DNA of 64,000 bases, taken from positions 1,522,277 through 1,586,276 of the forward strand of contig CATQHS010000001.1 of NCBI GenBank assembly GCA_958296055.1. Reading direction: 5' to 3'. This document shows positions 1-64,000 of the stretch, piece after piece. A program made the position numbers and the translations under genes. The notes beneath the pieces were generated by a model. The model did no database searches. It was not told where the DNA came from and worked only from the letters and a program-made list of their open reading frames with translations. The stretch is from an uncultured Acidimicrobiales bacterium. Lineage in GTDB: Bacteria > Actinomycetota > Acidimicrobiia > Acidimicrobiales > Aldehydirespiratoraceae. Position 1 is the first letter of the stretch. Every line of letters begins with the position of its first letter.

Positions 1-1
1 C

Positions 2-1123
2 GTGAGCTTGGACTTCGCGCTGCGCCCGGAGTGGGTGAAGCTGCGGGCCCGGGCCCGGGCGGTGGCCGAGCGGGGCGCGGCCGCCTACGGGAAGTGGCAC
101 GACTCCTGGATCAACGGGCACTCCAAGGAGTTCTCCAGGGTGCTGGCGGCCGAGGGCTGGATCGGGATGACCTGGCCGGCCGAGGTCGGCGGCGGCGGCC
201 GGCCGGGGATAGAGCGGATCATCATGGCCGAGGAGATGATCAGCGCCGGGGCGCCCATCGCCGCGAGCTGGTTCGCCGACCGGCAGATGGGCCCCTCCAT
301 CTACACCTATGGCACCGACCGCCAGAAGGCCGAGTTCCTTCCGGGCATGCTCTCGGGCGAGGCCACGTGGTGCATCGGGATGAGCGAGCCCGACGCCGGG
401 TCCGACTTGGCGTCGGTGAAGACGGCCGCGGTGCGCCACGGCGCCGACTACATCGTCAACGGGCAGAAGATCTGGACCAGCGCCGCGGCCGGCGCCGATT
501 ACTGCTACCTGATCTGCCGCACCGATAGCTCCGGTCCGCCCCACCGGGGCGTGAGCGAGCTGATCGTGCCCATGGACCGGCCCGGCATCGAGGTGCGGAC
601 GGTGCGCGACATGGTGGGCAGCGAGCATTTCTGCGAGGTGTTCTTCACCGACGTGCGGGTGCCGGCCGCCAACCTGGTCGGCGTCGAGGGCGACGCCTTC
701 CGCCAGACCATGGTCCAGCTCGCCCACGAGCGGGGCGGCATCGACCGCCTGGTGTCCAACCGCCCGCTCTATGACCTGGCCCTCGAGCGGGCCGACCGCG
801 CCGATCGGCGGGTGCGCCAGGAGATCGCCGCCATCGAAACCGGCTACCGGCTGGGGCGGCTCATGGTCTACCGCGGCGCCCTCGGCCAGGGCGGGGCCGA
901 CTTCAGTGCAGGCACCAAGGCGTTCTGCACCGAGCACGAGCAGCGGGTGGCCCAGTTCGCAGCCGTAGTTCTCGGCCCGGCCGCGGTTGCGGGCGATCTG
1001 GCAGGGGACGCGGCGCTGGCTGTGTGCTACGCGCCGGCGTACACCATCCAGGGCGGCACATCGGCCATCATGCGCAACATCCTGGGCGAGCGGGTCTTGG
1101 GGCTGCCCCGCGAGCCCAGATAA
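2..1123 (+). CDS. acyl-CoA dehydrogenase family protein
   Basis: Flavoprotein that introduces an alpha,beta double bond into acyl-CoA thioesters. The 373 residues match the usual ACAD length. The conserved middle-domain block MSEPDAGSDLASVKT lies at about residues 127-141, and the C-terminal block QGGTSAIMRNILGERVLGLP ends the protein. The usual catalytic Glu of MCAD-type enzymes in the C-terminal loop is a Gly here, as in many actinobacterial FadE proteins, so the base may sit elsewhere. The GTG start at base 2 leaves only one base upstream, so no ribosome site can be seen, but the N-terminus looks complete. The substrate cannot be told from sequence. Its neighbours are acyl-CoA and amidohydrolase genes of the core chromosome. 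Confidence 0.9.
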   Translation: MSLDFALRPEWVKLRARARAVAERGAAAYGKWHDSWINGHSKEFSRVLAAEGWIGMTWPAEVGGGGRPGIERIIMAEEMISAGAPIAASWFADRQMGPSIYTYGTDRQKAEFLPGMLSGEATWCIGMSEPDAGSDLASVKTAAVRHGADYIVNGQKIWTSAAAGADYCYLICRTDSSGPPHRGVSELIVPMDRPGIEVRTVRDMVGSEHFCEVFFTDVRVPAANLVGVEGDAFRQTMVQLAHERGGIDRLVSNRPLYDLALERADRADRRVRQEIAAIETGYRLGRLMVYRGALGQGGADFSAGTKAFCTEHEQRVAQFAAVVLGPAAVAGDLAGDAALAVCYAPAYTIQGGTSAIMRNILGERVLGLPREPR

Positions 1124-1297
1124 AGAACGGCGGCGGGTCCTGAACCTGCCCGCAAACCGAGCCGAGATTGGGCTACCACTCCGAGACAGTGAGGGCGGCG
1201 AGGCGGGCCGCTGATTGGATCAGCGCGGGATCAGGGGGCTGACGCCGATAGGCCGCCACCAGTTGGCGGTCGGCCCCGGCGGGGTCTTCGGCTTCGA

Positions 1298-1462
1298 TCA
1301 CCGCCCGGGCGCCGCGGCGAAGGCGTTCAAGAACTCTTCGTCGTTGTAATAGGTGTTGGCGATGTCTCCAGAGTCCAGTCGCGGTCCCTTGCCGATGCTG
1401 GCTTTGAGATCTTCGATGGTCAGCGTCTCAAGCGGCACATCGCTTTTGACTGGCTGCGACAC
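1298..1462 (-). CDS. small hypothetical protein (54 aa)
   Basis: Short acidic ORF downstream of the deacylase gene on the same strand. I chose the GTG at 1462 because AGGGAG lies seven bases upstream; an in-frame ATG at 1492 has no usable ribosome site. The product contains VPLETLTIEDLKASIGKG and a C-terminal YYNDEEFLNAF block, with no cysteine, membrane segment or recognisable domain. It could be co-transcribed with the deacylase gene, which ends about 50 bp upstream. No function is proposed, and a chance ORF remains possible. Confidence 0.45.
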   Translation of the reverse strand: MSQPVKSDVPLETLTIEDLKASIGKGPRLDSGDIANTYYNDEEFLNAFAAAPGR

Positions 1463-1511
1463 GGGCTTCTCCCTGCAGGCTTGTCGTTGCATCCTAGCGG
1501 GCTGGCCGTGT

Positions 1512-3263
1512 CTATGGCCCGCGTCGGTGGCAGCCAGAGCCCAGCGGCACGGTGTAGGTGTCGCGGCCGGAGCGCAGCACGGCGCCGGGGCGCTGTTCGG
1601 TGGCCACCCCGCCTTTGACGGTGGTGACGCCGCTTACCAGCACCCGCTCGATGCCGGTGGCCTGCGACCACAGCCGCTTGCTCCCGCCGGGCAGATCGAA
1701 GACCAGCTCGGGGTCGGTGGTGCCGATCCGGTTCGGGTCGAAAAGCACCAGGTCGGCGTGAAAGCCCGACGCGATCCGGCCCCGGTCCCGCAGCCCGAAC
1801 AGGCGGGCCGGGACGTCGGTGAGGTGGCGGATCGCGTTCTCCATCGTGGCGAGCCGCCGGCCTCGCAGGCAGTCGCCGATCCAGGCCGTGGTGTATCCGG
1901 CGCCGGCCATGCGGTCGAGGTGGGCACCGGCGTCGCTGCCGCCGATGATGACGTGCTCGTGCTCCCACACCTCGGCCCGCAGCCTCCAGCTCTCAGGATC
2001 GTCGTCGGTGGGGGCGGGCCACAGCACGGTGCGGAGGTCGTCGGCCAGGCAGATGTCGACCAGGCAGAAGAAGTCGCGCCGGCCCCGCTGTCGGGCGATG
2101 TCGCCCACCCGGCGGCCCTTGAGCCCCTCGTTGGCGGCCGAGTAGGTGTCGCCGATCCGGTAGTCGGCCCAGCCGGTGAGCCGGGAGAAGACCCCGGCCT
2201 CGGGCGAGGCGGCCCGGTTCTCGAGCCGGATCAGGGTCTCGGGGTCCCGCAAGGCGGCCATGCGCTCGTCCAGGGGCAGCCCGAGCACCTCACCCCAGTC
2301 CGGCAGCATGTTCAGCGCGCAATGGCTGCCCAGGCTCATGTTCATCCCCACCAGCACCGGCATGGTGAGCGCCACCGCCCGGGCCCCGGCTTCGGCGGCC
2401 TGCTCGCAGGCGGCGAGCTGGTTGCGGTAATCGTCGGGGCGGGCCGAGTCGACGGTGAGGACGTTCCAGTTGAGCGGCCGCTGGCCGGCCAGCGACATCT
2501 GGGTCATGAGCGCAACCTCGTCGTCTCGGAATCCGCTCATGCAGCCGTCGGCAACCCATTCCAGAGTGGTGCCCTCATGCGCTGAGGTCTCGCGGCACAA
2601 CTCCAGCACCTCGTCTTCGGCCGCCCAGCGGCTGGGCACGGGCCGGCCGTCCCAGTCGTTGTGGGTGAAGCTGCGGCCGGTGGAGAACCCGAGCCCGCCA
2701 GCGGCCAGCGACTCGCCCAGCAGGGCCCGCATGGCCGCTGTCTCCTCGGGGCTGGCCTCGTGGCCGACGGCACGGTCACCCATGACGGCGCGCCGCAGGG
2801 CGCAGTGACCCACCATGAAGCCGACGTTGACGGCCGGCCTCCGGGCCTGCACCGCGTCGAGGTAGTCGCCGAAGCTGGACCAGTCCCACGGCACCCCGGC
2901 GTCGAGGGCCTCGAAGGCCATGCCCTCCACCTTCACCATCATCTTCTTGAGGTACTCGGCGTCGTCGGGGCCGCCCAACGGGGCCAGGGTGAAGCCGCAG
3001 TTCCCCCCGATCAGCGAGGTCACCCCGAACAGGTTGGAGGGAGTGGTCCAGGGGTCCCAGAAGAGCTGGGCGTCGTAATGGGTGTGGGGGTCGATGAACC
3101 CGGGGCAGGCGACCAGCCCGTCGGCGTCGATGGTCGCCTCCGCGGGGCCGTCCACCGCGCCGACCGCGGTGATGCGGCCGCCGTCGATGCCGATGTCGGC
3201 CCGCTGGCCCTCCGCCCCGGTGCCGTCGATCACCGTCGCGCCCCTGATCACCAACTCCGGCAT
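1512..3263 (-). CDS. N-acyl-D-amino-acid deacylase / amidohydrolase family
   Basis: A 583-residue metal-dependent amidohydrolase of the D-aminoacylase type, which removes the acyl group from N-acyl-D-amino acids. The N-terminal beta-sandwich is followed by the metal-binding DPHTHYDAQ (His60, His62), and the downstream GGSDAGAHLD motif near residue 440 carries the late active-site Asp. The C-terminal GRIASGFHADLVLFDP block is typical of the family. The start ATG lies at 3263. In this family proteins with long insertions often act on unknown cyclic amides, so the exact substrate is open. Codon use is that of the GC-rich chromosome. It is divergent from the Fic gene across an AT-rich gap. Confidence 0.88.
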   Translation of the reverse strand: MPELVIRGATVIDGTGAEGQRADIGIDGGRITAVGAVDGPAEATIDADGLVACPGFIDPHTHYDAQLFWDPWTTPSNLFGVTSLIGGNCGFTLAPLGGPDDAEYLKKMMVKVEGMAFEALDAGVPWDWSSFGDYLDAVQARRPAVNVGFMVGHCALRRAVMGDRAVGHEASPEETAAMRALLGESLAAGGLGFSTGRSFTHNDWDGRPVPSRWAAEDEVLELCRETSAHEGTTLEWVADGCMSGFRDDEVALMTQMSLAGQRPLNWNVLTVDSARPDDYRNQLAACEQAAEAGARAVALTMPVLVGMNMSLGSHCALNMLPDWGEVLGLPLDERMAALRDPETLIRLENRAASPEAGVFSRLTGWADYRIGDTYSAANEGLKGRRVGDIARQRGRRDFFCLVDICLADDLRTVLWPAPTDDDPESWRLRAEVWEHEHVIIGGSDAGAHLDRMAGAGYTTAWIGDCLRGRRLATMENAIRHLTDVPARLFGLRDRGRIASGFHADLVLFDPNRIGTTDPELVFDLPGGSKRLWSQATGIERVLVSGVTTVKGGVATEQRPGAVLRSGRDTYTVPLGSGCHRRGP

Positions 3264-3394
3264 CGGTCCCCTCCGGCTGGCTGCATGATGGGCTCAGGAT
3301 AGGCGCCCCGCCCTGTCGTCGGCCCGGGTGGCACTACTTTAAATTCTGGCCCAACTTTTTGAAATTTCTATCCACAGTTTTTAAGTATCAAAGA

Positions 3395-3422
3395 TTAAAA
3401 TTGAAAAGAGATAGGCTATAAT
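3395..3422 (+). promoter_or_regulatory. candidate promoter of the Fic gene
   Basis: The 3340-3480 gap is strikingly AT-rich for this chromosome. It holds TATAAT at 3417-3422, preceded after 16 bases by TTAAAA (3395-3400), a partial -35 match. The Fic start codon lies about 90 bases downstream. The -10 is convincing; the -35 is weak. Confidence 0.5.
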
Positions 3423-3512
3423 CTAATAATCAGCCGAAAATTTTTAGAACCTCGGATTTGATGCTTTTTCCTTTAGGCAAGGTAAAAGCCATGACTGGAG
3501 CTTGATGCTCAG

Positions 3513-4667
3513 ATGAGCACGCGTGCAGGGCGATACGAACAACAGCCTACTGGCTACCAGGCCTTCGTCCCGAAGCCTCTTCCGCCTGACCCGCCGCTGC
3601 GGTGGGACGACGATCTGCTGCGACGGCTCTCGGACGCTGACGCGGCCGTGGGTCGCTTAGACGGTCTGGCTCGGAATCTGCCTAACCCTGACTTGTTTGT
3701 TGCCACCTACGTACGCCAGGAGGCGGTGCTGAGTTCTCAGATCGAGGGTACGCAGTCGAGCTTGGACGATGTGCTGGCCTTCGAGATCACGGAACTAGAG
3801 ACTGGGCTGCCCGCCGATGTCACCGAGACGGTGAACTACGTGAGAGCTATGAGCGAAGGGTTGCGGCTCCTTGACAAACTGCCGCTGTCGGGCTGGCTGA
3901 TTCGAGCTGTCCACAAAGAGCTGATGACGAACGTGCGGGGCGGTGAGCGGGACCCGGGCCAGTTCCGCCGCACGCAGAACTGGATCGGACCGGCCGGCTG
4001 CACCCTGGAGAAGGCCCGGTTCGTGCCGCCGGCGCCCGCCGATCTGCCCGCCGCGTTCGGGGAGCTGGAGCGGTTCCTGAACACGACGACTCAGCCGCCT
4101 CTGGTAGTGGCGGCGCTGGCCCACGCCCAGTTCGAAACCCTCCACCCGTTCCTAGACGGCAACGGCCGCACTGGGCGCCTGCTGATCACGCTGCTGCTGA
4201 TCGAGCGCAAGATGCTGAGCCATCCGTTGCTCTATCTGAGCTTGTTCCTCAAGCAGAACCGCAGCGAGTACTACGACCGTCTCGACTCCATCCGCACCCG
4301 CGGCGACTGGGAGGGCTGGCTGCGGTTCTTCCTGATCGGCGCGGCTGTGACCGCGGCCGATGCCCTCCGGGTGGCCACGGACGTGACGAAGTTGCACGAT
4401 CAGCACATGCGCTTGGTGGGGTCGGAGAATCTGGGCCGGTACGGGCCGCCGATGGTGGATCTTCTGTTCAAGCACCCGCTGGTAACGGTGAGATTCGCAA
4501 TCGAGCGGATCGGAGGCACCGCCCCCACCATCGGCAAGTTGCTCGAACGATTGACTGCCCTTGGGGTGGTCGAGGAAATCACCGGCAGGAGGTGGGACCG
4601 GTTCTATCGCCATTCGCCGTTTCTCGACTTGTTGGCCAGCAGCGATCCGACTGAAGATACGCCTTAG
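3513..4667 (+). CDS. Fic family protein (AMP-transferase type) with C-terminal winged helix
   Basis: Fic enzymes usually transfer AMP from ATP to a hydroxyl of a target protein. The 384-residue product has a Fic_N-type N-terminus, the inhibitory-helix motif SSQIEGT (Ser74...Glu78-Gly79), which places it in the class with an autoinhibitory helix before the core, and the intact catalytic motif [12 protein letters not shown] at residues 211-222 (catalytic His211). The last ~90 residues look like a winged helix ([22 protein letters not shown]). It appears catalytically complete and self-inhibited. Fic genes of this layout are common stand-alone genes in mobile or defence contexts; here it sits two genes away from the BREX operon. 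The target is unknown. Confidence 0.9.
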
Positions 4668-4734
4668 GGTTGGGCGCGGGCACGGTCGGCTAGCCCGGCG
4701 GCCTGAAGGAGAGCGGGCAAAGAGGGAGGACGAG

Positions 4735-5403
4735 ATGCGGTTCGGGCGGGACAAGGTGGCGATGCCGTCGCCCCGGGAGGCGTTGGCGGGGCGGGGCGGG
4801 GCCATGCCGGTCCAGGACTACGGGCACGTGGTGCTGGGTGCCCCGCTGGCCGAGCCCTTCCCCGAGGGCTGCGAGAAGGCCATGTTCGGGATGGGGTGCT
4901 TCTGGGGGGCGGAGCGGTACTTCTGGTCGCTGGAGGGCGTTCACACCACCGCGGTGGGCTACGCCGGGGGCCACACGCCCAATCCGACCTATCAGGAGGT
5001 GTGCACCGGCCGGACCGGCCACAACGAGGTGGTGCTGGTGGTGTACGACCCGGCCGCGGTGAGCTACGAGCAGCTCCTCAAGGTGTTCTGGGAGGTACAC
5101 GACCCCACCCAGGGGATGCGCCAGGGCAACGACGTCGGGACCCAGTATCGCAGCGGCATCTACACCTTCACCGAGGCCCAGCGGGCCGCGGCCACCGCCA
5201 GCCGCGACCGCTACCAGGCCAGGCTGGTCGCAGCCGGCTACGGCCGGGTCACCACCGAGATCGCCGACGCGCCGGAGTTCTACTACGCCGAGGAGTACCA
5301 CCAGCAGTTCCTGGCCCGAAACCCCGGCGGCTACTGCAACCATGGCTTCTGCCAGGTGGCCTACGACCCGGCCTCCGAATCCGATCCGGTCTCGCGGCCC
5401 TGA
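4735..5403 (+). CDS. msrA: peptide-methionine (S)-S-oxide reductase MsrA
   Basis: Repairs oxidised methionine by reducing the S-sulfoxide. The 222-residue product carries the catalytic motif GCFWGAE with the active-site Cys55, the conserved TGHNEVV and YRSGIYT blocks, and C-terminal [17 protein letters not shown] with a possible resolving Cys. I chose the ATG at 4735 because GGGAGGACG lies just upstream; the reading frame stays open further upstream but without a good ribosome site. It is the last chromosomal gene before the BREX operon and has normal GC-rich codon use. Confidence 0.95.
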
Positions 5404-5640
5404 TCGTCGCGGCTTTACCCCTCCAAGCCTCTGTCCTACGCCACCAACCTCGTTGAATTGCCAGAACAGTCCAAGCGGCCGCCGCCTACTTGGCTTGCTC
5501 GGCGGCAAGCATGTGCAGGCTTTGTCATCGTCTGCCAATATCTGTCATCTTGCTGGCTCAGTTCGACCGTAAAGGGAGGGGGGCATGTTGTGCCTAGTGA
5601 TTCAGCGAAACATCAGAAAATGAGTCAGTAAGACGTAGGT

Positions 5641-6210
5641 ATGGCTACTGAAGCTGCACCCGCCGACGAAGCTCAGATTGAGCGAATCGTCAGGATGGTG
5701 CTCTGCGTAGCGCGCCTGGGGGAAGTCGATCACCGAGGGTGGTGGGGCACCAACCTGTATGGAGCCGCGGGTCGGGTCGTGCTGCACCAGCGCCTCCCCC
5801 GCACTTGGCGCATGGCCGCAGTGGAGCTGGATCTGGCCGCGGCGGCAAACCGGCACAACGAGATCCTTGACCGGCACAACGCGGTCCACCTTTTCAGCGA
5901 CAACTGGCCGCCACGACGCTGGGCGGGTGCCTGGGCGGCAGAGCAAAAGACAGCCACGCTTCCTGACGAGTTCTTCGAATGGCTCGAAACGGTTTCAATC
6001 GTCGATGTGAAAGATCATCTGAAGACTGAACGACCCGAGCGGAAGCTGGCTGCTGCCACCAAACCCAACGGTCAGATTCTTCGTGTCGGGTTCATCAGCA
6101 GGGACCATCTTGAATCGTCGGCCCGACTGGAGCCAGCCGTGGCTCAGTTGGCGGTTGCCTACACGGATCTAGGAGATTTTGCTGTTCCTTATTTGGAGGT
6201 CACAGGTTGA
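5641..6210 (+). CDS. brxE: BrxE family protein (first gene of BREX operon)
   Basis: 189 residues matching the BrxE pattern as I recall it: an N-terminal IVRMVLCVARLGE helix, WWGTNLYGAAGR, the LPRTWRMAAVELDLAAAANRHNE block and a VHLF motif after the NEILDRHN segment. BrxE is known from type 6 BREX loci, where it precedes brxA; its biochemical role is not established. The ATG at 5641 has only a weak ribosome site (TAGGT). The gene ends in TTGA, its stop overlapping the TTG start of brxA by 4 bases, so translation is probably coupled. GC is moderately high, closer to the host than brxA-pglX. Confidence 0.8.
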   Translation: MATEAAPADEAQIERIVRMVLCVARLGEVDHRGWWGTNLYGAAGRVVLHQRLPRTWRMAAVELDLAAAANRHNEILDRHNAVHLFSDNWPPRRWAGAWAAEQKTATLPDEFFEWLETVSIVDVKDHLKTERPERKLAAATKPNGQILRVGFISRDHLESSARLEPAVAQLAVAYTDLGDFAVPYLEVTG

Positions 6211-7001
6211 AGGATCGAGGATCGGACCCGAAGCTGAACGGGCTGAGTTCAAACATCGTCAAAGGTGGCGCTTTGATCGATGACACGGCCCGGTTCGTGC
6301 TGGCGTGGGACCGTTCATTGACGCCCGGACAGAATCTCGACCGGGTCGTGAAGGAGAATTTGCTAGGATTGCCGAGCCGATCTCGAGCTTCTGACATCAC
6401 TTGCTATGCCCTTGGACCTCGTTTTGCGAGACCTGGATCCGAGGTGGTTTGGGCGCTTCGAACACTCCTCCAGAACCGCCCGGCCTTCGTGGATGCCTGT
6501 TACTACGAAGCCACGCGGGCCGATGCACTACTGGCCATATTCGCCCAAAATGCGATGATGGGTTGGTATGTCGAAGGTCGTCGGCAGATTGATGTCGGAA
6601 CAGTTCGAGATTGGCTCTCTGACATGACCGTGGCTGACATCATCCCGATCTGGTCTGATTCGCTCACACAACGCGTTGCACAAGGACTCATTGCAACACT
6701 TCGAGATTTTGGACGTCTCATAGGTGCTCAACGCTCGCACCGCAAGGAAATTGCCCAACCTGGTATCTCGATGGAAAGCTTTGCTTATGTAGCTTACCGG
6801 CTTCATCAGCAGGGCGAATCGAGCCGTGCCATCCTCTCATCGGAAGTTTGGACTCGTTGGCTTCTCAATATGGATCGAGTTGATGAACTGATGCACCGGT
6901 TAGCGTCACTTGGGATTGTGTATTACTCAGTGGCTGGTTCGGTACTACGAATTGATTGGCGTGTGGAATCACTCCAGGAGATTGCCGATGCCGCTTCCTG
7001 A
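6207..7001 (+). CDS. brxA: BrxA (DUF1819 family), BREX component
   Basis: 264 residues with the BrxA/DUF1819 layout: an N-terminal IVKGGALIDDTARFVLAWD segment, an all-helical middle and a winged-helix-like C-terminus ending VYYSVAGSVLRIDWR. BrxA proteins are small DNA-binding components required in type 1 BREX; the precise step is unknown. The start is a rare TTG at 6207 that overlaps the brxE stop. The gene overlaps brxB by 14 bases. Base composition falls well below the flanking chromosome from here on. Confidence 0.87.
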   Translation: MKDRGSDPKLNGLSSNIVKGGALIDDTARFVLAWDRSLTPGQNLDRVVKENLLGLPSRSRASDITCYALGPRFARPGSEVVWALRTLLQNRPAFVDACYYEATRADALLAIFAQNAMMGWYVEGRRQIDVGTVRDWLSDMTVADIIPIWSDSLTQRVAQGLIATLRDFGRLIGAQRSHRKEIAQPGISMESFAYVAYRLHQQGESSRAILSSEVWTRWLLNMDRVDELMHRLASLGIVYYSVAGSVLRIDWRVESLQEIADAAS

Positions 7002-7563
7002 ACCACTTCGAAAAATTGCAAGCCGTATCGTCGATTTCCATGATCGCCAATCGACTCCACCATTTCTAGTTTACGTATACAACCCTAAGGATGAGTATAT
7101 CGTCCGTCGAGAGCTGGATGATCTCCGACGGTGGTTGGAAGCTGAACCGCGCGCAATCACCTGCGAAATGATCTCACTAGCTGAGATCTTCTGGGATGCG
7201 CTAGAGGATCATGGCCATCTAGAACTAGTGATAGAAGCTGAACGTGCTGGTGACTACGCTGAAGCGAAACTTGCGATTAATCAAATATTGGCGAATCCAC
7301 CTACGTTGGCGGAACGGGTTACACAAAAAGTGGTGAATCACAACGATGCACGATCGGCAGTATTTCTGTGCCGAGCGGGTGCTTTGTACCCAGCCCATAG
7401 AACGGGCCCTTTACTTGATGCGCTCAGAGACCAAGTAAACCGACCAGTCACGATGCTGTATCCAGGACGAATTTTAGGTGACTATGGTCTCGAGTTCATG
7501 GGTAAGAGTGAACCGGCATATGGATATCGGGCCCTTATTATTCCCAGAGGTAACTCATCGTGA
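6988..7563 (+). CDS. brxB: BrxB (DUF1788 family), BREX component
   Basis: 191 residues from an ATG at 6988, which has CAGGAG eight bases upstream inside the end of brxA. An upstream in-frame start exists but lacks a ribosome site. The family signature PVTMLYPGRILGDYGLEFMG lies near the C-terminus, and FLVYVYNPKDEYIVRRELDDL at the N-terminus resembles other DUF1788 proteins. BrxB is an essential but biochemically obscure component of type 1 BREX. Its stop overlaps the GTG start of brxC by four bases. Confidence 0.9.
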   Translation: MPLPEPLRKIASRIVDFHDRQSTPPFLVYVYNPKDEYIVRRELDDLRRWLEAEPRAITCEMISLAEIFWDALEDHGHLELVIEAERAGDYAEAKLAINQILANPPTLAERVTQKVVNHNDARSAVFLCRAGALYPAHRTGPLLDALRDQVNRPVTMLYPGRILGDYGLEFMGKSEPAYGYRALIIPRGNSS

Positions 7564-10500
7564 ATATAAGTGATATCTTTAGCCCCCTCACCAGACGAGA
7601 TATCAAAGAGGTGGTCAAAGTTGATGACGAGGACTCAGTACTAACAGAGATTGAGGAGTATGTTCTTACTGACCACATTAAGGAAGAGTTGACTAAAGCT
7701 CTGGATGTATATCAGGAGACGCTACACAATCCTAGCCATGAAATTAACATGTGGGTTAGCGGATTTTTCGGCTCTGGTAAATCTTCTTATGCTAAAATTT
7801 TTGGATATCTGCTCGCTAATCCCATTATTGATGATAAAGCAGTTAGTGACCGATTCTTTGAGCTGAACAATATTCCGAAAGCTCGAGCATTACTTGAAAG
7901 TATTCATGCTACGGTAATAACCAAAGTTGTGCTGTTAGATCTGAACACTTCGCCTAACGTGCTTGATGAAGGAGAACCGATCGTTTTGCCCATCTACAGA
8001 ACGCTGCTTAGGGCCTTTGACTATAGTGGTGATTTTACACTATCTGAGTTGGAGTGGGAGCTTGAAAAAGAGGGTACTCTCAATAGCTTTATCGAGCGAT
8101 ACGAAGAAATCTATCGGGCACCTTGGACGGAACAGCGTAATATAATCATCGCAAAGAACAGAGCTAGTCGAATACTTCACGAACTCGAACCCGGTACTTA
8201 TCCGGAGGCTGACTCATGGTCCAAATCTGTTGCTCCCCCAACGATCACTACCAAATGGTTCGTTCATCGAGCGGGCGAAATACTAGACCGACGCTGTGAA
8301 AGTAGAGCTCGAATGGTGTTCGTCGTGGATGAGGTGGGCCAGTATGTGGCTCGATCTACTGACCGGATGCGCCATCTCCAAGGGTTGGCCGAAGAATGCC
8401 AAAAAACTGAGAGTCGGATCTGGTTGGTAGCGACTTCTCAAGAGAAGCTGACTGATGTAGTGGATAGTCTAGAAGGCAAACAGACTGAGCTAGCTAAAGC
8501 GCAGGATCGATTTCCGATCCGGGTTGATCTGTTGCCATCAGATATCGATGAAGTAACCGGAAGGCGGGTGTTGGACAAAACGGCTGAAGGGGCAGCACAG
8601 GTACGAAAGCTGCTGGCTGCGAATCGCAATCAGCTCGCGGCATCAGTTTCGCTTCAATCCGAGCGCCATCAACCTTTCGCCGATGATGATCTCATTCGCC
8701 TTTACCCGCTTGTCCCATACCAATTGCAAATTCTGATAGAGGCGGTTTCAGCTAGACGAGCACAGGGCAGTGCGCCTACTACTATGGGCGGATCGAACCG
8801 AACTCTGATCCGCCACGCACATCAGCTCATCTATCACCCAGATGTTGGATTGACTAATAAACCTGTTGGTAAGTTAGCTACCTTGGATCTTTCGTACCGA
8901 CTTTTGGAGGACGTGATTCCCACATCATGGCGTTATGAGGTTGATCAAGTAACCGACAAACATGGCAACGACAGCTTTGCAGCTAGCGTTATAAAAATCA
9001 TAGCTTTGTGCAGTGAAGTACCGGGCGTTCCATTAACGCCTCGGAATCTTGCCGTTATGCTCCACCCTGCTATCTCGGCTGATTCTGTAGTTGCTGATGT
9101 AATTACTGCTCTTCAGCAACTTGAATCCGAAAACCGGATTAGAGAAGGGGAAAACGGTTACCGACTGCAGAGTCCTAAACAGAAAAACTGGGAGGTCACC
9201 CGACGCGGCATTGAAATGAAACCCAGCAACGCGGTCCAGTTGAGGCAGAAAGTTCTAAAGGATGAGCTTGGCTCGCTGACGGTCACAAAAGGGCGGGCTT
9301 TCAAAGTCGGGTTGTTCGTTGAAAATCAGAGAATGACCGATGGTCATATCAGTCTTGACTTAAGAGATGCGAATGATATTCAAGAGCTGATTAGCATCTC
9401 GCGTTCGAATGAATTTCATAATAGAATCTTCTGGACTTATAGAATGGCTAACGATACTTGGGATGCGTTATCTGAATTGTACCGCAGTGTTGAAATGGTT
9501 AACCGCTACGATAATCCAAGCCAAAATGATGAGCAGCGAGCATTATTAGTTGAGGAACGTAATAGACAAGATAACTTCGAAAGAAGAGCCATCAATTTGC
9601 TGGTGCGAGATCTTACCGTAGGTACAGTTATCTTCAATGGAAACGGTATCGAACTTCAAACACCTTCCGTAGGATGGACTATTCGTTCAGTGGCCGATGG
9701 TATAATGCTAGAGCGGCTAGACAAGATTTATCCTGAACGAGAATTGTTTGCCACTAATGTAACTAGATCTGATGTCTTGACGGTTTTATCTGCTGACACT
9801 ATAGATGGGTTTCCAGATAGGTTTGGATCTGATGGATTAGGGCTATTTCGTGAAACGGCTAAGGGTCGTGAACTTGCATCGGACATTGGCGCTGTCAAAG
9901 CTGTCATGACGTATATCGAGTCTAGGAACCAATATGGTGAAATTCAAAGTGGAGGACAACTAGAAAATCACTTTGGTAGCTGTCCTTATGGTGCAACGGT
10001 GGAATCACTTCAGGCGATGCTAGCTGTTGCCATGAGGTCGGGTTTGTTGGAAGTGGTGTCCCAGGCATCTCATATCACCTCATCTACGGATTCGCGACTT
10101 GGATCAATCTTCGGTCAGCTTCCAAAATTTCGAGCGGCCACTTTTAAACCTGCCGATAACTCCGGCACCTCTTTAGATATGAGAGGTGAAGTGGCCGAAT
10201 GGCTCGGTTCTATGACGGGAGAGTTACCCTCCTTGGCTCCTAGTGATCTAGCTGATGCCTGTCGAGAAGCATTCAAGGAGCTTATTTTGCCATGCAACAA
10301 AACACAATCGACACTTGATGGTCTTGGTCTAACTGTGCCTGCAATACTAATGACAATGAGTGAACTCCTCAACCAATTGGCAAATAAGGATGATGCCATC
10401 GTTATAGAGACTGTTCACAAGTATCGAACCGACCTGGAAGCTGGTAAGCACCGTGTCATGAAGATGATAGAATTGATAGAAGCAGATCTGGAAGTGTTGC

Positions 10501-11027
10501 GAAATGCAGTTCAAATCAACTCGCTGAATAGTGGTTCCGAAGATGAAGACATCGCTCGTATGAGTTATGAATTGAGTGCTAAGCTTAATCGGGCTCGCTA
10601 CGACGAAGATATTGCTGAAATCACGAGCCTCACACGTCAAATTGATGATGCGGTTAGTCGAGAACGAGAGTCGCTTCGTGTCAGCATTGAGAATGCTATA
10701 TCTATTGCAGTGAATGATCTGCGTTCCGACTATCCATCGATCAATGAAACTATTTTTATAAAACACACTGAGCGATTGCATGAACTTGCTAAGCCTAACG
10801 AACTGAAAATTTTACGAGCTAACAACTTAGCAGTAGAGAAAATGGTAAATGATGTTGCTGATTTACTAGCTAAACTGTCGACCACTAGAAGTGTTAGACT
10901 CGTTCGTATCGGTGATGTCTGGAGGACGCCTATCACATCTCCTGAAGATCTGAATTCAGCTCTGGACTCCATTCGTGAAGCCGTTTTAGATCAACTCGCA
11001 GACGACACCGAAGTGCGTTTAAAGTGA
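7560..11027 (+). CDS. brxC: BrxC, BREX P-loop ATPase
   Basis: The large ATPase of BREX, 1155 residues, close to the ~1200 typical of BrxC. The Walker A motif GFFGSGKSS sits at residues 68-76, with a Walker B-like VVDEVGQYV near 255-263. The C-terminal third is helical with coiled-coil-like stretches. BrxC is required for BREX defence and methylation in characterised systems and probably acts in a complex with BrxB and PglZ. The GTG start overlaps brxB and the stop overlaps the GTG of pglX, four bases each. The gene is notably AT-rich compared with the host, consistent with transfer. Confidence 0.95.
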   Translation: MNISDIFSPLTRRDIKEVVKVDDEDSVLTEIEEYVLTDHIKEELTKALDVYQETLHNPSHEINMWVSGFFGSGKSSYAKIFGYLLANPIIDDKAVSDRFFELNNIPKARALLESIHATVITKVVLLDLNTSPNVLDEGEPIVLPIYRTLLRAFDYSGDFTLSELEWELEKEGTLNSFIERYEEIYRAPWTEQRNIIIAKNRASRILHELEPGTYPEADSWSKSVAPPTITTKWFVHRAGEILDRRCESRARMVFVVDEVGQYVARSTDRMRHLQGLAEECQKTESRIWLVATSQEKLTDVVDSLEGKQTELAKAQDRFPIRVDLLPSDIDEVTGRRVLDKTAEGAAQVRKLLAANRNQLAASVSLQSERHQPFADDDLIRLYPLVPYQLQILIEAVSARRAQGSAPTTMGGSNRTLIRHAHQLIYHPDVGLTNKPVGKLATLDLSYRLLEDVIPTSWRYEVDQVTDKHGNDSFAASVIKIIALCSEVPGVPLTPRNLAVMLHPAISADSVVADVITALQQLESENRIREGENGYRLQSPKQKNWEVTRRGIEMKPSNAVQLRQKVLKDELGSLTVTKGRAFKVGLFVENQRMTDGHISLDLRDANDIQELISISRSNEFHNRIFWTYRMANDTWDALSELYRSVEMVNRYDNPSQNDEQRALLVEERNRQDNFERRAINLLVRDLTVGTVIFNGNGIELQTPSVGWTIRSVADGIMLERLDKIYPERELFATNVTRSDVLTVLSADTIDGFPDRFGSDGLGLFRETAKGRELASDIGAVKAVMTYIESRNQYGEIQSGGQLENHFGSCPYGATVESLQAMLAVAMRSGLLEVVSQASHITSSTDSRLGSIFGQLPKFRAATFKPADNSGTSLDMRGEVAEWLGSMTGELPSLAPSDLADACREAFKELILPCNKTQSTLDGLGLTVPAILMTMSELLNQLANKDDAIVIETVHKYRTDLEAGKHRVMKMIELIEADLEVLRNAVQINSLNSGSEDEDIARMSYELSAKLNRARYDEDIAEITSLTRQIDDAVSRERESLRVSIENAISIAVNDLRSDYPSINETIFIKHTERLHELAKPNELKILRANNLAVEKMVNDVADLLAKLSTTRSVRLVRIGDVWRTPITSPEDLNSALDSIREAVLDQLADDTEVRLK

Positions 11028-14000
11028 CGACAATTTCGCCCGATAATCTGAGTACTTTGACGGCAGAGCAACGCGTCGTGTTGGAAAAATTGCTGCAGAA
11101 AATTCGCCGTTGGGTAGAGAATGACCTCGTTGAATCACTGTCAGGGAGATTCGGGATACAGACTGATGGCCGTATTGAAACTTTAGATTCTCTGTCACTG
11201 TCATCTACTGAGTTGGCGATACGGAAAGACTTGGTAGCAGTGATTGAATATCTTCGCGCTGAAGGTGAGGGCAATAAAGAATCAGTAGCACGGCTAGTTA
11301 GAGAGGCTGCTTTCAGTCACATAAATAGATTTATCGCTGTAAGAATTGCTGAAGCTATTGGACTGATTCCTGAGACAATGGCCCGTGGCTTGTCATCGAC
11401 TGGATTTGTAGATTTCACCCAACTATCACCGACAGTTGCTCCTACTGAATGGTTGCGTTTTGGTGTGTTTATTAAAATTTGCGCTGATGAGTTAGCAACA
11501 GACATTCCAGCCTTGTTTGATCCTCGTAACCCGCTATTGAGCCTTGAGACTACTGAGCGAATTTTAGGTCAGGTGGTAGAGGAGATCATAACGGTGCCTG
11601 ATGGAATGTGGAAGGCACCAGATGTCTTAGGGTGGGCTTATCAGTTTTTTAACAGTGGCGAAGAGCGTCAGAAGATGCGAAAGGAATCACCTGCCCCTCG
11701 AAACTCTCATGAACTGGCCGTGCGAAACCAGTTTTTCACACCCGGCTATGTGGTTGACTTCTTAGTTCATAATGGGCTTGGTGCTTATCTGGCAGCGGGA
11801 TTCCCTGCCCTGGTCAATGAATTGCCTCTGCTTCTAGAGGTTCCTAAAGAACCAATTGAGATTAATCTTAATACAGTGAGTGTTCTAGATCCAGCTTGTG
11901 GCTCAGGTCACTTCTTGTTAGGAGCTTATGACATCCTTGAAAAGGCTTGGCAGCTTGCTGGGCTTGATCCTGCTAAGTCAGCTCCTGCAATTGTGGGGTC
12001 GTTGTGGGGAATCGATATTGACCCGCGTGTCGTTCAAATTGCCCAAGCTGCAGTAATTTTTAGAGCCAGACGGCACTGCAAAAATACCGATCTTCCTACT
12101 CCAAACATCATTTGTGCCCGAGCCTTACCGGCCGGGTCAGAGGTAGACGAGTTCGTTGAAGATCTGGATACCCATGTTGCTCGGGTCGTACGAGCCATAG
12201 CTAGCGAATTGAATAACGCGCCCATATTGGGCTCACTGTTGAAGGTTGAGGAGAGACTCTCCAGCGAGGTAGGTGATATTTTTGGAACGGGTGTAATCGA
12301 AGGGACACTAGCGGAAGGTGCCAATCCTAAGTCCCCCCTTTCGGTAAAAGTCCAAGTCTTAGATGCACTGGGCAGCATAGCGGGCTCGGCAACAGCGACG
12401 GCTCCGCAACGTCTCTTTGCGGCGCAAGCTCAAGATGCTGTTCGGTTCGTTGATGCATTGAACCGCCGCTACACAGCCGTGCTCATGAATCCACCTTTCG
12501 GAGAACCGGTGGCCAATACAAAGCCATATCTGAAGGTCGCCTATCCATGGATTCCGACTAAGGATTACAATCTTCTTGCCGCCTTCGTTGGGCGGGGGCT
12601 TGAACTTTGTAAATCAGACTTCGGAACATGCGGTGCTATAACTTCAAGAGTTGGTTTATATATAAAGACATTTGGACTATGGCGACAGCAAATTCTCTTA
12701 GCTAAACATCTCGCTGCGTTAGCTGATCTTGGTTTTGGAGTCATGGATCAGGCGTTGGTGGAAGCGGCTGCCTATGTTTTAAAGAGTAGATCTTCGTCAG
12801 GACATGGACTTTTCGTGCGTCTGCTTAAAGAGCCGGACAAACCTAAAGCATTGAACGATGCGATTAAACGATATCGCGAAGGTCGCAATGATCCAAGAGT
12901 GTTTGAAATAGAACTGTCCGATCTCCATGCAATACCGGGATCGCCTGTCGCCTACTGGATGGCTGAATCTATTCGCAGGCTTTTCCGCCATTTTTTGTCA
13001 CTTGAAGGTAAAGGTGCTGACGTAAGAGTTGGACTTCAATCCGGCGACGATTTTAGATTCATTCGAACTTTTTGGGAAGTAGATTCCAAGCGTATCGGTT
13101 ATTCAAGAGAGGATACTAAGTGCGGCACGCGCTGGGTCCCTCACGCCAAAGGAGGTGAATATAGTCCTTATCATGCTAATATCTATCTACTTATTGATTG
13201 GGAGAACGATGGTGAACGGATTCGATCTATAAAAGGGCACCAGAACACTATAAAGGGGCACCAGAACACGCGATTTCTTTTCTCACCCGGTCTTACCTGG
13301 TCACGCCGTACTAACTCTGGATTTGGTATCAGGATACTGCCCAATGGTACAGCCTTTGGTAATAAAGGTCCTGCGGCGATTCCTCGTTCGCGAATAAGTT
13401 TTTTTGCTTTACTTGGGTATCTTAATAGTCGGCTTGTTCAGGCGCTGATGGATGCGATGGTTGCTGCTGGTGAAGAAGTAACATCTGGGGGTGCGTCCCG
13501 CAGTTACGAAGTTGGATTGGTGAAAAAGCTTCCTTGGATTGATAGTTTAAACAATGATGAACTGGCCTTAGTTGCGTCACAAATGGCCGAGCGACGAGCA
13601 GCTCTCGACAACTATGATGAAGTAACATGCCGCTTCGTAGGTCCGCGACTCCATAATGAATCCATCCTCGATTTACACTTGGCTCAATTGGAAGACGGAC
13701 TTGAACTCGACAAGCTTGTAAACGCAGCGTTGGGTCTTAACTCGGCTGCTCTTAGTTATTTGGACGAAGAAGTTGGATTCTACCCGCTTACTTATCCTGA
13801 CAGGGAAGATCTGGATGATCGGATAGAAGAATTGTACAAGATCCCGATAAAACAGGTTATTGATGCTTTGATTGATGAACGGGGCGGATCGCGGGCCATT
13901 GCTAACCTCAGTTATGTTGCCGATCGACGAATCGAAGTAATTTCGCATGGTCTTGAAGTGAATCCGTACTCGATTGTTAGAGTGGTGAAAGAGCGGAAGT

Positions 14001-14857
14001 TGATCGCATATGGTGAAGCAGAAGAAAATGCTTTTAGACTTGTCTCCTATCTTATAGGGGCTAGCTTTGGACGATGGGATTTACGGATCGGATGCGATCC
14101 GGCTAGGGCTGATTCATCCGTCGATCTGTTCGCTCCTCCGGCTCGCTACTCTCCGGGATCACTGTTTGGTAATGAAGCTGACCGCCAAAACGTTACTCCG
14201 CCTGGCTATCCGATCCAACTTCCCCCTGATGGAGTGCTGATTGATCAGGCCGGTCATGACTGGGACATCAGCAGAATGATAAAGCGAATTGGCGAAGTTC
14301 TTTTTGATTCTGATAATAAACTGCTGGACGATGCTTTATCGATTTTAATGACACGGTCTGACCTAACCCAGTTCCTACGCACTCAATTTTTTCGAAAACA
14401 CTTGACGATGTATTCAATGAGTCGGCGCAAAGCTCCGATCTATTGGCAATTACAGGTCCCATCGAAGACATGGGGAATCTGGCTATATGCTCCAAAGTTG
14501 TCTCGAGAGATGTTGTTTGCGATAGTGCGGGAGACTGAACAGCGCAAACAATTAGCCGAACGACACATTGAACGACTCCAGCGTGAAGTTGCTTCCGAGG
14601 GCGCAGTACGCAGAGCGAGCCAAGTGGCCAAGGAGTTAGATAATGAGCAAGGCTTGGCAGCGGAGCTAGCCAGGTTCCGTTCTGAAGCCGAACGGATCGC
14701 CAACCTGGGATGGGAACCCGACCTTGACGATGGAATGATACTCAATGCAGCCCTATTGGCCGATTTGTTTCCAGCCTGGCCAGGTGCAAAAGAGTATCGC
14801 GACGAACTACGAAAGGGGAAGTACCAGTGGGCGACGGTGTCTCAGTACGCCATATAG
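11024..14857 (+). CDS. pglX: PglX, BREX adenine-specific DNA methyltransferase
   Basis: 1277-residue N6-adenine methyltransferase that marks host DNA at the BREX recognition site. Motif I (DPACGSGHF) is at about residue 289 and the catalytic motif IV NPPF at about 489, both intact. Large N- and C-terminal regions provide target recognition and protein contacts. An in-frame 21-bp tandem duplication (13228-13269) doubles the heptapeptide IKGHQNT near residue 736, probably in or near the target-recognition region. The gene overlaps brxC by four bases and pglZ by 31 bases. It is AT-rich like brxC. Confidence 0.95.
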   Translation: MTTISPDNLSTLTAEQRVVLEKLLQKIRRWVENDLVESLSGRFGIQTDGRIETLDSLSLSSTELAIRKDLVAVIEYLRAEGEGNKESVARLVREAAFSHINRFIAVRIAEAIGLIPETMARGLSSTGFVDFTQLSPTVAPTEWLRFGVFIKICADELATDIPALFDPRNPLLSLETTERILGQVVEEIITVPDGMWKAPDVLGWAYQFFNSGEERQKMRKESPAPRNSHELAVRNQFFTPGYVVDFLVHNGLGAYLAAGFPALVNELPLLLEVPKEPIEINLNTVSVLDPACGSGHFLLGAYDILEKAWQLAGLDPAKSAPAIVGSLWGIDIDPRVVQIAQAAVIFRARRHCKNTDLPTPNIICARALPAGSEVDEFVEDLDTHVARVVRAIASELNNAPILGSLLKVEERLSSEVGDIFGTGVIEGTLAEGANPKSPLSVKVQVLDALGSIAGSATATAPQRLFAAQAQDAVRFVDALNRRYTAVLMNPPFGEPVANTKPYLKVAYPWIPTKDYNLLAAFVGRGLELCKSDFGTCGAITSRVGLYIKTFGLWRQQILLAKHLAALADLGFGVMDQALVEAAAYVLKSRSSSGHGLFVRLLKEPDKPKALNDAIKRYREGRNDPRVFEIELSDLHAIPGSPVAYWMAESIRRLFRHFLSLEGKGADVRVGLQSGDDFRFIRTFWEVDSKRIGYSREDTKCGTRWVPHAKGGEYSPYHANIYLLIDWENDGERIRSIKGHQNTIKGHQNTRFLFSPGLTWSRRTNSGFGIRILPNGTAFGNKGPAAIPRSRISFFALLGYLNSRLVQALMDAMVAAGEEVTSGGASRSYEVGLVKKLPWIDSLNNDELALVASQMAERRAALDNYDEVTCRFVGPRLHNESILDLHLAQLEDGLELDKLVNAALGLNSAALSYLDEEVGFYPLTYPDREDLDDRIEELYKIPIKQVIDALIDERGGSRAIANLSYVADRRIEVISHGLEVNPYSIVRVVKERKLIAYGEAEENAFRLVSYLIGASFGRWDLRIGCDPARADSSVDLFAPPARYSPGSLFGNEADRQNVTPPGYPIQLPPDGVLIDQAGHDWDISRMIKRIGEVLFDSDNKLLDDALSILMTRSDLTQFLRTQFFRKHLTMYSMSRRKAPIYWQLQVPSKTWGIWLYAPKLSREMLFAIVRETEQRKQLAERHIERLQREVASEGAVRRASQVAKELDNEQGLAAELARFRSEAERIANLGWEPDLDDGMILNAALLADLFPAWPGAKEYRDELRKGKYQWATVSQYAI
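13228..13269 (+). repeat. 21-bp in-frame tandem duplication inside pglX
   Basis: Two 21-bp units, 13228-13248 and 13249-13269, differ at one base (A or G at position 7). Each encodes the heptapeptide IKGHQNT in frame. Slippage or recombination could add or remove seven residues without a frameshift. Confidence 0.9.
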
Positions 14858-17364
14858 TCGTGAACCTGGTCAGAGATCACCTAACTGATCAACTCATTCG
14901 CAAGCTAGACCGCTACGGGGTGGTGATCTGGGACGATTCTACCGGTGCCTATGGAGACATCGTGGCCGATTTGCCGCTACTAGATGTGGAGCTACGTTAC
15001 TTCAGCGGCAGTTGGTACGCGCTGCGTCGAGATGTCGAGAAGTTTTTGATCGCGGGATCAGAGCCACCAAGGTTACTGGTCCATTTACCCGTAAGCAGGC
15101 CGGATCCGGATCCTTTGGAGGAGCTTAGAGCTATCGGTACAAGCTATCGTATTGCTCTACCTACCCTGCTGAAACAGTCACTGACTGATCAATTTACCGA
15201 ACGGCGTCTTACTGATATCGGGCTGCAATCCAGAACTCTTAGGGAAGCTGAAGCTGCTCTCGAACGCGCAGATTACAATACCGATGCTCGCCTGATCTCT
15301 ATCGTCGGAGACTCCTCAGTGGAAAGTATAGTTGCTCATCTTCTGAGTGGTCTACACACTGAAATATTTGACGAACCTGACTTAGGTGCTGTAGTACGAC
15401 AAACATTTTCTGACTCACTCGGTGGTGATTACACAGATCTGACTGGAGATGAACTCAGAACTGCTGCCTTCCGCCAAATTATTCTTGTGTTGATGTATGA
15501 GGCAGTAGAACAGCTTCCACAAGAATTATTGGGAGCCTTTGAAATCCCTAATGCGAGCCAATGCAGATCTTGTCGCTCTATACTTGAAACCCTTAGATCG
15601 GATACAACCCTACATGATGCATATATAGAACTAGCTAATCGTGTTGATGAACAACTCCATTTAGCGGTATTGCTAACTTGGGATAAATCGTTGGTATCAT
15701 TCGATGTCACGGCCGTGATCGAAAAACTGGCAATCATGGCGGCACTTCAGTTTTTTCAAACAGGTAAGTTTATCGAAGCTCAAACTTTGGCAGACCAACG
15801 ACTTACACACAGTTGGTGGGCTCAATATGATACTCCGGGTAAAACGAACGCTGCAACGAAGCTAAGGGCCATTGCAACGCTAGCTGAAATCGCTGAATTA
15901 ATGGCACAGTCTATACCTCGAGTATCGTCGTTGCGGGAACTGGCTAGGTGGTACAAGGAACAAGGTTGGAAGGTTGATTCTCTCTATCGTCGAGGCGAGT
16001 TTATCCGTGTAACCGCTCGCAGCGATCTCCGAGAGTTTGACGACTTGTTCGATTCTACTCGGATCAATTACGGGAACTGGCTTGACTCTGTCCTGCGTCA
16101 GACAGCGAACATCGCTTCGGCTGTTGAACTAGACACTCACGAACTTCAGCGCTCCATACATGAACGTTACGTTAGCAACGATTCCGAGCGCTGCGCTTAC
16201 GTATTGGTGGATGCTCTCCGTTACGAATTGGGATGCGATTTGGCTGAGAGATTAGGTAATAGTGTCAAGGCACAAGTAGGTATTGATGCGGCCGTTGCCA
16301 CACCTCCAACTATCACCCCGGTGGGTATGGCGTCTCTGCTCCCCGGCAGCGAAACTTCTTTCGGAATCGAACTAAGCGACAGCGATGAACTGATCGTAAA
16401 GGTAGGCGGACGGCCAGTACAAGGTGTCAGTGATCGTATCGGCCGCCTCGAACAGGCCCATGGACCTGTAGCTGATCTAGTCTTAGATGATGTTGCACAG
16501 TCCTCAAATAGTAGCCTGAAGAATCGGATCGGAAAAGCTTCCTTGATTCTAGTCCGTTCAAGCGAAATTGATGCCCACGGAGAATCGGATTGTCTCTCGG
16601 CGAGCTGGGTTTCTTTCAACGGCATACTCGATATTCTTTGCACCGCTGTGGCTAAACTACTCCATGCAGGCGTTCGCAAAGTGATTATAACATCTGACCA
16701 TGGGTTTCTGGCAGTCCACCAGCTCGGTCCTGATCGCCGTATCGATAAACCCGTGACTGGCGCAGGAAACCAACACCGTAGAGCCTGGATCGGTCGCGGC
16801 GGTGTCGCAAGCGAGTCGGCCGTAAAGGTGGCACTGGCCGACTTCGGCATCAGCGGCGATCTCGATATTATCACGCCGCGCGGATTGGGCGTATTCACCA
16901 GCGGCGGTGGTCTCCAGTTCTTCCACGGCGGACTGTCGCCTCAGGAACTGGTAGTCCCGGTCATCACCGTTGTAGCCGACGAGACCACTCTCGAACCCAG
17001 CTATGAGATTTCTTTGAGGGTTGCCGGTGATAAGATCACCACTGGAGTGATCGCGGTCACCGTCGGCATGCTCGCCAATGATCTGCTGACCCGCGAATCC
17101 CGAATCCGGCTTCAACTTGTGCATAATGACCGGCAAGCGGCGGTGGTCTTCGGCGGTGATGGTGTTGACCAGGCGACCGGGATCGTCACCGTGAGCATTG
17201 ATCGTTCTTGTGTGGTCCAGATGCAAGTGACCACGAACCTAGCGGCCGGATCGACCGCCACGCTGGAAGTACTCGATGCAGCTACCGGGGTTCGTCTCGG
17301 CGATTTCCAAGTCGAAGTGTCCGCCAACGTGATCGTGGAAGACTTAGAAGATGATCTCGACTGA
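14827..17364 (+). CDS. pglZ: PglZ, BREX alkaline-phosphatase-superfamily protein
   Basis: 845 residues of the PglZ family, a core BREX protein with an alkaline-phosphatase-like fold. Metal-site motifs are visible: VLVDALRYE (Asp462), ITSDHGF (Asp624-His625) and HGGLSPQELVVPV further on. PglZ is needed for BREX immunity; nuclease activity has been reported for some members. The GTG at 14827 follows GAAAGGGGAAG and lies inside the end of pglX. GC content rises noticeably in the 3' half, so the operon is not compositionally uniform. A 15-base gap separates it from brxL. Confidence 0.95.
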   Translation: MGDGVSVRHIVVNLVRDHLTDQLIRKLDRYGVVIWDDSTGAYGDIVADLPLLDVELRYFSGSWYALRRDVEKFLIAGSEPPRLLVHLPVSRPDPDPLEELRAIGTSYRIALPTLLKQSLTDQFTERRLTDIGLQSRTLREAEAALERADYNTDARLISIVGDSSVESIVAHLLSGLHTEIFDEPDLGAVVRQTFSDSLGGDYTDLTGDELRTAAFRQIILVLMYEAVEQLPQELLGAFEIPNASQCRSCRSILETLRSDTTLHDAYIELANRVDEQLHLAVLLTWDKSLVSFDVTAVIEKLAIMAALQFFQTGKFIEAQTLADQRLTHSWWAQYDTPGKTNAATKLRAIATLAEIAELMAQSIPRVSSLRELARWYKEQGWKVDSLYRRGEFIRVTARSDLREFDDLFDSTRINYGNWLDSVLRQTANIASAVELDTHELQRSIHERYVSNDSERCAYVLVDALRYELGCDLAERLGNSVKAQVGIDAAVATPPTITPVGMASLLPGSETSFGIELSDSDELIVKVGGRPVQGVSDRIGRLEQAHGPVADLVLDDVAQSSNSSLKNRIGKASLILVRSSEIDAHGESDCLSASWVSFNGILDILCTAVAKLLHAGVRKVIITSDHGFLAVHQLGPDRRIDKPVTGAGNQHRRAWIGRGGVASESAVKVALADFGISGDLDIITPRGLGVFTSGGGLQFFHGGLSPQELVVPVITVVADETTLEPSYEISLRVAGDKITTGVIAVTVGMLANDLLTRESRIRLQLVHNDRQAAVVFGGDGVDQATGIVTVSIDRSCVVQMQVTTNLAAGSTATLEVLDAATGVRLGDFQVEVSANVIVEDLEDDLD

Positions 17365-17379
17365 GAAAGTATCACCTGC

Positions 17380-19374
17380 ATGACCGCGTTTCACGATCGA
17401 CTCGACGAACTGGCCAACCGCCACTTACCAGGACGAGTGGTGCGCAAAGATCTAGTGCGACAAGTGAAGGTTGGAGTTAGCGTTCCGGTCTACGTACTCG
17501 AATTCCTGCTCGGCAAGTACTGTGCCTCCTCGGACCCTGCGGCCATCGAAGCGGGACTAACCGTCGTCAACCAGGCGCTGGCAGAGAACTTCATCAGGCC
17601 GGATGAATCAGAGCAGACCAAAGCGAAACTAAAAAAGAAAGGTAAGCACCGACTCATCGACAAAGTAGACGTACGATTTGTTGAGAGTGATAAGAAATTC
17701 TGGGCCACCCTTCACAACTTCGGATCCAAGTTCGTCCACATCCCTGAAGAGATCGTCTACAAGTACGATCGTCTGCCCGGCGGCGGCGTCTGGTGTCAGA
17801 TTGATCTCGTCTACAATGACCTTGAGGACACCGCACAGAGGACGCCCTTCTACATTTCAGCTTTGAAGCCAATCCAAGTCGCCGCCTTTGACCGGGATGC
17901 CTACTTCGAAGCTCGTCGCCACTTCAGCCGGGATGACTGGCTTGATCTGGTCATCCGGTCTGTCGGTTTGGAACCGGTCGCGTGTGACTTGAGGACCAAG
18001 CTCTTGGTCGTCACTCGTCTCATTCCCATGGTCGAAAGTAACTACAACCTGATCGAACTCGGTCCTTGGGGTACCGGTAAGTCCTTCGTATTCAGAGAAT
18101 CCAACCCGAACACCATTCTGATATCTGGCGGCAAAGTCACCGTCGCCCAACTCTTTATGAATATGTCGACGGGACGGGTCGGCCTGCTCGGTATGTGGGA
18201 TGTAGTCGCTTTCGACGAAGTCGCCGGATTGCAGATGCCGGATTCCACCTTAATCAACATGCTCAAAGACTTCATGGAGTCGGGCTCTTTCGCCCGAGGA
18301 AAGGAGGAGGTGCCCACCGAAGCATCCCTCGTGTTTATCGGAAACACCTCCAAGGCTCACGAGGAGTTGGTTCGTACTGCCCATCTGTTCGCAGACCTGC
18401 CGCCCGCCATGATCGATCCCGCCTTCCTTGATCGCATGCACTATTACCTTCCGGGCTGGGAATTGCCGAAGCTCGAGAAGCGGCTGTTCACCGATCACTT
18501 CGGCTTTGTCTCGGACTACTTCGCGGAAGCGCTGCGTCAGCTCCGCAAACAAAGTTTCGTGCGAGCCGTAGACAGTGACTTCTCGCTCGGCTCTCATCTG
18601 GCCGCTCGCGACGATAAAGCGGTCCGCAAAACGGTTTCGGGTCTGATCAAGATCCTGCACCCCCACGGTGAGTGGAGCCACGGAGATCTCCGCCAGTACT
18701 TGGAATTCGCGCTGGAGGGCAGACGCAGGGTGAAAGAGCAACTCAAGAAGTTGGCTGCTTACGACTATGCTAAAACCGATTTCTCCTATGTCGAGAATGA
18801 CACAGCCAGAGAGACTTGGGTGGAAGTCGTGGAGCAACTTCAAGATTTTAATGATGAGTCGGATGTGGACGAACAAGCTACCCGAGTTTTAGCCGCAGTG
18901 TCTATAGCCGAGATCATCGAGAGCGGAGAGAGCAAGACGGTCGAGTTCAAACGAACTGGCCGGTACAACCTGCATACGGGCAGCCGAGACGAGCGATTGG
19001 AGCATGAGATCGTCAAGTGTGTCGCAGGCTTCATGAATGCAAACGGCGGTGTTCTTTTGATCGGAGTGACTGACGACAGACAAATCTCCGGGATGGCAGA
19101 AGATTACAAGCTGACGGGTGACCGTGGCCGGGACGGGTTCGAGAACTGGTTGACGACAAAGCTAGGGGGAGAACTCGGCCGACCGGTGGTGGCATCATTC
19201 TTCGAAGTGAGCTTCGATGCATTACCGGAAGGCGATGTGTGCCGCGTCGATGTGAGAATGAGCAACCAGCCGGTGTATGCGGGTAAGGAAGCGGAGTTTT
19301 TTGTTCGGATGGGCAACTCGACCCGCTCTTACAACACTCGGGACGCTCTCGAGTACATCAACGCTCGCTGGTAA
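17380..19374 (+). CDS. brxL: BrxL-type AAA+ protein with C-terminal AlbA_2 domain
   Basis: 664 residues. Residues 1-500 are a classical BrxL: an N-terminal domain, Walker A GPWGTGKS at 228-235, Walker B VVAFDEV near 275-281, and the DFMESGSFARGK and FIGNTS blocks. Known type 1 BrxL proteins continue into a Lon-like protease domain. Here, from about residue 510, the protein instead has a Schlafen AlbA_2 domain (SKTVEFKRTGRYN, then NANGGVLLIGVTDDR, ending FFVRMGNSTRSY). I see no Lon Ser-Lys protease motif. AlbA_2 domains are usually linked to nucleic-acid binding. The gene closes the BREX operon; the next gene is convergent and host-like. Confidence 0.93.
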   Translation: MTAFHDRLDELANRHLPGRVVRKDLVRQVKVGVSVPVYVLEFLLGKYCASSDPAAIEAGLTVVNQALAENFIRPDESEQTKAKLKKKGKHRLIDKVDVRFVESDKKFWATLHNFGSKFVHIPEEIVYKYDRLPGGGVWCQIDLVYNDLEDTAQRTPFYISALKPIQVAAFDRDAYFEARRHFSRDDWLDLVIRSVGLEPVACDLRTKLLVVTRLIPMVESNYNLIELGPWGTGKSFVFRESNPNTILISGGKVTVAQLFMNMSTGRVGLLGMWDVVAFDEVAGLQMPDSTLINMLKDFMESGSFARGKEEVPTEASLVFIGNTSKAHEELVRTAHLFADLPPAMIDPAFLDRMHYYLPGWELPKLEKRLFTDHFGFVSDYFAEALRQLRKQSFVRAVDSDFSLGSHLAARDDKAVRKTVSGLIKILHPHGEWSHGDLRQYLEFALEGRRRVKEQLKKLAAYDYAKTDFSYVENDTARETWVEVVEQLQDFNDESDVDEQATRVLAAVSIAEIIESGESKTVEFKRTGRYNLHTGSRDERLEHEIVKCVAGFMNANGGVLLIGVTDDRQISGMAEDYKLTGDRGRDGFENWLTTKLGGELGRPVVASFFEVSFDALPEGDVCRVDVRMSNQPVYAGKEAEFFVRMGNSTRSYNTRDALEYINARW

Positions 19375-19455
19375 CTGCCCGGACTCGCTGAAGCTGACCG
19401 TCGGCCGGGCCCGGCCTGTTGCCCTAACGTCACCAGCCCGGCGCCCGGGCCGGGT

Positions 19456-20388
19456 TCAGATGGTGGGGCCGGGGAAGCCGGGGCCTTGGTGGTCTTTGCC
19501 GTCCATGCTGGCGTTGAGGCGGGCCTTGGCCATGAGCTCGGCTACCACCGGGCCGAGCTGGGCGGGGTCGTCGGGCTGGACGGCGGTGGGGCCCAGGTGC
19601 CAGCCCTCGGCGATGCCCAGCGTCTCGCCCCTCACGTCGAACACCCGGCCGGTCACGTTGGCCGCCTCCGGGCTGGCCAGCCAGGCGGTGATCACCGCGA
19701 TCCAGCGGGGGCTGATCTGCTCCCGGAACTCCTCGGTGGCGTCGTCGCCCCCCATGAGGGGAGCGGTGAGCCGAGACCAGGCGGTGGGAGCCAGGCAGTT
19801 GACGGTCACCCCGTACTTCACCAGCTCTTGGGCCGCGATCACCGTGAAGGCGGCGATGCCGGCCTTGGCCGCCCCGTAGTTGGTCTGGCCCACGTTGCCG
19901 TAGATCCCCGACGGCGACGAGGTGTTGATGATCCGCCCGTAGGCCTCCGCCCCGGACTTGGCCTGGTTGCGCCAGTGGGCGGCGGCGTGGTGGGAGGGCC
20001 CGAAGGTGCCCTTGAGATGAACGGCGATCACCGCGTCCCAGTCGCTCTCCGACATCGAGAACACCATCCGGTCCCGCAGGATGCCGGCGTTGTTGACCAC
20101 GATGTGGATGTCGCCGAAGGTGTCGATGGCCTGGTCGATCATGGCCTTGGCCTCGTCGAAGGAGGCCACGTTGCCGCCGTTCACCACCGACTCGCCGCCC
20201 ATCTCCGCGATGGCGGCGGCCACATCCTGGGCCGGGGTGAGATCGGCACCCGCCCCGGCCGCGTCTCCGCCCAAGTCGTTCACCACCACCCGGGCGCCGC
20301 AGGCGGCCAGCATCAGGGCGTGCTCGCGCCCGATGCCCCGGCCGGCCCCCGTCACCAGCGCCACCTTGCCGTCCAATAGCTTGCTCAT
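19456..20388 (-). CDS. SDR family oxidoreductase (3-hydroxyacyl-CoA dehydrogenase-like)
   Basis: 310-residue short-chain dehydrogenase. The Rossmann motif TGAGRGIG is near residues 14-21, NNAGILRD near 92-99, and the catalytic Ser plus YGAAKAG (Tyr-x3-Lys) lie about residues 156-175. The C-terminal extension resembles the dehydrogenase part of peroxisomal-type multifunctional enzymes, suggesting a (3R)-hydroxyacyl-CoA substrate. It begins the resumed chromosomal segment right of the BREX operon, converging on brxL with an 81-base gap. Host-like GC and codon use. Confidence 0.9.
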   Translation of the reverse strand: MSKLLDGKVALVTGAGRGIGREHALMLAACGARVVVNDLGGDAAGAGADLTPAQDVAAAIAEMGGESVVNGGNVASFDEAKAMIDQAIDTFGDIHIVVNNAGILRDRMVFSMSESDWDAVIAVHLKGTFGPSHHAAAHWRNQAKSGAEAYGRIINTSSPSGIYGNVGQTNYGAAKAGIAAFTVIAAQELVKYGVTVNCLAPTAWSRLTAPLMGGDDATEEFREQISPRWIAVITAWLASPEAANVTGRVFDVRGETLGIAEGWHLGPTAVQPDDPAQLGPVVAELMAKARLNASMDGKDHQGPGFPGPTI

Positions 20389-20480
20389 GGGTTCCTTCCC
20401 GTCAGATTGCTCAGGTTGCTTGGGTTGCCCAATAGTCGGCCCGCCTCACCGGCCCCGGCGCCTGGCTTGTCGCCAGCGGT

Positions 20481-21089
20481 TCACCAGCCCCGGGCCGCCC
20501 ACTCGTCTAGATGGGGCGACTCGGCCCCGATGGTGGTGTCGTCGCCGTGGCCGGGCAGAACCACGGTGTCGGCGCCGAAGACCCGGAACATCCGGTCCTC
20601 GATCGAGCGGAGGATGACGGCGAAGTCGCCCCCCTCGAAACTGGTGGCGCCGGGCCCGCCGGGGAAGAGGGTGTCGCCGGTGAACAGCAGCGGCGTGCCC
20701 TCCACGTGGAACGACATCGAGCCCGGCGTGTGGCCCGGGGTGTGCAGCGTCCGCAGCCGCAGCCGCCCCACCTCGATCACCGTGTCGTCCTCCAAGAGGT
20801 AGTCGTAGCTGGGCAGCATGGCCGCGTCCTCGGCGGTGACCCCCACCTGGTAGCCGGCGTCTCGCACGGCCGGGATGGCCTGGATGTGGTCCCAGTGCCC
20901 GTGGGTCTCCAGCACGGTCCGCACCCCCAGAGCGCGGCACAGCTCCAGCAGCCGCTCGTGCTCGTTGGCCGCGTCCAACAGGACGGCCTCGCCCGTCTCG
21001 GTGCATCTGACGACGAAGACGTTGTTGTCGACCGGCCCGACCACCACCTTGTGGACCTCGATCCCGGTGCCGGACCAGTGCCGCGTCAT
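20481..21089 (-). CDS. metallo-beta-lactamase fold hydrolase
   Basis: 202 residues from the ATG at 21089; the frame is open further upstream but the family alignment begins here (VGPVDNNVFVV). The metal-binding THGHWDH motif, the later HTPGHTPGS, FTGDTLF and C-terminal PGHGD are all intact, as in glyoxalase II-like hydrolases. The substrate is probably a thioester, but that is inferred from the family only. It is downstream of a tiny zinc-ribbon gene on the same strand, possibly in one transcript. Confidence 0.88.
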   Translation of the reverse strand: MTRHWSGTGIEVHKVVVGPVDNNVFVVRCTETGEAVLLDAANEHERLLELCRALGVRTVLETHGHWDHIQAIPAVRDAGYQVGVTAEDAAMLPSYDYLLEDDTVIEVGRLRLRTLHTPGHTPGSMSFHVEGTPLLFTGDTLFPGGPGATSFEGGDFAVILRSIEDRMFRVFGADTVVLPGHGDDTTIGAESPHLDEWAARGW

Positions 21090-21184
21090 GGCCTGGGACC
21101 ATACCGGCCCCCGATCCCGTTCGGCGCAGCCCGCCCGGCCCAGGCGCCTGCCCGTCGGCCGGGGGCGGGCGGTCTCCGGGCCGG

Positions 21185-21319
21185 TCAGTCGGCCACTATG
21201 CGGACCTCGCCGCTGGGGCTGCCCGGCGCCCCGCAGCACCAGCAGCCGATCCGCGACGTACCCCTCCAGGTGACGTCGCAACGCGGGCAGCGCAGAGCCT
21301 GAACCGGCTCGTCGGCCAT
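21185..21319 (-). CDS. 44-residue zinc-ribbon-like protein
   Basis: A very short ORF reading MADEPVQALRCPRC near its start, then CWCCGAPGS and a C-terminal EVRIVAD. The CxxC...CxxC arrangement suggests one bound zinc. It lies about 95 bp upstream of the metallo-hydrolase on the same strand. Small rubredoxin/zinc-ribbon proteins of this size are common in actinobacteria and easily missed. No function assigned. Confidence 0.6.
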   Translation of the reverse strand: MADEPVQALRCPRCDVTWRGTSRIGCWCCGAPGSPSGEVRIVAD

Positions 21320-21406
21320 GGTCAGAACCGAACCCGGATCGGTCACGGGCGATCACCCTAGGATGTGGCCGCGCCAGTGTGGAGGACCCTCGGAAGGGGA
21401 CGGGAA

Positions 21407-22258
21407 ATGTCGTTCGGGTCAGTGGGGGTTGTCGGTGTCGGCACCATGGGGAGCGGCATCGTGGAGGTGACGGCCCGGGCCGGTCTGCCGGTCGTGGCCT
21501 GCGAGGTTTCGCCGGAGGCGCTGGAGGCGGCCCGGGGCCGGGTCGAGGCTTCCATGAACCGGGCCCTGAAGCGGGGCAAGCTCGACGAGGCGGAGCTTCA
21601 GGCCACGTTGGCCCGGGTCGCCTGGACCGTCGACATCGACGAGGTGGCCGGAAGCGATCTGGTAGTCGAGGCGGTGCCGGAGGCGCTCGAGACCAAGCTC
21701 GAGGTCTTCGGCCATCTCGACCGGCTGCTCGACCGCTCGGCGGTCATGGCCACCAACACCTCGTCCATCCCCATCATCAACGTGGCCATGGGCATGTCGC
21801 GGCCCGAGCAGGTGCTGGGGATGCACTTCTTCAACCCGGTACCGGTGATGAAGCTGGTCGAGCTGATCAGCACCCAGCGCACCGACCCCGCGGTCACCGA
21901 CCAGGTGACCCGCTTCTCCGCCGACGTTCTGGGCAAGCAGGTGGTGACCGCCCCCGACCGGGCCGGGTTCGTGGTGAACAAGCTGCTGCTGCCCTACCTC
22001 TGCCAGGCCATCGAGATGTACGAGAGCGGCCACGCCGCCGCGGAGGACATCGACCGGGCCATGGTGCTGGGGACCGGCCACCCCATGGGGCCCCTGACCC
22101 TGGCCGACCTCATCGGGCTGGACGTGTGCCTGATGGTGGCCGAGTCGCTGTACGCCGAGTACGGCGAGCGGTTCTACCTGCCCCCGTCCCTGCTGCGCCG
22201 CATGGTGGCCGCGGGCCGCCTGGGCCGCAAGACGGGCCGGGGCTTCTACGAGTACTGA
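21407..22258 (+). CDS. 3-hydroxybutyryl-CoA / 3-hydroxyacyl-CoA dehydrogenase
   Basis: 283 residues, the standard length. The N-terminal NAD-binding motif GVGTMGSGI, the catalytic segment GMHFFNPVPVMKLVE with its His, and the C-terminal domain ending LGRKTGRGFYEY are all typical. It oxidises or reduces 3-hydroxyacyl-CoA in beta-oxidation or butyrate metabolism. The ATG at 21407 follows AAGGGGA with good spacing; an upstream in-frame start is less likely. Confidence 0.95.
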   Translation: MSFGSVGVVGVGTMGSGIVEVTARAGLPVVACEVSPEALEAARGRVEASMNRALKRGKLDEAELQATLARVAWTVDIDEVAGSDLVVEAVPEALETKLEVFGHLDRLLDRSAVMATNTSSIPIINVAMGMSRPEQVLGMHFFNPVPVMKLVELISTQRTDPAVTDQVTRFSADVLGKQVVTAPDRAGFVVNKLLLPYLCQAIEMYESGHAAAEDIDRAMVLGTGHPMGPLTLADLIGLDVCLMVAESLYAEYGERFYLPPSLLRRMVAAGRLGRKTGRGFYEY

Positions 22259-22656
22259 GCCGGGGCCGGGTCCGGGGCCGCGCTTAGGCCGGAGCGCCGC
22301 CGCCGGGCGGCCCACGCCGCGGCGGCGGTGAAGGCCTCGACTTCTAGGCCGATGGCCCGGTAGGCGTGGCTGTGGCGCCGCGACCTTTTCAAGTTGCGGG
22401 CGTAGTCGGTCAGGTACATCCGCAGGAAGGGCCAGAACCCGAGCCGGCGGTACTGGTCGGCGTGGACCAGTTCGTGGGCCAGAAGCTCGCTTCCGCCCCG
22501 GCGGTCGTCGTCCCGGGTGACGAGGATCAGCCTGCCCAGGGTCATGCCCCTCGCCCCGGGCCCCGGGGCTGGCAACCGCTGGATCAGGACCCGGCGGGCC
22601 ACCGAGGCGTCGACGAGGTCGTAGGAGGAGATCTCCTCGTCCGACAGCTTCCTCAC
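22246..22656 (-). CDS. HEXXH-type putative metallopeptidase-like protein
   Basis: 136 residues. The segment LLAHELVHADQYRRLG contains a zinc-protease-like HELVH motif, followed by WPFLRMYLTDYARNL and a conserved AIGLEVEA with a possible third ligand. I recognise this pattern from short actinobacterial DUF4157-like proteins. The GTG at 22656 overlaps the stop of the upstream coiled-coil gene by four bases (GTGA), so the two are translationally coupled. Its 3' end overlaps the convergent dehydrogenase gene by 13 bases. Confidence 0.7.
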   Translation of the reverse strand: MRKLSDEEISSYDLVDASVARRVLIQRLPAPGPGARGMTLGRLILVTRDDDRRGGSELLAHELVHADQYRRLGFWPFLRMYLTDYARNLKRSRRHSHAYRAIGLEVEAFTAAAAWAARRRRSGLSAAPDPAPAQYS

Positions 22657-23096
22657 GCCGTCGGTGGCGGCTCCGGCTGGTCGGCACCGCCGTCGGGGGT
22701 CGGGTCGGCCCGGCCCGGGGGCTCGATCCCAAACAAGTGACCCTCGATGCGAGCCACCCGCTCGCTCAGCTTGGTCATATCGCTGCGCAATCCGTTGAGC
22801 TGAGTTCCGAACTCGGTAAATCTGACGTTGGTCCCGGCTTCGAACCGGTCGATCCTGGCGGTGAGCTTGGCTTCGAGGTCGGCGAATTTGGCATCAGTCC
22901 GTGTTTCGAGGTCGGCGAATTTGCCGTCGGTCCTGGCTTCGAGTGCGTTGATCTCGCCGGTGAGCTTGGTGTCGAGTGCGTCGATCTTGGCGGTCAGCTC
23001 CTTGCGCAGGGAGTCCATCATCCGGAAGATCCACCAGGGCATGGCCAGCAGCGCGGCGAGAACCACGCTCAGCAGGGTCACTATGGCCACGTTCAC
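22653..23096 (-). CDS. membrane-anchored coiled-coil protein
   Basis: 147 residues from the GTG at 23096. One N-terminal transmembrane helix (IVTLLSVVLAALLAMPWWIF) is followed by a heptad-rich stretch with repeated KFADLE/R-T-D units and a proline-rich tail. Such short anchored coiled coils are common and of unknown function. It is coupled to the metallopeptidase-like gene downstream. Confidence 0.65.
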   Translation of the reverse strand: MNVAIVTLLSVVLAALLAMPWWIFRMMDSLRKELTAKIDALDTKLTGEINALEARTDGKFADLETRTDAKFADLEAKLTARIDRFEAGTNVRFTEFGTQLNGLRSDMTKLSERVARIEGHLFGIEPPGRADPTPDGGADQPEPPPTA

Positions 23097-23208
23097 GGAA
23101 CCGACTCTACCCGCCGGGATTGGCGCGGGATCAACGCCGGTCCGGCTCCCGCCGCCGCCGGGCCCGGCGTCCACCACGGGCGGCGCCGGGCGGGGTACGG
23201 TCGGGGCC

Positions 23209-23622
23209 GTGACCACATGCGGTCGGCCCGCCTGTTCATCGGGGGCCAGCGGGATGATCCTCATACACCGGGACGAGCGGGTGGTGGAGATCAGGGAGCC
23301 CGACGACCCGGGCGAGGCCTGGTACGGGGTCCGGCTGTGCGCCGACCACCTGGCCCGGACCACGGCGCCGGTGGGATGGGAGCTGATCGACGGCCGGAGG
23401 TCGGGCCCGGGATCGAGATCCAGGCGAGCGCCGAAGACCCGGCCGGGTCCGCCCGCCGGCGAGGCACCCGACCCCGGCAGGCCGGCCTGGACGCCCCGCC
23501 GGGCCCGCGACATCGACGAGTTGGACGAGCTGAGCAAGGCGGCGTCGCCCCTGCTGCGCCGGGCATTCTTCGGCTCGTCCGATTCGGCAGCGGCCGACGG
23601 GCAGCTCTGGCTCCGGGTCTGA
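23209..23622 (+). CDS. DUF3499-like actinobacterial protein
   Basis: 137 residues from a GTG at 23209. The N-terminal MTTCGRPACSSGASG and the later LCADHLARTTAPVGWELID follow the CxxxxC...LCxxH...P-x-GWE pattern of DUF3499, a small family restricted to actinobacteria. It ends in a low-complexity basic middle and a helical tail. It is divergent from the coiled-coil gene. Function unknown. Confidence 0.65.
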   Translation: MTTCGRPACSSGASGMILIHRDERVVEIREPDDPGEAWYGVRLCADHLARTTAPVGWELIDGRRSGPGSRSRRAPKTRPGPPAGEAPDPGRPAWTPRRARDIDELDELSKAASPLLRRAFFGSSDSAAADGQLWLRV

Positions 23623-23647
23623 GGGCGCTGGCCGGCTGAACGCCTAA

Positions 23648-25231
23648 ATGGCGTCTGGGCCTCTATCCGACCACGGAGCGGCGGGCGGGCGCAGGAGCCC
23701 CGTCATCCCCATCGCCGTCGGGTGCGGGGCGATCCTGGCCGGACTCCTTGTCGTGTGGCTGGTCGCGCCGCCCCGGACCGCCCGGGACCCCCCGGCTCCG
23801 CTCGAACCCCCCGCCCCCACCGCGGCCCCGGCCGCCACCACGTCGACCCCAACCACGACTACCACCACCACGACAACGACTACCACCACAACCGAGCCGC
23901 CCTTTGACGGGTGGGTCGACCCGGCCACCTCAGGCCAGCCCTGGGGCGACAAGGTGGAAGGCCTGCTCACCTTCCGGGGCAACCCCACCCGCACCTACTA
24001 CGGCCGGGGCCCGGTGCCCGAGTCGCCCGACATCGTGTGGTACTTCCCGCCGGGGCCGGCGATGTGCTCGCTCTCAACGGCAGGCGAGGAGACGACCAAC
24101 TGGTGCGGCACGGGCTGGACGGGCCAGCCCGCGGTGTTCGAACGCGACGGCGCCACCTGGGTGGTGGTCGGGGCCTACGACACGGCCGTCCACTTCTTGG
24201 ACGCCGACACCGGCCGCCGGATCGTCGGCGACTTCGACACCGGCGACATCATCAAGGGCTCGGTGACCATCGACCCCGACGGCTACCCGCTGGTCTACTT
24301 CGGCAGCCGCGACAACCAGTACCGGGTCGTGGCCTTCGACCGCGACGAGCCGGAGGAGCTGTGGGCCCTTGACGCCTACTCGGTGTCGCCCACCCGGTGG
24401 AACGACGACTGGGACGGGGCCGGCCTGGTGCTCGACGACCACCTGTTCGTCGGGGGCGAGAACTCCCGGTTCCACGTGGTGAAGCTCAACCGGGGCTACG
24501 ACGAGGCCGGGCTGGCGACCGTCGATCCCGAGCTGGTCTTCGACGCCCCCGGCTGGGACGACGAGCTGATCGCGGCCGTGGGCGGGAACGTGTCGATCGA
24601 GAACTCGGTAGCGATCAGCGGCAACACCGTCTACTTCGCCAACTCCGGCGGGCTGATCCAGGGCTGGGACATCGCCGGCCTGGCCTCTGGCGAGGCGCCG
24701 GAGCGGGTGTTCAGGTACTGGGCCGGCGACGACATCGACGCCACCCTGGTGATCGACGCCGAGGGCATGATCTACGCCGGGGTGGAGTACGAGCGGGGCA
24801 CCGCCCGGTCCGAGGAGGTGGGCCAGATCATCAAGCTCGACCCGAGCGGCGACGACCCGCTGGTGTGGAGCGTGCACGAGCGGCCCCGGCTCGACTCGGG
24901 GGTGTGGGCCACCCCGGGCCTGCACCGGGACCTGCTCATCGTGCCCACCGACACCGGCAAGGTGCTGGGGCTCGACACGGCCACCGGCGAGGTGCGCTGG
25001 ACCAAGGAGCTGCCCGGCCCGACCTGGTCGAGCCCGGTCATCGTCGACGACGTGTGGATCCAGGGCGACTGCCGGGGCTGGCTGCGGGCCTTCGACGTGA
25101 GCGACACGACGGTGGAGCCGCCCGAGCTGTGGCGGGTGGACCTTCAGGCCTGCATCGAGTCGACCCCGGCGGTGTGGGACGGCCTAGTGGTGGTGGGCAC
25201 CCGGGGCGGCTGGATCTACGCCGTCGGTTGA
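23648..25231 (+). CDS. membrane-anchored PQQ-type beta-propeller protein
   Basis: 527 residues. One N-terminal transmembrane helix near residues 18-40 is followed by a proline-rich stretch and an uninterrupted run of Thr (roughly residues 64-82), a typical extracytoplasmic spacer in actinobacteria. The remaining ~430 residues are repeats with W motifs (VVVGAYD, VYFGSRDN, LFVGGENS, VVVGTRGG) of the PQQ-like beta-propeller. The propeller should face outside the membrane. No PQQ-dehydrogenase catalytic residues are evident, so a binding or assembly role is more likely than an enzyme. Confidence 0.82.
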   Translation: MASGPLSDHGAAGGRRSPVIPIAVGCGAILAGLLVVWLVAPPRTARDPPAPLEPPAPTAAPAATTSTPTTTTTTTTTTTTTTEPPFDGWVDPATSGQPWGDKVEGLLTFRGNPTRTYYGRGPVPESPDIVWYFPPGPAMCSLSTAGEETTNWCGTGWTGQPAVFERDGATWVVVGAYDTAVHFLDADTGRRIVGDFDTGDIIKGSVTIDPDGYPLVYFGSRDNQYRVVAFDRDEPEELWALDAYSVSPTRWNDDWDGAGLVLDDHLFVGGENSRFHVVKLNRGYDEAGLATVDPELVFDAPGWDDELIAAVGGNVSIENSVAISGNTVYFANSGGLIQGWDIAGLASGEAPERVFRYWAGDDIDATLVIDAEGMIYAGVEYERGTARSEEVGQIIKLDPSGDDPLVWSVHERPRLDSGVWATPGLHRDLLIVPTDTGKVLGLDTATGEVRWTKELPGPTWSSPVIVDDVWIQGDCRGWLRAFDVSDTTVEPPELWRVDLQACIESTPAVWDGLVVVGTRGGWIYAVG

Positions 25232-25308
25232 ACCGGACGCAGGCGGGCTGGTTGGCCGGGTTGGGCCGGTTGGCCGGATGGGCGCGGAACCGGGCCTGGT
25301 CGCCTGCG

Positions 25309-26799
25309 TCAGTGGCGGCGCCAGACGGGCCCGCTGGGGGTGTCCTCCACCGTGACCCCCAAGGCGGCCAGCTCGTCGCGCAGCCGATCGGCCTCGGCGA
25401 AATCGCGGGCGGCGCGGGCCTCCTGCCGGGCGGCTACCAGGACCTCGATTTCGGCGGCGGCCTCCCCGGCACCGGGGCTAGACCGGGCGGCCCGGTCTTG
25501 GGCGCTGACTGGCAGCCCCAGCACCTCGGCCAGATCGACCACAGTGACGCCCAAGACGGCCGCGGCTCCGATGTCGCCTCGGTCAAGGGCGGCGTTGGCC
25601 CGGCGGAGGGTCTCGAACACCGCGGCCAGCGCCTCGGGGGTACCGAGGTCGGCGTCCATAGCCGCCTTAAATGCCGTCTCCGCGACCTCGGCCCGGTGGG
25701 AGGCTTCGAACACCGCCTCCTGGGTGCCCGTGTTGGCGTCCGTATGCGCCCAGAGTGCCGCCCACCCGGCCCCGTCCCCGCCGGGGGGGTCGTCGATCGG
25801 GAACCCGGCCGCGTCCACCCGCCGGGCCATGGCGTCGAGGCGGGCCGCGGCCGACCGGGCCTGGGCCATGGCCTTGGCGTTGACCTCCATCGTCTTGCGG
25901 TAGTGGGTCTGCAGCACCAGCAGCCGGAAGGCCCGGGCGTTGGCGGGGTGCTCGCCGAGCAGGTCGCCCACGGTGCGGAAGTTGCCCCGCGACTTGGCCA
26001 TCTTCTGGCCGTCCACGTTGAGCATGGCGTTGTGGACCCAGTGCCGGGCGAAGCCGCGCCCGGCCGCGATGGCCTCGGCCCGCTCGTTGGTGTGGTGGGG
26101 GAACACCAGGTCGTCGCCGCCGCCGTGCAGGTCGAAGCCGTCGCCGAGCAGCCCCAGGCTCATGGTGACGCACTCGATGTGCCAGCCGGGCCGGCCCGGC
26201 CCCCACGGCGACGGCCAGGTCGGCTCGCCCGGCTTGGCCGCCTTCCATAAGGCGAAGTCGAGCGGGTCCTCCTTGGCCTCGTCCACCTCGACCCTGGCCC
26301 CGGCCCCGGCCCGCAGATCGTCCAGGCTGCGGTGCACGAGGTCGCCGTAGCCGGGGACCAAGCCGACCCGCAGGTACACCCCGGAGGAGGTGGCGTAGGC
26401 CTTGCCCCCGGACACGAGGCCCTCGACGAACTCGACCATCTCCTCCACCCAGTCGGTGGCCCGGGGGCGCTGATGGGGGGCCAGCACGCCGAGCGCCTCC
26501 ATGGCCTCGACGTAGACCGCGTCCCACCGGGCGGCCAGCTCAGGCTCGGTCAGGCCCTCCCGGTTGGCCCGCTCGATGATCTTGTCGTCGATGTCGGTGA
26601 CGTTGGCCACGTGGCGCACTTTGAGCCCTCGCCACTGGAGGTAGCGGCGTAAGACGTCGTAGGTGATGGCCCCGCGGGCATGGCCCAGGTGGGGCTCGTC
26701 GTACACGGTGGGCCCGCAGGCGTAGATCGCCACCCGGCCCGGCTGGCGCAGCTCCAGGGGCCTGACTGTGCCGGTGAGGGTGTCGTACAGCGAGATCAT
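25309..26799 (-). CDS. cysS: cysteinyl-tRNA synthetase
   Basis: 496 residues. Class I signature PHLGHA at 36-41, zinc ligands including Cys28, the WHIECVTMS block, and KMAKS near residue 268 as the KMSKS variant. It charges tRNA-Cys with cysteine. Standing next to mshC, it is the paralogue that kept tRNA specificity (YACGPTVYDEPH rather than the ITPYDSTH of the ligase). Its start lies just outside the 38-bp repeat array. Confidence 0.95.
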   Translation of the reverse strand: MISLYDTLTGTVRPLELRQPGRVAIYACGPTVYDEPHLGHARGAITYDVLRRYLQWRGLKVRHVANVTDIDDKIIERANREGLTEPELAARWDAVYVEAMEALGVLAPHQRPRATDWVEEMVEFVEGLVSGGKAYATSSGVYLRVGLVPGYGDLVHRSLDDLRAGAGARVEVDEAKEDPLDFALWKAAKPGEPTWPSPWGPGRPGWHIECVTMSLGLLGDGFDLHGGGDDLVFPHHTNERAEAIAAGRGFARHWVHNAMLNVDGQKMAKSRGNFRTVGDLLGEHPANARAFRLLVLQTHYRKTMEVNAKAMAQARSAAARLDAMARRVDAAGFPIDDPPGGDGAGWAALWAHTDANTGTQEAVFEASHRAEVAETAFKAAMDADLGTPEALAAVFETLRRANAALDRGDIGAAAVLGVTVVDLAEVLGLPVSAQDRAARSSPGAGEAAAEIEVLVAARQEARAARDFAEADRLRDELAALGVTVEDTPSGPVWRRH

Positions 26800-26806
26800 C
26801 GCGGCC

Positions 26807-26920
26807 GGGCCGGGGCGGGCGGCCGCGTCGCGGGGTCGGTCATCGGGCCGGGGCGGGCGGCCGCGTCGCGGGGTCGGTCATCGGGCCGGGGCGGGCGGCC
26901 GCGTCGCGGGGTCGGTCATC
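26807..26920. repeat. three perfect 38-bp tandem repeats between cysS and mshC
   Basis: Units at 26807-26844, 26845-26882 and 26883-26920 are identical, with a partial fourth copy leading into the mshC coding end. The unit is GC-rich and on the minus strand carries an ATG-ACC-GAC-CCC reading. The mshC stop (26916-26918) falls in the last unit. Recent slippage is likely, since the copies have not diverged. Confidence 0.92.
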
Positions 26921-28112
26921 GGGCCGGGGCCGGGGCGGGCGGCCGGTCCAGTTCCACCCCGCACAGCCTGCCGAGTTCTCGCAGCGCGGCGGGGGCCGAC
27001 TCGTCGCCGCCGGTCCCGCCAGCCAGGACGGCCCGGGCCAGCTCCTCCAGCACGGCCCGGGCGGCGGGCGCGTCGAGGTCGTCGTCGAGGGCGGCCCGCA
27101 ACTTGCGCTGATAGGGCCTCGGGTCCGGTCCGTGCGGGCGGCGAGCCGCTCGGGTGAGCACCTCCAGCAGGGCCTCCCCCTGGCGCAGGTCGCCGTCGTG
27201 CCATTCCCAGTCGGTCCGGTAGTGGTGGCCCATGAGGGCCAGCCGGACGGCCCTGGGGTCGGCTCGCTTGATCAGCTCGCCGACGAAGACGAGGTTGCCG
27301 AGCGACTTGGACATCTTCGTGCCCTGGTAGGCCACCAGCCCGCAGTGCATCCAGTGGCGCACGAAGGTGGCGCCGGTGGCGGCCTCGCTCTGGGCCAGCT
27401 CGCACTCGTGGTGGGGGAAGATGAGATCACGGCCGCCCCCGTGGAGGTCGAGGGTGGGGCTGAGGAGCCCCATGGCCATGGCGCTGCACTCAATGTGCCA
27501 GCCGGGCCGGCCCGGCCCGAACGGCGAGGGCCAGGCCGGCTCGTCGGGCCGCGACGGCTGCCAGAGCACGAAGTCGAGCCGGTTGCGCTGCCGGGGGTCG
27601 TCGGGGGTGCCACCCCCCTCGGCGGCCAGCTCCACCATGGTGGCCTCGTCGTGGCCTGAGAGCCGGCCGAAGTCGGCCCAGGTGGAGACGTCGAACCAGG
27701 TGGTGCCCTCGGCGGTGTAGGTGTGGCCCTCGGCGGCCAGCCGGTCGATGATCGAGATCATCTCGTCCACCCACTCGGTGGCCCGGGGCTCCGAGGCCAC
27801 TGGTCGGGCCCCCAGCGCCTCCATGTCTCGGTGGAACCGGGCCGTCTCGGTGGCGGCCAGATCCCGGAAGTTCACGCCGAGTTCCCTGGCCTTGGGCAGG
27901 ATCGAGTCGTCGACGTCGGTGATGTTGCGGACCATCCTCACCGTGCGGCCGAGGTCCTCGAGCCGGCGGGCCAGCAGGTCGTAGGTGAGGTAGGTGTTGG
28001 CGTGGCCCAGATGGGTGCTGTCGTAGGGGGTGATGCCGCACACGTACATCGCCACCTCGGGGCCGGGCTCGAACGGGACCACGGCCCGGCGGGCGGTGTC
28101 GTAGAGGCGCAC
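26916..28112 (-). CDS. mshC: cysteine:1D-myo-inosityl 2-amino-2-deoxyglucopyranoside ligase (MshC)
   Basis: 398 residues, near the ~410 of known MshC. It ligates cysteine to GlcN-inositol in mycothiol synthesis. The diagnostic ITPYDSTHLGHA (about residues 27-38) separates it from CysRS; WHIECSAMAMGL and KMSKS (about 266) follow. The GTG at 28112 is the first sensible start; the open frame upstream is antisense noise over the next gene. The C-terminus (RPPAPAPAR) runs into the 38-bp repeats. Mycothiol genes are confined to actinobacteria. Confidence 0.93.
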   Translation of the reverse strand: MRLYDTARRAVVPFEPGPEVAMYVCGITPYDSTHLGHANTYLTYDLLARRLEDLGRTVRMVRNITDVDDSILPKARELGVNFRDLAATETARFHRDMEALGARPVASEPRATEWVDEMISIIDRLAAEGHTYTAEGTTWFDVSTWADFGRLSGHDEATMVELAAEGGGTPDDPRQRNRLDFVLWQPSRPDEPAWPSPFGPGRPGWHIECSAMAMGLLSPTLDLHGGGRDLIFPHHECELAQSEAATGATFVRHWMHCGLVAYQGTKMSKSLGNLVFVGELIKRADPRAVRLALMGHHYRTDWEWHDGDLRQGEALLEVLTRAARRPHGPDPRPYQRKLRAALDDDLDAPAARAVLEELARAVLAGGTGGDESAPAALRELGRLCGVELDRPPAPAPAR

Positions 28113-28123
28113 GCCCGGCGAGG

Positions 28124-29326
28124 CTAGTTGCCAACCCGTAGAGGGGGGCCGGCCTTGATCGGGTCGGGGTGGTCGAGGACGCAGCGGGTGCCGGTGTAGA
28201 TGGAGGGCATGCAGCGGTTGCAGTGGACGCAGGTGGCCCGGGCCGCTGCGCCGGCTTGCATCCGGTTGACGAGGTCGGGCTCGCGCAGCAGGGCCCGGGC
28301 CATGGCCACAAAGGCGAACCCCTCGTCTAGGGCGGACTGGACGGTTTCCAGCCGGGTGATCCCGCCCAGCAGGATGACCGGTGTGTCCAGGGCCTCCAGG
28401 AACGGCCGGGCCTGATCCCGGAAATAGGCCTCGGCGAAGGGGTACTCGGGCATGAGCTTCCGGGCGACGAGCTTGAACCCGAGCCGGGCGAGCCGAGGCA
28501 TGGCCGCGGCCAGGTCGGCCCGGGGCGCGTCCCCGCGGAACAGGTACATGGGGTTGGCCAGCGAGCTGCCGCCGGTGAGTTCCAGGGCGTCGAGGGCGCC
28601 GTCGGCCTCCAGCATGACGGCCGCCTCCAGGCTCTCGGCCTCTTCGAGCCCGCCCCTCACCCCGTCGTTCATGTTGAGCTTGGCGATGACGGCCGACTGG
28701 TCGCCCACCGCCTCCCGGACGGCGGCGACCACTTGGCGGGGGAACCGGACCCGGTTCTCCAGCGAGCCGCCCCAGCGGTCGTCTCGCCGGTTGAGCCGGG
28801 GGCTCAGGAAGGCGCTGAGCAGGTAGTTGTGGCCCAAGTGAACCTCGATGGAGTCGAAGCCGGCGGCGGCCAGGAGCCGGGCGGCCCGGGCGAAGTCGCC
28901 GGTGATGCGGGCCAAGTCGGCGCCGGTGGCGGACCGGATCACCTTCATGGTGACCGGGTTGAGCCGCCGGGAGGCGGAGATGGCCGGGGCCCGGTTGGAG
29001 CGGGCGTTGGCCACCGGCCCGGCGTGGCCGATCTGAGCGCCGGCGGCCGCTCCCTCGGCGTGGACGGCCTCGGTCAGCTTGCTCAGCCCGGCCGCGGCCT
29101 CGGGCCTGACCCAGATGCACTGGGCGTGAGTGCGGCCCTCGGGGGCCACCGCCAGGTAAGCCACCGTGGTCATGCCCGCCCCGCCGGCCGCCACCCGGCG
29201 GTGGTACTCGATGAGTTCGGGGGTCACCAGCGCCTCAGGCGTCACCCCCTCGAAGGTGGCAGCCTTGATGATCCGGTTGCGGAGGGTGACCGGGCCCAGC
29301 CGGGCTGGAGCGAAGGGGTCGACCAT
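28124..29326 (-). CDS. FMN-dependent NADH:flavin oxidoreductase / 2,4-dienoyl-CoA reductase-like
   Basis: 400 residues of an old-yellow-enzyme TIM barrel: LGPVTLRNRIIKAATFEG at the start, the active-site LGHNYLLSAFLSP region and RWGGSLENRVRF. The C-terminal Cys pattern TCVHCNRCMPS...TRC resembles the iron-sulfur motif of dienoyl-CoA reductases, but the usual FAD/NAD domain that would follow is absent, so electrons must come from a partner. ATG at 29326. It ends 11 bases before the mshC start, so the two may share a transcript. Confidence 0.85.
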   Translation of the reverse strand: MVDPFAPARLGPVTLRNRIIKAATFEGVTPEALVTPELIEYHRRVAAGGAGMTTVAYLAVAPEGRTHAQCIWVRPEAAAGLSKLTEAVHAEGAAAGAQIGHAGPVANARSNRAPAISASRRLNPVTMKVIRSATGADLARITGDFARAARLLAAAGFDSIEVHLGHNYLLSAFLSPRLNRRDDRWGGSLENRVRFPRQVVAAVREAVGDQSAVIAKLNMNDGVRGGLEEAESLEAAVMLEADGALDALELTGGSSLANPMYLFRGDAPRADLAAAMPRLARLGFKLVARKLMPEYPFAEAYFRDQARPFLEALDTPVILLGGITRLETVQSALDEGFAFVAMARALLREPDLVNRMQAGAAARATCVHCNRCMPSIYTGTRCVLDHPDPIKAGPPLRVGN

Positions 29327-29392
29327 GGCCGAGATTCTGGCCGAGGAGCCGGAGCCGCGCCCGCGGCCAGTCCGCGGTTTTCGTTGTCGGCG

Positions 29393-29463
29393 CGCCCCCG
29401 GCAGGAGTCGAACCTGCGCACACGGTTTAGGAGACCGATGCTCTTCCACTGAGCTACGAGGGC
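29393..29463 (-). tRNA. tRNA-Arg (anticodon CCT)
   Basis: 71 nt folding into a full cloverleaf: a 7-bp acceptor (GCCCTCG with CGGGGGC, one G-U), D stem GCTC/GAGC, anticodon loop CTCCTAA giving CCT, and T arm GCAGG-TTCGACT-CCTGC. The 27-43 pair is a U-U mismatch. CCA is not encoded. It marks the boundary between normal chromosome (left) and accessory DNA (right), but the accessory DNA lies on its 5' side, unlike the usual 3'-end integration. Confidence 0.93.
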
Positions 29464-29468
29464 GAGGG

Positions 29469-29645
29469 GCCGGCGCGGGTTGTGGCGCGTAATGGGCGCC
29501 GGGTTGGGGTTTTGGGGGGTTTGGGGGTCTGCGCCGGGGTTTTGGGGGTGAGGTTAGCGCCGCTGGCGGGGTGTTGGCGCTGTTGGGGGGTTTCGGGGCG
29601 CGGTCTGGCGCCGGGGGGAAGGTTCGGGGCGGGGGCGGGCGGGTT
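29469..29645. repeat. IS4-type element end repeat with G-rich tract
   Basis: A ~25-bp sequence at 29469-29493 (GCCGGCGCGG then TTGTGGCGCGTAAT) recurs at 45424-45448 and, with changes, at 63164-63188. It is followed here by runs of 4-6 G separated by T runs (29504-29555), a strong G-quadruplex candidate. The same G/T-rich texture follows the 63164 copy, which also retains the transposase 3' end. This is probably the downstream end of the IS4-type element. No gene is seen in this gap. Confidence 0.6.
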
Positions 29646-31199
29646 TTAGGGTGGTGGTTGGCCGAACCAGGGGGTGATGTCGCCGCCGGTGCGTTTGTGC
29701 CAGTGGACGAGGGCGGTAATGGCAGCGTTGATCTGGTAGCCGATGAGGTTGAGTTGTTGGCGGTCGCGGCCGATGGTGTGGGCCCGGTCGTGGCGGAGGC
29801 GTTCTTTGAGGTGGTTGTTGGTTGATTCGACGTCTTCTCGGATTCCGTATATGCGGTCGTAGTCGGCGTCGGAGGCGGGGATGGGCCGCAGGGCGCGGTT
29901 GATGCGCAGGGCTTTGTCGCGGTCGGCGGGGTTGTGGCGGATGGTGACGGCCGCGCCTTGGAGGTTCCCGGCGAGGGGGTGTCGGGGGATGCGCCAGTGG
30001 GTGTAGACGGCGGCGGGGCTGGTTTTGTTTCTGCGGATGTGGGTTCGGGTGCGGGTCAAAGGGAGGTGCTGGAGGGCGCCTTGGTGGTCGGTTCGGGCGA
30101 TGGTGGGGGTGCCGTCGATGGCGGTGACGGCGACGGCGCGGCGGGTTCCGCCCGCGAGGGTGGCTTTGAGCCGTCCGAGGTTGGCGGTGCGGATGGCGCC
30201 GGTCGAGGTGCGCAGGGGTTTGGCGACGGGGATGATGGCGTTGTCGAGGAGTTTTTTGATGTCGGGTGCTTGCATGGCGCGGTCATAGGCCACGGCGGCG
30301 AGGCCGTCGGCGATGATCTGGTGCTCTTCGGCGAGGCGGCGGATGGTGTCGGTGAAGGCGTTGGCGTCTGAGCCGTGTGGGGGTTTGATATCGGCGGCGA
30401 GGATGACGCGTTCGCCGGGGTGGGGGTTGCGGACCGACGCGAAGACGGCTTGGAGGCCGAAGCCGTTTGAGTGCCGGGCGGCGTCGGGGTCGCAGCGCCT
30501 CGGGGTGGCCTCGCCGGTGTGGGGGTTGACGCGGATGCCGGGGTTGCGCGGGTCGCCGCCCCAGAGGGGCTTGATCGTGGTGCCGTCGCCGATGACGACG
30601 TTGCCGGTTTGGGGGTGGGTGACGTCGCGGGCGGCGGGGTCGAGCATCCCGATCCAGCGGGCGGTCTCGGCGGAGGTTTTCTCGGCCCAGGCTTTGATCT
30701 CCGCGAGGCGGGGAAGGGTGTGGCGATGGCGGGCCCGGTGGTATTGGCTGCGGCTGATGGGGCGCTTGGGGATCCGCCGGTCGGGCCGGCCGGGCCAGGC
30801 CCGCTTGACTCTGCGCCGGAGCCGCCGCCAGGTGACGGGGTCGGCCAGCTCTCGCACGCCGGCGCGGATGGAGCCGTTTTCCCACAGCGCCACGTCCATC
30901 GCCAGCGCCAGCATGATCGGCCAGCGCCTTTTGCGGCCGGCCGGGGAGGGCCCGGCCTCGGCGGCTATGTCGGCCTCTATCTGCTCGGAGAGATCCCACA
31001 GCGGCGCCAGGCAAAAGATGTGCTCGAGGCGCTGCATCAGCGACAGCGGCGGCTCCGCGGACCGAGACCGCGCCCGGGCCCGCCAGACCCCCGCCGGGCC
31101 CGGGGCCCGGCGCCCGCCGCTCAACAGCCCGGCCAGGTCGGCGTCGCTGATCGGCTGCCCGTCCCGGAACAGGCCCCGCCGGTCCAGGCGCTCAGCCAC
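29646..31199 (-). CDS. IS4-type DDE transposase
   Basis: 517 residues. The C-terminal segment follows the IS4-family signature Y-x2-R-x3-E-x6-K exactly (IYGIREDVESTNNHLKERL), supplying the catalytic Glu. IGDGTTIK (near residue 203) and AVAYDRAM are the likely first and second catalytic Asp. No frameshift is seen, so it may be functional. The GTG at 31199 overlaps the end of the upstream recombinase-like gene by eight bases, an arrangement unusual for an IS4 element. A decayed 3' end of the same family (ending NPWFGQ) is at about 63.2-63.5 kb. Confidence 0.78.
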   Translation of the reverse strand: MAERLDRRGLFRDGQPISDADLAGLLSGGRRAPGPAGVWRARARSRSAEPPLSLMQRLEHIFCLAPLWDLSEQIEADIAAEAGPSPAGRKRRWPIMLALAMDVALWENGSIRAGVRELADPVTWRRLRRRVKRAWPGRPDRRIPKRPISRSQYHRARHRHTLPRLAEIKAWAEKTSAETARWIGMLDPAARDVTHPQTGNVVIGDGTTIKPLWGGDPRNPGIRVNPHTGEATPRRCDPDAARHSNGFGLQAVFASVRNPHPGERVILAADIKPPHGSDANAFTDTIRRLAEEHQIIADGLAAVAYDRAMQAPDIKKLLDNAIIPVAKPLRTSTGAIRTANLGRLKATLAGGTRRAVAVTAIDGTPTIARTDHQGALQHLPLTRTRTHIRRNKTSPAAVYTHWRIPRHPLAGNLQGAAVTIRHNPADRDKALRINRALRPIPASDADYDRIYGIREDVESTNNHLKERLRHDRAHTIGRDRQQLNLIGYQINAAITALVHWHKRTGGDITPWFGQPPP

Positions 31200-32214
31200 C
31201 TTGACCCCCGGCTGTGTCCGCGTCGTCGCTGTTGTTCCAGTCGTGGCCCAGCGCCGCGGCGGTCGAGTCCAGCGAGTCAGAGCCCAGGAACCGGGCCGCG
31301 GCCTCGACCCCGTCTTGGGCCAGAACCTCCGCCGCGGTCGTGAGCCGGACCGACCCGGCCGTCACATCCGCGACGGGGCCGAGACCGGCGTCGGAGACGA
31401 CCTCGCGGAGTTGCACCGCTACCGACTGCGCCCCCCGATGGCCGCTCACCCGGTCGGTGACGCACATCCGGGAACCGGGACCGGGGTCGCCGTGAACGGC
31501 GAAGAACCTTCCGATGGCCTCGGCCCCCCAGCCGGTCAGGGGGTTCACCCGCCGTCCGAGCCGGACCGTTCCCGCGTCGAGGTCGATGTCCTCGGCGACG
31601 ACCGCGGCGATCTCAGACGCCGACGCCCCGGCCTCGGCGAGGGCGACCATCACCGAGCGCCGCGACCCGGACAGGCCCCGATCCGCGAACGCCCGCACCC
31701 GGTCGAGCTCGGCCGGGGTCAGCGGCCTAGACCTTCGGGCCGCGGGCGGCCTCGGCTCGCGTCCGGGCCGCAGCGCCGGGTCCACCACGACGCCCGCGGC
31801 TTCGAGCGCGTCGCACACGATTGTGAACGCCCACTGGCGGTTCCGCACCGTCGACGGGGCCGGGGTCGTCCACCGCCGTCCCCGGCGGGCCGCGGCCCCG
31901 CACCAGCCCTCGACCATGTCGGGGGTGACGTCGGACCAGTCCGCGGCGCCGGCCCCGGCCAGATACCTGAACAGCCACCCGGTCAGCGTTGCCAGTTTGC
32001 GGCGGGTGGCCGGGTTCGGGAACCGCACCCCGGCTGCGGCCGCGGCCAGCTCCCGGGCCTCGCCGAGGCTGAGGTCGCCGGTCACCGCGGCGGCCTCGGC
32101 CAGATCGGCCAGCGCCGCCCAGCGCCGCTGTCGGCGGTTTCCCCACAACGCCAACTGCGTCGGGCGCCGCGGCCCGCCTTGGCCGGCTCTCTCGGATTTC
32201 GATAGGCTGCGCAT
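31192..32214 (-). CDS. degenerate tyrosine-recombinase-like protein
   Basis: 340 residues from the ATG at 32214; an open frame continues upstream to 32433, but that part is low-complexity. The N-terminal half resembles a SAM-like core-binding domain (TGWLFRYLAGAGAADW). The C-terminal half follows the tyrosine-recombinase layout (AEAGASASEIAAVVAEDIDL, then SVRLTTAAEVLAQDG and ARFLGSDSLDSTAAALGH), but the first catalytic Arg, the His of the LGH box and the nucleophilic Tyr are replaced. It is therefore probably DNA-binding but not a recombinase. It is coupled to the IS4-type transposase gene. Confidence 0.6.
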   Translation of the reverse strand: MRSLSKSERAGQGGPRRPTQLALWGNRRQRRWAALADLAEAAAVTGDLSLGEARELAAAAAGVRFPNPATRRKLATLTGWLFRYLAGAGAADWSDVTPDMVEGWCGAAARRGRRWTTPAPSTVRNRQWAFTIVCDALEAAGVVVDPALRPGREPRPPAARRSRPLTPAELDRVRAFADRGLSGSRRSVMVALAEAGASASEIAAVVAEDIDLDAGTVRLGRRVNPLTGWGAEAIGRFFAVHGDPGPGSRMCVTDRVSGHRGAQSVAVQLREVVSDAGLGPVADVTAGSVRLTTAAEVLAQDGVEAAARFLGSDSLDSTAAALGHDWNNSDDADTAGGQGG

Positions 32215-32299
32215 GCGGACCGCCCTCGGGTGGTTGGCTGTGCATCCCGGCGCTTGCGACCGCCAAATCTCGGCGCCGGAATGTGCTCCTCGTGGCGGT

Positions 32300-32343
32300 G
32301 CCGGGCCCAAAGGGCCCGGCTCGCCACAAACAACACTTGTTTG
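32300..32343. promoter_or_regulatory. hairpin and 7-bp palindrome upstream of the recombinase-like gene
   Basis: A perfect 9-bp stem with AAA loop (32300-32320) is followed by CAAACAA-CAC-TTGTTTG (32327-32343), a perfect 7-bp inverted repeat. They lie 85-130 bp upstream of the minus-strand start at 32214, a reasonable operator or promoter position. The binding protein is unknown. Confidence 0.45.
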
Positions 32344-32433
32344 TCGTATACCAATTTTGGCGGGGTCCGCCGCCACGTACAACCCGCGTTTTCGCTTCCC
32401 ACAACCACCCAAAGTAATCATGGGGTGTGACAA

Positions 32434-33070
32434 GAAGTACCTGCTCAGAGGGCATAAACACGGTTTCGGGGACTGTCGCGGGGGCCTACCGGGCCCCCGA
32501 AGCCGGGCCCCGGCCCGCGGAGGCCAGGGCCCCTTGCCCAGGGTCGGGGCCCCACCACAGCGGGGCGGGCCTGCGCCCGCGGAGGCTCAGGGAACAGGCA
32601 TCCGCTCCGCGGGCGGGGCCTGCCTGCGGGCGGGTTGGACCGGCCCCGGCCCGGCTGAAGGCGCGCACCCTGACCGTGTAGGCGCAAAGGCGCCGAGAAC
32701 CGGCCCCGCGGCCGAAGAGCCCGCCGGACTCCGTTGATTCGCCGCTACGGCGGCGCCTGTGGCAGCGGACCCGCCGACGCGGACCCAAAGCCGGTCTGGC
32801 GCTTCGGCTCAGAGCGGCCTAAACGCCCGCGTCCGCGAGACTGAAAGCCAGGCCCTGACCGGCTGGGCCGCTGCCCCCGATGGGGCCCCGCCCGTGGGTG
32901 GGTTTATGCCGCGGCGACTCAAAGATCAGGGAGGCGCTTCTGCGGGCGGGGGCTGGTTCCGCAGACGGGTTAGACGCGGCTGCGGTGTTCACGCCCGCCT
33001 CTATGGCGCCGCCCGCCGACTGAAACACACCCCCCCGGCCGTCGCAGGCCCCTGTCGTTACACTATTGGT
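32434..33070. other. gene-poor GC-rich stretch with many short inverted repeats
   Basis: No convincing gene. The stretch holds several strong GC hairpins, for example CGGGGGCC pairing with GGCCCCCG around 32478-32500, and repeated CCCGCGGAGGC blocks. Long frames here are open only because the GC content is so high. It separates the transposase pair from the secreted-protein operon. Confidence 0.5.
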
Positions 33071-33079
33071 GTGACCTCA

Positions 33080-33553
33080 ATGCTTGCAGAACAATTAGTT
33101 GTGTTGACAACTACTTTTATGCCGGACGCCGCCCCGTCCGGGCTTATCAACCCAGACAATCTCTCTCTCTCTCTCTTCTCTCTCCCTCTCTCTGCTGACC
33201 GCGGCATAAGCGGGTATACGCCGGGCTGGCGAACCCGCAACCCGGCGCCGCGCAAACCCCCGCAAAACCGGCCTGCCGCCCGGCGCGGCGCGCCCCGGAC
33301 GCAGCCGCGCATACCGGATGCGAGTCCCGGCCCGGGCCCGGCCGACGCGACGCGCCCGGGCCCAGCGCCCGAGGCGACAAACCGCTCCGCCGCCGAAGCC
33401 GAACTCGCCCGCCGGATCGGCCCCGACCCCGCTCAGGCCCCGCCGACACCCGCACCGGCGGCCGCCGGGCCGGAACCCCAACCCCCGCCGGTTCCGGTGC
33501 CCGCCGCACCGGCGGCCTACTTGACCGACGAAGAGAAAAAGGAGCCGTGGTGA
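33080..33553 (+). CDS. proline/alanine-rich hypothetical protein, first gene of secreted-protein operon
   Basis: About 157 residues if the ATG at 33080 is used; a GTG at 33071 or an ATG at 33120 are alternatives. The N-terminus includes a short Ser-Leu repeat encoded by a CT microsatellite (33160-33194). The rest is Pro/Ala-rich and ends YLTDEEKKEPW. The stop overlaps the next start (TGATG), and the next gene's ribosome site AAAAAGGAG lies inside this C-terminus, so the 3' part at least is real coding sequence. An inverted repeat TAGTTGT-GTTG-ACAACTA (33096-33113) sits just inside the proposed start. No function assigned. Confidence 0.4.
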   Translation: MLAEQLVVLTTTFMPDAAPSGLINPDNLSLSLFSLPLSADRGISGYTPGWRTRNPAPRKPPQNRPAARRGAPRTQPRIPDASPGPGPADATRPGPAPEATNRSAAEAELARRIGPDPAQAPPTPAPAAAGPEPQPPPVPVPAAPAAYLTDEEKKEPW

Positions 33554-34491
33554 TGGCCAAGAAGACAGCGGCCGAGGTGCCGCTCGAAGACAAGCTCGCC
33601 GCCGACCGGCGCAAGTTCTGGGCGATAGGGGTCCCGCTGCTGGTCGCGGCGACCATCGCCGTGATGGTCGCCTTCGGCAGGTGCCGGGCCCCGGACATCC
33701 CCCCGCCGCTGACCGCCCCCGAGACCACCGCCACGGCGGAGACAGCGCCGCCGGACGGCGAACCGACCGCTCCGGCCCCGACAACAGCCGAACCTGAGAC
33801 CGCCGAGACCGCCGGTTCGGAGGACGCCGGACCGGAACCAGGCGAACCGGCCCCGACCTCGCAACCGGCCGAACCCGACGCCGAGGGTGATGGAGAGGGT
33901 GCGCCGGAGACGACACTGGCCGCCCCCGAACCGCCGCCCGGCGACCAGGCCCCGACTTCGGAACCGGCCGACACCGCCCCGGAGACGACCCTGGCAGCCG
34001 AGGTGGTGACGACGACTCTGCCCGCCCAGGTGGTGGTCCCCGCCGACCCGCCGCCGGACGACCCGCCGCCGGTGGACCACGACCCCAGACCCGACTATGG
34101 CGACAACCCGGGCTTTTCCTGGCACCCGTCGATGCTCGACCGGTCGCCGTCGTACACGTGGCAATGGGGCGGCGATCAGGGCGAATGGATCGGCTCGGCC
34201 TGTGTCTGGGCGATGACCCTGCGCCGGGGCGAGAACTTCCGGATCAACTACTCCGACGGCAACCATGAAGTGAACGTCGTCATCGACTGGACCTCCCCGG
34301 CGTCTGATCGGGTGCTGACCGCCCCCGACGGCGGGTTGCTGATGTCGCTGCGGACCCGGCGCCACAGCACTTACATACACGACCCCGGCGAGTCGGAGAA
34401 CAGCCCCTATTCGGCGTACTGGGCGCCGGGCGTGTTCAACGCCGAGATCGCCGACATCCGGCTCTTCGTCGACGACTCCAACTGCCGATGA
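33553..34491 (+). CDS. membrane-anchored protein with Thr/Pro-rich stalk
   Basis: 312 residues. Cytoplasmic basic N-terminus, one transmembrane helix at about 25-45, a ~130-residue Pro/Thr/Glu-rich stalk with repeated PETTLAA and TSQPAEP-like units, then a globular domain from about residue 180 with W-rich SYTWQWGGDQGEWIGSA and DSNCR at the end. It should expose the globular domain outside the cell. The ATG follows AAAAAGGAG and overlaps the previous stop; its own stop overlaps the next start. I do not recognise the globular domain. Confidence 0.72.
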   Translation: MAKKTAAEVPLEDKLAADRRKFWAIGVPLLVAATIAVMVAFGRCRAPDIPPPLTAPETTATAETAPPDGEPTAPAPTTAEPETAETAGSEDAGPEPGEPAPTSQPAEPDAEGDGEGAPETTLAAPEPPPGDQAPTSEPADTAPETTLAAEVVTTTLPAQVVVPADPPPDDPPPVDHDPRPDYGDNPGFSWHPSMLDRSPSYTWQWGGDQGEWIGSACVWAMTLRRGENFRINYSDGNHEVNVVIDWTSPASDRVLTAPDGGLLMSLRTRRHSTYIHDPGESENSPYSAYWAPGVFNAEIADIRLFVDDSNCR

Positions 34492-36530
34492 CACGGCGCC
34501 GACTGCTGGTCGTTCTGGCCGCCGCGGCTGCGGCGTTGTCGCTGGTGACCGTCGAGCGCCCGGACCCGGCGGGGGCGTCCCACACCAAGGCCGGGCACAC
34601 CTGGACGACCGCCGGATGGACAGCGACCGCGGTCCACCACCCCGCCCGATACGAACACGAGAACAGTTGGAGCTGCCCGTCATCGCGGACCAACGACTGC
34701 CATCACATCGACATCAACAAAGGGGTGGCCGCCGGCCCCGGCTCCGGCGGCACATCCAAATGCCCGGTGTCGTCGGCTTCGATCAACGTCGGGTGCGGCC
34801 ACGAACCGCTCGGCGGTTGGATGTTCACCGGGCACCCCCGCTCCTCCAACAAGGAAACCGACCCCGCCAGCACCGACTACAACTGCACCGGCCCGACCGG
34901 CCACGACCCGAAGACCGGCGTGACGTCGGCGCATTACTGCGGGCATTGGACGCCGACCCCGACGACCACCGAGGCTGACGACGATCCGCCGACGACCACC
35001 GAGGCTGACGACGATCCGCCGACGACCACCGAGGCTGACGACGATCCGCCGACGACCACCGATCCGACGCCTACGACCGCTCCTCCGGCGCCGGCGACTA
35101 CGCGGCCCCCCAGTCCGAACCCGACCTGCAACTGGCAGTGGTCTGCGTCGACGCCCCGGGATCGGTTGATCCCCTTCGCCCAGGCCGCCCAACCGGCGTA
35201 CGGCTACACGGTGCAAGCCGCCGCCGCTGACGCCCCGGACTGGGCTCTGCCGAGGGTGACGCCGAACCGGATAGACGCCAGGGTCGGTGCGGACGCGGTC
35301 CCCGCGGCGTTCAACATCAACATCGACCGGACCCGCCACCGGTTCACGTACGCCGCCAACTGCGGGACCGTGCTCAGCGAACTGCTCGACGTGGAAATAA
35401 CGTTCACCGGCGGCGGCACCCCGACACTCGGACGCCCGGCGTCGCCGCACCCCGACGGGGACCCGAAAACCAACTGCTACCCCAACGCCAACCGCTGGTC
35501 CTACCGGCGCACGGTCAACACTTCCGGCGACTGGTGGAAAGCGTGCGCCGGGGCTTTGAACCTGAAGTTCGCCACATCCCCGGCGGCGGGGGCGACGATG
35601 AAAGTCGAACTGACCTGGAGAGTCACCGGCGCGAGATGGGGCACCGGCACCAGCCCCGACCCGACCTGCAGGCGCCGCCCGCCTTACTATCGCAGCCCCT
35701 GCGTCGAGGTCAAAAGGTCCATGACCGTCTTCATCGGCGCCAACCCGTGCGACAGCCACTCCAGCGCCGCCGAGATCAAGGACAGGTTGTCCCGCTTGGA
35801 CGACCAGCCGATCCCCGTCGGCGGCGGCGGCAGCAGCAACCCCATATGGCACAACAAGTGGCTGCCCGGCGTCAAACAGCCCGGCGCAGCGGTCGAGCCG
35901 GGCAAGGCCCCGCCGCCCGGCCGGGTGTTCGCCGGCCGTGTGTTCGACGCCACCAGGCGCCCGCACCCGGCGAACGTGGAGGTGTACCTGCCGTCCGCGC
36001 CCCTATGGGTCGACGGCGACAACGGCCCGGCGGTCACCGTCGCCAACACGGTCAACGGCCACGAATGCGGATCGGCCGAATACCATCTCGAAGCCCTCGA
36101 ATGGCAGGTCGCGCTCGCCCCCGCCGGCGTGTTCGAGATCCGACGCGTCACCACCAGCGGCATGGGTGACTGGAACCTATCCCGCCGCCGGGAATACGCC
36201 TACGAAAACCGGCGATGCACCCTGCGCTTCTACAGTTCACGATGGTCGACGTCCAGATACCTGCTCCAAGGCGACCGGTATCACTACAACAACAACATCT
36301 ACCGTCGGCGCCAATGCATCGGCACTTTCTGGCTGTCCGCGTCCGACTACGACTGCGACGCCGAACCCGCCCCCGAATGGACCGCCCGGTTCCGGGTCCG
36401 GGCTGTCTACGAAGTGGTCTACAACCCGCATGCGTCGTCGGGGAGCATCACCCCCGTCCCCGAGACAGAAAGCACCTACTGGCGGGGCGGCGTCACCGTC
36501 GGCACCGGCTGCACCCGCCCGGTCGGATGA
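34488..36530 (+). CDS. large secreted protein with ADDDPPTTTE repeats
   Basis: 680 residues. Signal peptide (MTRRRLLVVLAAAAAALSLV) with likely cleavage near the Ala-Ser of AGASH. An N-terminal Cys/His/Trp-rich domain with HTWTTAGW and CHHIDINKG is followed by three identical 10-residue ADDDPPTTTE repeats as a linker, then a ~430-residue C-terminal region with many Cys and Trp. No enzyme motif recognised. The ATG overlaps the stop of the stalk protein and the stop overlaps the following ATG, so it is the third gene of a tight operon. Confidence 0.75.
   Translation: MTRRRLLVVLAAAAAALSLVTVERPDPAGASHTKAGHTWTTAGWTATAVHHPARYEHENSWSCPSSRTNDCHHIDINKGVAAGPGSGGTSKCPVSSASINVGCGHEPLGGWMFTGHPRSSNKETDPASTDYNCTGPTGHDPKTGVTSAHYCGHWTPTPTTTEADDDPPTTTEADDDPPTTTEADDDPPTTTDPTPTTAPPAPATTRPPSPNPTCNWQWSASTPRDRLIPFAQAAQPAYGYTVQAAAADAPDWALPRVTPNRIDARVGADAVPAAFNINIDRTRHRFTYAANCGTVLSELLDVEITFTGGGTPTLGRPASPHPDGDPKTNCYPNANRWSYRRTVNTSGDWWKACAGALNLKFATSPAAGATMKVELTWRVTGARWGTGTSPDPTCRRRPPYYRSPCVEVKRSMTVFIGANPCDSHSSAAEIKDRLSRLDDQPIPVGGGGSSNPIWHNKWLPGVKQPGAAVEPGKAPPPGRVFAGRVFDATRRPHPANVEVYLPSAPLWVDGDNGPAVTVANTVNGHECGSAEYHLEALEWQVALAPAGVFEIRRVTTSGMGDWNLSRRREYAYENRRCTLRFYSSRWSTSRYLLQGDRYHYNNNIYRRRQCIGTFWLSASDYDCDAEPAPEWTARFRVRAVYEVVYNPHASSGSITPVPETESTYWRGGVTVGTGCTRPVG
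34961..35050 (+). repeat. three identical 30-bp tandem repeats (ADDDPPTTTE linker)
   Basis: Units at 34961-34990, 34991-35020 and 35021-35050 are identical and in frame, followed by a partial unit. They encode the flexible linker of the secreted protein. Copy number should vary between strains. Confidence 0.92.
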
Positions 36531-37783
36531 CCGCCGCACCCTTGACCGGCCCCGGGCGGGCGGCCGTGTTGGTGGCCGCCGACTTGAACTGCGACCCCGA
36601 AGACGTGGAGATCACAGCGCAGCGGCATCGGGTGGAGGTCGCCGCTCCGCCGTGGAGACACCCCGAAGACGCCGACGACGACTACGCCGACCGCCCGGAA
36701 CGCATCTCGTATCGGCCGCCGGGCGACGCCTGCACCGCGACCAGCGGATGGAAAGGCCCCTCCAGCGTCCTCTCCGCTTTGGGCGCCGACACGCTCGCCG
36801 CCCTCCAACAGCTCGCCGGACGGCGGTGCCCCGGCCCCGGCCGCTGTCCCACCCCGGGCGTCGGCGGTCACCGCGGCCAGCACCGCCTCCAGTGCCGCGA
36901 ACTGCTGGTCGGACCGCTCCAGCTCGGCGAAGGAGCCGGGGTCGTCCAGCAGGCGCCGGGGGTCGGGGAGGTCCAGGTTGCGGAGATAGGCCGCGTACTC
37001 GGCGGCGGTCCCCTCGCCCACCAGCGCGGCCGCGATCAGCATCCGGGCCGCCTCGCCGGCGCCGGCGGCCTCGGCGAGGGCCAGGCACCGGGCCAGCCGG
37101 TCCCACGCCCTCGGCGAGGGCCAGGCCCGCGAGGCCGTCGAGTCGGTCTCGGGCACCGCGCACAAAAGCGCCGGGCGGCTGGTCAGAAAAGCGGCCTGGA
37201 TCGCCTTGAACCGGGACACGGCGGCGCCGTCTGCGCCAGTCGGGCCGATGTCCAGCGGCGCCGGGCGCGGCCATCCTCCCAGGTATCCCGCCTTCCACTC
37301 TTCGAGCCCGACGGGCCAGTCGAGGTGGGCGAACCGGTTGGCCAGCGGCGCCGAGAGGTCCCACGCCCCGGAGTTCTGGGCCGGCGGGTTGGCGGCCGCG
37401 GCGAACCGCACCCCGGCGCCGAGGTCGAGCTCGCCCACCCGGCCTTCGAGAACGACCCGCATCAGGGCGTTCTGGGTGGCGGGGGTGGCGGTGTTGACCT
37501 CGTCGAAGAACACCAGGCACTCGCCGTCGCAGGCGGCCACCCGCCGGGCCCAGGCCGGCGGCTCGAACGTGACCCCGGCGTCGGACCGCACCGGCAGGCC
37601 GCCGAAATCGGTCGGGTCGTGCAACGACGCGATCACCGACTCCATGTGCCAGCCCGCCTCCCGGGCGAACGACTCCACGGTCTGGGTCTTGCCCGTGCCC
37701 GGGTCGCCCCACAACAGCACCGGAACCCCGGCCTCCAACAGCACCTGCATGGCCGCGAGCGTCTCTCGCTGGGTTGCGGTCAT
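36476..37783 (-). CDS. MoxR-family AAA+ ATPase, C-terminus probably replaced
   Basis: 435 residues from the ATG at 37783. Walker A GDPGTGKT is near residue 28-35 and Walker B CLVFFDEVNTA near residue 90-100, with NRFAHLDWP sensor-type motifs: a MoxR/AAA_5 ATPase of the kind that remodels partner proteins, often with a VWA protein. The frame matches the family to about AAVTADAR (around 36850). The last ~120 codons are antisense to the convergent secreted-protein operon and look random, so the native end and any VWA partner are missing. The ATG overlaps the stop of the LRV gene (ATGA), so they are coupled. Confidence 0.8.
   Translation of the reverse strand: MTATQRETLAAMQVLLEAGVPVLLWGDPGTGKTQTVESFAREAGWHMESVIASLHDPTDFGGLPVRSDAGVTFEPPAWARRVAACDGECLVFFDEVNTATPATQNALMRVVLEGRVGELDLGAGVRFAAAANPPAQNSGAWDLSAPLANRFAHLDWPVGLEEWKAGYLGGWPRPAPLDIGPTGADGAAVSRFKAIQAAFLTSRPALLCAVPETDSTASRAWPSPRAWDRLARCLALAEAAGAGEAARMLIAAALVGEGTAAEYAAYLRNLDLPDPRRLLDDPGSFAELERSDQQFAALEAVLAAVTADARGGTAAGAGAPPSGELLEGGERVGAQSGEDAGGAFPSAGRGAGVARRPIRDAFRAVGVVVVGVFGVSPRRSGDLHPMPLRCDLHVFGVAVQVGGHQHGRPPGAGQGCGGHPTGRVQPVPTVTPPRQ
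36527..36850 (+). pseudogene. 5' part of a fourth operon gene, 3' end lost in a rearrangement
   Basis: Begins ATGA-overlapped with the previous gene (MTAAPLTGPGRAAVL) and reads as plausible acidic protein to about ALQQLAGRRCPG near 36840. Beyond that point the frame stays open only as the antisense of the MoxR gene, to 37891. I read this as a truncated gene whose 3' end was lost where it was joined tail to tail with the MoxR gene. The exact breakpoint is uncertain by some tens of bases. Confidence 0.5.
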
Positions 37784-39585
37784 CTCCGTCTCCCCTCTTC
37801 CCCGCCGGGCTCTTCGCCTTGGGGGTCTGCGGCCTCGCGGGGCTCTCGGCGCCGGTTGAGAACGGCGGCGGCATCGACGCGTATCCGGTAGTCCTCGTCG
37901 CCGGCCAACACGGCCAGCGTCTCGGCCGACGCGGACTCGTTGGCCACGACGCCGGCGCGGATCCAATACTCGGGATCGGCGGCCAGAACCGCCAGCGAGT
38001 CCGGCGGGGTCGAGGGGTTGGCGGCGGCGCCGGAGCGGATATCGGCGTTGGCGGCTCCGGCCAGGGCCGCCAACACGCCCGGCGTGGTCGAGGGGTTGCC
38101 GGCGGCGGCGGAGCGGACCCAAACCCTGGGATCGGCGGCCAGGGCCGCCAACACGCCCGGCGGGGCCGAGGCGTTGGCGGCGGCGCAGGCGCGGACGCCG
38201 ACCTCGGGATCGGCGGCCAGGGCCTCCAACACGCCCGGCGGGGTTGAGGCGTTGGCGGCGGCGCAGGACCGGATCTGGCAGTCGGGGTCTGAGGCCAGAA
38301 CCGCCAGCGCTCCGGGGGGCGTGTTCTCGTTGCAGGCGGCGGCTACGCGGACCTGCGCCTTGGGGTCGCGGGCCAACACTGCGAGCGCGTCGTCTGAGGT
38401 TTTGGGGCTCCAGGCCATCTCTCGGCGCACCCCCATGGCCCGGTCCTCGGCCAGCGGGGCCACCAGCGGGCCCGGCGCGGCGGGGTTGGCGACAACGCCT
38501 CGGCGCACCCGGCTGATCCGGTCCGACAACAATTTCTCCAACACCTCGACGGGAGCCGAGGGATTCGACGCCGCCAGGGCCCGCACCGCGGTCTCGGCGT
38601 CGCCGGCCAGGCCCCGCAACACCCGCCGGGGCGTGTCGGGATGCGCGGCCGCGGCCGCTCTCACCTGCACGTGCCCGTCAGCGGCCAGGCCCTCCAGCGC
38701 CTGCGACCCCACATTGGGGTGCGAAGCGGCCACCAGCCGCACTTCCCACAGGCCGTTTTGCGCCAAACGCCGCAAAGCCCGCGCCGAGAGGCCCCGGTTC
38801 TGGGCCACGCGCCACCTCGTCGTGTAACCGACCCTCGGGTTCTCGGCCATGGCCGTCAGCGCCCGGGCCGGGGTGCGGGGATGCGAAGCCACCAAATCCA
38901 GCACCTCCTCGCCGCCGCACCGCGCCAGCCGCTCCAGCTCTTTGCCCGGCGTGCGGGGATCGCTGGCCGCGGCCGCTTCTCTCACCAGCGGCTCCTCATG
39001 GGAACTGAGCCGATCCCAAAACGACGGCGGCATCTCGCCGACCCACCGGACGTCGCGGTCATAACCCCAACAGAACCTGTCGTTCAAGAACTGAAACGTC
39101 CGCAGGCCCGGGCCCGGCAACACGCCCTCCACCAGGTTGCCCCCCAAACGAGCCGACAGCATCCACACCAGCCACTGCGAGCAGTTCCGCCACTGCGAAC
39201 TGCCCGCATCCCTCAAAAAAGCGCACGCGTAGGCCACCGCCGGGACCAAGTCCTCCCACACCCGGACCCGGCACACCGCGTCGGCGTCCTCCGCGGCCGA
39301 AAGAGCCGACAACCGGTTGTTCAACCGGCAAAGCGCCCGGCCGCCGCCCAAACCGGCGTTCAAAGTCTCCGCCAACGCCCGGAACCGGTCCAAGGCATGG
39401 CCGCAGCCCCCCATCGCCGCGAGCATCCTCACCTCAGACTCGTTGACCAGCGCCCAGCCGCCCACCCCCTCCACGAACACCCCCTGCACCCCGCCGCAAG
39501 TCACCGCCCGCCGCGCCCGCGAACGACGAACCCCCGCCCCGCCCGCAGACACCCCAGCGCCCTTCGCAGCAGCCAACCCAGCCAT
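37780..39585 (-). CDS. leucine-rich-repeat-variant (LRV) protein
   Basis: 601 residues. After a ~185-residue N-terminal domain with several scattered Cys come about 15 repeats of 24 residues with the pattern LA-x-DP-x3-VR-x2-AA-x-N-x-STPP, the leucine-rich-repeat-variant fold, forming a curved helical solenoid suited to protein binding. The last six or so repeats are near-identical at DNA level with 72-bp spacing. It is translationally coupled to the MoxR ATPase, a pairing that suggests the LRV protein presents a substrate to, or senses for, the ATPase. A CATAAT box lies 6 bases before the ATG at 39585, hinting at a leaderless start. Confidence 0.82.
   Translation of the reverse strand: MAGLAAAKGAGVSAGGAGVRRSRARRAVTCGGVQGVFVEGVGGWALVNESEVRMLAAMGGCGHALDRFRALAETLNAGLGGGRALCRLNNRLSALSAAEDADAVCRVRVWEDLVPAVAYACAFLRDAGSSQWRNCSQWLVWMLSARLGGNLVEGVLPGPGLRTFQFLNDRFCWGYDRDVRWVGEMPPSFWDRLSSHEEPLVREAAAASDPRTPGKELERLARCGGEEVLDLVASHPRTPARALTAMAENPRVGYTTRWRVAQNRGLSARALRRLAQNGLWEVRLVAASHPNVGSQALEGLAADGHVQVRAAAAAHPDTPRRVLRGLAGDAETAVRALAASNPSAPVEVLEKLLSDRISRVRRGVVANPAAPGPLVAPLAEDRAMGVRREMAWSPKTSDDALAVLARDPKAQVRVAAACNENTPPGALAVLASDPDCQIRSCAAANASTPPGVLEALAADPEVGVRACAAANASAPPGVLAALAADPRVWVRSAAAGNPSTTPGVLAALAGAANADIRSGAAANPSTPPDSLAVLAADPEYWIRAGVVANESASAETLAVLAGDEDYRIRVDAAAVLNRRREPREAADPQGEEPGGEEGRRR
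37930..38330 (-). repeat. 72-bp tandem coding repeats of the LRV gene
   Basis: Near-identical units with 72-bp spacing, for example the GCCGCCAACACGCCCGGCG block at about 38066, 38138 and 38211. Each encodes one 24-residue LRV repeat. They are more alike than the upstream repeats, so recent expansion or gene conversion is likely. Confidence 0.8.
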
Positions 39586-39974
39586 GGCCCCATTATGAAC
39601 AAGCCATGTGACAACCCCCGAGCAGCGGCCCGGCCCCCGGCCCGCTCCAGCGCCCCCGCCAACCCGGGATCAGCCCGCTCCCGGCCCTCGGGCGGTCGAG
39701 CCCCAGGGGCCCAGTCGTCGGGGCCGTGGGACGCGCCGCCGGAACTCAGCTGCTGACCCGGCGTTCGACGCCGCGGCCCGCCCCCCGCCAAGGCGGCCGC
39801 CCCGAGACGCTGCTGGATCTCGGGTTGAACGAGAACGGCCCGCCCTCGCCAAGGCGGCCCGCCCCCGACCGGATCAACGAGAGCCCCGCCGTGACGGCGG
39901 GTCAGCCGCCGCCGGCGAGCAGCTCGGCGACGAACTGCAGGAAGCAGCCGTTTTGCTACAAAGCCCAGGGGAGG

Positions 39975-40219
39975 TCCACGGGTCGCTCCGGCGACGGTTC
40001 CGCGGGCTAGTCAAAAAATGCGACATTGGGGTTGACACGGGGCACAGGGCCGGGTACCGTTCAAGTCATCTGCCACCCCTCTCCGGGGGGAAAGTCATCT
40101 GTTACCCCTCTCCGGGGGGGAAAGTCATCTGCTACCTCCCCCTCTGGGGAGGCACGAGGGCCCGCAAGGGCCCTCGTTTTGTTCGGAGGTGATTCTGGTG
40201 GACCGCTTCGCTGTGTTCG
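39975..40219 (+). repeat. upstream copy of the NYN-gene promoter and leader (truncated duplicate)
   Basis: Nearly identical to 40443-40629. It contains promoter TTGACA (40032)-17-TACCGT (40055), three tandem leader units beginning AAGTCATCTG at 40063, 40092 and 40122 (the functional copy has one), the same terminator hairpin (40155-40180), the same ribosome site and the first codons of the NYN gene, then stops at 40219. The coding sequence is lost. Confidence 0.9.
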
Positions 40220-40233
40220 ACTTGCTGTGGCCG

Positions 40234-40329
40234 AGAACCCCGTTGAGCGGCTCTTGAGCGCGGGGGATTGCGGGCAGGCGCATCCGGGGCCAGAACCCCG
40301 TTGAGCGGCTCTTGAACGCGGGGGTTGCG
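40234..40329 (+). repeat. two ~38-bp direct repeats between the duplicated leaders
   Basis: A block starting AGAACCCCGTTGAGCGGCTC occurs at 40234 and 40292 (58-bp spacing), with two differences. No coding potential is apparent. Confidence 0.85.
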
Positions 40330-40500
40330 CTATGAACTGGGCACGTAAGCGTTGCTGCGGGCCACGACCAGGGGTCAACCTAGCCGCGGGCGCGTCAGTG
40401 AAATCCCAGTTCAAAGCCCTAAACGGCTTTCGGCGACAGGTATCCACGGGTCGCTCCGGCGACGGTTCCGCGGGCTAGTCAAAAAATGCGACATTGGGGG

Positions 40501-40529
40501 TTGACACGGGGCACAGAGCCGGGTACCGT
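40501..40529 (+). promoter_or_regulatory. promoter of the NYN-domain gene
   Basis: TTGACA at 40501-40506 and TACCGT (TAnnnT type) at 40524-40529 with a 17-base spacer. Transcription should begin near 40536, giving a leader of about 70 nt before the start codon. The element is conserved in the upstream duplicate. Confidence 0.7.
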
Positions 40530-40543
40530 TCAAGTCATCTGCT

Positions 40544-40600
40544 ACCTCCCCCTCTGGGGAGGCACGAGGGCCCGCAAGGGCCCTCGTTTTGTTCGGAGGT
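40544..40600 (+). promoter_or_regulatory. attenuator-like leader with anti-Shine-Dalgarno sequence
   Basis: The leader holds a first stem CCTCCCC-CTCT-GGGGAGG (40545-40562), then a terminator-like hairpin of 9 bp with GCAA loop and a T run (40565-40590), then the ribosome site GGAGGT (40595-40600). ACCTCC (40544-40549) is the exact complement of that ribosome site, so the first stem and ribosome-site masking are mutually exclusive. This predicts on/off control of the NYN gene. Confidence 0.55.
40565..40590 (+). terminator. intrinsic terminator-like hairpin in the NYN leader
   Basis: CGAGGGCCC (40565-40573), GCAA loop, GGGCCCTCG (40578-40586), then TTTT. It precedes the gene, not follows it, and is conserved in the duplicate at 40155-40180. 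Confidence 0.7.
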
Positions 40601-40607
40601 GATTCTG

Positions 40608-41420
40608 GTGGACCGCTTCGCTGTGTTCGTTGACGCAGGCTATCTCTACGCAGGTGCTGGCAAGCTCTGTTGCGGCACCCCGAAGCGGAAGTTGCTCCAA
40701 GTGGACGACATGGGGGTCAACAAGCTCCTAGTGAGCCTGGCAGAGAGGGGTTGCGGCCTTCTTCCGCTCCGAACCTACTGGTACGACGGGGCGAGGGATG
40801 GCATCTCAACCCCGGAACAGCAGCGGATCGCCGCGCTCCCGAACGTGAAGCTCCGACTCGGCCGGCTCAATATAAACAACCAGCAGAAAGGAGTTGATGC
40901 GCTCATCTACCGCGACCTGATGACACTGGCCCGCGAACGGGCCATCTGCGAAGCCTACGTTCTCTCAGGAGACGAAGATCTGCGAGAGGGAGTTCGAGCG
41001 GCCCAAGACATGGGGGTCCGAGTGACGCTGATCGGCATCGCTACACCTGATCGCTCAAGGAACCAGTCAAGGGAACTCGTCGACGAGGCAGATGAATCTG
41101 TCACGTTGACCAAGCAGCAATTGGCTAAGGTGGTCAAGACGCCAGTTGGCTACGCCTCCGCCCCTGTCGGCCACGAGGCAGAGGTCTCAGCGGTTGAGGT
41201 GTCAGCGGCCGCGGCCCAATACGCCCAGCAGTGGCTAGAGCAAGCAACCAATGACGAGCGCGAGGCATTGATCGCGAGTCAGCCGTATATCCCGGTGCCG
41301 CTGGACGCCAGCCTTTTGGGCTCAGTCGAGAACGAGGTCGGCGGAAGCCTGCGTGAGCGCGAAGATCTCCGACGGGTGGCCCGTCGGGCTTTCTGGGGGG
41401 AAATCGCGCCGCGGCGCTGA
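40608..41420 (+). CDS. NYN/PIN-like domain protein (LabA/DUF88 type)
   Basis: 270 residues from the GTG at 40608, eight bases after GGAGG. The N-terminal FVDAGYLY, the middle KGVDALIYRDLMTL and AYVLSGDEDLREGVRAAQDMG carry the acidic residues of an NYN ribonuclease-type active site (Asp near residues 8, 92 and 123). The C-terminal ~100 residues are helical and unassigned. NYN proteins cut RNA or act as metal-dependent nucleases; some take part in defence or RNA decay. It is a stand-alone gene with an elaborate leader. Confidence 0.82.
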   Translation: MDRFAVFVDAGYLYAGAGKLCCGTPKRKLLQVDDMGVNKLLVSLAERGCGLLPLRTYWYDGARDGISTPEQQRIAALPNVKLRLGRLNINNQQKGVDALIYRDLMTLARERAICEAYVLSGDEDLREGVRAAQDMGVRVTLIGIATPDRSRNQSRELVDEADESVTLTKQQLAKVVKTPVGYASAPVGHEAEVSAVEVSAAAAQYAQQWLEQATNDEREALIASQPYIPVPLDASLLGSVENEVGGSLREREDLRRVARRAFWGEIAPRR

Positions 41421-42289
41421 CCGCCAGCGCGTCTGGCAGCGCATCGTCCGGCGGCGGCAGTTCCTGCACCAGCAACTGCAGCAAATGAGAAAGAGCCGTT
41501 GAGCGGACTTCATGCGCCGCCGAGATCGCCGCCGTCTCGGTCTGAAGACACGCCCGCCCTCCCCGGGGCCGGGAAGAGCCGGTGACCGACAGGCGGGCGC
41601 CCCGAACTGTTGCGGTTCCGGGGCGTGTCATCGGCGAGCGGCCCTGCAAGGCTCTGCTGTCGGCTGATCCGGGGCGGTTGCAGCCCGTGACCACGACGCG
41701 CGGGCCAAGGCCGTGCGATGACCCGCGCCGAGCGCAGCCGAAGCCCGTGCCCGCATCGGCGGGTTCGGCGGATGTAGGGTCCCGCCACCGAGGTTGAGGA
41801 CCGCGGCATCGAGTTGAACGCCCCATACCCGGGGGATGTGGAGGCGCTGGCCTATGCATCGTCGGTTTGACGGGTCCGCTGGCCTTTTAAAGGCTATTCG
41901 GTTTCTCGGCGTCGTCGGTCCAGAGTGAGAGGATCGGTGTCGCACAACTCTTACCAGGCTGTGGCGTCGTCGTTGCGGACGATTGCCTGGCGTAGCAGAT
42001 CGGCCACCGGCGGGCGAATCCGCTCGGTCAGTTCATCGGAGAACAGCTACTTGCGGTTATCTGGTTTGAGATACAACCCCTCTAAAAGCTCTGAAATTAC
42101 TCTCTCGAGGGTTCGAGAACTCCAGTGTCGAGCGTGCGACCGCTGACCAGCAGATCAGAACCGGGTTGACCCCGACCCTACCCCCAGCCGGAGAAACCCG
42201 ACAGGCCGGGCGCAGAGGATCGGTCCCTTTGCCGCCCGGCGGCGGGGCAGCGCCCGTGAGGGTTCCGGGCCCCTCTATGCCCAGAACAC
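41421..42289. other. gene fossils and dispersed repeat; IS481 terminus next to the AbiJ-type gene
   Basis: No intact gene. 41525-41705 (minus orientation) is homologous to 53810-53990 (plus), sharing for example GTCTTCAG/GCCTTCAG-x-CCGAGACGGCG and a TCAGCCGACAGC block. At 42272-42288 a sequence ending CTCTATGCCCAGAACA matches the outer end of the IS481 copy at 56021-56036 and lies directly against the AbiJ-type gene's stop codon. Confidence 0.5.
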
Positions 42290-43228
42290 CTAACGGGTCT
42301 GCTCACGCTGTTGCAACAGGTAGTCCACGAATGCCGTGCAAGAGGTATACATGAACAAGGCTTCTGGCATTCCTACGGATGCTCCTTCTTTAGTGGCGTC
42401 TAAGGCATGCCGAATGCCAGGCTCGTTGTTGGTATAGCCGTACAATTTAATGAAAGCGTCCTTCAATGCTGAATGGATTTGAACGCCGCGTGATTCAAGA
42501 TTCTTTAACCCTTTCGCTAAAGAATGCTCTGATGTAATCTCTTGCACGATAGACTCTACCGCATGGATGCTATCTCTGACCGCCTCAGCCCACCGAGCGT
42601 TGGAAATGTGTTGAGCTGCTTGATCTAACTGGCTTGTCACTCCTTGCAAATCGGCTTTCTTGATTGACTGGAGTGCATTTAACGTGAGATCAGCAGATCG
42701 TTGGCTTGCGTGAGGTTCAAATCTGTAAGGCGGGAATGGCCATTCGTCACTTGTAAAATGGTATGCGGCGGCATATTGCTCCATAGCATTTTGGACCCGA
42801 ACGGCTAATTGGGTACCATGCTTACTGTCCTGTCCACAAGGCATGTCTCCAGGTGCGATATGCTTCACAGCAAGCGCTGAGAACACCTCAATCCACTCAA
42901 AAACTTCATGGAAATCTCCACATAATACTGTACTTTTGGATCCTTCATAGAGATTGTGATCATCGTCTAGACGGGCATCGTCGAGTGGTACAGTATACAT
43001 CCGGCTGTATGTCTCTTGGAAACATTTTTTCATAGAGCGTTCAAAGTAAATGCTACCGCTACCAGGGCCACCACTCATGACAAGCGTCCGATTCATGAAT
43101 GGTAAAATAAACTCATATATAAGATTCCAAAGCTCCACTCGTAACGGTTGTGACAAATGTTCTAGCTGTAAAGGCTCTGGTAAGCTTATATAACCTTTTC
43201 GCTGCGAGAAGGTGAGATCAACGGTCAT
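42290..43228 (-). CDS. AbiJ_NTD4-HEPN family protein, copy 1
   Basis: 312 residues. N-terminus TFSQRKGYISLPEPLQLE and LRVELWNLIYEF fit the AbiJ N-terminal domain 4; the C-terminal half (ISNARWAEAVRDSIHAVES, LYGYTNNEPGIRHALDAT, CTAFVDYLLQQR) fits its usual HEPN-like partner domain. Related proteins are linked to abortive infection by analogy to lactococcal AbiJ. It has a paralogue at 57588-58523, closely alike in the C-terminal half and diverged in the middle. GC is lower than the surroundings. Stop at 42290. Confidence 0.78.
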   Translation of the reverse strand: MTVDLTFSQRKGYISLPEPLQLEHLSQPLRVELWNLIYEFILPFMNRTLVMSGGPGSGSIYFERSMKKCFQETYSRMYTVPLDDARLDDDHNLYEGSKSTVLCGDFHEVFEWIEVFSALAVKHIAPGDMPCGQDSKHGTQLAVRVQNAMEQYAAAYHFTSDEWPFPPYRFEPHASQRSADLTLNALQSIKKADLQGVTSQLDQAAQHISNARWAEAVRDSIHAVESIVQEITSEHSLAKGLKNLESRGVQIHSALKDAFIKLYGYTNNEPGIRHALDATKEGASVGMPEALFMYTSCTAFVDYLLQQREQTR

Positions 43229-43231
43229 AGA

Positions 43232-43468
43232 TCACTCATTCTTATTAAGAGCGTGCGCGGATAACCCTCTCGGTCCAGGCACAACCCGACGCCGACGGCC
43301 CGACTGGCGGGGCGAACATCTCCGAGTCGTCCCAGATGTCGGCCTTCGCCACGGGCAAACTTGTGGTGCCCCAGCGGTACCGAGGTCATTCTCAGCACCT
43401 TCAGGATCACCGCTGACTCCCATGCCGAGGGAGGTGCCGTAGGCTTTCGCCAGATCAGCGGGGTTCAT
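43232..43468 (-). pseudogene. decayed second gene of a small operon
   Basis: Starts ATGA-overlapped with the stop of the preceding gene (MNPADLAKAYGTSLGMG). It loses protein-like character after about 35 codons, so it looks truncated or frameshifted. No family recognised. Confidence 0.35.
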
Positions 43469-43857
43469 CGCTTGCGAGAAGGGGACCAGCGATCTTCCAC
43501 CACTTGAGGACTCGCTGGCAGATCCCAGTACCCTCCGCTGGAACCGACGTCTTGCACCCAGTCGCTCAATGGATATTGATCTGGGAAGTTCATATCTGAG
43601 TTGCCTATCATCCCCAACAGAAGGGCTATCGCCTCGGCGGTTATGATGCAGTCCACTTGTAGCGCATGCATCTTGGCGTCTTGCTCCTTACGCTCGTCGG
43701 GAGTGACAGGACGACTTCCCTCTGCCTTATGTGCTGACCAGAGATTATTTAACCTCAAGGTCAACACCTCCACAGCGGGTGAAACAACTTTCGCTTCATC
43801 GGCCCCTATAAATACTTGGGACCGTGGACGATACGCATTGCTAATGGATCGTTTCAT
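43465..43857 (-). CDS. hypothetical protein (130 aa)
   Basis: Moderate GC and natural composition: SPAVEVLTLRLNNLW, then KMHALQVDCIITAEAIALLLGMIGNSD, ending WDLPASPQVVEDRWS. Helical, no membrane segment, no recognised domain. It directly follows a broken DNA-methyltransferase fragment on the same strand and is coupled to a decayed downstream frame, so it may be an orphaned passenger of a restriction or defence cassette. Confidence 0.6.
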   Translation of the reverse strand: MKRSISNAYRPRSQVFIGADEAKVVSPAVEVLTLRLNNLWSAHKAEGSRPVTPDERKEQDAKMHALQVDCIITAEAIALLLGMIGNSDMNFPDQYPLSDWVQDVGSSGGYWDLPASPQVVEDRWSPSRKR

Positions 43858-43869
43858 TTACTTCAACCC

Positions 43870-44020
43870 TTTCATGTGTGTTTACCTTCCATCTCCACCA
43901 GCCTTTCGCCACGGCCGCCGCCAGCGTCGTCCCCGACCCGCAGAAACGGGTCCAGCACCAGAGGAGCGGTGTTGGTGGCGCGATGTTAGCAGAGCAAGGC
44001 GCCGCCTGGAGCATCCAGGG
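43870..44020 (-). pseudogene. DNA methyltransferase fragment, frameshifted in motif I
   Basis: Reads TNTAPLVLDPF in one frame and CGSGTTLAAAVAKGW in the next. Joining them gives the canonical motif I DPFCGSGTTLAAA; one extra T after GACCCGTT breaks it. Homology stops just after this motif. The rest of the gene is gone. Confidence 0.7.
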
Positions 44021-44071
44021 GTTGTTGGTTGGCTGAGCGGCGGGGTTGCCAACTGCCAAGCCGGACTGGGC

Positions 44072-44127
44072 CAGGGAGTTCGCCGCCACAACCCCGCAAC
44101 AGGCAGCCCTGTTCTCACTATTGTGAG
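44072..44127 (+). repeat. direct repeat A flanking the glycine-zipper gene
   Basis: Begins CAGGGAGTTCGCCGCC, contains CAACAGGCAGCCCTGTT (hairpin) and ends with CTCAC-TATT-GTGAG. A second copy in the same orientation is at 45169-45236. Confidence 0.8.
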
Positions 44128-44179
44128 CCGGGGCCGGCCTCGGCGGGATGATCCAGGGGATGCGGGGTTTCGGCCCTTG

Positions 44180-44950
44180 TCACTCGTTTCGGGGATGGCC
44201 GCGCCGGGCGGCGAATCGGGCGATCCCGACGGCTGCGTTCCATCCGGCGGCGACCGCGGCGCCTGCCGCGCTGGTGGCTTTGCCCGCCGCGCCAATGGCC
44301 GTTCCGGCAGCCTGGGCTACTCCGCCGGCGGTTTTACAGGCGGCTTCTTGCATCACCCGGCCGGCGGCTCCATAGCCGCCGCGGCTGTGGATCGCCTGGT
44401 GGGCTTTGCACGCGCCGTACACTCCTACGGCTACGGGCACCCCCACCCCGGCGGTGGCCGCGGCGCCCGCGGCGAGCGCCACCGGTATAGACGTCCCGGC
44501 GGCGCCTGAGACGAGCCCCATGCCGAGCCCGCCGATGGCGGCGCCGGTCCCGACCGAAGCGGCGAGGCCCGTGCCGGCGGCTGCGCCCGCGGCCAGCCCG
44601 GCGCCGGCCGCGATCTTCATCTCCCGGTCGACGGTGATCGTCGCCGGCCCGGGCGCTTCGCCGTCGGGGCCGTCTTCGCCCGGCCCGTGCGGGCCGTCAG
44701 AGCCTCTGGGCGGTGAACCCCCTCTGGGCGGTGAACCCCCTCTGGGCGGCGAACCCCCTCTGGGCGGCGAACCCCCTCCAGGCGGCGCTCCTGCTCCGGG
44801 CGGTGAACCCCCTCTGGGCGGCGCTCCTGCTCCCGCTGCGGCGGGGGCCGGGACCCGGGCGAGAGCGGGAGCGTAGATGTCTTCTGCGGCGACAGACGGA
44901 GACAGTTCTTCGCAGATGGCCGCGCCTTCGCCGTGCCTGTGAACGGCCAT
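44180..44950 (-). CDS. Pro/Gly-repeat protein with glycine-zipper hydrophobic core
   Basis: 256 residues from the ATG at 44950 (MAVHRHGEGAAICEEL). Residues ~45-80 are Gly-Gly-Ser-Pro-Pro-Arg repeats encoded by 18-bp DNA repeats (about 44700-44830). A hinge ATITVDREMKIAAG leads into about 75 residues of small hydrophobics with GxxxG spacing (AAGAAAGTGLAASVG, GGLGMGLVSGAAG), a glycine zipper able to insert into membranes, then a second Ala/Gly-rich helical stretch to a basic C-terminus. No family recognised. It sits alone between two direct repeats carrying palindromes. Confidence 0.6.
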   Translation of the reverse strand: MAVHRHGEGAAICEELSPSVAAEDIYAPALARVPAPAAAGAGAPPRGGSPPGAGAPPGGGSPPRGGSPPRGGSPPRGGSPPRGSDGPHGPGEDGPDGEAPGPATITVDREMKIAAGAGLAAGAAAGTGLAASVGTGAAIGGLGMGLVSGAAGTSIPVALAAGAAATAGVGVPVAVGVYGACKAHQAIHSRGGYGAAGRVMQEAACKTAGGVAQAAGTAIGAAGKATSAAGAAVAAGWNAAVGIARFAARRGHPRNE

Positions 44951-45168
44951 GATGCCAGTATGGCGCCAGCAGCCGGGAGGCTGCCCGGCAGTCGGGCCGC
45001 CGGGCCGGGTGGAGCAGGCGGTCACCCCGTCGGGGATCGTCTCCGATGACAGTTCCCGGCTGGCTGTGATCAGCAGATCTTTATCCGGGTGCTCGTCGAA
45101 CCCGCTCGGCCCCTTCCGTCGGCGGGCGGGGGCGGGCCGCCGCTGAGGCCGCGCCAGCCGGGGTGGGT

Positions 45169-45236
45169 CAGGGAGTTCGCCGCCGCGTTCCGCCCCGCAC
45201 CCCCGCAACAGGCACCCTGTTCTCACTGTTGTGAGA
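45169..45236 (+). repeat. direct repeat B flanking the glycine-zipper gene
   Basis: Second copy of the 44072 repeat with a ~12-bp insertion. It ends with a 6-bp palindrome TCTCAC-TGTT-GTGAGA (45221-45236). Confidence 0.8.
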
Positions 45237-45525
45237 ATTTGTTACCCGGGCCTGTTGACCGCGGCCCGGCATATCCCCAGGTCAGGTGCCTAAACGGGGA
45301 CCGGTTCTCGGAATTCGTTCCCGATTTGGCCGAAATTCGTTCCCGGGCCGGATCCGGCGTAGGGCTTGACCTGGGGGTTTGCTATTTCGCGCCGGCCCCC
45401 GAGGGCGAGGGCTGAGGGCTGGGGCCGGCGCGGTTTGTGGCGCGTAATTGGGGGGGGGGGTGGAGGCTTGCCCGGGGTTGGGGGGTGAGGTTAGTGAGCT
45501 TCCCTCCTGGTTTTGGAGGGTTGGT

Positions 45526-45640
45526 TTATGCCGCGTTGGCTAGTTCGTACTCTATCGGTGAGAGCATGTCGGTGCTGAAGTGGCGGCGGCGGCAATGTCC
45601 CGCTGAGTGGTGGGCTTTGGGGTAGCCGCCGGGGGGTCCG
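45526..45640 (-). pseudogene. IS3-family transposase 3' end fragment
   Basis: Reads YPKAHHSAGHCRRRHFSTDMLSPIEYELANAA in frame to a stop, but with no rest of the gene. The tail RRRHFSTDMLSPIEYE matches the C-terminal RRHS...SP-x-E-Y/F-E signature of IS3 OrfB. A 30-bp part of it (45590-45625) recurs in the other orientation at 47652-47683. Confidence 0.65.
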
Positions 45641-45642
45641 CC

Positions 45643-45873
45643 GCTAGGTGTGACAACCGGGGACGTTGTCCCTGGGTTGAGGGCCTGGAAGGGGCGGCCA
45701 CGGCGGCGAGCCTGCACCTCCGGTCCGGACCTCGCCTCGCTCAAGAAACGTCTCCGCTGCGCGAGTTGCCTTTGCCCCATTCAGGGAGCGGCCGCTTATG
45801 ATTCACGATCTCCTCGCCAGCCCGCCCGCCGCGGGGCCGCCCGCTTGCCATTCAGCCCGGTGCGCGGCCATGT
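45643..45873. repeat. dispersed repeat, copy 1 (second copy at 63631-64000)
   Basis: Near-identical blocks GTGACAACCGGGGACGTTGT... and ...GAGCGGCCGCTTATGATTC... to GCGCGGCCATGT are shared with 63631-64000. The second copy has about 140 extra bases between the blocks, deleted here. It continues past the window edge in copy 2. Confidence 0.88.
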
Positions 45874-46413
45874 GAGCCGCCCGCAGTTCCCCCACCGGGC
45901 CGGGGCCGCGTCGTAATCGAAGACCTCGGCGGCGACGCTGCCCGACGACGGAGCCTGCATCGCACCCCGGCCCCGGGTCCATTCCCCCGCCGGGATCGCC
46001 GCCTCTGCGGGGCCGGTCACCCATCGCAACCCCGTCGTGGATCAGCCGCCGGGGCATGAACTGGGGATACAGCGCGTTCGGGACCCGGTTGCGGTGGTAC
46101 CCGGCCGGGAGCAGGCCCCGCCAGCCGCCCTGGCACCGCGGGTCTGGCCTTCGATGGTCTCGGCCCACACGTTGCAACTGCCGGCGTCGGCGCAAACCGA
46201 CCGGGTCCACCGGCACACCCGCATCCCTGTCACCCCTTGACGCCCGTCAGACCCGACGGCGCGGCCCGGGCTCCACCTGGTAGTGGACCACATGCAGGCT
46301 GGCACCGTGTGCCCGGCCCGGCAGCCGTCACTGAGGCGAGGACTCCGACGATGACGATTCCGGCTAGTACGCTGTCAGCGCATTGGAGCACGGCTGGCTG
46401 TCGAGGAAGAACA
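45874..46413. other. no convincing gene
   Basis: GC-rich sequence following the dispersed repeat; frames are open on both strands without a ribosome site or recognisable protein. Nothing specific seen except the start region of the DUF2188 gene at its right edge. Confidence 0.4.
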
Positions 46414-46662
46414 ATGTCGAAGCAACGAAATGCATGGCATGTCGTCAAAGATGGCGATGACTGGGCAGTGAAGCGCGTCGGCGGCCAGCGGGCTTCGTCG
46501 CGGCACACCACCCAACGCGAAGCGGAAGCTGCCGCCAAGCGGGTTGCCGGAAACCAAGGAGGCGGCGAAATCACCATTCACCGGCCCGGCGGACCTATTC
46601 GAGACAAGGACACAGTGCCGCCCGACAAAGACCCGTTCCCGCCGCGCGACGCAAAACACTGA
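46414..46662 (+). CDS. DUF2188 domain protein
   Basis: 82 residues: AWHVVKDGDDWAVKRVG, then ASSRHTTQREAEAAAKRVA, GGGEITIHRPGGPIRDKD and a C-terminal DPFPPRDAKH. This is the complete DUF2188 pattern (a small beta-alpha domain found as one or more copies, function unknown). ATG at 46414 after GAGGAAGA. It stands alone among transposon remnants. Confidence 0.85.
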   Translation: MSKQRNAWHVVKDGDDWAVKRVGGQRASSRHTTQREAEAAAKRVAGNQGGGEITIHRPGGPIRDKDTVPPDKDPFPPRDAKH

Positions 46663-46773
46663 CGCCTGCGACCTGAGCGCTGTCTCTGTCGCGGGTCCCG
46701 CCGGGAATCCCCGGCGGAGACCCGGCTCACCCCGTCCTCACCTCATACAACCCTACGATTCGCCGATGACCCT

Positions 46774-46812
46774 TGGCATAGAGGTTGGTAGCAGCGTGAT
46801 GGGGTGAGCCCC
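46774..46812 (+). mobile_element. IS481 terminal remnant
   Basis: Matches the outer end of the IS481 copy (complement of 55998-56030): GGCATAGAGGTTGGTAGCAG and onward to GGGTGAGCC. Only the terminus remains; it is fused directly to an IS256-type fragment. Confidence 0.85.
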
Positions 46813-46814
46813 CT

Positions 46815-46940
46815 GTGCGAGTGTGGAAGATCCCCCAAGCTGGCGAGGGCGGCTTCATACCCTCGGTGCTCGAACCCCGCCGGCGCATCGACAAGGCCCC
46901 GCACGCGGTGGTCATGGAGGCCTTGCGTCAACGTGAGCAT
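46815..46940 (+). pseudogene. IS256-family transposase fragment
   Basis: Encodes IPQAGEGGFIPSVLEPRRR then IDKAPHAVVMEALRQ, which corresponds to the IS256 (mutator) block with LEPRRR and AVV-x-EA. About 40 codons remain, bounded by an IS481 end on the left and an IS3 end on the right. Confidence 0.65.
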
Positions 46941-46972
46941 CCCCCCTGATCTTGGAGGCGTCGTCTAAGAGC
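46935..46972 (+). mobile_element. IS3-type left-end remnant
   Basis: CCCCCCTGATCTTGGAGGCG then TCGTCTAAGA matches the left end of the IS3 element at 61135-61173 with one or two differences. Confidence 0.8.
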
Positions 46973-47182
46973 CGGGGTGCCTGCTGGCGGTCATCGTCCG
47001 GGCACTGCCCACTGGGAAGGGTGCGCGTGTCATCAGACGAGACGGCTCTGGCCGGTTCCCGACAGCGGAGGCGTGGTCGCGGCCGGTCTGGTCTGGAGTT
47101 GCGCTTCTAGTGATAGGATGCCCAGAACACGCCGCAACCAATCCTCACAAGTTAGATATTTATCTGAACAGGAGGCTTGACA

Positions 47183-47374
47183 ATGGCCAAACAACATAAG
47201 GAATCGTTTGTATCGCATCCTGCGGATGGGCGAGCATACACACGCCCACCGGACGCGATTGTCCCCTCCGAGATCCGTCCCAGCGATATACTGCCGATGG
47301 GAGGCGGACATGAGGTTCATAATCCGTCCTCACGGGTAGACGAGTCCGAAGAAGAGACCGCCTCAGAATCGTAA
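47183..47374 (+). CDS. small hypothetical protein (63 aa)
   Basis: ATG at 47183 with AGGAGG seven bases upstream. The product begins MAKQHKESFVSHPADGRAY, is rich in Pro/Ser and ends in an acidic tail DESEEETASES. No domain recognised. It lies exactly between an IS3 end/dispersed repeat on the left and an IS481 internal fragment on the right, that is, inside a disrupted IS481 copy. Confidence 0.55.
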   Translation: MAKQHKESFVSHPADGRAYTRPPDAIVPSEIRPSDILPMGGGHEVHNPSSRVDESEEETASES

Positions 47375-47375
47375 G

Positions 47376-47650
47376 ACCGAGGAGCGGATCTGCCAGCGCA
47401 GCACGAAGCGGGGGCCGGTGTATCTGTCGGCGCTCACCGAGGCACCAGTGCCTCGACGCTGTGGCGGGTCCTTCGCCGCCACAGGCTGAACCGGCTGGAC
47501 CGTATCAACCGCCCGACCGGGCGGACAGTGCGCCGCTATGAGAGATCGGCACCGGGGGAACTGGGCACCTCGACATCAAAGAAAGCCGCGAAAATCCCCC
47601 CGGTCGGGAGCTGGAGAGCACACGGACGCCAAAGCCCCCAGGCCCGCGTG
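47376..47650 (+). pseudogene. IS481-family transposase internal fragment
   Basis: Nucleotide homology to the middle of the IS481 transposase (complement of ~55460-55725): RGPVYLSA, then ..RRYERSAPGELG and AHGRQSPQAR appear in shifted frames. Together with the terminus at 46774 it outlines one IS481 copy split by about 560 bp of foreign sequence. Confidence 0.8.
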
Positions 47651-47713
47651 AGCCCAAAGCCCACCACTCAGCGGGACACTGCCCAAGCGGGAGGGCAGAT
47701 AGGGCATTTCCGG

Positions 47714-48289
47714 CTACGCGGCCATTTGCATGAACCGATCACCGGTCTTGGTGTCGACGTAGGCGAAGCTCTGGGGCGGCCGGAAGCCTTTTGCCTTCGC
47801 TCGCAAATCTTGGAGGGGAACCCGTCGCTTAAACGCCTGGGGGGCGGTCAGAGTCAGCGCAGTGCCCCCATCCACCCCCTCGAAGTACTGTTGAAACTCG
47901 TGATAGGGCAAATCGGCCTCCTGGCCGTGGTCATCCCAAAGGTCTCCGAGATTGGCAGACCGGACGCTAGCGACGATGCACGTGCCGACAAGCGATCGCA
48001 CTGGTGACGATGCATACAACAAAGCCAGCGTCGGGACCTCGATCTTCGGTTCAGTGCGGCGCAGTTCAACAGTCTTGACACCTGTAAGGATGGCTTCTGC
48101 GAATCTAGGCTTGAGTGATAAGACAACCATGCGATCCGGGTCGAGGTCGAGTCCAATTTCACCGGTCTGGATATCTGCACTCCAGATCGCTCCTTTGAGT
48201 TTGAAACCTTCTCTGTAGAGTGCCTGGTCGACTGATACAACAGCAGCAAAATGACACAACGTGACTGCATCGTGCAAAATCGGCTTCAT
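47714..48289 (-). CDS. ASCH/PUA-like domain protein
   Basis: 191 residues. From about residue 54, VVLSLKPRFAEAILTGVKTV, ELRRTEPKIE, LALLYASSPVRSLVGTCIV form an ASCH domain, a PUA-like RNA- or modified-nucleotide-binding fold. The ATG at 48289 overlaps the stop of the XRE-ImmA gene, so the pair is translationally coupled. ASCH partners next to regulator/peptidase genes suggest a two-gene stress or conflict module, but this is inference. Confidence 0.8.
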   Translation of the reverse strand: MKPILHDAVTLCHFAAVVSVDQALYREGFKLKGAIWSADIQTGEIGLDLDPDRMVVLSLKPRFAEAILTGVKTVELRRTEPKIEVPTLALLYASSPVRSLVGTCIVASVRSANLGDLWDDHGQEADLPYHEFQQYFEGVDGGTALTLTAPQAFKRRVPLQDLRAKAKGFRPPQSFAYVDTKTGDRFMQMAA

Positions 48290-49524
48290 GAATATGTGAG
48301 TTCTTCCACTCGCTGTAAGGTCGTAGGATCAACATCATAAGCGGATAGAGCCGCCTCGTCAGTGTCGGGTGGCGAAGAATAGTCACCGTTTATTGCCTTT
48401 GTTGATTCTGGTCCTGCAGAGTTGATCTTTTCAAGGAGATCATCGGGGTCTTCATCAAGCAGACCAGCCAAAGGTCTGATGCTGACGGTCCCATCCACCA
48501 CTCCGCTCCAGCACCGCTTCGTTAGTAGACTAGGCGGACGTCTTGCCAGTTTAGTGTTTAGAGCGGCAATTAAAGTTCGTGAGAGATCATCATCTTTGAG
48601 AGCATGGATAAGTCCAGCCCGGCCCGCCTTTTTTAGTTGATCGCGTCCGTGTGTGTTGATATGCCTGAGATTATGGAGTCTATAAATCAATGTTTCATAG
48701 CTTACACTGCATTGCAGCAGCATATACGCCAAAGATTTGACATCGCGTCCATGCTTGGTGATGATTTCCTCTATGTCGGTTTCCGGCATCAAGAAAGCAG
48801 CAGCAAAGGCGTTCGCCGAGCGCTCGTTATCTGTTGATCCGCCGAAGTGGCCATCGACATGAGAACGATGCCCGTCCTGGTTCAGCATGTGGCCTAGCTC
48901 ATGGGCCAGTGTGAATAATGCTCGGGGTGCTGACTGGTCGGCGTTAACTAGAATGAAAGGGAACTCGGAGTCGGTGATTGAAGCACCCAGCGGAGCGCCC
49001 TTTTCGCGTGTTTCAACCATCACGTCGACGCCAAGGCGAGACTCAATGGCCGAAGCCAGATCAACCAATCGGTTAGCACCTGGAGTGGGGAACTCAAGTT
49101 GGGCGTTGGCCCACTGGACCAAACCGTCAATGTGTTCTTGCCATGTTTGACTAGTTCTCTGCGGTGCTTCGCCTATTCTGGCGGGGATTGAAGCAAGATG
49201 ACCGTTAATTCTCAACACATGATGCAATTCGGCTAGCGATGCGAGGCGCCATGCTGTCGCGTCTGAAACCCCATCGCCATTCTTGCGGGTCGCTACAGGG
49301 AGGCGCCCAGGCAGCGAATCAGGCTCGAGGATCGCTATCGGCGAGACCTTCAGGAACTCCGCGATCCTGAAAATCGTTCCGGCCTCGAAGGCCTGGCCGC
49401 CATCCTCCAAACTACGCAGAGCGTCGACGTCAAGACCCGTCGACTCAGCCAACTTCGAGGCCGTGAAGCCAGCGTGTTCCCTCAACCGCCGGATCTGACC
49501 ACCGACGGAGGCTCCTTCTACCAC
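48286..49524 (-). CDS. XRE regulator fused to ImmA/IrrE metallopeptidase
   Basis: 412 residues. An N-terminal HTH (GGQIRRLREHAGFTASKLAE at about 8-27) is followed by a COG2856-type peptidase domain with FTLAHELGHMLN (HELGH zinc motif) near residue 205 and downstream NERSANAFAAAFLMP. Such proteins cleave a repressor or regulate by sensing. I chose the GTG at 49524, since a promoter places the transcript start right there; the longer open frame upstream has no support. Coupled to the ASCH gene by ATGA. Confidence 0.85.
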   Translation of the reverse strand: MVEGASVGGQIRRLREHAGFTASKLAESTGLDVDALRSLEDGGQAFEAGTIFRIAEFLKVSPIAILEPDSLPGRLPVATRKNGDGVSDATAWRLASLAELHHVLRINGHLASIPARIGEAPQRTSQTWQEHIDGLVQWANAQLEFPTPGANRLVDLASAIESRLGVDVMVETREKGAPLGASITDSEFPFILVNADQSAPRALFTLAHELGHMLNQDGHRSHVDGHFGGSTDNERSANAFAAAFLMPETDIEEIITKHGRDVKSLAYMLLQCSVSYETLIYRLHNLRHINTHGRDQLKKAGRAGLIHALKDDDLSRTLIAALNTKLARRPPSLLTKRCWSGVVDGTVSIRPLAGLLDEDPDDLLEKINSAGPESTKAINGDYSSPPDTDEAALSAYDVDPTTLQRVEELTYS

Positions 49525-49530
49525 TGCTCC

Positions 49531-49560
49531 AGTATGGCCCGAACCAGCCAAAAAATACAA
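49531..49560 (-). promoter_or_regulatory. promoter implying a leaderless XRE-ImmA transcript
   Basis: On the minus strand TTGTAT (49560-49555), 18 bases, CATACT (49536-49531), then six bases to the GTG at 49524. The start site should fall on or next to the GTG, giving a leaderless mRNA, common in actinobacteria. Confidence 0.5.
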
Positions 49561-49828
49561 GTGCCCCCAAAAAAATCGGAAGAAGAACTCGCCGCGCCGT
49601 GGGCGGTGACAGCGCTGTCCTGGACGGATGGCGATCGCCCCGGACATGCTACCGCGGCCCGTAAACTGATCTCTGGGGAAAGGGTAACTGCATCGAAGCA
49701 GGAGGTCTCTGACCGTGGAGTTTCTGCCATCCCCGGTGTGATCTGGCTTGGGTGACCACTGAGCAGGTGCCGGATGTCAGGGTCACGGTCGGAGGGGGCG
49801 TGTCATCCGTGAATGGTCCAGCGGGCCC

Positions 49829-50256
49829 GTGCTGCCGGATGAACTGGACACGCAGCCCGACCTCAACCACCAGCCCGGGCCGGATCTGTGCGATCACCCG
49901 AGCCGAGCGCCGCCGGACTGCGCGTGCCGCCGACCGAGCCGAGGCTCAAGCCCGCACTTCCGGCCCCGGCGGCGCTCGGGCCGCCCACCCCCGGCGGACA
50001 GCACCACCGAGATCGGCATCGGCGGGGGCAGCGGCGAGATCGTCACACGGGCCGAGGACCCGGCCGCCACCTATACCGGTCCGAACCGCCCGTCGGGTGG
50101 CGCAGCGACTTCATGCCAGCACTCAGCGACGCCGCCCGGGTCGATGAGAAATGGATACCGATCTGGGGCGGCGACAGGCCGGAATGCGGCGAAGCGGACC
50201 GGGAACGGCTAGAAGCGCTACACGCGATCGGCACCCGTGTAGGGGAGTTCAAGTAG
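49829..50256 (+). pseudogene. frameshifted gene fossil with EIGI...GEIV block
   Basis: Protein-like pieces appear in successive frames: LPDELDTQPDLNHQPGPDLC, then TTEIGIGGGSGEIVTRAEDP, then SDFMPALSDAARVDEKWIP and GEADRERLEALHAIGTRVGEF to the stop. Two other fossils of the EIGI-G-GGEIVIRAED block lie at 54929-54981 and 57310-57383. The family is unknown to me. Confidence 0.5.
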
Positions 50257-50391
50257 TCCTCCCCCTGGCTACTCGACGCTCCCGGGTTGACTGGCCAACC
50301 CGGCGCGCGGCCAGCATGTCTCAGCGTCCCGTTGCCTGGGCATCCCCCCGTAGTTGCCTCGCGCGACCTGGTGGGGCTGCTCCGGCCTCTG

Positions 50392-51366
50392 TCACACCGG
50401 ACCCGGGGGTCCGTCTGTCGGCTCAGGGCCCCGGAAGCACCAGCCTTGCCATGCGCCGGCGTCGTCGGGGTGGACGATCAGCCGTCTGGTGTGGGCGATG
50501 GGCTGCCGCTGGGCGTGAGCGATGATCTCTTTGCGTGCCAAGACCGCGGTCTGGGCAGGCATCGGCTGGGCCCGCTGCTCTTCGGGCATCGAGCCGCTGT
50601 AGTCCCAGGACATGCTCAGCAGGAACCGGCGGCTCACCGGCACCCAGATAACGGGGGACGAAAGCGGCGCAATGCCGCCCATTCCGACGACCGGTTCCAT
50701 CGGCAACGCCCACCCGGTCTCGTCGGGCGACTCATGCAAACCCCAGCGGCGAAGGAACAGTTGGCGGGGCTGCTCGTGGTCAGCCGCCAGTGAGGCCATT
50801 TCGAGCACCAGCCCCTCGGGTGTCGCTTCTATGGTCAACGCCCCCTGCGTGGCGGGGAGATCCCCGGCGGCCTGCGCCGTGGCCAACAGGTCATAAGCCA
50901 TCACTTCGGCCAGCGTTTTCAGCGTCTGCCTGAAACTCGGACCGCGAAGCATCTGCACCACGAGAAACTGCGCCACGAACAGGCGGCTCAGCGGGTCTGC
51001 GACCATCTCCCCGACCTCCAGATTCTTCCACCGGCCCGGGTTGGACGCCTGGTCTTCGAACCAACCGAGGTAGCGCTCCACCCAGTAGTCAGCCCCGCCG
51101 TCTTTTGACTTCAGTGTGTAGTAGTCGTCTTCGGCCGCTATCGACCGTAGCCCTTTGGGTACCCTGACCGCCCTCGGGCCAGCGACATCCAACACCTCGG
51201 CGTTCCCGTCTTGAGTGAAGCCATCAAGCCAGAACTGCGGTATGTAGTGCTGCCTCTTCGGCGGTTGAGCCGCAGGTTTCTCCAACAGCGGTGCGAGTGT
51301 GCGCTCGGCGATCTCCTGCATCTCCTTGAACGCTTCCCGCCATTGCCGACGCTTGTCATTGTCCAT
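50392..51366 (-). CDS. DUF4238 family protein
   Basis: 324 residues. The segment KRQHYIPQFWLDGFT near residue 38 is the hallmark of DUF4238, followed by family features such as LRSIAAEDDYYTLKSKDG and FLVVQMLRGPSFRQTL. The C-terminal part is WVPVSRRFLLSMSWDY. DUF4238 proteins are widespread, often in accessory regions, with unknown activity. ATG at 51366; the 41-bp IS481 end begins 22 bp further out. Confidence 0.82.
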   Translation of the reverse strand: MDNDKRRQWREAFKEMQEIAERTLAPLLEKPAAQPPKRQHYIPQFWLDGFTQDGNAEVLDVAGPRAVRVPKGLRSIAAEDDYYTLKSKDGGADYWVERYLGWFEDQASNPGRWKNLEVGEMVADPLSRLFVAQFLVVQMLRGPSFRQTLKTLAEVMAYDLLATAQAAGDLPATQGALTIEATPEGLVLEMASLAADHEQPRQLFLRRWGLHESPDETGWALPMEPVVGMGGIAPLSSPVIWVPVSRRFLLSMSWDYSGSMPEEQRAQPMPAQTAVLARKEIIAHAQRQPIAHTRRLIVHPDDAGAWQGWCFRGPEPTDGPPGPV

Positions 51367-51387
51367 AGTCCGAGCCTACACCCAGGA

Positions 51388-51428
51388 CCCGCCCGCATCA
51401 CGCGCTAACAACCTCACGCGAACTGACA
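51388..51428 (+). mobile_element. 41-bp IS481 3' end, copy 1
   Basis: Identical to 54269-54309 and to the complement of 54985-55025. In plus orientation it encodes the C-terminus PPASRANNLTRTD of the IS481 transposase and its terminal inverted repeat. No other part of the element is left here. Confidence 0.93.
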
Positions 51429-51787
51429 ACTAGTACTGGCAGACAGCGCGGCTCAACCTGGTCCCGTATCAACAGAGACGCGATTCAGGTGAAGGCGGTC
51501 AGCGTTTATTCTCCGCGCCGGGGCCTATGCGTAACCGTCCGTATTTGGCTGTATAGCGAGCGTGCATCTTGTCGGTCTCAGCGATGGCGTCTTAAATTGA
51601 CTCGATGGATTCGTTGTGCTTCCTGCGGAACTCGTAGGCCCAAGCACCCTCAACTGCTCCTTCCGGGATGCATGACCCGCATCACCTTTCACGGCTGATG
51701 GGTGGCCCAGAGATGATTCATCAGCACAAGGACCTACGCCTCTCGGACACCGAACCGCTCTGACCACGCTCCTGAGGGCAGAAGGCA
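51429..51787. other. no gene seen
   Basis: Mixed-composition gap between the IS481 end and the AT-rich gene pair. Nothing protein-like with a ribosome site on either strand. Confidence 0.4.
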
Positions 51788-52159
51788 TTACAAAACCTCA
51801 CTAGCGTAACCCAAACTTCGACGGTTCTTCATAAACTTTATTTCTTGTGAAAGCTTATCATGTTCAGAGTCAATAATCTTTTCTATCTCTTCTTTCACCT
51901 CCAATACAGCCTCATCTCTCTTCGCCAAAAGCTCGACCTCAGAACATTGAAGCTTAGCAAAAACCCAACCATCAAAATGAGCACACCAATCCCGTATTTC
52001 CTTATGCCTTTTATTAAGCTTTGCAAACCTCTCGCCCAGATAAGCATAAGCAACAACAACCCAAGCCGCACGATCCAACGCTGTATCCTTAGACATTGTC
52101 TGCAACGCTGCTAAATAATCCCTTCTGGAAATTTTGATGTCTAATTCATCAGGCATCAT
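51788..52159 (-). CDS. hypothetical helical protein (123 aa), second gene of AT-rich pair
   Basis: Begins MMPDELDIKISRRDYLAAL; then AWVVVAYAYLGERFAKLNKRHKEIRDWCAHFDGW in separate helices and a charged coiled coil with EVKEEIEKIIDSEHDKL. No recognised family. The start overlaps the stop of the 499-residue gene by four bases. Both genes are far more AT-rich than anything nearby, so they arrived together. Confidence 0.75.
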   Translation of the reverse strand: MMPDELDIKISRRDYLAALQTMSKDTALDRAAWVVVAYAYLGERFAKLNKRHKEIRDWCAHFDGWVFAKLQCSEVELLAKRDEAVLEVKEEIEKIIDSEHDKLSQEIKFMKNRRSLGYASEVL

Positions 52160-53655
52160 CTGACACCATCTGACTCCATCAGATCTCTAACACCATCACG
52201 CTTATACCCACTACACTCAACACACAACCCACAACCCTCACAGACATCGCACTCATCTGATTTAGCATAACAAGTCAAACAAAACCCAGATCCTCCGCAA
52301 GTACGACAATCCCAATTCTCTTCAATACGAAACTTTCCGTCCTCGTCATACATACTACCCGCTTCATCATCAAAAATAAAGCTTACCGCATATTCGTCTT
52401 TGACTCCTTCCTCCAAAACTTCTTCACTACCGCCCCAACTAAGCCATAAAGGGTTAGCAGGAAAGTCGCTTACCAACTTTCCCCCACACCAAAGCTTGAT
52501 TCTACCCCTAGACTGAGCCCTCTTATAAGCAAGCTTGTGCGGATCATACTTTGTGCCCTCAACAGATATGAAGCCTTTGTCTACATTCACCCCAAAAAGT
52601 TGCCCCGGATGTTTAGGTATATCTTCCAATGCGAGACTCGGCTCAGTGAAGTAGCTCTCACCGCCAAATACCCACTCCACTTTCCACTTCTTACCCAACA
52701 ACTTCCACTTGTCAACCTTTGGTAGAAACTTATCTGCAACAAACTTAACCCCGTCCCATCTTAAATTAGAAGTCTTAGCTCTATCTATGAACCACCGCAT
52801 CTCTTCGGTAGCACCTTGATGTGAACCCAAGCCTCGACTCATGTTCGGGTTAGTTTCTAGAACATTGCTCAGCCACTCCGCTACAAACTTAGATGCCTCC
52901 TCACTAAACTCTTCTGGCGGACCAAACCGCAGATACTCACTAAAACAGTTTATAAACGAACCATAACGTCGTACCCAAGACTCTACCTCACTCCACATGC
53001 GTTCGCCATCTTCGCCCGCTACATACCATGGAATGTTACGATCAAACTCTTTCTCTAGCCTCTTAGCCACCGTATAAGGAGAGGTCAATTCCTGCTCTAA
53101 AAACTTGTCTCGCAAAATGGACTGAATGACACAAATTAGCTCCACAAAGAACTCTGTAACAAAAGGAACCTTATTCTGCAACTGGCCCATACCCTCAATA
53201 AGGCTATATCTCCAATCTATCTGCGTGGGCCTTGTATCACTAGACCGATCATGCCCACAAAAAATTTCAAGATAATCACTCAAAGAAAGCTCACATAAAC
53301 CCCACTGACCATCTTTCCGACCACACTCAAACTTGTATGACTTATATTCCTCAAACGCGCTCTTCAAGAGTTCCTTGTGTTCTGTTGACACCTTTTCCCT
53401 ATACAAATCACAAGAATTGTGGCCATACTGTTCTCGCAAGGCCTCCAACTCACATCCCGTTTCCACCATAACGAGATACTTCAATGAAATCTCAAAAAGA
53501 GATAATACGCCTACAACGGAAAGCCAATTTCGCGCAACATCTGCCTCAGGTATAAACTCATATCCCTGATCCCGTACCTCCCGCCGAGACTTGTCCACGA
53601 ACTGAGCAGCTATATCTATATTAGATAAAACTCTGCCGATATTCTCTTTATCCAC
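52156..53655 (-). CDS. unknown 499-residue protein with C-terminal cysteine cluster
   Basis: Helical N-terminal half (VVGVLSLFEISLKYLVMVE, then YLEIFCGHDRS), a middle of mixed beta character (GKKWKVEWVFGGESYF, GRIKLWCGGKLVSDFP) and a C-terminal cluster of 11 Cys in ~35 residues (CRTCGGSGFC, LTCYAKSDECDVC, EGCGLCVEC), resembling a DnaJ-type zinc finger with CxxCxGxG units. I do not recognise the family. ATG at 53655. It is coupled to the 123-residue gene. The pair is flanked by direct 41-bp IS481 ends (51388 and 54269). Confidence 0.75.
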   Translation of the reverse strand: MDKENIGRVLSNIDIAAQFVDKSRREVRDQGYEFIPEADVARNWLSVVGVLSLFEISLKYLVMVETGCELEALREQYGHNSCDLYREKVSTEHKELLKSAFEEYKSYKFECGRKDGQWGLCELSLSDYLEIFCGHDRSSDTRPTQIDWRYSLIEGMGQLQNKVPFVTEFFVELICVIQSILRDKFLEQELTSPYTVAKRLEKEFDRNIPWYVAGEDGERMWSEVESWVRRYGSFINCFSEYLRFGPPEEFSEEASKFVAEWLSNVLETNPNMSRGLGSHQGATEEMRWFIDRAKTSNLRWDGVKFVADKFLPKVDKWKLLGKKWKVEWVFGGESYFTEPSLALEDIPKHPGQLFGVNVDKGFISVEGTKYDPHKLAYKRAQSRGRIKLWCGGKLVSDFPANPLWLSWGGSEEVLEEGVKDEYAVSFIFDDEAGSMYDEDGKFRIEENWDCRTCGGSGFCLTCYAKSDECDVCEGCGLCVECSGYKRDGVRDLMESDGVR

Positions 53656-54268
53656 GCCAGCTTTTCCTTACTAGACCTGTTTCTGGCCTGCAGTGCAGCA
53701 GCACCGCCGTCTTGTCGCCAACCTCAACACCAGCACCCGTCCATGATATCGAACAGGCAGCAAGACCATACAGATGGCGACGCCCGACCCGGGCCATCGC
53801 ACTGTCATAGTCCGCGTGTCGTGGCCGAGGCCGGGCTGCAAGCCACGGCTCAGCCGACAGCGGGGCTGGCGGAGTTGCGCGCCGACGGCCCTCTCCCGGC
53901 CGTGACAGCCCCGGCGCCGGCTCTGCGTCACCGGCCCCGAGGAGGGCGGACGCGGGCGTGCCTTCAGGCCGAGACGGCGATCCGGGCGGCCCCGGCCGCG
54001 GCGGCGCGTTCGCGGCCTGTTGGGGTCGAGAGGGGCCGCAACCGGGGTTGACGCGGGGGCTTGTGCAACCGGGCTTGCACGCCGGTGCTGGCAAATCCCC
54101 AGGTAGAGGGGCTCTGGCTTCGCCGCTGAACCCGGCTTCTGCAACCGCGGTTGCGCCGATCGAAGGCCTCGACGTTTCAAACTCAACCTTCAAATGCCCC
54201 GGCCGGGCGCAAACGAGGACGACGACATCCAGTTGGCCAGCCCCCGTCTGCTACCTAGCAGCCAGCGG
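53656..54268. other. dispersed repeats and fossils, no intact gene
   Basis: 53810-53990 is homologous to the complement of 41525-41705. 54165-54245 is homologous to the complement of 57165-57275 (shared GGGCGCAAACGAGGACGACG/CACG and CATCCAGTTGGCC). The right edge meets the IS481 end. Confidence 0.6.
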
Positions 54269-54309
54269 CCCGCCCGCATCACGCGCTAACAACCTCACGC
54301 GAACTGACA
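54269..54309 (+). mobile_element. 41-bp IS481 3' end, copy 2
   Basis: Identical to copy 1 at 51388 and in the same orientation, with slight further homology upstream to about 54256. It ends ...ACTGACA followed by GCTAGGAC. Confidence 0.93.
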
Positions 54310-54453
54310 GCTAGGACCGGTTAAACTGCAAGCGGCTAGTTCGCCTACCACGAGGGTGCCTCAACCTTTATTAATCGCCCTCGATTCGGCGTCTCGCACC
54401 GGGTTTGATCCTCGTCTAAGATCTACACACTACAGCAACCGAGGAGGCTAAAA

Positions 54454-54879
54454 ATGAGCATAAGAGAAGAATGTGAGCAACACCTCCATGAATTGAACAC
54501 GGAAGTCGCCTTATTCACTGCCAGAGGACTGAATCTTATCCACATTATGAAACAGATACATGATACGGATACTAACTTCGTATTAGATTACCTAGAGGCA
54601 TACAGCGCAATTCGCGATCGCGTGCAAACGGTTTTCTGGATCATATGTCAAGCACTGGGAGAGTCTACGGCTAAAGAACTTCAACAACCCATGAACGATT
54701 ATACCAATCTTGTCGGGCATTCACTCCAAGACTCTCTTCTCGGAGGGCACAAGGAAAGGCTTGCATATGTGAAGGAAGTTTGGAGAATGACGATGAATAT
54801 TAATAACAAAATAAAGGCCCATTGCCGGAAGCACGGGCTGAGTGTTCCTGAGTTTACTATCTTAGGCGAAGACTTCTGA
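54454..54879 (+). CDS. hypothetical helical protein (141 aa)
   Basis: ATG at 54454 behind GAGGAGG with good spacing. All-helical: EECEQHLHELNTEVALFTARG, FVLDYLEAYSAIRDRVQTVF, KERLAYVKEVWRMTMNINNK. No catalytic motif, no membrane span. AT-richer than the surroundings. It lies alone between two IS481 3' ends in opposite orientation (54269-54309 and 54985-55025). No family recognised. Confidence 0.72.
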   Translation: MSIREECEQHLHELNTEVALFTARGLNLIHIMKQIHDTDTNFVLDYLEAYSAIRDRVQTVFWIICQALGESTAKELQQPMNDYTNLVGHSLQDSLLGGHKERLAYVKEVWRMTMNINNKIKAHCRKHGLSVPEFTILGEDF

Positions 54880-54928
54880 ATCTCCTGTCGCATATAAGGG
54901 ATCATAGAAGATTTTACCCAAATAGCCG

Positions 54929-54981
54929 GTGCGAAATCGGCATTGTCGGACCCGGCGGCGCAGAGATCGTCATACGGGCTT
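54929..54981 (+). pseudogene. fossil of the EIGI...EIVIRA block
   Basis: Encodes CEIGIVGPGGAEIVIRA, matching the fossils at about 50.0 and 57.3 kb, cut off by the IS481 element at 54985. Confidence 0.55.
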
Positions 54982-54984
54982 AGG

Positions 54985-56036
54985 TGTCAGTTCGCGTGAG
55001 GTTGTTAGCGCGTGATGCGGGCGGGCCGCCGACTGCGGTGTGGTGTCGGTGGCAGTTGTAGTCGTGGATCCAGCGTTTGAGGCGGATGCGCCGGTCGGTT
55101 TCGGATCGGAAGCGCCGGTTGTAGAGGAATTCGTCGGCGATGGTGCGGTTGAATCGCTCGGCTTGCCGTCAGTCGGGGCCGATAGGGGCGGGTGCGCAGG
55201 CAGGCGATGCGACGTTGGGCGAGCAGCTTCGCGAAGAGCCCGGAGCAGAAGTTGGCCCCGTTGTCGGTCATCACCGCGTCCACGGCCATGTCGTGGCCCA
55301 GAACCAGTCCTGGGCCCTGGCCCAGAACCCGGCCAGGGCAGCGGCGGTCTCGTTGTCGAGGGCCTCGACGTAGGCGACCCTGGAGTAGTCGTCGACGGCG
55401 ACGTGCAGATAGGTGTACCCGCCGCGGCGGGGGCCGCGGGCGCGGCGGGAGCGGCGGGCCTGGGGGCTTTGGCGGCCGTGTGCTCTCCAGCCCCCGCCCG
55501 GCGGGATCTTCGCCACTTTCTTGATGTCGAGGTGCACCAACTCCCCCGGCGCCGATCTCTCATAGCGGCGGATCACCCGCCCGGTCGGACGGTCGATGAC
55601 ATCCAGCCGGTTCAGCCCGTGGCGGCGAAGGACCCGCCACACCGTCGAAGCCGGCACGCCGGTGCGCGCCGACAGATACACCGGGCCCCGCTTCGTAGTG
55701 CGCCGCAGCCGGCAGATCCGCTCCTCGGTGCGGGCGTCGGTGCGCCGAGGGGACCGGCGCGGCCGCGAGCTGCGGTCCGCCAGCCCGCAATCGCCGTGCT
55801 CCTGCCAGCGGCGCCACCACTTCGCGACCGTGCCCCGCGACAGCTTCATCTGGCGGGCCACTTCGGCCTGGGGCTCCCCCGCGGCCACCCGCTGGACCAG
55901 CAGCAGCCGCCCCGCGGGAGTCAACCCTGCATTAGCGTGCGACATCGAGCCTCCTGTGCTCGTGGGTTGGTACACCACCACACTCACACAGGAGGCTCAC
56001 CCCATCACGCTGCTACCAACCTCTATGCCCAGAACA
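54985..56036 (-). mobile_element. IS481-family element, terminal repeats present
   Basis: Bounded by imperfect inverted repeats: left TGTCAGTTCGCGTGAGGTTG, right (complement) TGTTCTGGGCATAGAGGTTG, which share GAGGTTG-x-TAGC-(A)-GCGTGATG-x-GG. Its left 41 bases recur as solo ends at 51388 and 54269, its right end at 46774 and 42272. It is the reference copy for the other fragments, but the transposase is broken. Confidence 0.88.
54986..55945 (-). pseudogene. IS481 transposase with at least two frameshifts
   Basis: Start ATG at 55945 behind GGAGG. HTH domain (QAEVARQMKLSRGTVAKWWR) and first catalytic block (GELVHLDIKKVAKI, VAVDDYSRVAYVEAL) are in one frame. Around 55280 the frame changes to VMTDNGANFCSGLF. 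Near 55160 a missing base in TDGK-(A)-ERF changes it again to ERFNRTIADEFLYNRRF and the end GGPPASRANNLTRTD. Restoring both frames gives a complete DDE transposase, so decay is recent. Confidence 0.85.
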
Positions 56037-56359
56037 ACTAGAGAACCGGCGGGGCGCGCCGGGGCGGACGGGCAGCGCCGGGAGGAGCGACGCCACAGCG
56101 ACGGTTAGATTGACCCGCCCGCGCCGACGAACCGCCCGGGGCTAAGCCTCCGACCGCTTCGCCGTTCCTGGCCCGGATCGGATATAGCCTGCCTGACCTG
56201 CGGTTTTATTGGTTCGAGAGGCTCTCAGACGGGGCTAGCAGAAATCGCATAACCGCCGATCAACCCGCCGTCAGTTTCGGCCCGGAAACGCAACTGGCAG
56301 TTAGACGCAAATCGGCCCTGCTACACTGCTGGGAGCCGCACAAACAAGGGAGGCGCGGT

Positions 56360-56650
56360 ATGGCCAAGAAATCTTCAGGATCACCGGGGCGGCGCCGCGA
56401 CCGCAGAGTCGGCACCGCATCAGATATACCGAGACGGCAGCGGGAACTTAGCAAGGATTACATTGACCCTGAACTCAGACCAGTGACCCGGGAGATGAAA
56501 CCAGAGTCAGCCCAAAAACGCGAGGCGGAAGAAGCCGCCATACGCGGACTGGAATCGCATCCGGGCGGGCGCCCTCCGCAAGACCCGGATGCCAAACAGC
56601 GGGTTTACGTGCAGTCTGACAAAGGACGCCGCAGGCCCAAACAGGGATGA
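56360..56650 (+). CDS. small basic hypothetical protein (96 aa)
   Basis: ATG at 56360 after GGGAGGCGCGGT. Highly charged: MAKKSSGSPGRRRDRRVG, RQRELSKDYIDPELRPVTRE, ESHPGGRPPQDPDAK and a basic tail. Probably disordered. Similar in style to the 63-residue protein at 47183, with the same MAK start and strong ribosome site. No family recognised. Confidence 0.55.
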   Translation: MAKKSSGSPGRRRDRRVGTASDIPRRQRELSKDYIDPELRPVTREMKPESAQKREAEEAAIRGLESHPGGRPPQDPDAKQRVYVQSDKGRRRPKQG

Positions 56651-57587
56651 CTCGCTCGGAGACGCTCTGAAGGCTACGCATCGCTGCTGCGGGCACCTCT
56701 TCCCCCATGCGGGGATGAAGGATCTGCTAGTTGGACCGATCCTCCGCATCTGCTACTCAAGGCCGATGCCGGACCGCAGGAAGGTCGACGTGACCGGGCG
56801 GCGCGAGGAATACGGTCGGATTTCGACCGATCAGTGAGGCGACGACACCGAAGGCTCTGCTGCCTGGGTTGCGACTCGTGCCAGTGCCACAAATCCTCCA
56901 TCGGGGTCTCGAACGAGGCGGGCCTGCGCGGCGTGGGGTTGAGCGCTGGCGCACCCGACCCTGGTCTCGTGCGGACCACGGTTTGCCGAGCCAGGGCGGG
57001 CGGGTCCTCAGACTGCGAGGCGATCCGGCCTGTTCCCGACAAGCGGCGGCGTGCTCGCGGCCGGTCTGGCCTGGGGTTTCGCTTCTGCTGGCTTACGCTG
57101 GCCGACACTGGCGGCAGGGCCAGTACTCGTCGGGGGGTGCGGGGCCGAACCCGACAAGCCCAGGCCAGGACCTCCCATGTCCAGACCTGGAGGCGGCCAA
57201 CTGGATGACGTGGTCCTCGTTTGCGCCCGGTCGGGGCACATGAAGGCCGAGAAAGAACGTCGAGGTCCTCGACCGACAGGCCGCACGCGCGGCCCGGCGG
57301 CGCTCGGGCCGCGCATCGACGAAATCGGGCATCTCAGGCCCCGAAGGCGGTGAGATCGTCATACGGGCCGAGGACCGGCCGCCGAATCCCCTTGAAGTTT
57401 GTCTCTCCCCCGGGAATCTGCGACAGCCGCCAAGGGCGAGGATGCGCCCAGCAAGGAGTTCGACGATCGAGGGCCGGTTGAGTTGACCCTTTAGAACGCG
57501 CCGGGCGTTTCCCGATCCGGGGCCGCTCCCGGCGGTGCGGCTCATTCGTCAGCCGTCACCCAAACCTAGTTGTTCTTCAGTTTGCCC
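56651..57587. other. dispersed repeats and fossils
   Basis: No intact gene seen. 57025-57090 matches 47065-47110 (TTCCCGACAAGCGG..., GCGGCCGGTCTGG). 57165-57275 matches the complement of 54165-54245. 57310-57383 carries an EIGI fossil (DEIG, one extra base, ISGPEGGEIVIRAED). Confidence 0.6.
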
Positions 57588-58523
57588 TCAGGTTGGAACG
57601 GAATACTGGTCACGCTGCTGCAGCAAATAGTCCACAAAGGCCGTGCAAGAGATGTACATGAACATGGCCTCTGGTTTCCCCACCGATGCCTCGTCTTGTG
57701 TGGCGTCTAACGCGTGTCGAATGCCGGGCTCGTTGCTGGCATAACCGTACAATTTTTTGAAAGCGTCCTTCAATGCTGAATGAATTAGAACGCCACGTGA
57801 TTCAAGAGTTTTCAACCCATCAGTCAAGGATTCCTTTGATGTGATCTCACGCACGACAGATTCTACAGAATGGATGCTCTCTCTGACGGTATCAGCCCAC
57901 CGATTAGCACTAAGATGGGTAGCGGCTTGATCCAAATGTCTCTCAACCCCTTGCAAACCTGCTTCCTTGACTGACTGGAGTGCGCCCAATGTGAGTTCAG
58001 CGCCTCGCTGGCTGGCGTGTGGTTCAAACCGATAAGGCGGCATTGGCCAGTCATCACTCGTAAAATGATACGCAGCAACATGGTCATCCATAGCATGTTG
58101 AATATGGAAAGCCAGGTCTATGCCCAAGTGTGTGCTATATAAACTATTGCTCCCATGTGTCATATCCCCAAGGCTGAAGAGCCTGTTTGTGAATCCTAAG
58201 AGCAGTTCAATAAAATCAAAAACAACACGGAACTCTTCCTCTAAAACTATATTACGGAATTGATTGTAGAGTTCTTGGGGGTCTCTGGAAACACTGTCAT
58301 GCGGCATCTTGAACATGCGGCTACATGTAGCTTGGATGCATCTCTGCATGTCTTCTGAGAAGCGCATATCACCGTAGATATCGCGATTGATAAACTGTTG
58401 CAAAAACCTAGCTATGTGACCCCAAAGCTCAATCCGCAATGCTTCAGATACATACTCTAGCCGTAAAGGCTCCGGTAAATCTGTATAACCTTCTCTCTGT
58501 GAGAAAGTTGGTTGAATAGGCAT
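57588..58523 (-). CDS. AbiJ_NTD4-HEPN family protein, copy 2
   Basis: 311 residues, paralogue of 42290-43228. The N-terminus TFSQREGYTDLPEPLRLE and the C-terminal half (SANRWADTVRESIHSVES, YGYASNEPGIRHALDAT, CTAFVDYLLQQR) are shared. Residues ~60-140 differ strongly, the part that should face a target or partner. Conserved Arg/His-rich C-terminal segments fit a HEPN-like RNase or its inactive relative; I cannot point to a firm R-x4-6-H pair. AT-richer than neighbours. ATG at 58523. Confidence 0.78.
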   Translation of the reverse strand: MPIQPTFSQREGYTDLPEPLRLEYVSEALRIELWGHIARFLQQFINRDIYGDMRFSEDMQRCIQATCSRMFKMPHDSVSRDPQELYNQFRNIVLEEEFRVVFDFIELLLGFTNRLFSLGDMTHGSNSLYSTHLGIDLAFHIQHAMDDHVAAYHFTSDDWPMPPYRFEPHASQRGAELTLGALQSVKEAGLQGVERHLDQAATHLSANRWADTVRESIHSVESVVREITSKESLTDGLKTLESRGVLIHSALKDAFKKLYGYASNEPGIRHALDATQDEASVGKPEAMFMYISCTAFVDYLLQQRDQYSVPT

Positions 58524-58621
58524 ATGTATTACTCCTCGGTGTGGTGGGATATCTTTAATCGTCCCACATATCGACTATTGTCGGACCGGATTGGGTAGGG
58601 CACCACAGAACCGGAACCATG

Positions 58622-59356
58622 CTAAACGACTTCGACAGGTCGTAGGTTATGTACTTGAATCAATAGATTATTGTTGCGGTGCAATTGAGACAGATCAGTC
58701 GACATCCAGCCAAGCAGTTCGACTACGTTCTCCCAAACATCAACGAGAGCCACCCAGTCATTCGTGACTGGGTGGCGTATACCATTCAGTATCGGTTCAT
58801 GGTGTGCAATACGATTTCGGAGCCGTTGAAAGAGAACAGCACGAGAATGGACTTGAGCACGAGCGGGACGACGTTCTCGACCTGACTTAGTGAACGTGCC
58901 GATGGAAAATGCGAACCTTAAGGCGGGTCGCCACAGCCTGGTTTCGTAATCAACAGTTCTGCCCAGAGCGCTGTGCCCCCCGCGGCCGAGTAGATTCACC
59001 CACACGCCCAGTGTCGCATCAGCCACAACCTTGCCTGGGCCGACCTTATCTGCGACGATATCCTTATGGTGCTTTTGCACGACTTTAGCGAGCATCTTCG
59101 CGGTGATATCATCCAAAAGCAGGTCTCTTGATGCCCACCAGTCTTCGCGGCCGAATCGAACACACAACCGTTCGTGAATTGCGTTGCGCAGTGCCACCTC
59201 CAAATCAGCGGCGAGTGGGGCAACCGCAGCGCTTAGCTCAACGTTCCAGCGGTACAGCGCCCAAGCGTGATCGTCGTTGCTCGCGACCTTGCGGTAAGTG
59301 GACATCCGAGGGGCGGAAATCGCACGTTCAAGATTCTGGTTGAAACCCATAGTCAA
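58622..59356 (-). CDS. Abi-like HEPN protein
   Basis: 244 residues. [19 protein letters not shown] start, then LSAAVAPLAADLEVALRNAI, LWRPALRFAF and the HEPN motif LRNRIAHHEPIL (Arg-Asn-x3-His) near residue 180. This is the layout of small Abi_2/AbiD-F relatives, thought to act as RNases in abortive infection. ATG at 59350 or 59356. Its 5' end and upstream region (59321-59440) are duplicated in inverted orientation at 62172-62290. Confidence 0.78.
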   Translation of the reverse strand: MTMGFNQNLERAISAPRMSTYRKVASNDDHAWALYRWNVELSAAVAPLAADLEVALRNAIHERLCVRFGREDWWASRDLLLDDITAKMLAKVVQKHHKDIVADKVGPGKVVADATLGVWVNLLGRGGHSALGRTVDYETRLWRPALRFAFSIGTFTKSGRERRPARAQVHSRAVLFQRLRNRIAHHEPILNGIRHPVTNDWVALVDVWENVVELLGWMSTDLSQLHRNNNLLIQVHNLRPVEVV

Positions 59357-59440
59357 TTAATGATACCGTTGACAGTGATTCCCCGGGACCGCAAATGCCT
59401 TCGTGGCATGCGCCCGGGGTCTCGCCTTTGGGAACTCCCC
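59321..59440 (-). repeat. 5' end and upstream region of the Abi-like gene, duplicated at 62172-62290
   Basis: Shared blocks include GGGGAGTTCC, GGCGAGACCCC, GCATGCCACGAAGGCATT, GGTCCCGGGGAATC and the codons for FNQNLERA. The partner copy lacks the rest of the gene. Confidence 0.9.
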
Positions 59441-59810
59441 ATCGAGCCGCTGAACAGGGATTTACCGAATCGGACATGCGTCGGGCTGCCGTCGGCTGAT
59501 CTCCGTCCGGGCACGGCGGCGGCGTGTCGCAGCCGACTACCTGCACCGAGGCATGGCCGCGCCCCGGCGACCGCGGCCCGGTTGGCGTGGCGGCCACATC
59601 GGGCATGCAAGACGGCCGGGCGTGGCCTCGCAGTCGCCGTGCCATCCGATCCCGGGCCCGGTCAAATGCCGGTGGGACACGGTCGGGGTGTCCGCCGCCC
59701 GCCCCGGGCGACCCGGCCGTTGCGTCGGGCCGGGCCGGAAACGGGAATCGTTCTCAGAACTGGTTTCCAAACCGGCGAAACTAGTTTCCGACCCGGAACC
59801 GGCAGACGGC

Positions 59811-60053
59811 CTACCTGGGTGAGATCAATTCCCACCACGCCCCCCGACAGATCCGGGGCTCTCGCCGGCTTTGCCGGTGTGGGATCGTGCCGACAATGAA
59901 ATCCCGGGTCCAGCAGGTCCTATCAGATATATGGGGGACGTCTATGACCCACAGCGTGACACACGATTCGCCTTGGTCCAATTTGTAAAGAAGCCCTTGG
60001 GCGAGTTCGCTCCTGTCGCCATGTTGCTCGCCGTTTGACGCCGCGGCGCTCAT
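59811..60053 (-). CDS. possible small protein (80 aa)
   Basis: From an ATG at 60053: SELAQGLLYKLDQGESCV then TLWVIDVPHISDRTCWTRDF looks protein-like, but there is no well-spaced ribosome site and the ends are arginine-rich noise. It may be a gene fragment. Confidence 0.3.
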   Translation of the reverse strand: MSAAASNGEQHGDRSELAQGLLYKLDQGESCVTLWVIDVPHISDRTCWTRDFIVGTIPHRQSRREPRICRGAWWELISPR

Positions 60054-60109
60054 CCCCTCACCGAAGGCCGCGCCGCCGAGGGGGCGATGATCTACACCGA
60101 CGCCGCCGC

Positions 60110-60820
60110 CTACCGGGGCGGCCGTCGAAGGCGGCGCGTTCGCGGCTGGCGGAAGCTGGTCTCGACCGGCTGGCCGCTCCCATCGCTGGGCGGCCGCATC
60201 GGGCCCTGCTGCCGCCTCATGCCGACCCGGAACACCCAGTAAAGAACCGCCGAGACGGTCAAGGTCCAGATGATGGCGGCGGCGATGGGGTAGTAGCCAT
60301 CTCCGCGTGACGCCACAAAGATCAGCCCGGCCCACGGGGTCCAAGCCCAGCGGTGATGCCGCCTCGCTTCTTCCATCGCTGTGACCATGACGCGTTCAAG
60401 GTCGCCGTCATCCGCCAACTGCCCGTCCGCCACACACATGGCGTAACGCGACGCACCGACGGGGGAGCGCGCCAGATACCAATGCACGCTCTTTTTAGCG
60501 TCGCGGTCCGGCGGCGGGTCTGCCTCCTTCATGGGGACCTTGTAAAGGGTCCACTCCTCCAGCCCGATCTGGAACTGATGGCACTCATGCTCGGGCCGCA
60601 CTCGGTCTGTCGGCAACAGCCGGCTCGTGACCCATTGCCACGGGAACAGCAGATGCCCGTAGATCACTGGGATGGCCCGCAGCCAAGCCAGCGGATCAGT
60701 AAACCCGAACGCGTCCTTCGACGGCCCGGTCGACCGTCGGGCGGACAAGAACACCACTGCCGCTGTGCCTGCCACAAACGCTCCCGGCACGGCCAGCAAC
60801 CAGCCGTTCAGGGAAAGCAT
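60110..60820 (-). CDS. hypothetical membrane protein
   Basis: 236 residues from the ATG at 60820. N-terminal helix LNGWLLAVPGAFVAGTAAVV, a soluble middle with EEWTLYKVPMKEADPPPDRD and SVHWYLARSPVGASRYAM, then two close transmembrane helices (WAGLIFVASRG, YYPIAAAIIWTLTVSAVLYW) and a basic tail. The start overlaps the previous stop (TAATG). No family recognised. Confidence 0.6.
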   Translation of the reverse strand: MLSLNGWLLAVPGAFVAGTAAVVFLSARRSTGPSKDAFGFTDPLAWLRAIPVIYGHLLFPWQWVTSRLLPTDRVRPEHECHQFQIGLEEWTLYKVPMKEADPPPDRDAKKSVHWYLARSPVGASRYAMCVADGQLADDGDLERVMVTAMEEARRHHRWAWTPWAGLIFVASRGDGYYPIAAAIIWTLTVSAVLYWVFRVGMRRQQGPMRPPSDGSGQPVETSFRQPRTRRLRRPPR

Positions 60821-61095
60821 TAGACAGCACTCGACGGGTGCGGCCGAGACGGGTTCGCCGCCCGTGCGGGGCCCATCAGTCGAACTGTTTGCGCATCGTG
60901 ATCTCGGCACCGGTACCGCTGTTTAAATCGACCGGCGAGCAGTGGTGCAAACCGCCATCGGCGGCAGTCACACAGCGACCTGGCGCACCACTGGCAGAAC
61001 AGGCTTCGGGGCTTGGTGATGCTTCCCACGGTAGCGGAACCAGCCAGACCCGTCCGCCCGCAACCCAAACAGGCACCGTCCCTTGAACGATCCAT
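60820..61095 (-). CDS. small Cys-rich (zinc-ribbon-like) protein
   Basis: 91 residues with [10 protein letters not shown], then [15 protein letters not shown] and YRCRDHD: four or more Cys pairs suitable for zinc. Its TAA stop shares a base with the ATG of the membrane protein gene, which supports both starts. It lies next to the IS3 element's left end. Confidence 0.5.
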
Positions 61096-61130
61096 CGTCG
61101 ATTCGTCCGCGGCGCGGCCCTTGCAACAGT

Positions 61131-62130
61131 GAGTCCCCCCCCCCCCCTGATCTTGGAGACGTCGTCTAAGAGGGGCGCTATGTCTGAGATGCGACGCAAG
61201 TACGACCCGGAGTTCAAAGCGGGTGCTGTGCGGATCGTCAAAGAGACTCGCAGGCCGGTCGCTGAGATCGCGAGCGAGCTGGGGATCGGCGAGGGCACGC
61301 TGGGCAACTGGGTCCGCAGGGACCGCGTCGAGCGCGGCGAGGCGGAGGGCCTGACCGCGGAGGACCGCGCTGAGCTGGTCCGGCTGCGGCGGCGCTGCGC
61401 CGAGCTGGAGATGGAGCGCGATGTCCTCAAACGATCAGTGGTCCTTTGGGTCAAGGAGGCGACGCGATGCCCACGGCGTCGTTCATCGCCTCCCAAAGGA
61501 CCGACCACGGCATACCGTGCGCGCTGTCGTGCCGGGCGCTGGGAGTGCAGTACTCCACGTTCTACGCCCGGCTCAACCGCACCCCGCCGCCGGCGCAGCG
61601 CCGCCGGGCCGGCGTCGACGCCGCCATCAAGGCGAGCTTCGACGCCTCCGCCGGGACCCTGCGGATCGCCGAGGGTGCTGGCGGACTTGCGCGCCGACGG
61701 CTGGCGGGTGTCGACCAAGACCGTGGAAGCCTCGATGGCCCGCCAGGGGCTGCAGGGGCGCCGCCCCAAGCGCCGCCGGGGCATGACCCGCCCCGACGGC
61801 CGCGCCCATCGGGTGCCCGGCCTGGGGCACCGCGATTTCAGCGCCGGGCGGGCCGACCAGAAATGGGTCGGAGACCCCGAACAGATCGACACCGGCCAAG
61901 GCCCCGATGTTCCTGGGGACCGTCGAGGACCTGTTCTCGCGGCGCCTGCTCGGCTTCGCCCCATCGACCGCCACCCGACCTCGGGCTTGGCCCAGGCGGC
62001 CATAAACACCGCCGTCGCCACCCGAGGCGGCGACGTGGCCGGGGTGATCTCCCACACCGACCATGCCCCGACGGGCCCGCAGCGATTCCCGCCAACCCGA
62101 CCCTCAGGCTCAGATTGTTGGCACCAACGG
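61131..62130 (+). mobile_element. IS3-family element, truncated and frameshifted
   Basis: Left end near 61131 with a run of 13 C (61135-61147) and CTGATCTTGGAGACG, also present as a solo end at 46935. OrfA is followed by OrfB remnants in three frames. The right part is missing: at about 62150 the sequence changes to the duplicated Abi-gene 5' region. Confidence 0.82.
61180..62130 (+). pseudogene. IS3 OrfA plus broken OrfB
   Basis: OrfA from the ATG at 61180: [38 protein letters not shown], leucine-zipper [20 protein letters not shown]. OrfB starts near 61467 ([15 protein letters not shown]), returns to the first frame by about 61680 ([27 protein letters not shown]), and shifts again near 61905 ([18 protein letters not shown]). 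At least two frameshifts, so inactive. Confidence 0.85.
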
Positions 62131-62171
62131 CGCCGGTCAAGTCCAGGTAAACCCCTGGTCAAAGACTTGAC

Positions 62172-62290
62172 GGGGAGTTCCAAAAGGCGAGACCCCAGGC
62201 GCATGCCACGAAGGCATTGGCGGTCCCGGGGAATCGTTGCCAATGTTATCTTGAAGCGTCATGGATTCAACCAGAATCTGGAACGTGCGA
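62172..62290 (+). repeat. partial inverted copy of the Abi-like gene 5' region
   Basis: Counterpart of 59321-59440. It ends with codons for FNQNLERA then diverges. It abuts the broken end of the IS3 element. Confidence 0.88.
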
Positions 62291-62379
62291 ACCGGCCCCC
62301 CGCCCCTTGCGTCGATCAAGGATCTGGCCCCGCCCCGCCACCGGTCAGAGCAACAAGACCTCTCCCCCTCCCCGCCGTC

Positions 62380-63093
62380 ATGAAGTCGGCAGCGAACAAG
62401 AGCCGGCTGGCGTGGCCCGTGGCCCTATCTCTAATCGCCATCATGGTGGGTGCCCGGGTGCGCAACCGCCGACGATTACGGCCCAACCCAGACTCGAGTC
62501 GCTGCAACACCGACCAAGACGCCGACGGGCGAGACGATGGTGAACTGCGGGGCAACGATTTGAAGCCGCTGCCTCTGAAAGATCTTCCAGCCCGAAAGTT
62601 AGTGTTTCGGGTGTGGGGTCCTGGAGTGTTTGTCGCACTTATAGGTGGTTTGTTTGGCCAGTGGCTAGCAGGAGATCACGATGCCAACCTCATCCGCCTC
62701 GTCACTCTCTTAGTTGGTCCCTGTGCCGTGTTGATTGGAGCATTAATCGTGGCGATCACCTTCGCTAACAACTGGGAAATGACCGGGAATCAGGCTCAAC
62801 GACGCGACAATCTTGTATACAGTTCATGGTTCCTCTCATCTTTTGCTGTGCTGGCTATATTGTCTGCGGGTGCTTACGTTGCAGTGACTCCCATGTCTAA
62901 GGGTTCGGCTCTTTTAAACGTCACTATAGAGACCTTGGGCGCGTTGGCGACTGGGCTATTGGCCGGAAGCATTTTCGGCTTTACTACTCTTACTTATTGG
63001 ATAATCGATCTGGTTATCCACCAGGTTAAAGCCCACAAGAGTGAACCGCCTTCTGGAGACCATCGACCCTCAATGGACAATCCGACAGCCTGA
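62380..63093 (+). CDS. hypothetical membrane protein, four hydrophobic segments
   Basis: 237 residues from the ATG at 62380. Helix 1 [14 protein letters not shown], a charged loop, then [57 protein letters not shown] and [19 protein letters not shown]. No known family. The 3' two thirds are AT-richer than the GC-rich 5' part. The frame upstream of 62380 belongs to the IS3 remnant and repeat. Confidence 0.6.
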
Positions 63094-63163
63094 TCCTACT
63101 ACCTGCAACAGGCCGCGGCCGTCTTCCGTCTTGACGACTCGGACACGCTCGAACTCGTGGGGG

Positions 63164-63540
63164 GCTGGCGCGGTTTGTGGCGCCTATTAGGGGCCGGGTC
63201 TGGTTTGAGATTCGGGTTTGGGCCGGCGGGCTGGGTTGGGTGGCGTAATGTGAGCGCCGTGGGCCGGGTTGGGCGTTGTCGGGAGCGGCGGGCTGGGTTT
63301 GGGGGCGCGGCTGGGCACCCGGGGTCCGAGTGCCGGGTCTAAGGAGTTGGGGTTTAGGGGTCTTGTCCGAACCAGGGGTTGACCAGGCACCGGGCCGAGA
63401 GGGCCGCCCCAACCGCCCCGCGCCGTTGCGCGGCCGCCCGGATGCGGGCCCCCGGCCCCGGCAGGCCGGAGGCGCACGGGTAGCGGATGACGGCGTACGG
63501 CAGGGCGACGGGCGGCACGCCGCCGTGGAGGCATGCACCG
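63164..63540 (-). pseudogene. 3' end remnant of an IS4-type element
   Basis: Contains the end repeat at 63164-63188, the same G-rich spacer texture as at 29.5 kb, and on the minus strand a coding end reading LVNPWFGQDP that matches the DITPWFGQPPP end of the intact transposase. Upstream coding sequence is unrecognisable. Confidence 0.55.
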
Positions 63541-63630
63541 CTCCGCGGTTCTTCGCCCCGGCGCGCTGACATGGCAGGCGACCGGCCTGGTGGCGAGACG
63601 AGCCGAGGCTCGACCAGCCCGCGGGCCCGG

Positions 63631-64000
63631 GCTAGCTGTGACAACCGGGGACGTTGTCCCTGGGTTGAGGGCCTGGAAGGGGCGGCCACGGGCGACCGCG
63701 GCTGGTTACTGGTTGACCGCCGACGAGCACGAAGGCGAACTGAAGGTTCTCATCGGCTCCCGGCAACCCGGGCCTTGCACTCTGACGGGATAGAGGACTC
63801 CCGTGCCGAGCGCCGCCGGGCCGCTCGTGCGGCGAGCCTGCACCTCCCGGTCCGGACCTCGCCTCGCTCAAGAAACGTCTCCGCTGCGCGAGTTCCCTTT
63901 GCTCCATTCAGGGAGCGGCCGCTTATGATTCACGATCTCCTCACCAGCCCGCCCGCCGCGGGGCCGCCCGCTTGCCATTCAGCCCGGTGCGCTGCCATGT
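63631..64000. repeat. dispersed repeat, copy 2 (runs off the window)
   Basis: Matches 45643-45873 with about 140 extra bases (63690-63832). The right limit is not visible. Confidence 0.88.

Follow-up and report, generated by a model that had tools for sequence, protein, structure and literature searches.

A brxE-led BREX locus of an uncultured Acidimicrobiales bacterium in which a Schlafen-family domain replaces the Lon-like tail of BrxL

Seven open frames, all on the forward strand, occupy positions 5641-19374 of the window (the whole 64,000-nucleotide stretch of DNA analyzed here) in the order brxE-brxA-brxB-brxC-pglX-pglZ-brxL. This order had been given in a preliminary description of the DNA; it is real and intact, and each gene has a family match. 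The first gene, brxE (5641..6210; 189 amino acids), passes the general BrxE model NF033447 BrxE_fam of NCBIfam with 87 bits (cut-off, 40; E value, 1.7e-24), in agreement with its earlier naming. It is followed by brxA (6207..7001; 264 amino acids), which matches Pfam PF08849 with 40 bits (cut-off, 23) and the PADLOC BrxA model at 2.8e-28, and by brxB (6988..7563; PF08747, 64 bits; cut-off, 27). Judging by the start context, brxB likely begins at the ATG at 6988, which corrects position 6910 of the open reading frame list. The P-loop ATPase gene brxC/pglY (7560..11027) reaches 574 bits with NF033441 (cut-off, 400), the adenine methyltransferase gene pglX/brxX (11024..14857) 516 bits with the BREX-1 PglX model NF033452 (cut-off, 500) and pglZ (14827..17364) 65 bits with PF08665. 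The last gene, brxL (17380..19374; 664 amino acids), contains the domains PF20442 (BrxL_N) and PF13337 (BrxL_ATPase) and scores 689 bits against TIGR02653 (cut-off, 628). With a PglZ-domain protein, a BrxC/PglY ATPase and a PglX methyltransferase in one locus, the island belongs to BREX, a family of phage defense systems, and forms a complete operon. The Walker A motifs of BrxC (GFFGSGKS) and BrxL (GPWGTGKS) are intact, as is motif IV of PglX (NPPF, at residue 489).

Neighboring genes overlap by 4 nt (brxE/brxA), 14 nt (brxA/brxB), 4 nt (brxB/brxC), 4 nt (brxC/pglX) and 31 nt (pglX/pglZ), and a gap of only 15 nt separates pglZ from brxL. Because the junctions overlap or nearly touch, a single transcription unit is plausible, as had been proposed before. 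No sigma-70-like promoter was found in front of brxE with a model that is not informative for actinobacteria. Chance is excluded as the source of the gene order, which is the same in nine independent loci.

The GC content of the island genes ranges from 0.46 to 0.61, compared to approximately 0.70 to 0.72 for most flanking genes, and this drop marks the island as a foreign acquisition. No direct repeats beyond chance were found flanking it. The host genome measures 3.3 Mb in three contigs. Directly upstream of the island lies a SoFic-like Fic gene (GC content, 0.64), and brxL is followed by a short-chain dehydrogenase gene and a metallo-beta-lactamase-fold gene on the other strand. Foreign GC content would also suit a decaying or silent remnant, and a true remnant, consisting of brxE and a brxA'-AlbA chimera, is present in a relative (L042). 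Here, by contrast, all seven frames are open, the catalytic motifs are present and the overlaps are tight, which makes decay or silence highly improbable.

The preliminary description had presented the locus as a mosaic subtype, with a type 6 front and a type 1 end. In the 2015 classification, type 6 reportedly reads brxE-brxA-brxB-brxC-pglX-pglZ-brxD-brxHI. Its first six genes stand in the same order here, but the island ends in brxL and neither brxD nor brxHI adjoins that gene, leaving the type 6 set incomplete at this locus. In addition, BrxE reaches 36 bits with the BREX-6-specific equivalog NF033448, below its cut-off of 80. When compared to BREX type 1 (brxA-brxB-brxC-pglX-pglZ-brxL), the six core genes again keep their order and PglX and BrxL exceed the type 1 cut-offs, whereas brxE is an extra first gene, an SLFN_AlbA_2 domain stands in for the Lon-like domain and PglZ stays under the cut-offs. 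PglZ in fact scores under every subtype cut-off; its best subtype model is BREX_PglZ_6 (208 bits; cut-off, 400), and it misses the type 1 models TIGR02687 (119 bits; cut-off, 270) and NF033450 (99 bits; cut-off, 400).

This preference of PglZ for the BREX-6 model over TIGR02687, together with the uneven GC content of the genes (brxE, 0.61; brxC, 0.46; brxL, 0.55), would fit a recent recombination that joined a type 6 front end, from brxE to pglZ, to a type 1 brxL. Such an event is nevertheless improbable in light of where else brxE and brxL occur together. BrxE is present in 11 of 50 other genomes with a Lon-tailed BrxL related to that of the window; in every case its gene precedes brxL by 12 to 22 kb on one contig. 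The 11 genomes represent haloarchaea, Methylobacterium, Planctomycetota, Chloroflexota, Acidobacteriota, Bacillota and Chromatiaceae. With the window's proteins as tblastn queries, the seven-gene set was recovered completely or for the most part at every one of the 11 loci, with brxA undetected in two. One further BrxE locus, in a Chloroflexota genome, has an HKD-tailed BrxL at its end. The set thus recurs with other BrxL tails in 12 cases across archaea and other bacteria, and nine actinobacterial loci have the identical gene set and order. Like the BrxE of the window, those of the related BrxL loci pass the general model and fail the BREX-6 equivalog; the related BrxE-BrxL loci likewise fail the type 1 PglZ models, and no brxD or brxHI was found among the extra genes of those checked. 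Since the Lon- and HKD-tailed BrxE loci share the PglZ and PglX model preferences of the window, whose PglX passes the BREX-1 model, they point to a standing lineage rather than a fresh mosaic.

The mosaic claim therefore fails: in BrxL loci of the type-1 group, brxE repeatedly takes the first position, across archaea and several bacterial phyla, and the survey of brxE together with brxL found the combination to be routine. Genuine type 6 loci, with BrxE and brxD/brxHI, were sought as tree outgroups, and none was found. BrxE above the cut-off is present in three of 396 genomes of the window's own phylum, two of 221 of Chloroflexota and none of 299 of Pseudomonadota or 214 of Cyanobacteriota; no BrxE relatives were found in plasmid records. 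A single-sequence structure model of BrxE has a pLDDT of 34. The statement in PMC12839542 that BrxE is exclusive to type 6 summarizes the 2015 classification; the paper itself merges types 5 and 6 into type 1 and also accepts the HKD form of BrxL as type 1. We file the locus as a variant of the BREX type-1 group with a swapped BrxL tail, and neither as type 6 nor as a new kind.

The swap itself concerns the C-terminal third of BrxL. BrxL_N covers residues 15 to 145 and BrxL_ATPase residues 157 to 469, and the TIGR02653 alignment is confined to residues 7 to 486. Instead of the Lon-like C-terminal domain that is the usual type 1 form, residues 517 to 650 (18928..19329, forward strand) form an SLFN_AlbA_2 domain (PF04326; 55 bits; cut-off, 25; E value, 1.6e-14). 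Earlier naming of the protein as a type 1-style BrxL was thus right on the family and wrong for this last third, in which a Schlafen-family domain has replaced the Lon-like tail. The Schlafen family includes tRNA-cutting antiviral enzymes in animals. Full-text searches led only to a 2026 survey and a review, and the main text of neither contains a Schlafen-tailed BrxL; an earlier listing in supplements or preprints is possible. As TIGR02653 is passed, annotation pipelines would label the protein "protease Lon-related BrxL" even though the Lon-like part is gone.

An AlphaFold model of BrxL residues 469 to 664, built from ten window and locus sequences (pLDDT, 73; pTM, 0.70), supports the domain assignment at the level of the fold. 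Its structural matches are DIP2311 (Z score, 14.6), the SAMD9 tRNase domain (12.7 and 12.5) and SLFN5, SLFN11, SLFN13 and SLFN14 (10 to 11.6), and all 31 Foldseek matches with an E value of ≤0.001 belong to the AlbA_2 (DIP2311), SAMD9 or Schlafen families. Profile and fold (Z scores of 10 to 14.6) agree on a Schlafen domain. Chance similarity to AlbA was rejected on the basis of the fold match and the full-length homologues.

E517, E522, K524 and D565 form the candidate active site of the tail. They are invariant in BrxL relatives that were chosen by their BrxL core, not by their tail. A profile search with the tail found SLFN14 at an E value of 1.4e-6, and the alignment to SLFN14 places E517, E522 and D565 on the Glu-Glu-Asp triad of Schlafen RNases; in the profile alignment, the E522 column holds Ala in the SLFN14 "E211A" entries. 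The same candidate triad corresponds to E205, E210 and D248 of SLFN13, the mutants of which lose tRNA cleavage (PMC5862951). In the SAMD9 tRNase, the residues are an E196/K198 pair, E218 and D241 (PMC12331169); their spacing resembles that of E522/K524, E541 and D565 in the tail, which is a lead rather than an alignment. The tail thus has the fold and the E-x4-E-x-K ... D residues of Schlafen and SAMD9 tRNases and of bacterial stand-alone Schlafens. It differs from them in that only one lobe is present, as the C-terminal part of an AAA+ BREX protein, whereas the stand-alone Schlafens found close to BREX loci have genes of their own and contain mHK and wHTH domains (PMC12839542).

Full-length relatives of this BrxL are known from Mycobacterium, Acidimicrobiia, Solirubrobacteraceae and Rubrobacter. 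The cultured M. yunnanensis DSM 44838 also has such a seven-gene locus (L056). When one genome per species was scanned, nine of the best 80 BrxL loci matched over the full length or up to the contig end, all of them actinobacterial where named. The other 71 matched only to about residue 490, and their tails look Lon-like, a few with further extensions. Within the sample of 396 genomes of the window's own phylum, the Schlafen tail was found in seven of about 22 genomes with the BrxL core. Every Schlafen-tailed locus with enough contig (nine of nine: the window, L039, L040 and L138-L143) has the order found here. BrxE was undetected in the genomes of three Rubrobacter-type Schlafen-tailed loci on short contigs, and the tail therefore need not require BrxE. 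BrxL matches occur in 334 plasmid records, in only two of which a match covers 80% of the query, and the BrxL relatives inspected on viral contigs have Lon-like or HKD tails.

In a tree of the BrxL core, with the tail excluded, the actinobacterial Schlafen-tailed proteins form one clade (11 rows; support, 100/100), which is nested in a clade of 26 rows (100/99) into which six of the BrxE-LonP loci also fall. Another Schlafen-tailed BrxL (L047; 39% identical) is placed together with a Lon-tailed protein, so the tail was swapped at least twice. The tail tree conflicts with the core tree. The nearest core to that of the window, L051, is 80% identical over residues 146 to 486, and its tail is only 51% identical. 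The window's tail falls outside the L051 tail clade (AU test, p = 0.001), and the tail of L039 behaves alike (p = 0.0035), in a tree of about 150 columns with a long window branch and with groups picked after viewing the core tree. Exchange of the tail among relatives is the simplest reading.

The module is not confined to BrxL. GmrSD-type enzymes end in it as well (L002, in the same genome, whose tail is 45% identical to that of BrxL, and L026 and L031, in the same phylum), as do HsdR subunits of the same phylum (L028 and L030). Also in this phylum, it is the C-terminal part of an SF1 helicase with an MTES_1575 nuclease (L027) and of two short proteins whose N-terminal stretches are hydrophobic (L025 and L029). 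The module thus sits on restriction enzymes of types IV and I as well as on BrxL here; it seems to have been attached repeatedly to DNA-restriction machines and, given these fusions to HsdR, GmrSD and the helicase-nuclease, behaves as a plug-in of such enzymes. All these partners act on DNA, and the tail takes the position of the HKD nuclease-type domain that, in other BrxL proteins (L049 and L208), follows the same N-terminal region and AAA+ core in place of the Lon-like domain. The HKD and Schlafen tails belong to different superfamilies. The 2026 BREX survey lists Lon-like and HKD tails, the latter in 1030 cases, and the Schlafen tail is absent from its main text (PMC12839542). As proposed for HKD-tailed BrxL, the tail could accordingly be a DNase (nickase) that cuts DNA under the BrxL ring. 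This is unlikely, however, as the HsdR and GmrSD fusions already have a DNase of their own and the solved catalytic relatives, SLFN13 and SAMD9, cleave tRNA or rRNA.

The main rival to an RNase output is a binding or assembly role, in which the tail is a noncatalytic nucleic acid-binding and oligomerization domain for ring assembly or DNA clamping and restriction proceeds as in ordinary type 1 BREX. We regard this as a real possibility. In BrxL proteins that have it, the Lon-like tail lacks a catalytic dyad and helps in assembly (PMC12839542, PMC12707154); the replaced domain is reported to drive assembly of the ring (PMC12707154), and the tail could be structural in the same way. PF04326 is labeled DNA binding in Argonaute proteins and operons (PMC6299218), and the nearest solved structure, DIP2311, belongs to AlbA_2 and is not known to be an RNase. 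Further points weigh against the RNase reading. The acidic triad also occurs in AlbA_2 proteins usually called DNA binding, such as L003 of the same genome, and thus the triad alone cannot separate an RNase from a binding role. D565 is a Pro in the HsdR fusion L028. In addition, only one lobe of the two-lobe eukaryotic Schlafen fold is present, so that activity would need dimerization. Against a purely binding role, the Schlafen acids do not vary, although identity over the remainder of the domain falls to about 45 to 50% between close BrxL relatives, and the HKD-nuclease tails of other BrxL proteins (PMC12839542; L049 and L208) show that the position accepts nucleases.

On the sequences and the structure model, our best guess is that BrxL may deliver an RNase-type effector. 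The reading we tentatively prefer, at somewhat less than even confidence, is that of an acquired and apparently intact type-1-group BREX system with BrxE first, in which the Schlafen tail of BrxL would cleave RNA when phage DNA is sensed. It starts from the observed gene content and order, the domain swap, the fold, the invariant acids and the conservation in other actinobacteria. PglX, together with BrxA, BrxB, BrxC and PglZ, would mark self DNA by N6-adenine methylation, marking by PglX being established in BREX (PMC12839542, PMC12707154). Unmarked phage DNA would lead the BREX complex to engage BrxL. The AAA+ core of BrxL may then form a ring on DNA, as is known for Acinetobacter BrxL and as BrxL is described to do (PMC12839542, PMC12707154), carrying the Schlafen domains in the place of the Lon-like domain. 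In pairs, these domains would cut RNA in the vicinity of the invading DNA, with tRNA as the most likely substrate. The resulting halt of translation would add a second layer, possibly an abortive one, to the action of PglZ and BrxL on DNA, and BrxE may be an accessory protein. A bolder version makes the locus a BREX subtype in which unmarked phage DNA, sensed by way of the BrxL ring, activates a built-in tRNA-cutting Schlafen RNase, with the plug-in extending type I and type IV enzymes likewise; this we hold to be possible but doubtful.

For the classification of BREX, these loci correct a rule, in that BrxE is no marker of type 6. The Schlafen tail suggests that the BrxL C terminus is an effector port of the ring, which accepts a Lon-like, HKD or Schlafen domain, and the occurrence of the module on HsdR, GmrSD and the helicase-nuclease suggests that a Schlafen plug-in is available to DNA-restriction enzymes in general. 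Schlafen-tailed BrxL is a natural protein with an assayable output. If the RNase reading is true, it would link DNA-modification immunity and translation arrest in one protein.

The C-terminal Schlafen-family domain of the window's BrxL, SLFN_AlbA_2, is also found on other restriction proteins. In the window's own genome, it forms the C terminus of a GmrSD-type restriction protein (L002:1498-3510, minus strand; C1:2400930), where the module shares 45% identity with the BrxL tail. Within the same phylum, C-terminal SLFN_AlbA_2 domains occur at loci L027, L028, L030, L031, L025, and L029, and their carriers comprise SF1 helicase-MTES_1575, HsdR, and GmrSD proteins, as well as short proteins with hydrophobic N-terminal stretches. 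These sequences point to SLFN_AlbA_2 as a plug-in of restriction enzymes that recurs within the phylum.

Further Schlafen-tailed BrxL copies and remnants were identified. A second BrxL-Schlafen fusion (L047:15288-17270, plus strand) is independent of the first, and its core is sister to that of a Lon-tailed BrxL. A genome of the window's family carries an apparent deletion remnant (L042:2308-3557, minus strand): after brxE comes a chimeric gene in which part of brxA is joined to the Schlafen tail of BrxL, and all that lay between these two parts is gone. A single TAG interrupts the frame of a Rubrobacter-type Schlafen-tailed brxL (L045:395-2410, minus strand) in the assembly that carries it, and copies in its relatives are intact.

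PADLOC holds only one BrxE model, which matched the BrxL-linked BrxE proteins of the window (5641-6210), L138, L039, L159, and L163 weakly (E values of 1.7e-5 to 5e-3) and gave no score at all for BrxE of L208, a locus with an HKD-tailed BrxL. The general NCBIfam model NF033447 scored BrxL-linked BrxE proteins at 68-159 bits. Under-calling of these proteins by PADLOC is to be expected.

A second abi-rich stretch of mixed GC content spans window positions 40000-62300. It contains an AbiJ_NTD4-like gene in duplicate (42290-43228 and 57588-58523), the copies having approximately 80% DNA identity over part of their length, together with genes for an Abi_2-like protein, NYN, ASCH, and M78-HTH. Near-identical direct repeats lie at 45643-45873 and 63631-64000.

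Located 1 kb upstream of the window's brxE, a Fic_N/Fic gene (3513-4664, plus strand) matches the PADLOC SoFic model (6.4e-114), making its product a candidate anti-phage protein. This SoFic-like gene and the adjoining BREX operon constitute a small defence island.

What the first reader, a model, noticed from the sequence alone, without database searches (positions are those of the whole stretch)
18907..19374. BrxL with a Schlafen AlbA_2 domain in place of the Lon-like domain
The AAA+ part of BrxL is intact, but the C-terminal ~155 residues read as AlbA_2 (VEFKR..., NANGGVLLIGVTDDR). Characterised BrxL proteins end in a Lon-type domain. The swap would change the effector from protease-like to nucleic-acid-directed, a possible new BREX effector.
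Basis: partly seen in the sequence, partly recalled or inferred. Interest (0 to 1): 0.8.

Follow-up and report, generated by a model that had tools for sequence, protein, structure and literature searches.

The report
BREX ring ATPase with Schlafen tail
A bacterial anti-phage protein (BrxL, a DNA-encircling ATPase of the BREX system) carries, in place of its usual inactive protease-like tail, a Schlafen-type domain with the same three acidic residues that human antiviral Schlafens use to cut tRNA, and this swap recurs in several bacterial phyla.

Summary
Window 17380-19374 (+) is one 664-aa open frame: BrxL_N, BrxL_ATPase and a C-terminal SLFN_AlbA_2 domain (PF04326, E=7e-16 alone), with no trace of the Lon-like domain. 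It is the last gene of a complete BREX operon (BrxE-BrxA-BrxB-BrxC-PglX-PglZ-BrxL) on a 50% GC island in a 66-68% GC genome. It is not an assembly accident: the same fusion, intact, lies in seven other genomes (Actinomycetota, plus MAGs labelled Acidobacteriota and Myxococcota), directly after PglZ where the contig reaches that far. A tree of the BrxL core demands at least two separate swaps. The predicted tail fold matches SAMD9 and Schlafens, and E517/E522/D565 align with the SLFN13 catalytic triad. The same module also ends GmrSD, HsdR, type IIG and helicase proteins, so it is a portable tail on DNA-restriction enzymes. The interpretation needs correcting: the usual BrxL tail is already a dead protease, and nuclease (HKD) tails on BrxL are published. 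Best reading: an RNase (probably tRNase) effector controlled by the BrxL ring; activity is not shown. New variant of a known kind.

The parts
17380..19374 (+). brxL-AlbA_2 fusion gene, 664 aa
17422..17814 (+). BrxL_N (PF20442), residues 15-145
17848..18786 (+). BrxL_ATPase AAA+/MCM-like (PF13337), residues 157-469; Walker A GPWGTGKS 228-235, Walker B DVVAFDE 274-280 (E280 aligns with E280 mutated in 8EMH)
18835..18903 (+). low-complexity linker between the core (ends at E485-Q486) and AlbA_2, variable in length among relatives
18928..19329 (+). SLFN_AlbA_2 domain (PF04326), residues 517-650
18928..18930 (+). E517, aligns with rSLFN13 E205
18943..18945 (+). E522, aligns with rSLFN13 E210 and with SLFN14 E211 (the residue mutated in 9JR9)
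19072..19074 (+). D565, aligns with rSLFN13 D248
5641..6210 (+). BrxE family protein
   Evidence: NF033447, 1.7e-24
6207..7001 (+). BrxA
6910..7563 (+). BrxB
7560..11027 (+). BrxC
11024..14857 (+). PglX (BrxX) adenine methyltransferase
14827..17364 (+). PglZ

Best explanation
BrxL-AlbA_2 is the restriction-side motor of a type-1-like BREX system whose ring ATPase carries a Schlafen-type ribonuclease as its C-terminal effector. Shown by computation: intact BrxL core, AlbA_2 fold, conserved three-acid site, fixed place at the end of BREX operons, repeated swapping. Inferred: BREX (PglX/BrxC/PglZ) marks or finds unmodified phage DNA, BrxL assembles as rings around it as the Acinetobacter BrxL does, and assembly brings six to twelve AlbA_2 domains together at the equator where the Lon-like tails normally meet. 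AlbA_2 units pair there and, once clustered, cut RNA (most likely tRNA, as SLFN11/13/14 and SAMD9 do), stopping translation if DNA exclusion is slow or blocked. The domain may also replace the Lon-like tail in holding two rings together.
For: Triad E517/E522/D565 invariant in all ten aligned BrxL fusions, with E-E spacing of 5 as in SLFN13, and kept in 38 of 39 related modules; mutating these residues diminishes or kills SLFN13 RNase activity (PMC5862951), and mutating two of the equivalents in SAMD9L abolishes its translation block (PMC11221667). A profile of the module finds SLFN14 at 8.8e-12, and the E522 column is the alanine in the SLFN14 E211A structure. Fold match to the SAMD9 tRNase domain and Schlafens. 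The same module caps GmrSD, HsdR, Eco57I-type and REase_MTES_1575 helicase proteins that already bring their own DNA-cutting or DNA-modifying parts, so an RNase adds something a further DNase would not. Separate Schlafen RNases are widespread next to BREX loci (PMC12839542), so fusing one to BrxL tightens an existing link. BrxL assembles as rings on DNA with its C-terminal domains at the equator (PMC10164562).
Against: No activity is shown for any BrxL-AlbA_2. The same acidic residues are kept in AlbA_2 proteins whose function is not known to be nucleolytic (L003, L110, L112), so conservation of the triad does not by itself separate nuclease from binder. AlbA_2 is often annotated simply as a DNA-binding domain (PMC6299218). 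The ring assembly was not modelled; the full-length model has a poor AAA+ part.
Confidence: 0.5

Rival explanations
1. The AlbA_2 tail is a DNA nuclease or DNA-binding arm: the ring threads phage DNA and the tail cuts or grips the same DNA, as proposed for BrxL-HKD.
For: AlbA_2 of SAMD9 was solved bound to DNA (7KSP); BrxL holds dsDNA in its chamber (PMC10164562); the HKD tails in the same slot are regarded as DNases (PMC12839542).
Against: Active Schlafen relatives with this triad are RNases; the same module sits on enzymes that already cut or modify DNA.
Confidence: 0.27
2. The tail is structural: a dimerising, nucleic-acid-touching module that replaces the Lon-like domain in joining two BrxL rings and in tuning the ATPase, with no catalysis.
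For: The Lon-like tail has that role and no protease site; AlbA_2 is described as having multimerisation properties (PMC11221667); a Lon-like tail mutation changes ATPase activity.
Against: A purely structural role does not explain an invariant acidic triad; tails also include HKD nuclease and a protein kinase, which look like effectors.
Confidence: 0.18
3. The fusion is a mobile-element or assembly artefact, or a decaying gene without function.
For: Some relatives are broken: a TAG in G216, a frame change in G1106, a deletion in G1182.
Against: Eight full-length intact copies, 100/100 support for the main clade, invariant active-site residues and the same operon position.
Confidence: 0.03

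Closest known systems
BrxL of Acinetobacter type-1 BREX (8EMC/8EMH; PMC10164562)
   Same: N-terminal region and AAA+ core, aligned over residues 6-486, same Walker B glutamate, same operon position
   Different: its C-terminal domain is Lon-like and protease-dead, and joins the two rings; here AlbA_2
BrxL-HKD (PMC12839542)
   Same: BrxL core with the Lon-like tail replaced by a nuclease-fold domain
   Different: HKD/PLD-fold DNase, not Schlafen; separate branches of the BrxL core tree
Schlafen RNases SLFN11/13/14 and SAMD9/9L tRNase domain
   Same: AlbA_2 fold and three-acid site
   Different: eukaryotic, two-lobed (SLFN) or STAND-linked (SAMD9); here a single AlbA_2 on a ring ATPase
BREX-adjacent Schlafen-histidine-kinase-wHTH proteins (PMC12839542)
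   Same: Schlafen domain encoded in BREX loci
   Different: separate gene, different partner domains; here covalently part of BrxL
GmrSD-AlbA_2, HsdR-AlbA_2 and similar (this work: L002, L026, L028, L030, L168)
   Same: AlbA_2 module at the very C-terminus, about 36-50% identical to this one
   Different: attached to other restriction enzymes

Membership tests
BrxL | BrxL_N and BrxL_ATPase domains | tested here: met
BrxL | Walker A and Walker B of the AAA+ site | tested here: met
   GPWGTGKS and DVVAFDE in sequence; E280 column shared with 8EMH
BrxL | last gene of a BREX operon | tested here: met
Lon-tailed BrxL (TIGR02653 full length) | Lon-like C-terminal domain | tested here: not met
   model matched only to 482 of 675; profile comparison 0.2%
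BrxL-HKD | HKD/PLD-fold C-terminal domain | tested here: not met
   no such Pfam hit; tails fall in a different cluster
SLFN_AlbA_2 (PF04326) | score above the curated cut-off and AlbA_2 fold | tested here: met
Schlafen-type nucleases | three-acid site corresponding to SLFN13 E205/E210/D248 | tested here: met
Schlafen-type nucleases | RNA cleavage | not testable with these tools
   needs purified protein
Type-1 BREX | BrxA, BrxB, BrxC, PglX, PglZ, BrxL | tested here: met
Type-6 BREX | BrxE present together with a helicase in place of BrxL | tested here: not met
   BrxE is present but BrxL is kept and the operon genes 5641-19374 are accounted for without a helicase gene

The most novel reading that the evidence does not exclude
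A dedicated Schlafen cassette is passed around bacterial DNA-restriction machines (BrxL, HsdR, GmrSD, type IIG, helicase-nucleases) as a built-in second line: the DNA-sensing ATPase or endonuclease directly switches on a tRNase joined to it, so one protein does both DNA exclusion and abortive translation arrest, and BrxL is an exchangeable-tail ring whose tails include dead Lon, HKD nuclease, Schlafen and, in one genome, a protein kinase.
Probability: 0.35. Interest if true: 0.8.

Novelty: new variant of a known kind. Interest (0 to 1): 0.6.

Why it matters
How BREX stops phages after it fails to find its methyl mark is still debated, and BrxL's role differs between hosts. A natural BrxL with a Schlafen active site gives a clean mutational handle (three acids, one domain) to ask whether BrxL delivers an effector, and whether BREX can act through RNA. 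The portable module also links prokaryotic restriction enzymes to the domain that human SLFN and SAMD9 proteins use against viruses.

Tried and rejected
Lon-type tail: rejected. HKD tail: rejected. Assembly artefact: rejected because the fusion recurs in eight intact copies. Carriage by plasmids: none of the 30 best of 334 plasmid records extends beyond residue 489; two records cover over 80% of the query but were not listed and not followed up; AlbA_2 alone hits 11 plasmids, none of them annotated as BrxL. Phage genomes: no match; viral contigs gave three AlbA_2 proteins, two with Pfam-identified partners that are not BrxL (GmrSD_N; Sigma70_r4/HARE-HTH) and one short ORF of 200 aa without a BrxL core. 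The AlbA_2 domain tree is too weakly supported to prove a donor. The full-length model could not inform on ring packing because the AAA+ part was of low confidence with only 20 rows. Literature searches found no description of BrxL with AlbA_2, nor of GmrSD or HsdR with it; the library lacks subscription journals and preprints, so absence there is weak evidence.

Full report
The frame 17380-19374 (+) encodes 664 residues. Pfam finds BrxL_N at 15-145, BrxL_ATPase at 157-469 and SLFN_AlbA_2 at 517-650; the last scores 54.9 bits in the whole protein and 59.3 bits alone, against a curated cut-off of 25.3. The NCBI model for Lon-tailed BrxL matches only to position 482 of 675, and the solved Acinetobacter BrxL aligns to residue 486 and no further. 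The AlbA_2 and Lon-like tail profiles show no similarity.

The surroundings are an ordinary and complete BREX operon: BrxE, BrxA, BrxB, BrxC, PglX, PglZ, BrxL. It fills 5641-19374 at 49.9% GC, while the flanks are at 68.1% and 66.2%, with a methionine sulfoxide reductase gene on the left and a short-chain dehydrogenase on the right. The island was therefore probably acquired from elsewhere (inference). BrxE is a type-6 mark, but a BrxL is kept and no helicase is present, so I call it type-1-like with BrxE.

The fusion recurs. A sample of 396 genomes of the phylum holds BrxL in 22, and in 7 of these (by my count of the table) the match runs into or through the AlbA_2 part. A scan of 84,980 species genomes gave further intact cases in MAGs labelled Thermoanaerobaculia (78% identical), Acidimicrobiia (76%), Myxococcales (75%) and Solirubrobacteraceae (68%). 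In samples of Myxococcota and Acidobacteriota the fusion was seen only in the genome used as the centre, so it is rare there, and MAG labels can be wrong. Where the contig reaches upstream, PglZ lies directly before the fusion and the other BREX genes before that (L034, L177, L178, L180, L182). Three relatives of the same order carry damaged or truncated copies, two of them with the AlbA_2 part.

Among 143 BrxL tails collected here, clustering gave 116 Lon-like, 11 AlbA_2, 7 HKD-like, one protein kinase (L017, Pkinase 1.3e-33), one odd tail that reads like a recombinase fragment and 7 with no tail or a contig end. The sample was drawn with this protein as query, so these are not unbiased frequencies. 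On a tree of the cores, nine AlbA_2 cores form one clade with 100/100 support, next to Lon-tailed cores, and L012 lies elsewhere, among cores with Lon-like and kinase tails; starred branches force at least two changes and none of 200 bootstrap trees has one. The tail has thus been exchanged at least twice.

The domain itself folds confidently (pTM 0.85). Foldseek and VIA-align put it with 3LMM, the SAMD9 tRNase domain (Z 13.0 for 7KSP, 12.1 for 9O0D) and SLFN14, 5, 11, 13 (Z about 10), well above unrelated rows at Z 5. A profile of the module finds SLFN14 with E=8.8e-12; in the SLFN14 E211A structure the mutated letter lies in the column of E522. E517, E522 and D565 align with E205, E210 and D248 of rSLFN13, whose mutation reduces or abolishes tRNA cleavage (PMC5862951). 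All three are invariant among the ten aligned fusions; of 39 modules only one HsdR-linked copy lacks the aspartate in register. Three AlbA_2 proteins of other architecture also keep them, so this is consistent with catalysis but not proof.

The same module is found at the C-terminus of other restriction proteins: GmrSD_N proteins (one in this very genome, L002, 45% identical), HsdR, an Eco57I-type protein, a REase_MTES_1575 helicase, sigma70_r4/HARE-HTH proteins and short proteins that look membrane-anchored by eye. I read it as a portable tail. As several of these hosts already cut or modify DNA, an RNase role is the more economical gain, hence the preference for it over a second DNase (inference).

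Known work: Lon-like BrxL tails lack the protease motif and join two rings tail to tail, with DNA in the chamber (PMC10164562). BrxL with an HKD nuclease tail is published, as are separate Schlafen genes beside BREX loci (PMC12839542). That paper states that the BrxL tail varies but its text does not name Schlafen or AlbA_2 among the tails; its supplements were not read. I therefore file this as a new variant of a known kind. The step from 'Schlafen fold with intact site' to 'RNase switched on by BrxL on phage DNA' is inference; confidence 0.5.

Noticed in passing
L017:1468-3936 (G289, same phylum): BrxL whose Lon-like tail is replaced by a Ser/Thr protein kinase domain (Pkinase 1.3e-33), directly after PglZ in a divergent BREX locus. 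I found no mention of such a fusion.
   Followed up: partly
L002 (G000:C1:2400930-2401439), L026, L031, L032, L115, L150, L175: GmrSD_N/DUF262 proteins end in the same AlbA_2 module; one lies in the window's own genome.
   Followed up: partly
L028, L030, L122 (HsdR); L168 (Eco57I); L027 (REase_MTES_1575 helicase): The same AlbA_2 module caps type I R subunits, a type IIG-like protein and a helicase-nuclease.
   Followed up: partly
L025, L029, L152, L195: Short proteins with apparently membrane-spanning N-termini (L025 and L029 read by eye) or without another Pfam domain, ending in AlbA_2.
   Followed up: no
window 5641-19374: BREX island at 50% GC in a 66-68% GC genome, neatly bounded by msrA and a short-chain dehydrogenase; BrxE together with BrxL mixes type-6 and type-1 marks.
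   Followed up: partly
L064:9947-11917: BrxL core running into what looks like a serine-recombinase fragment; may be a chimeric contig.
   Followed up: no
L110:3863-7028, L112:5412-6950: Separate AlbA_2 proteins a few kilobases from BrxL in archaeal-labelled BREX loci.
   Followed up: no
window 3513-4667: SoFic-like Fic protein (PADLOC SoFic 6e-114) upstream of the island.
   Followed up: no
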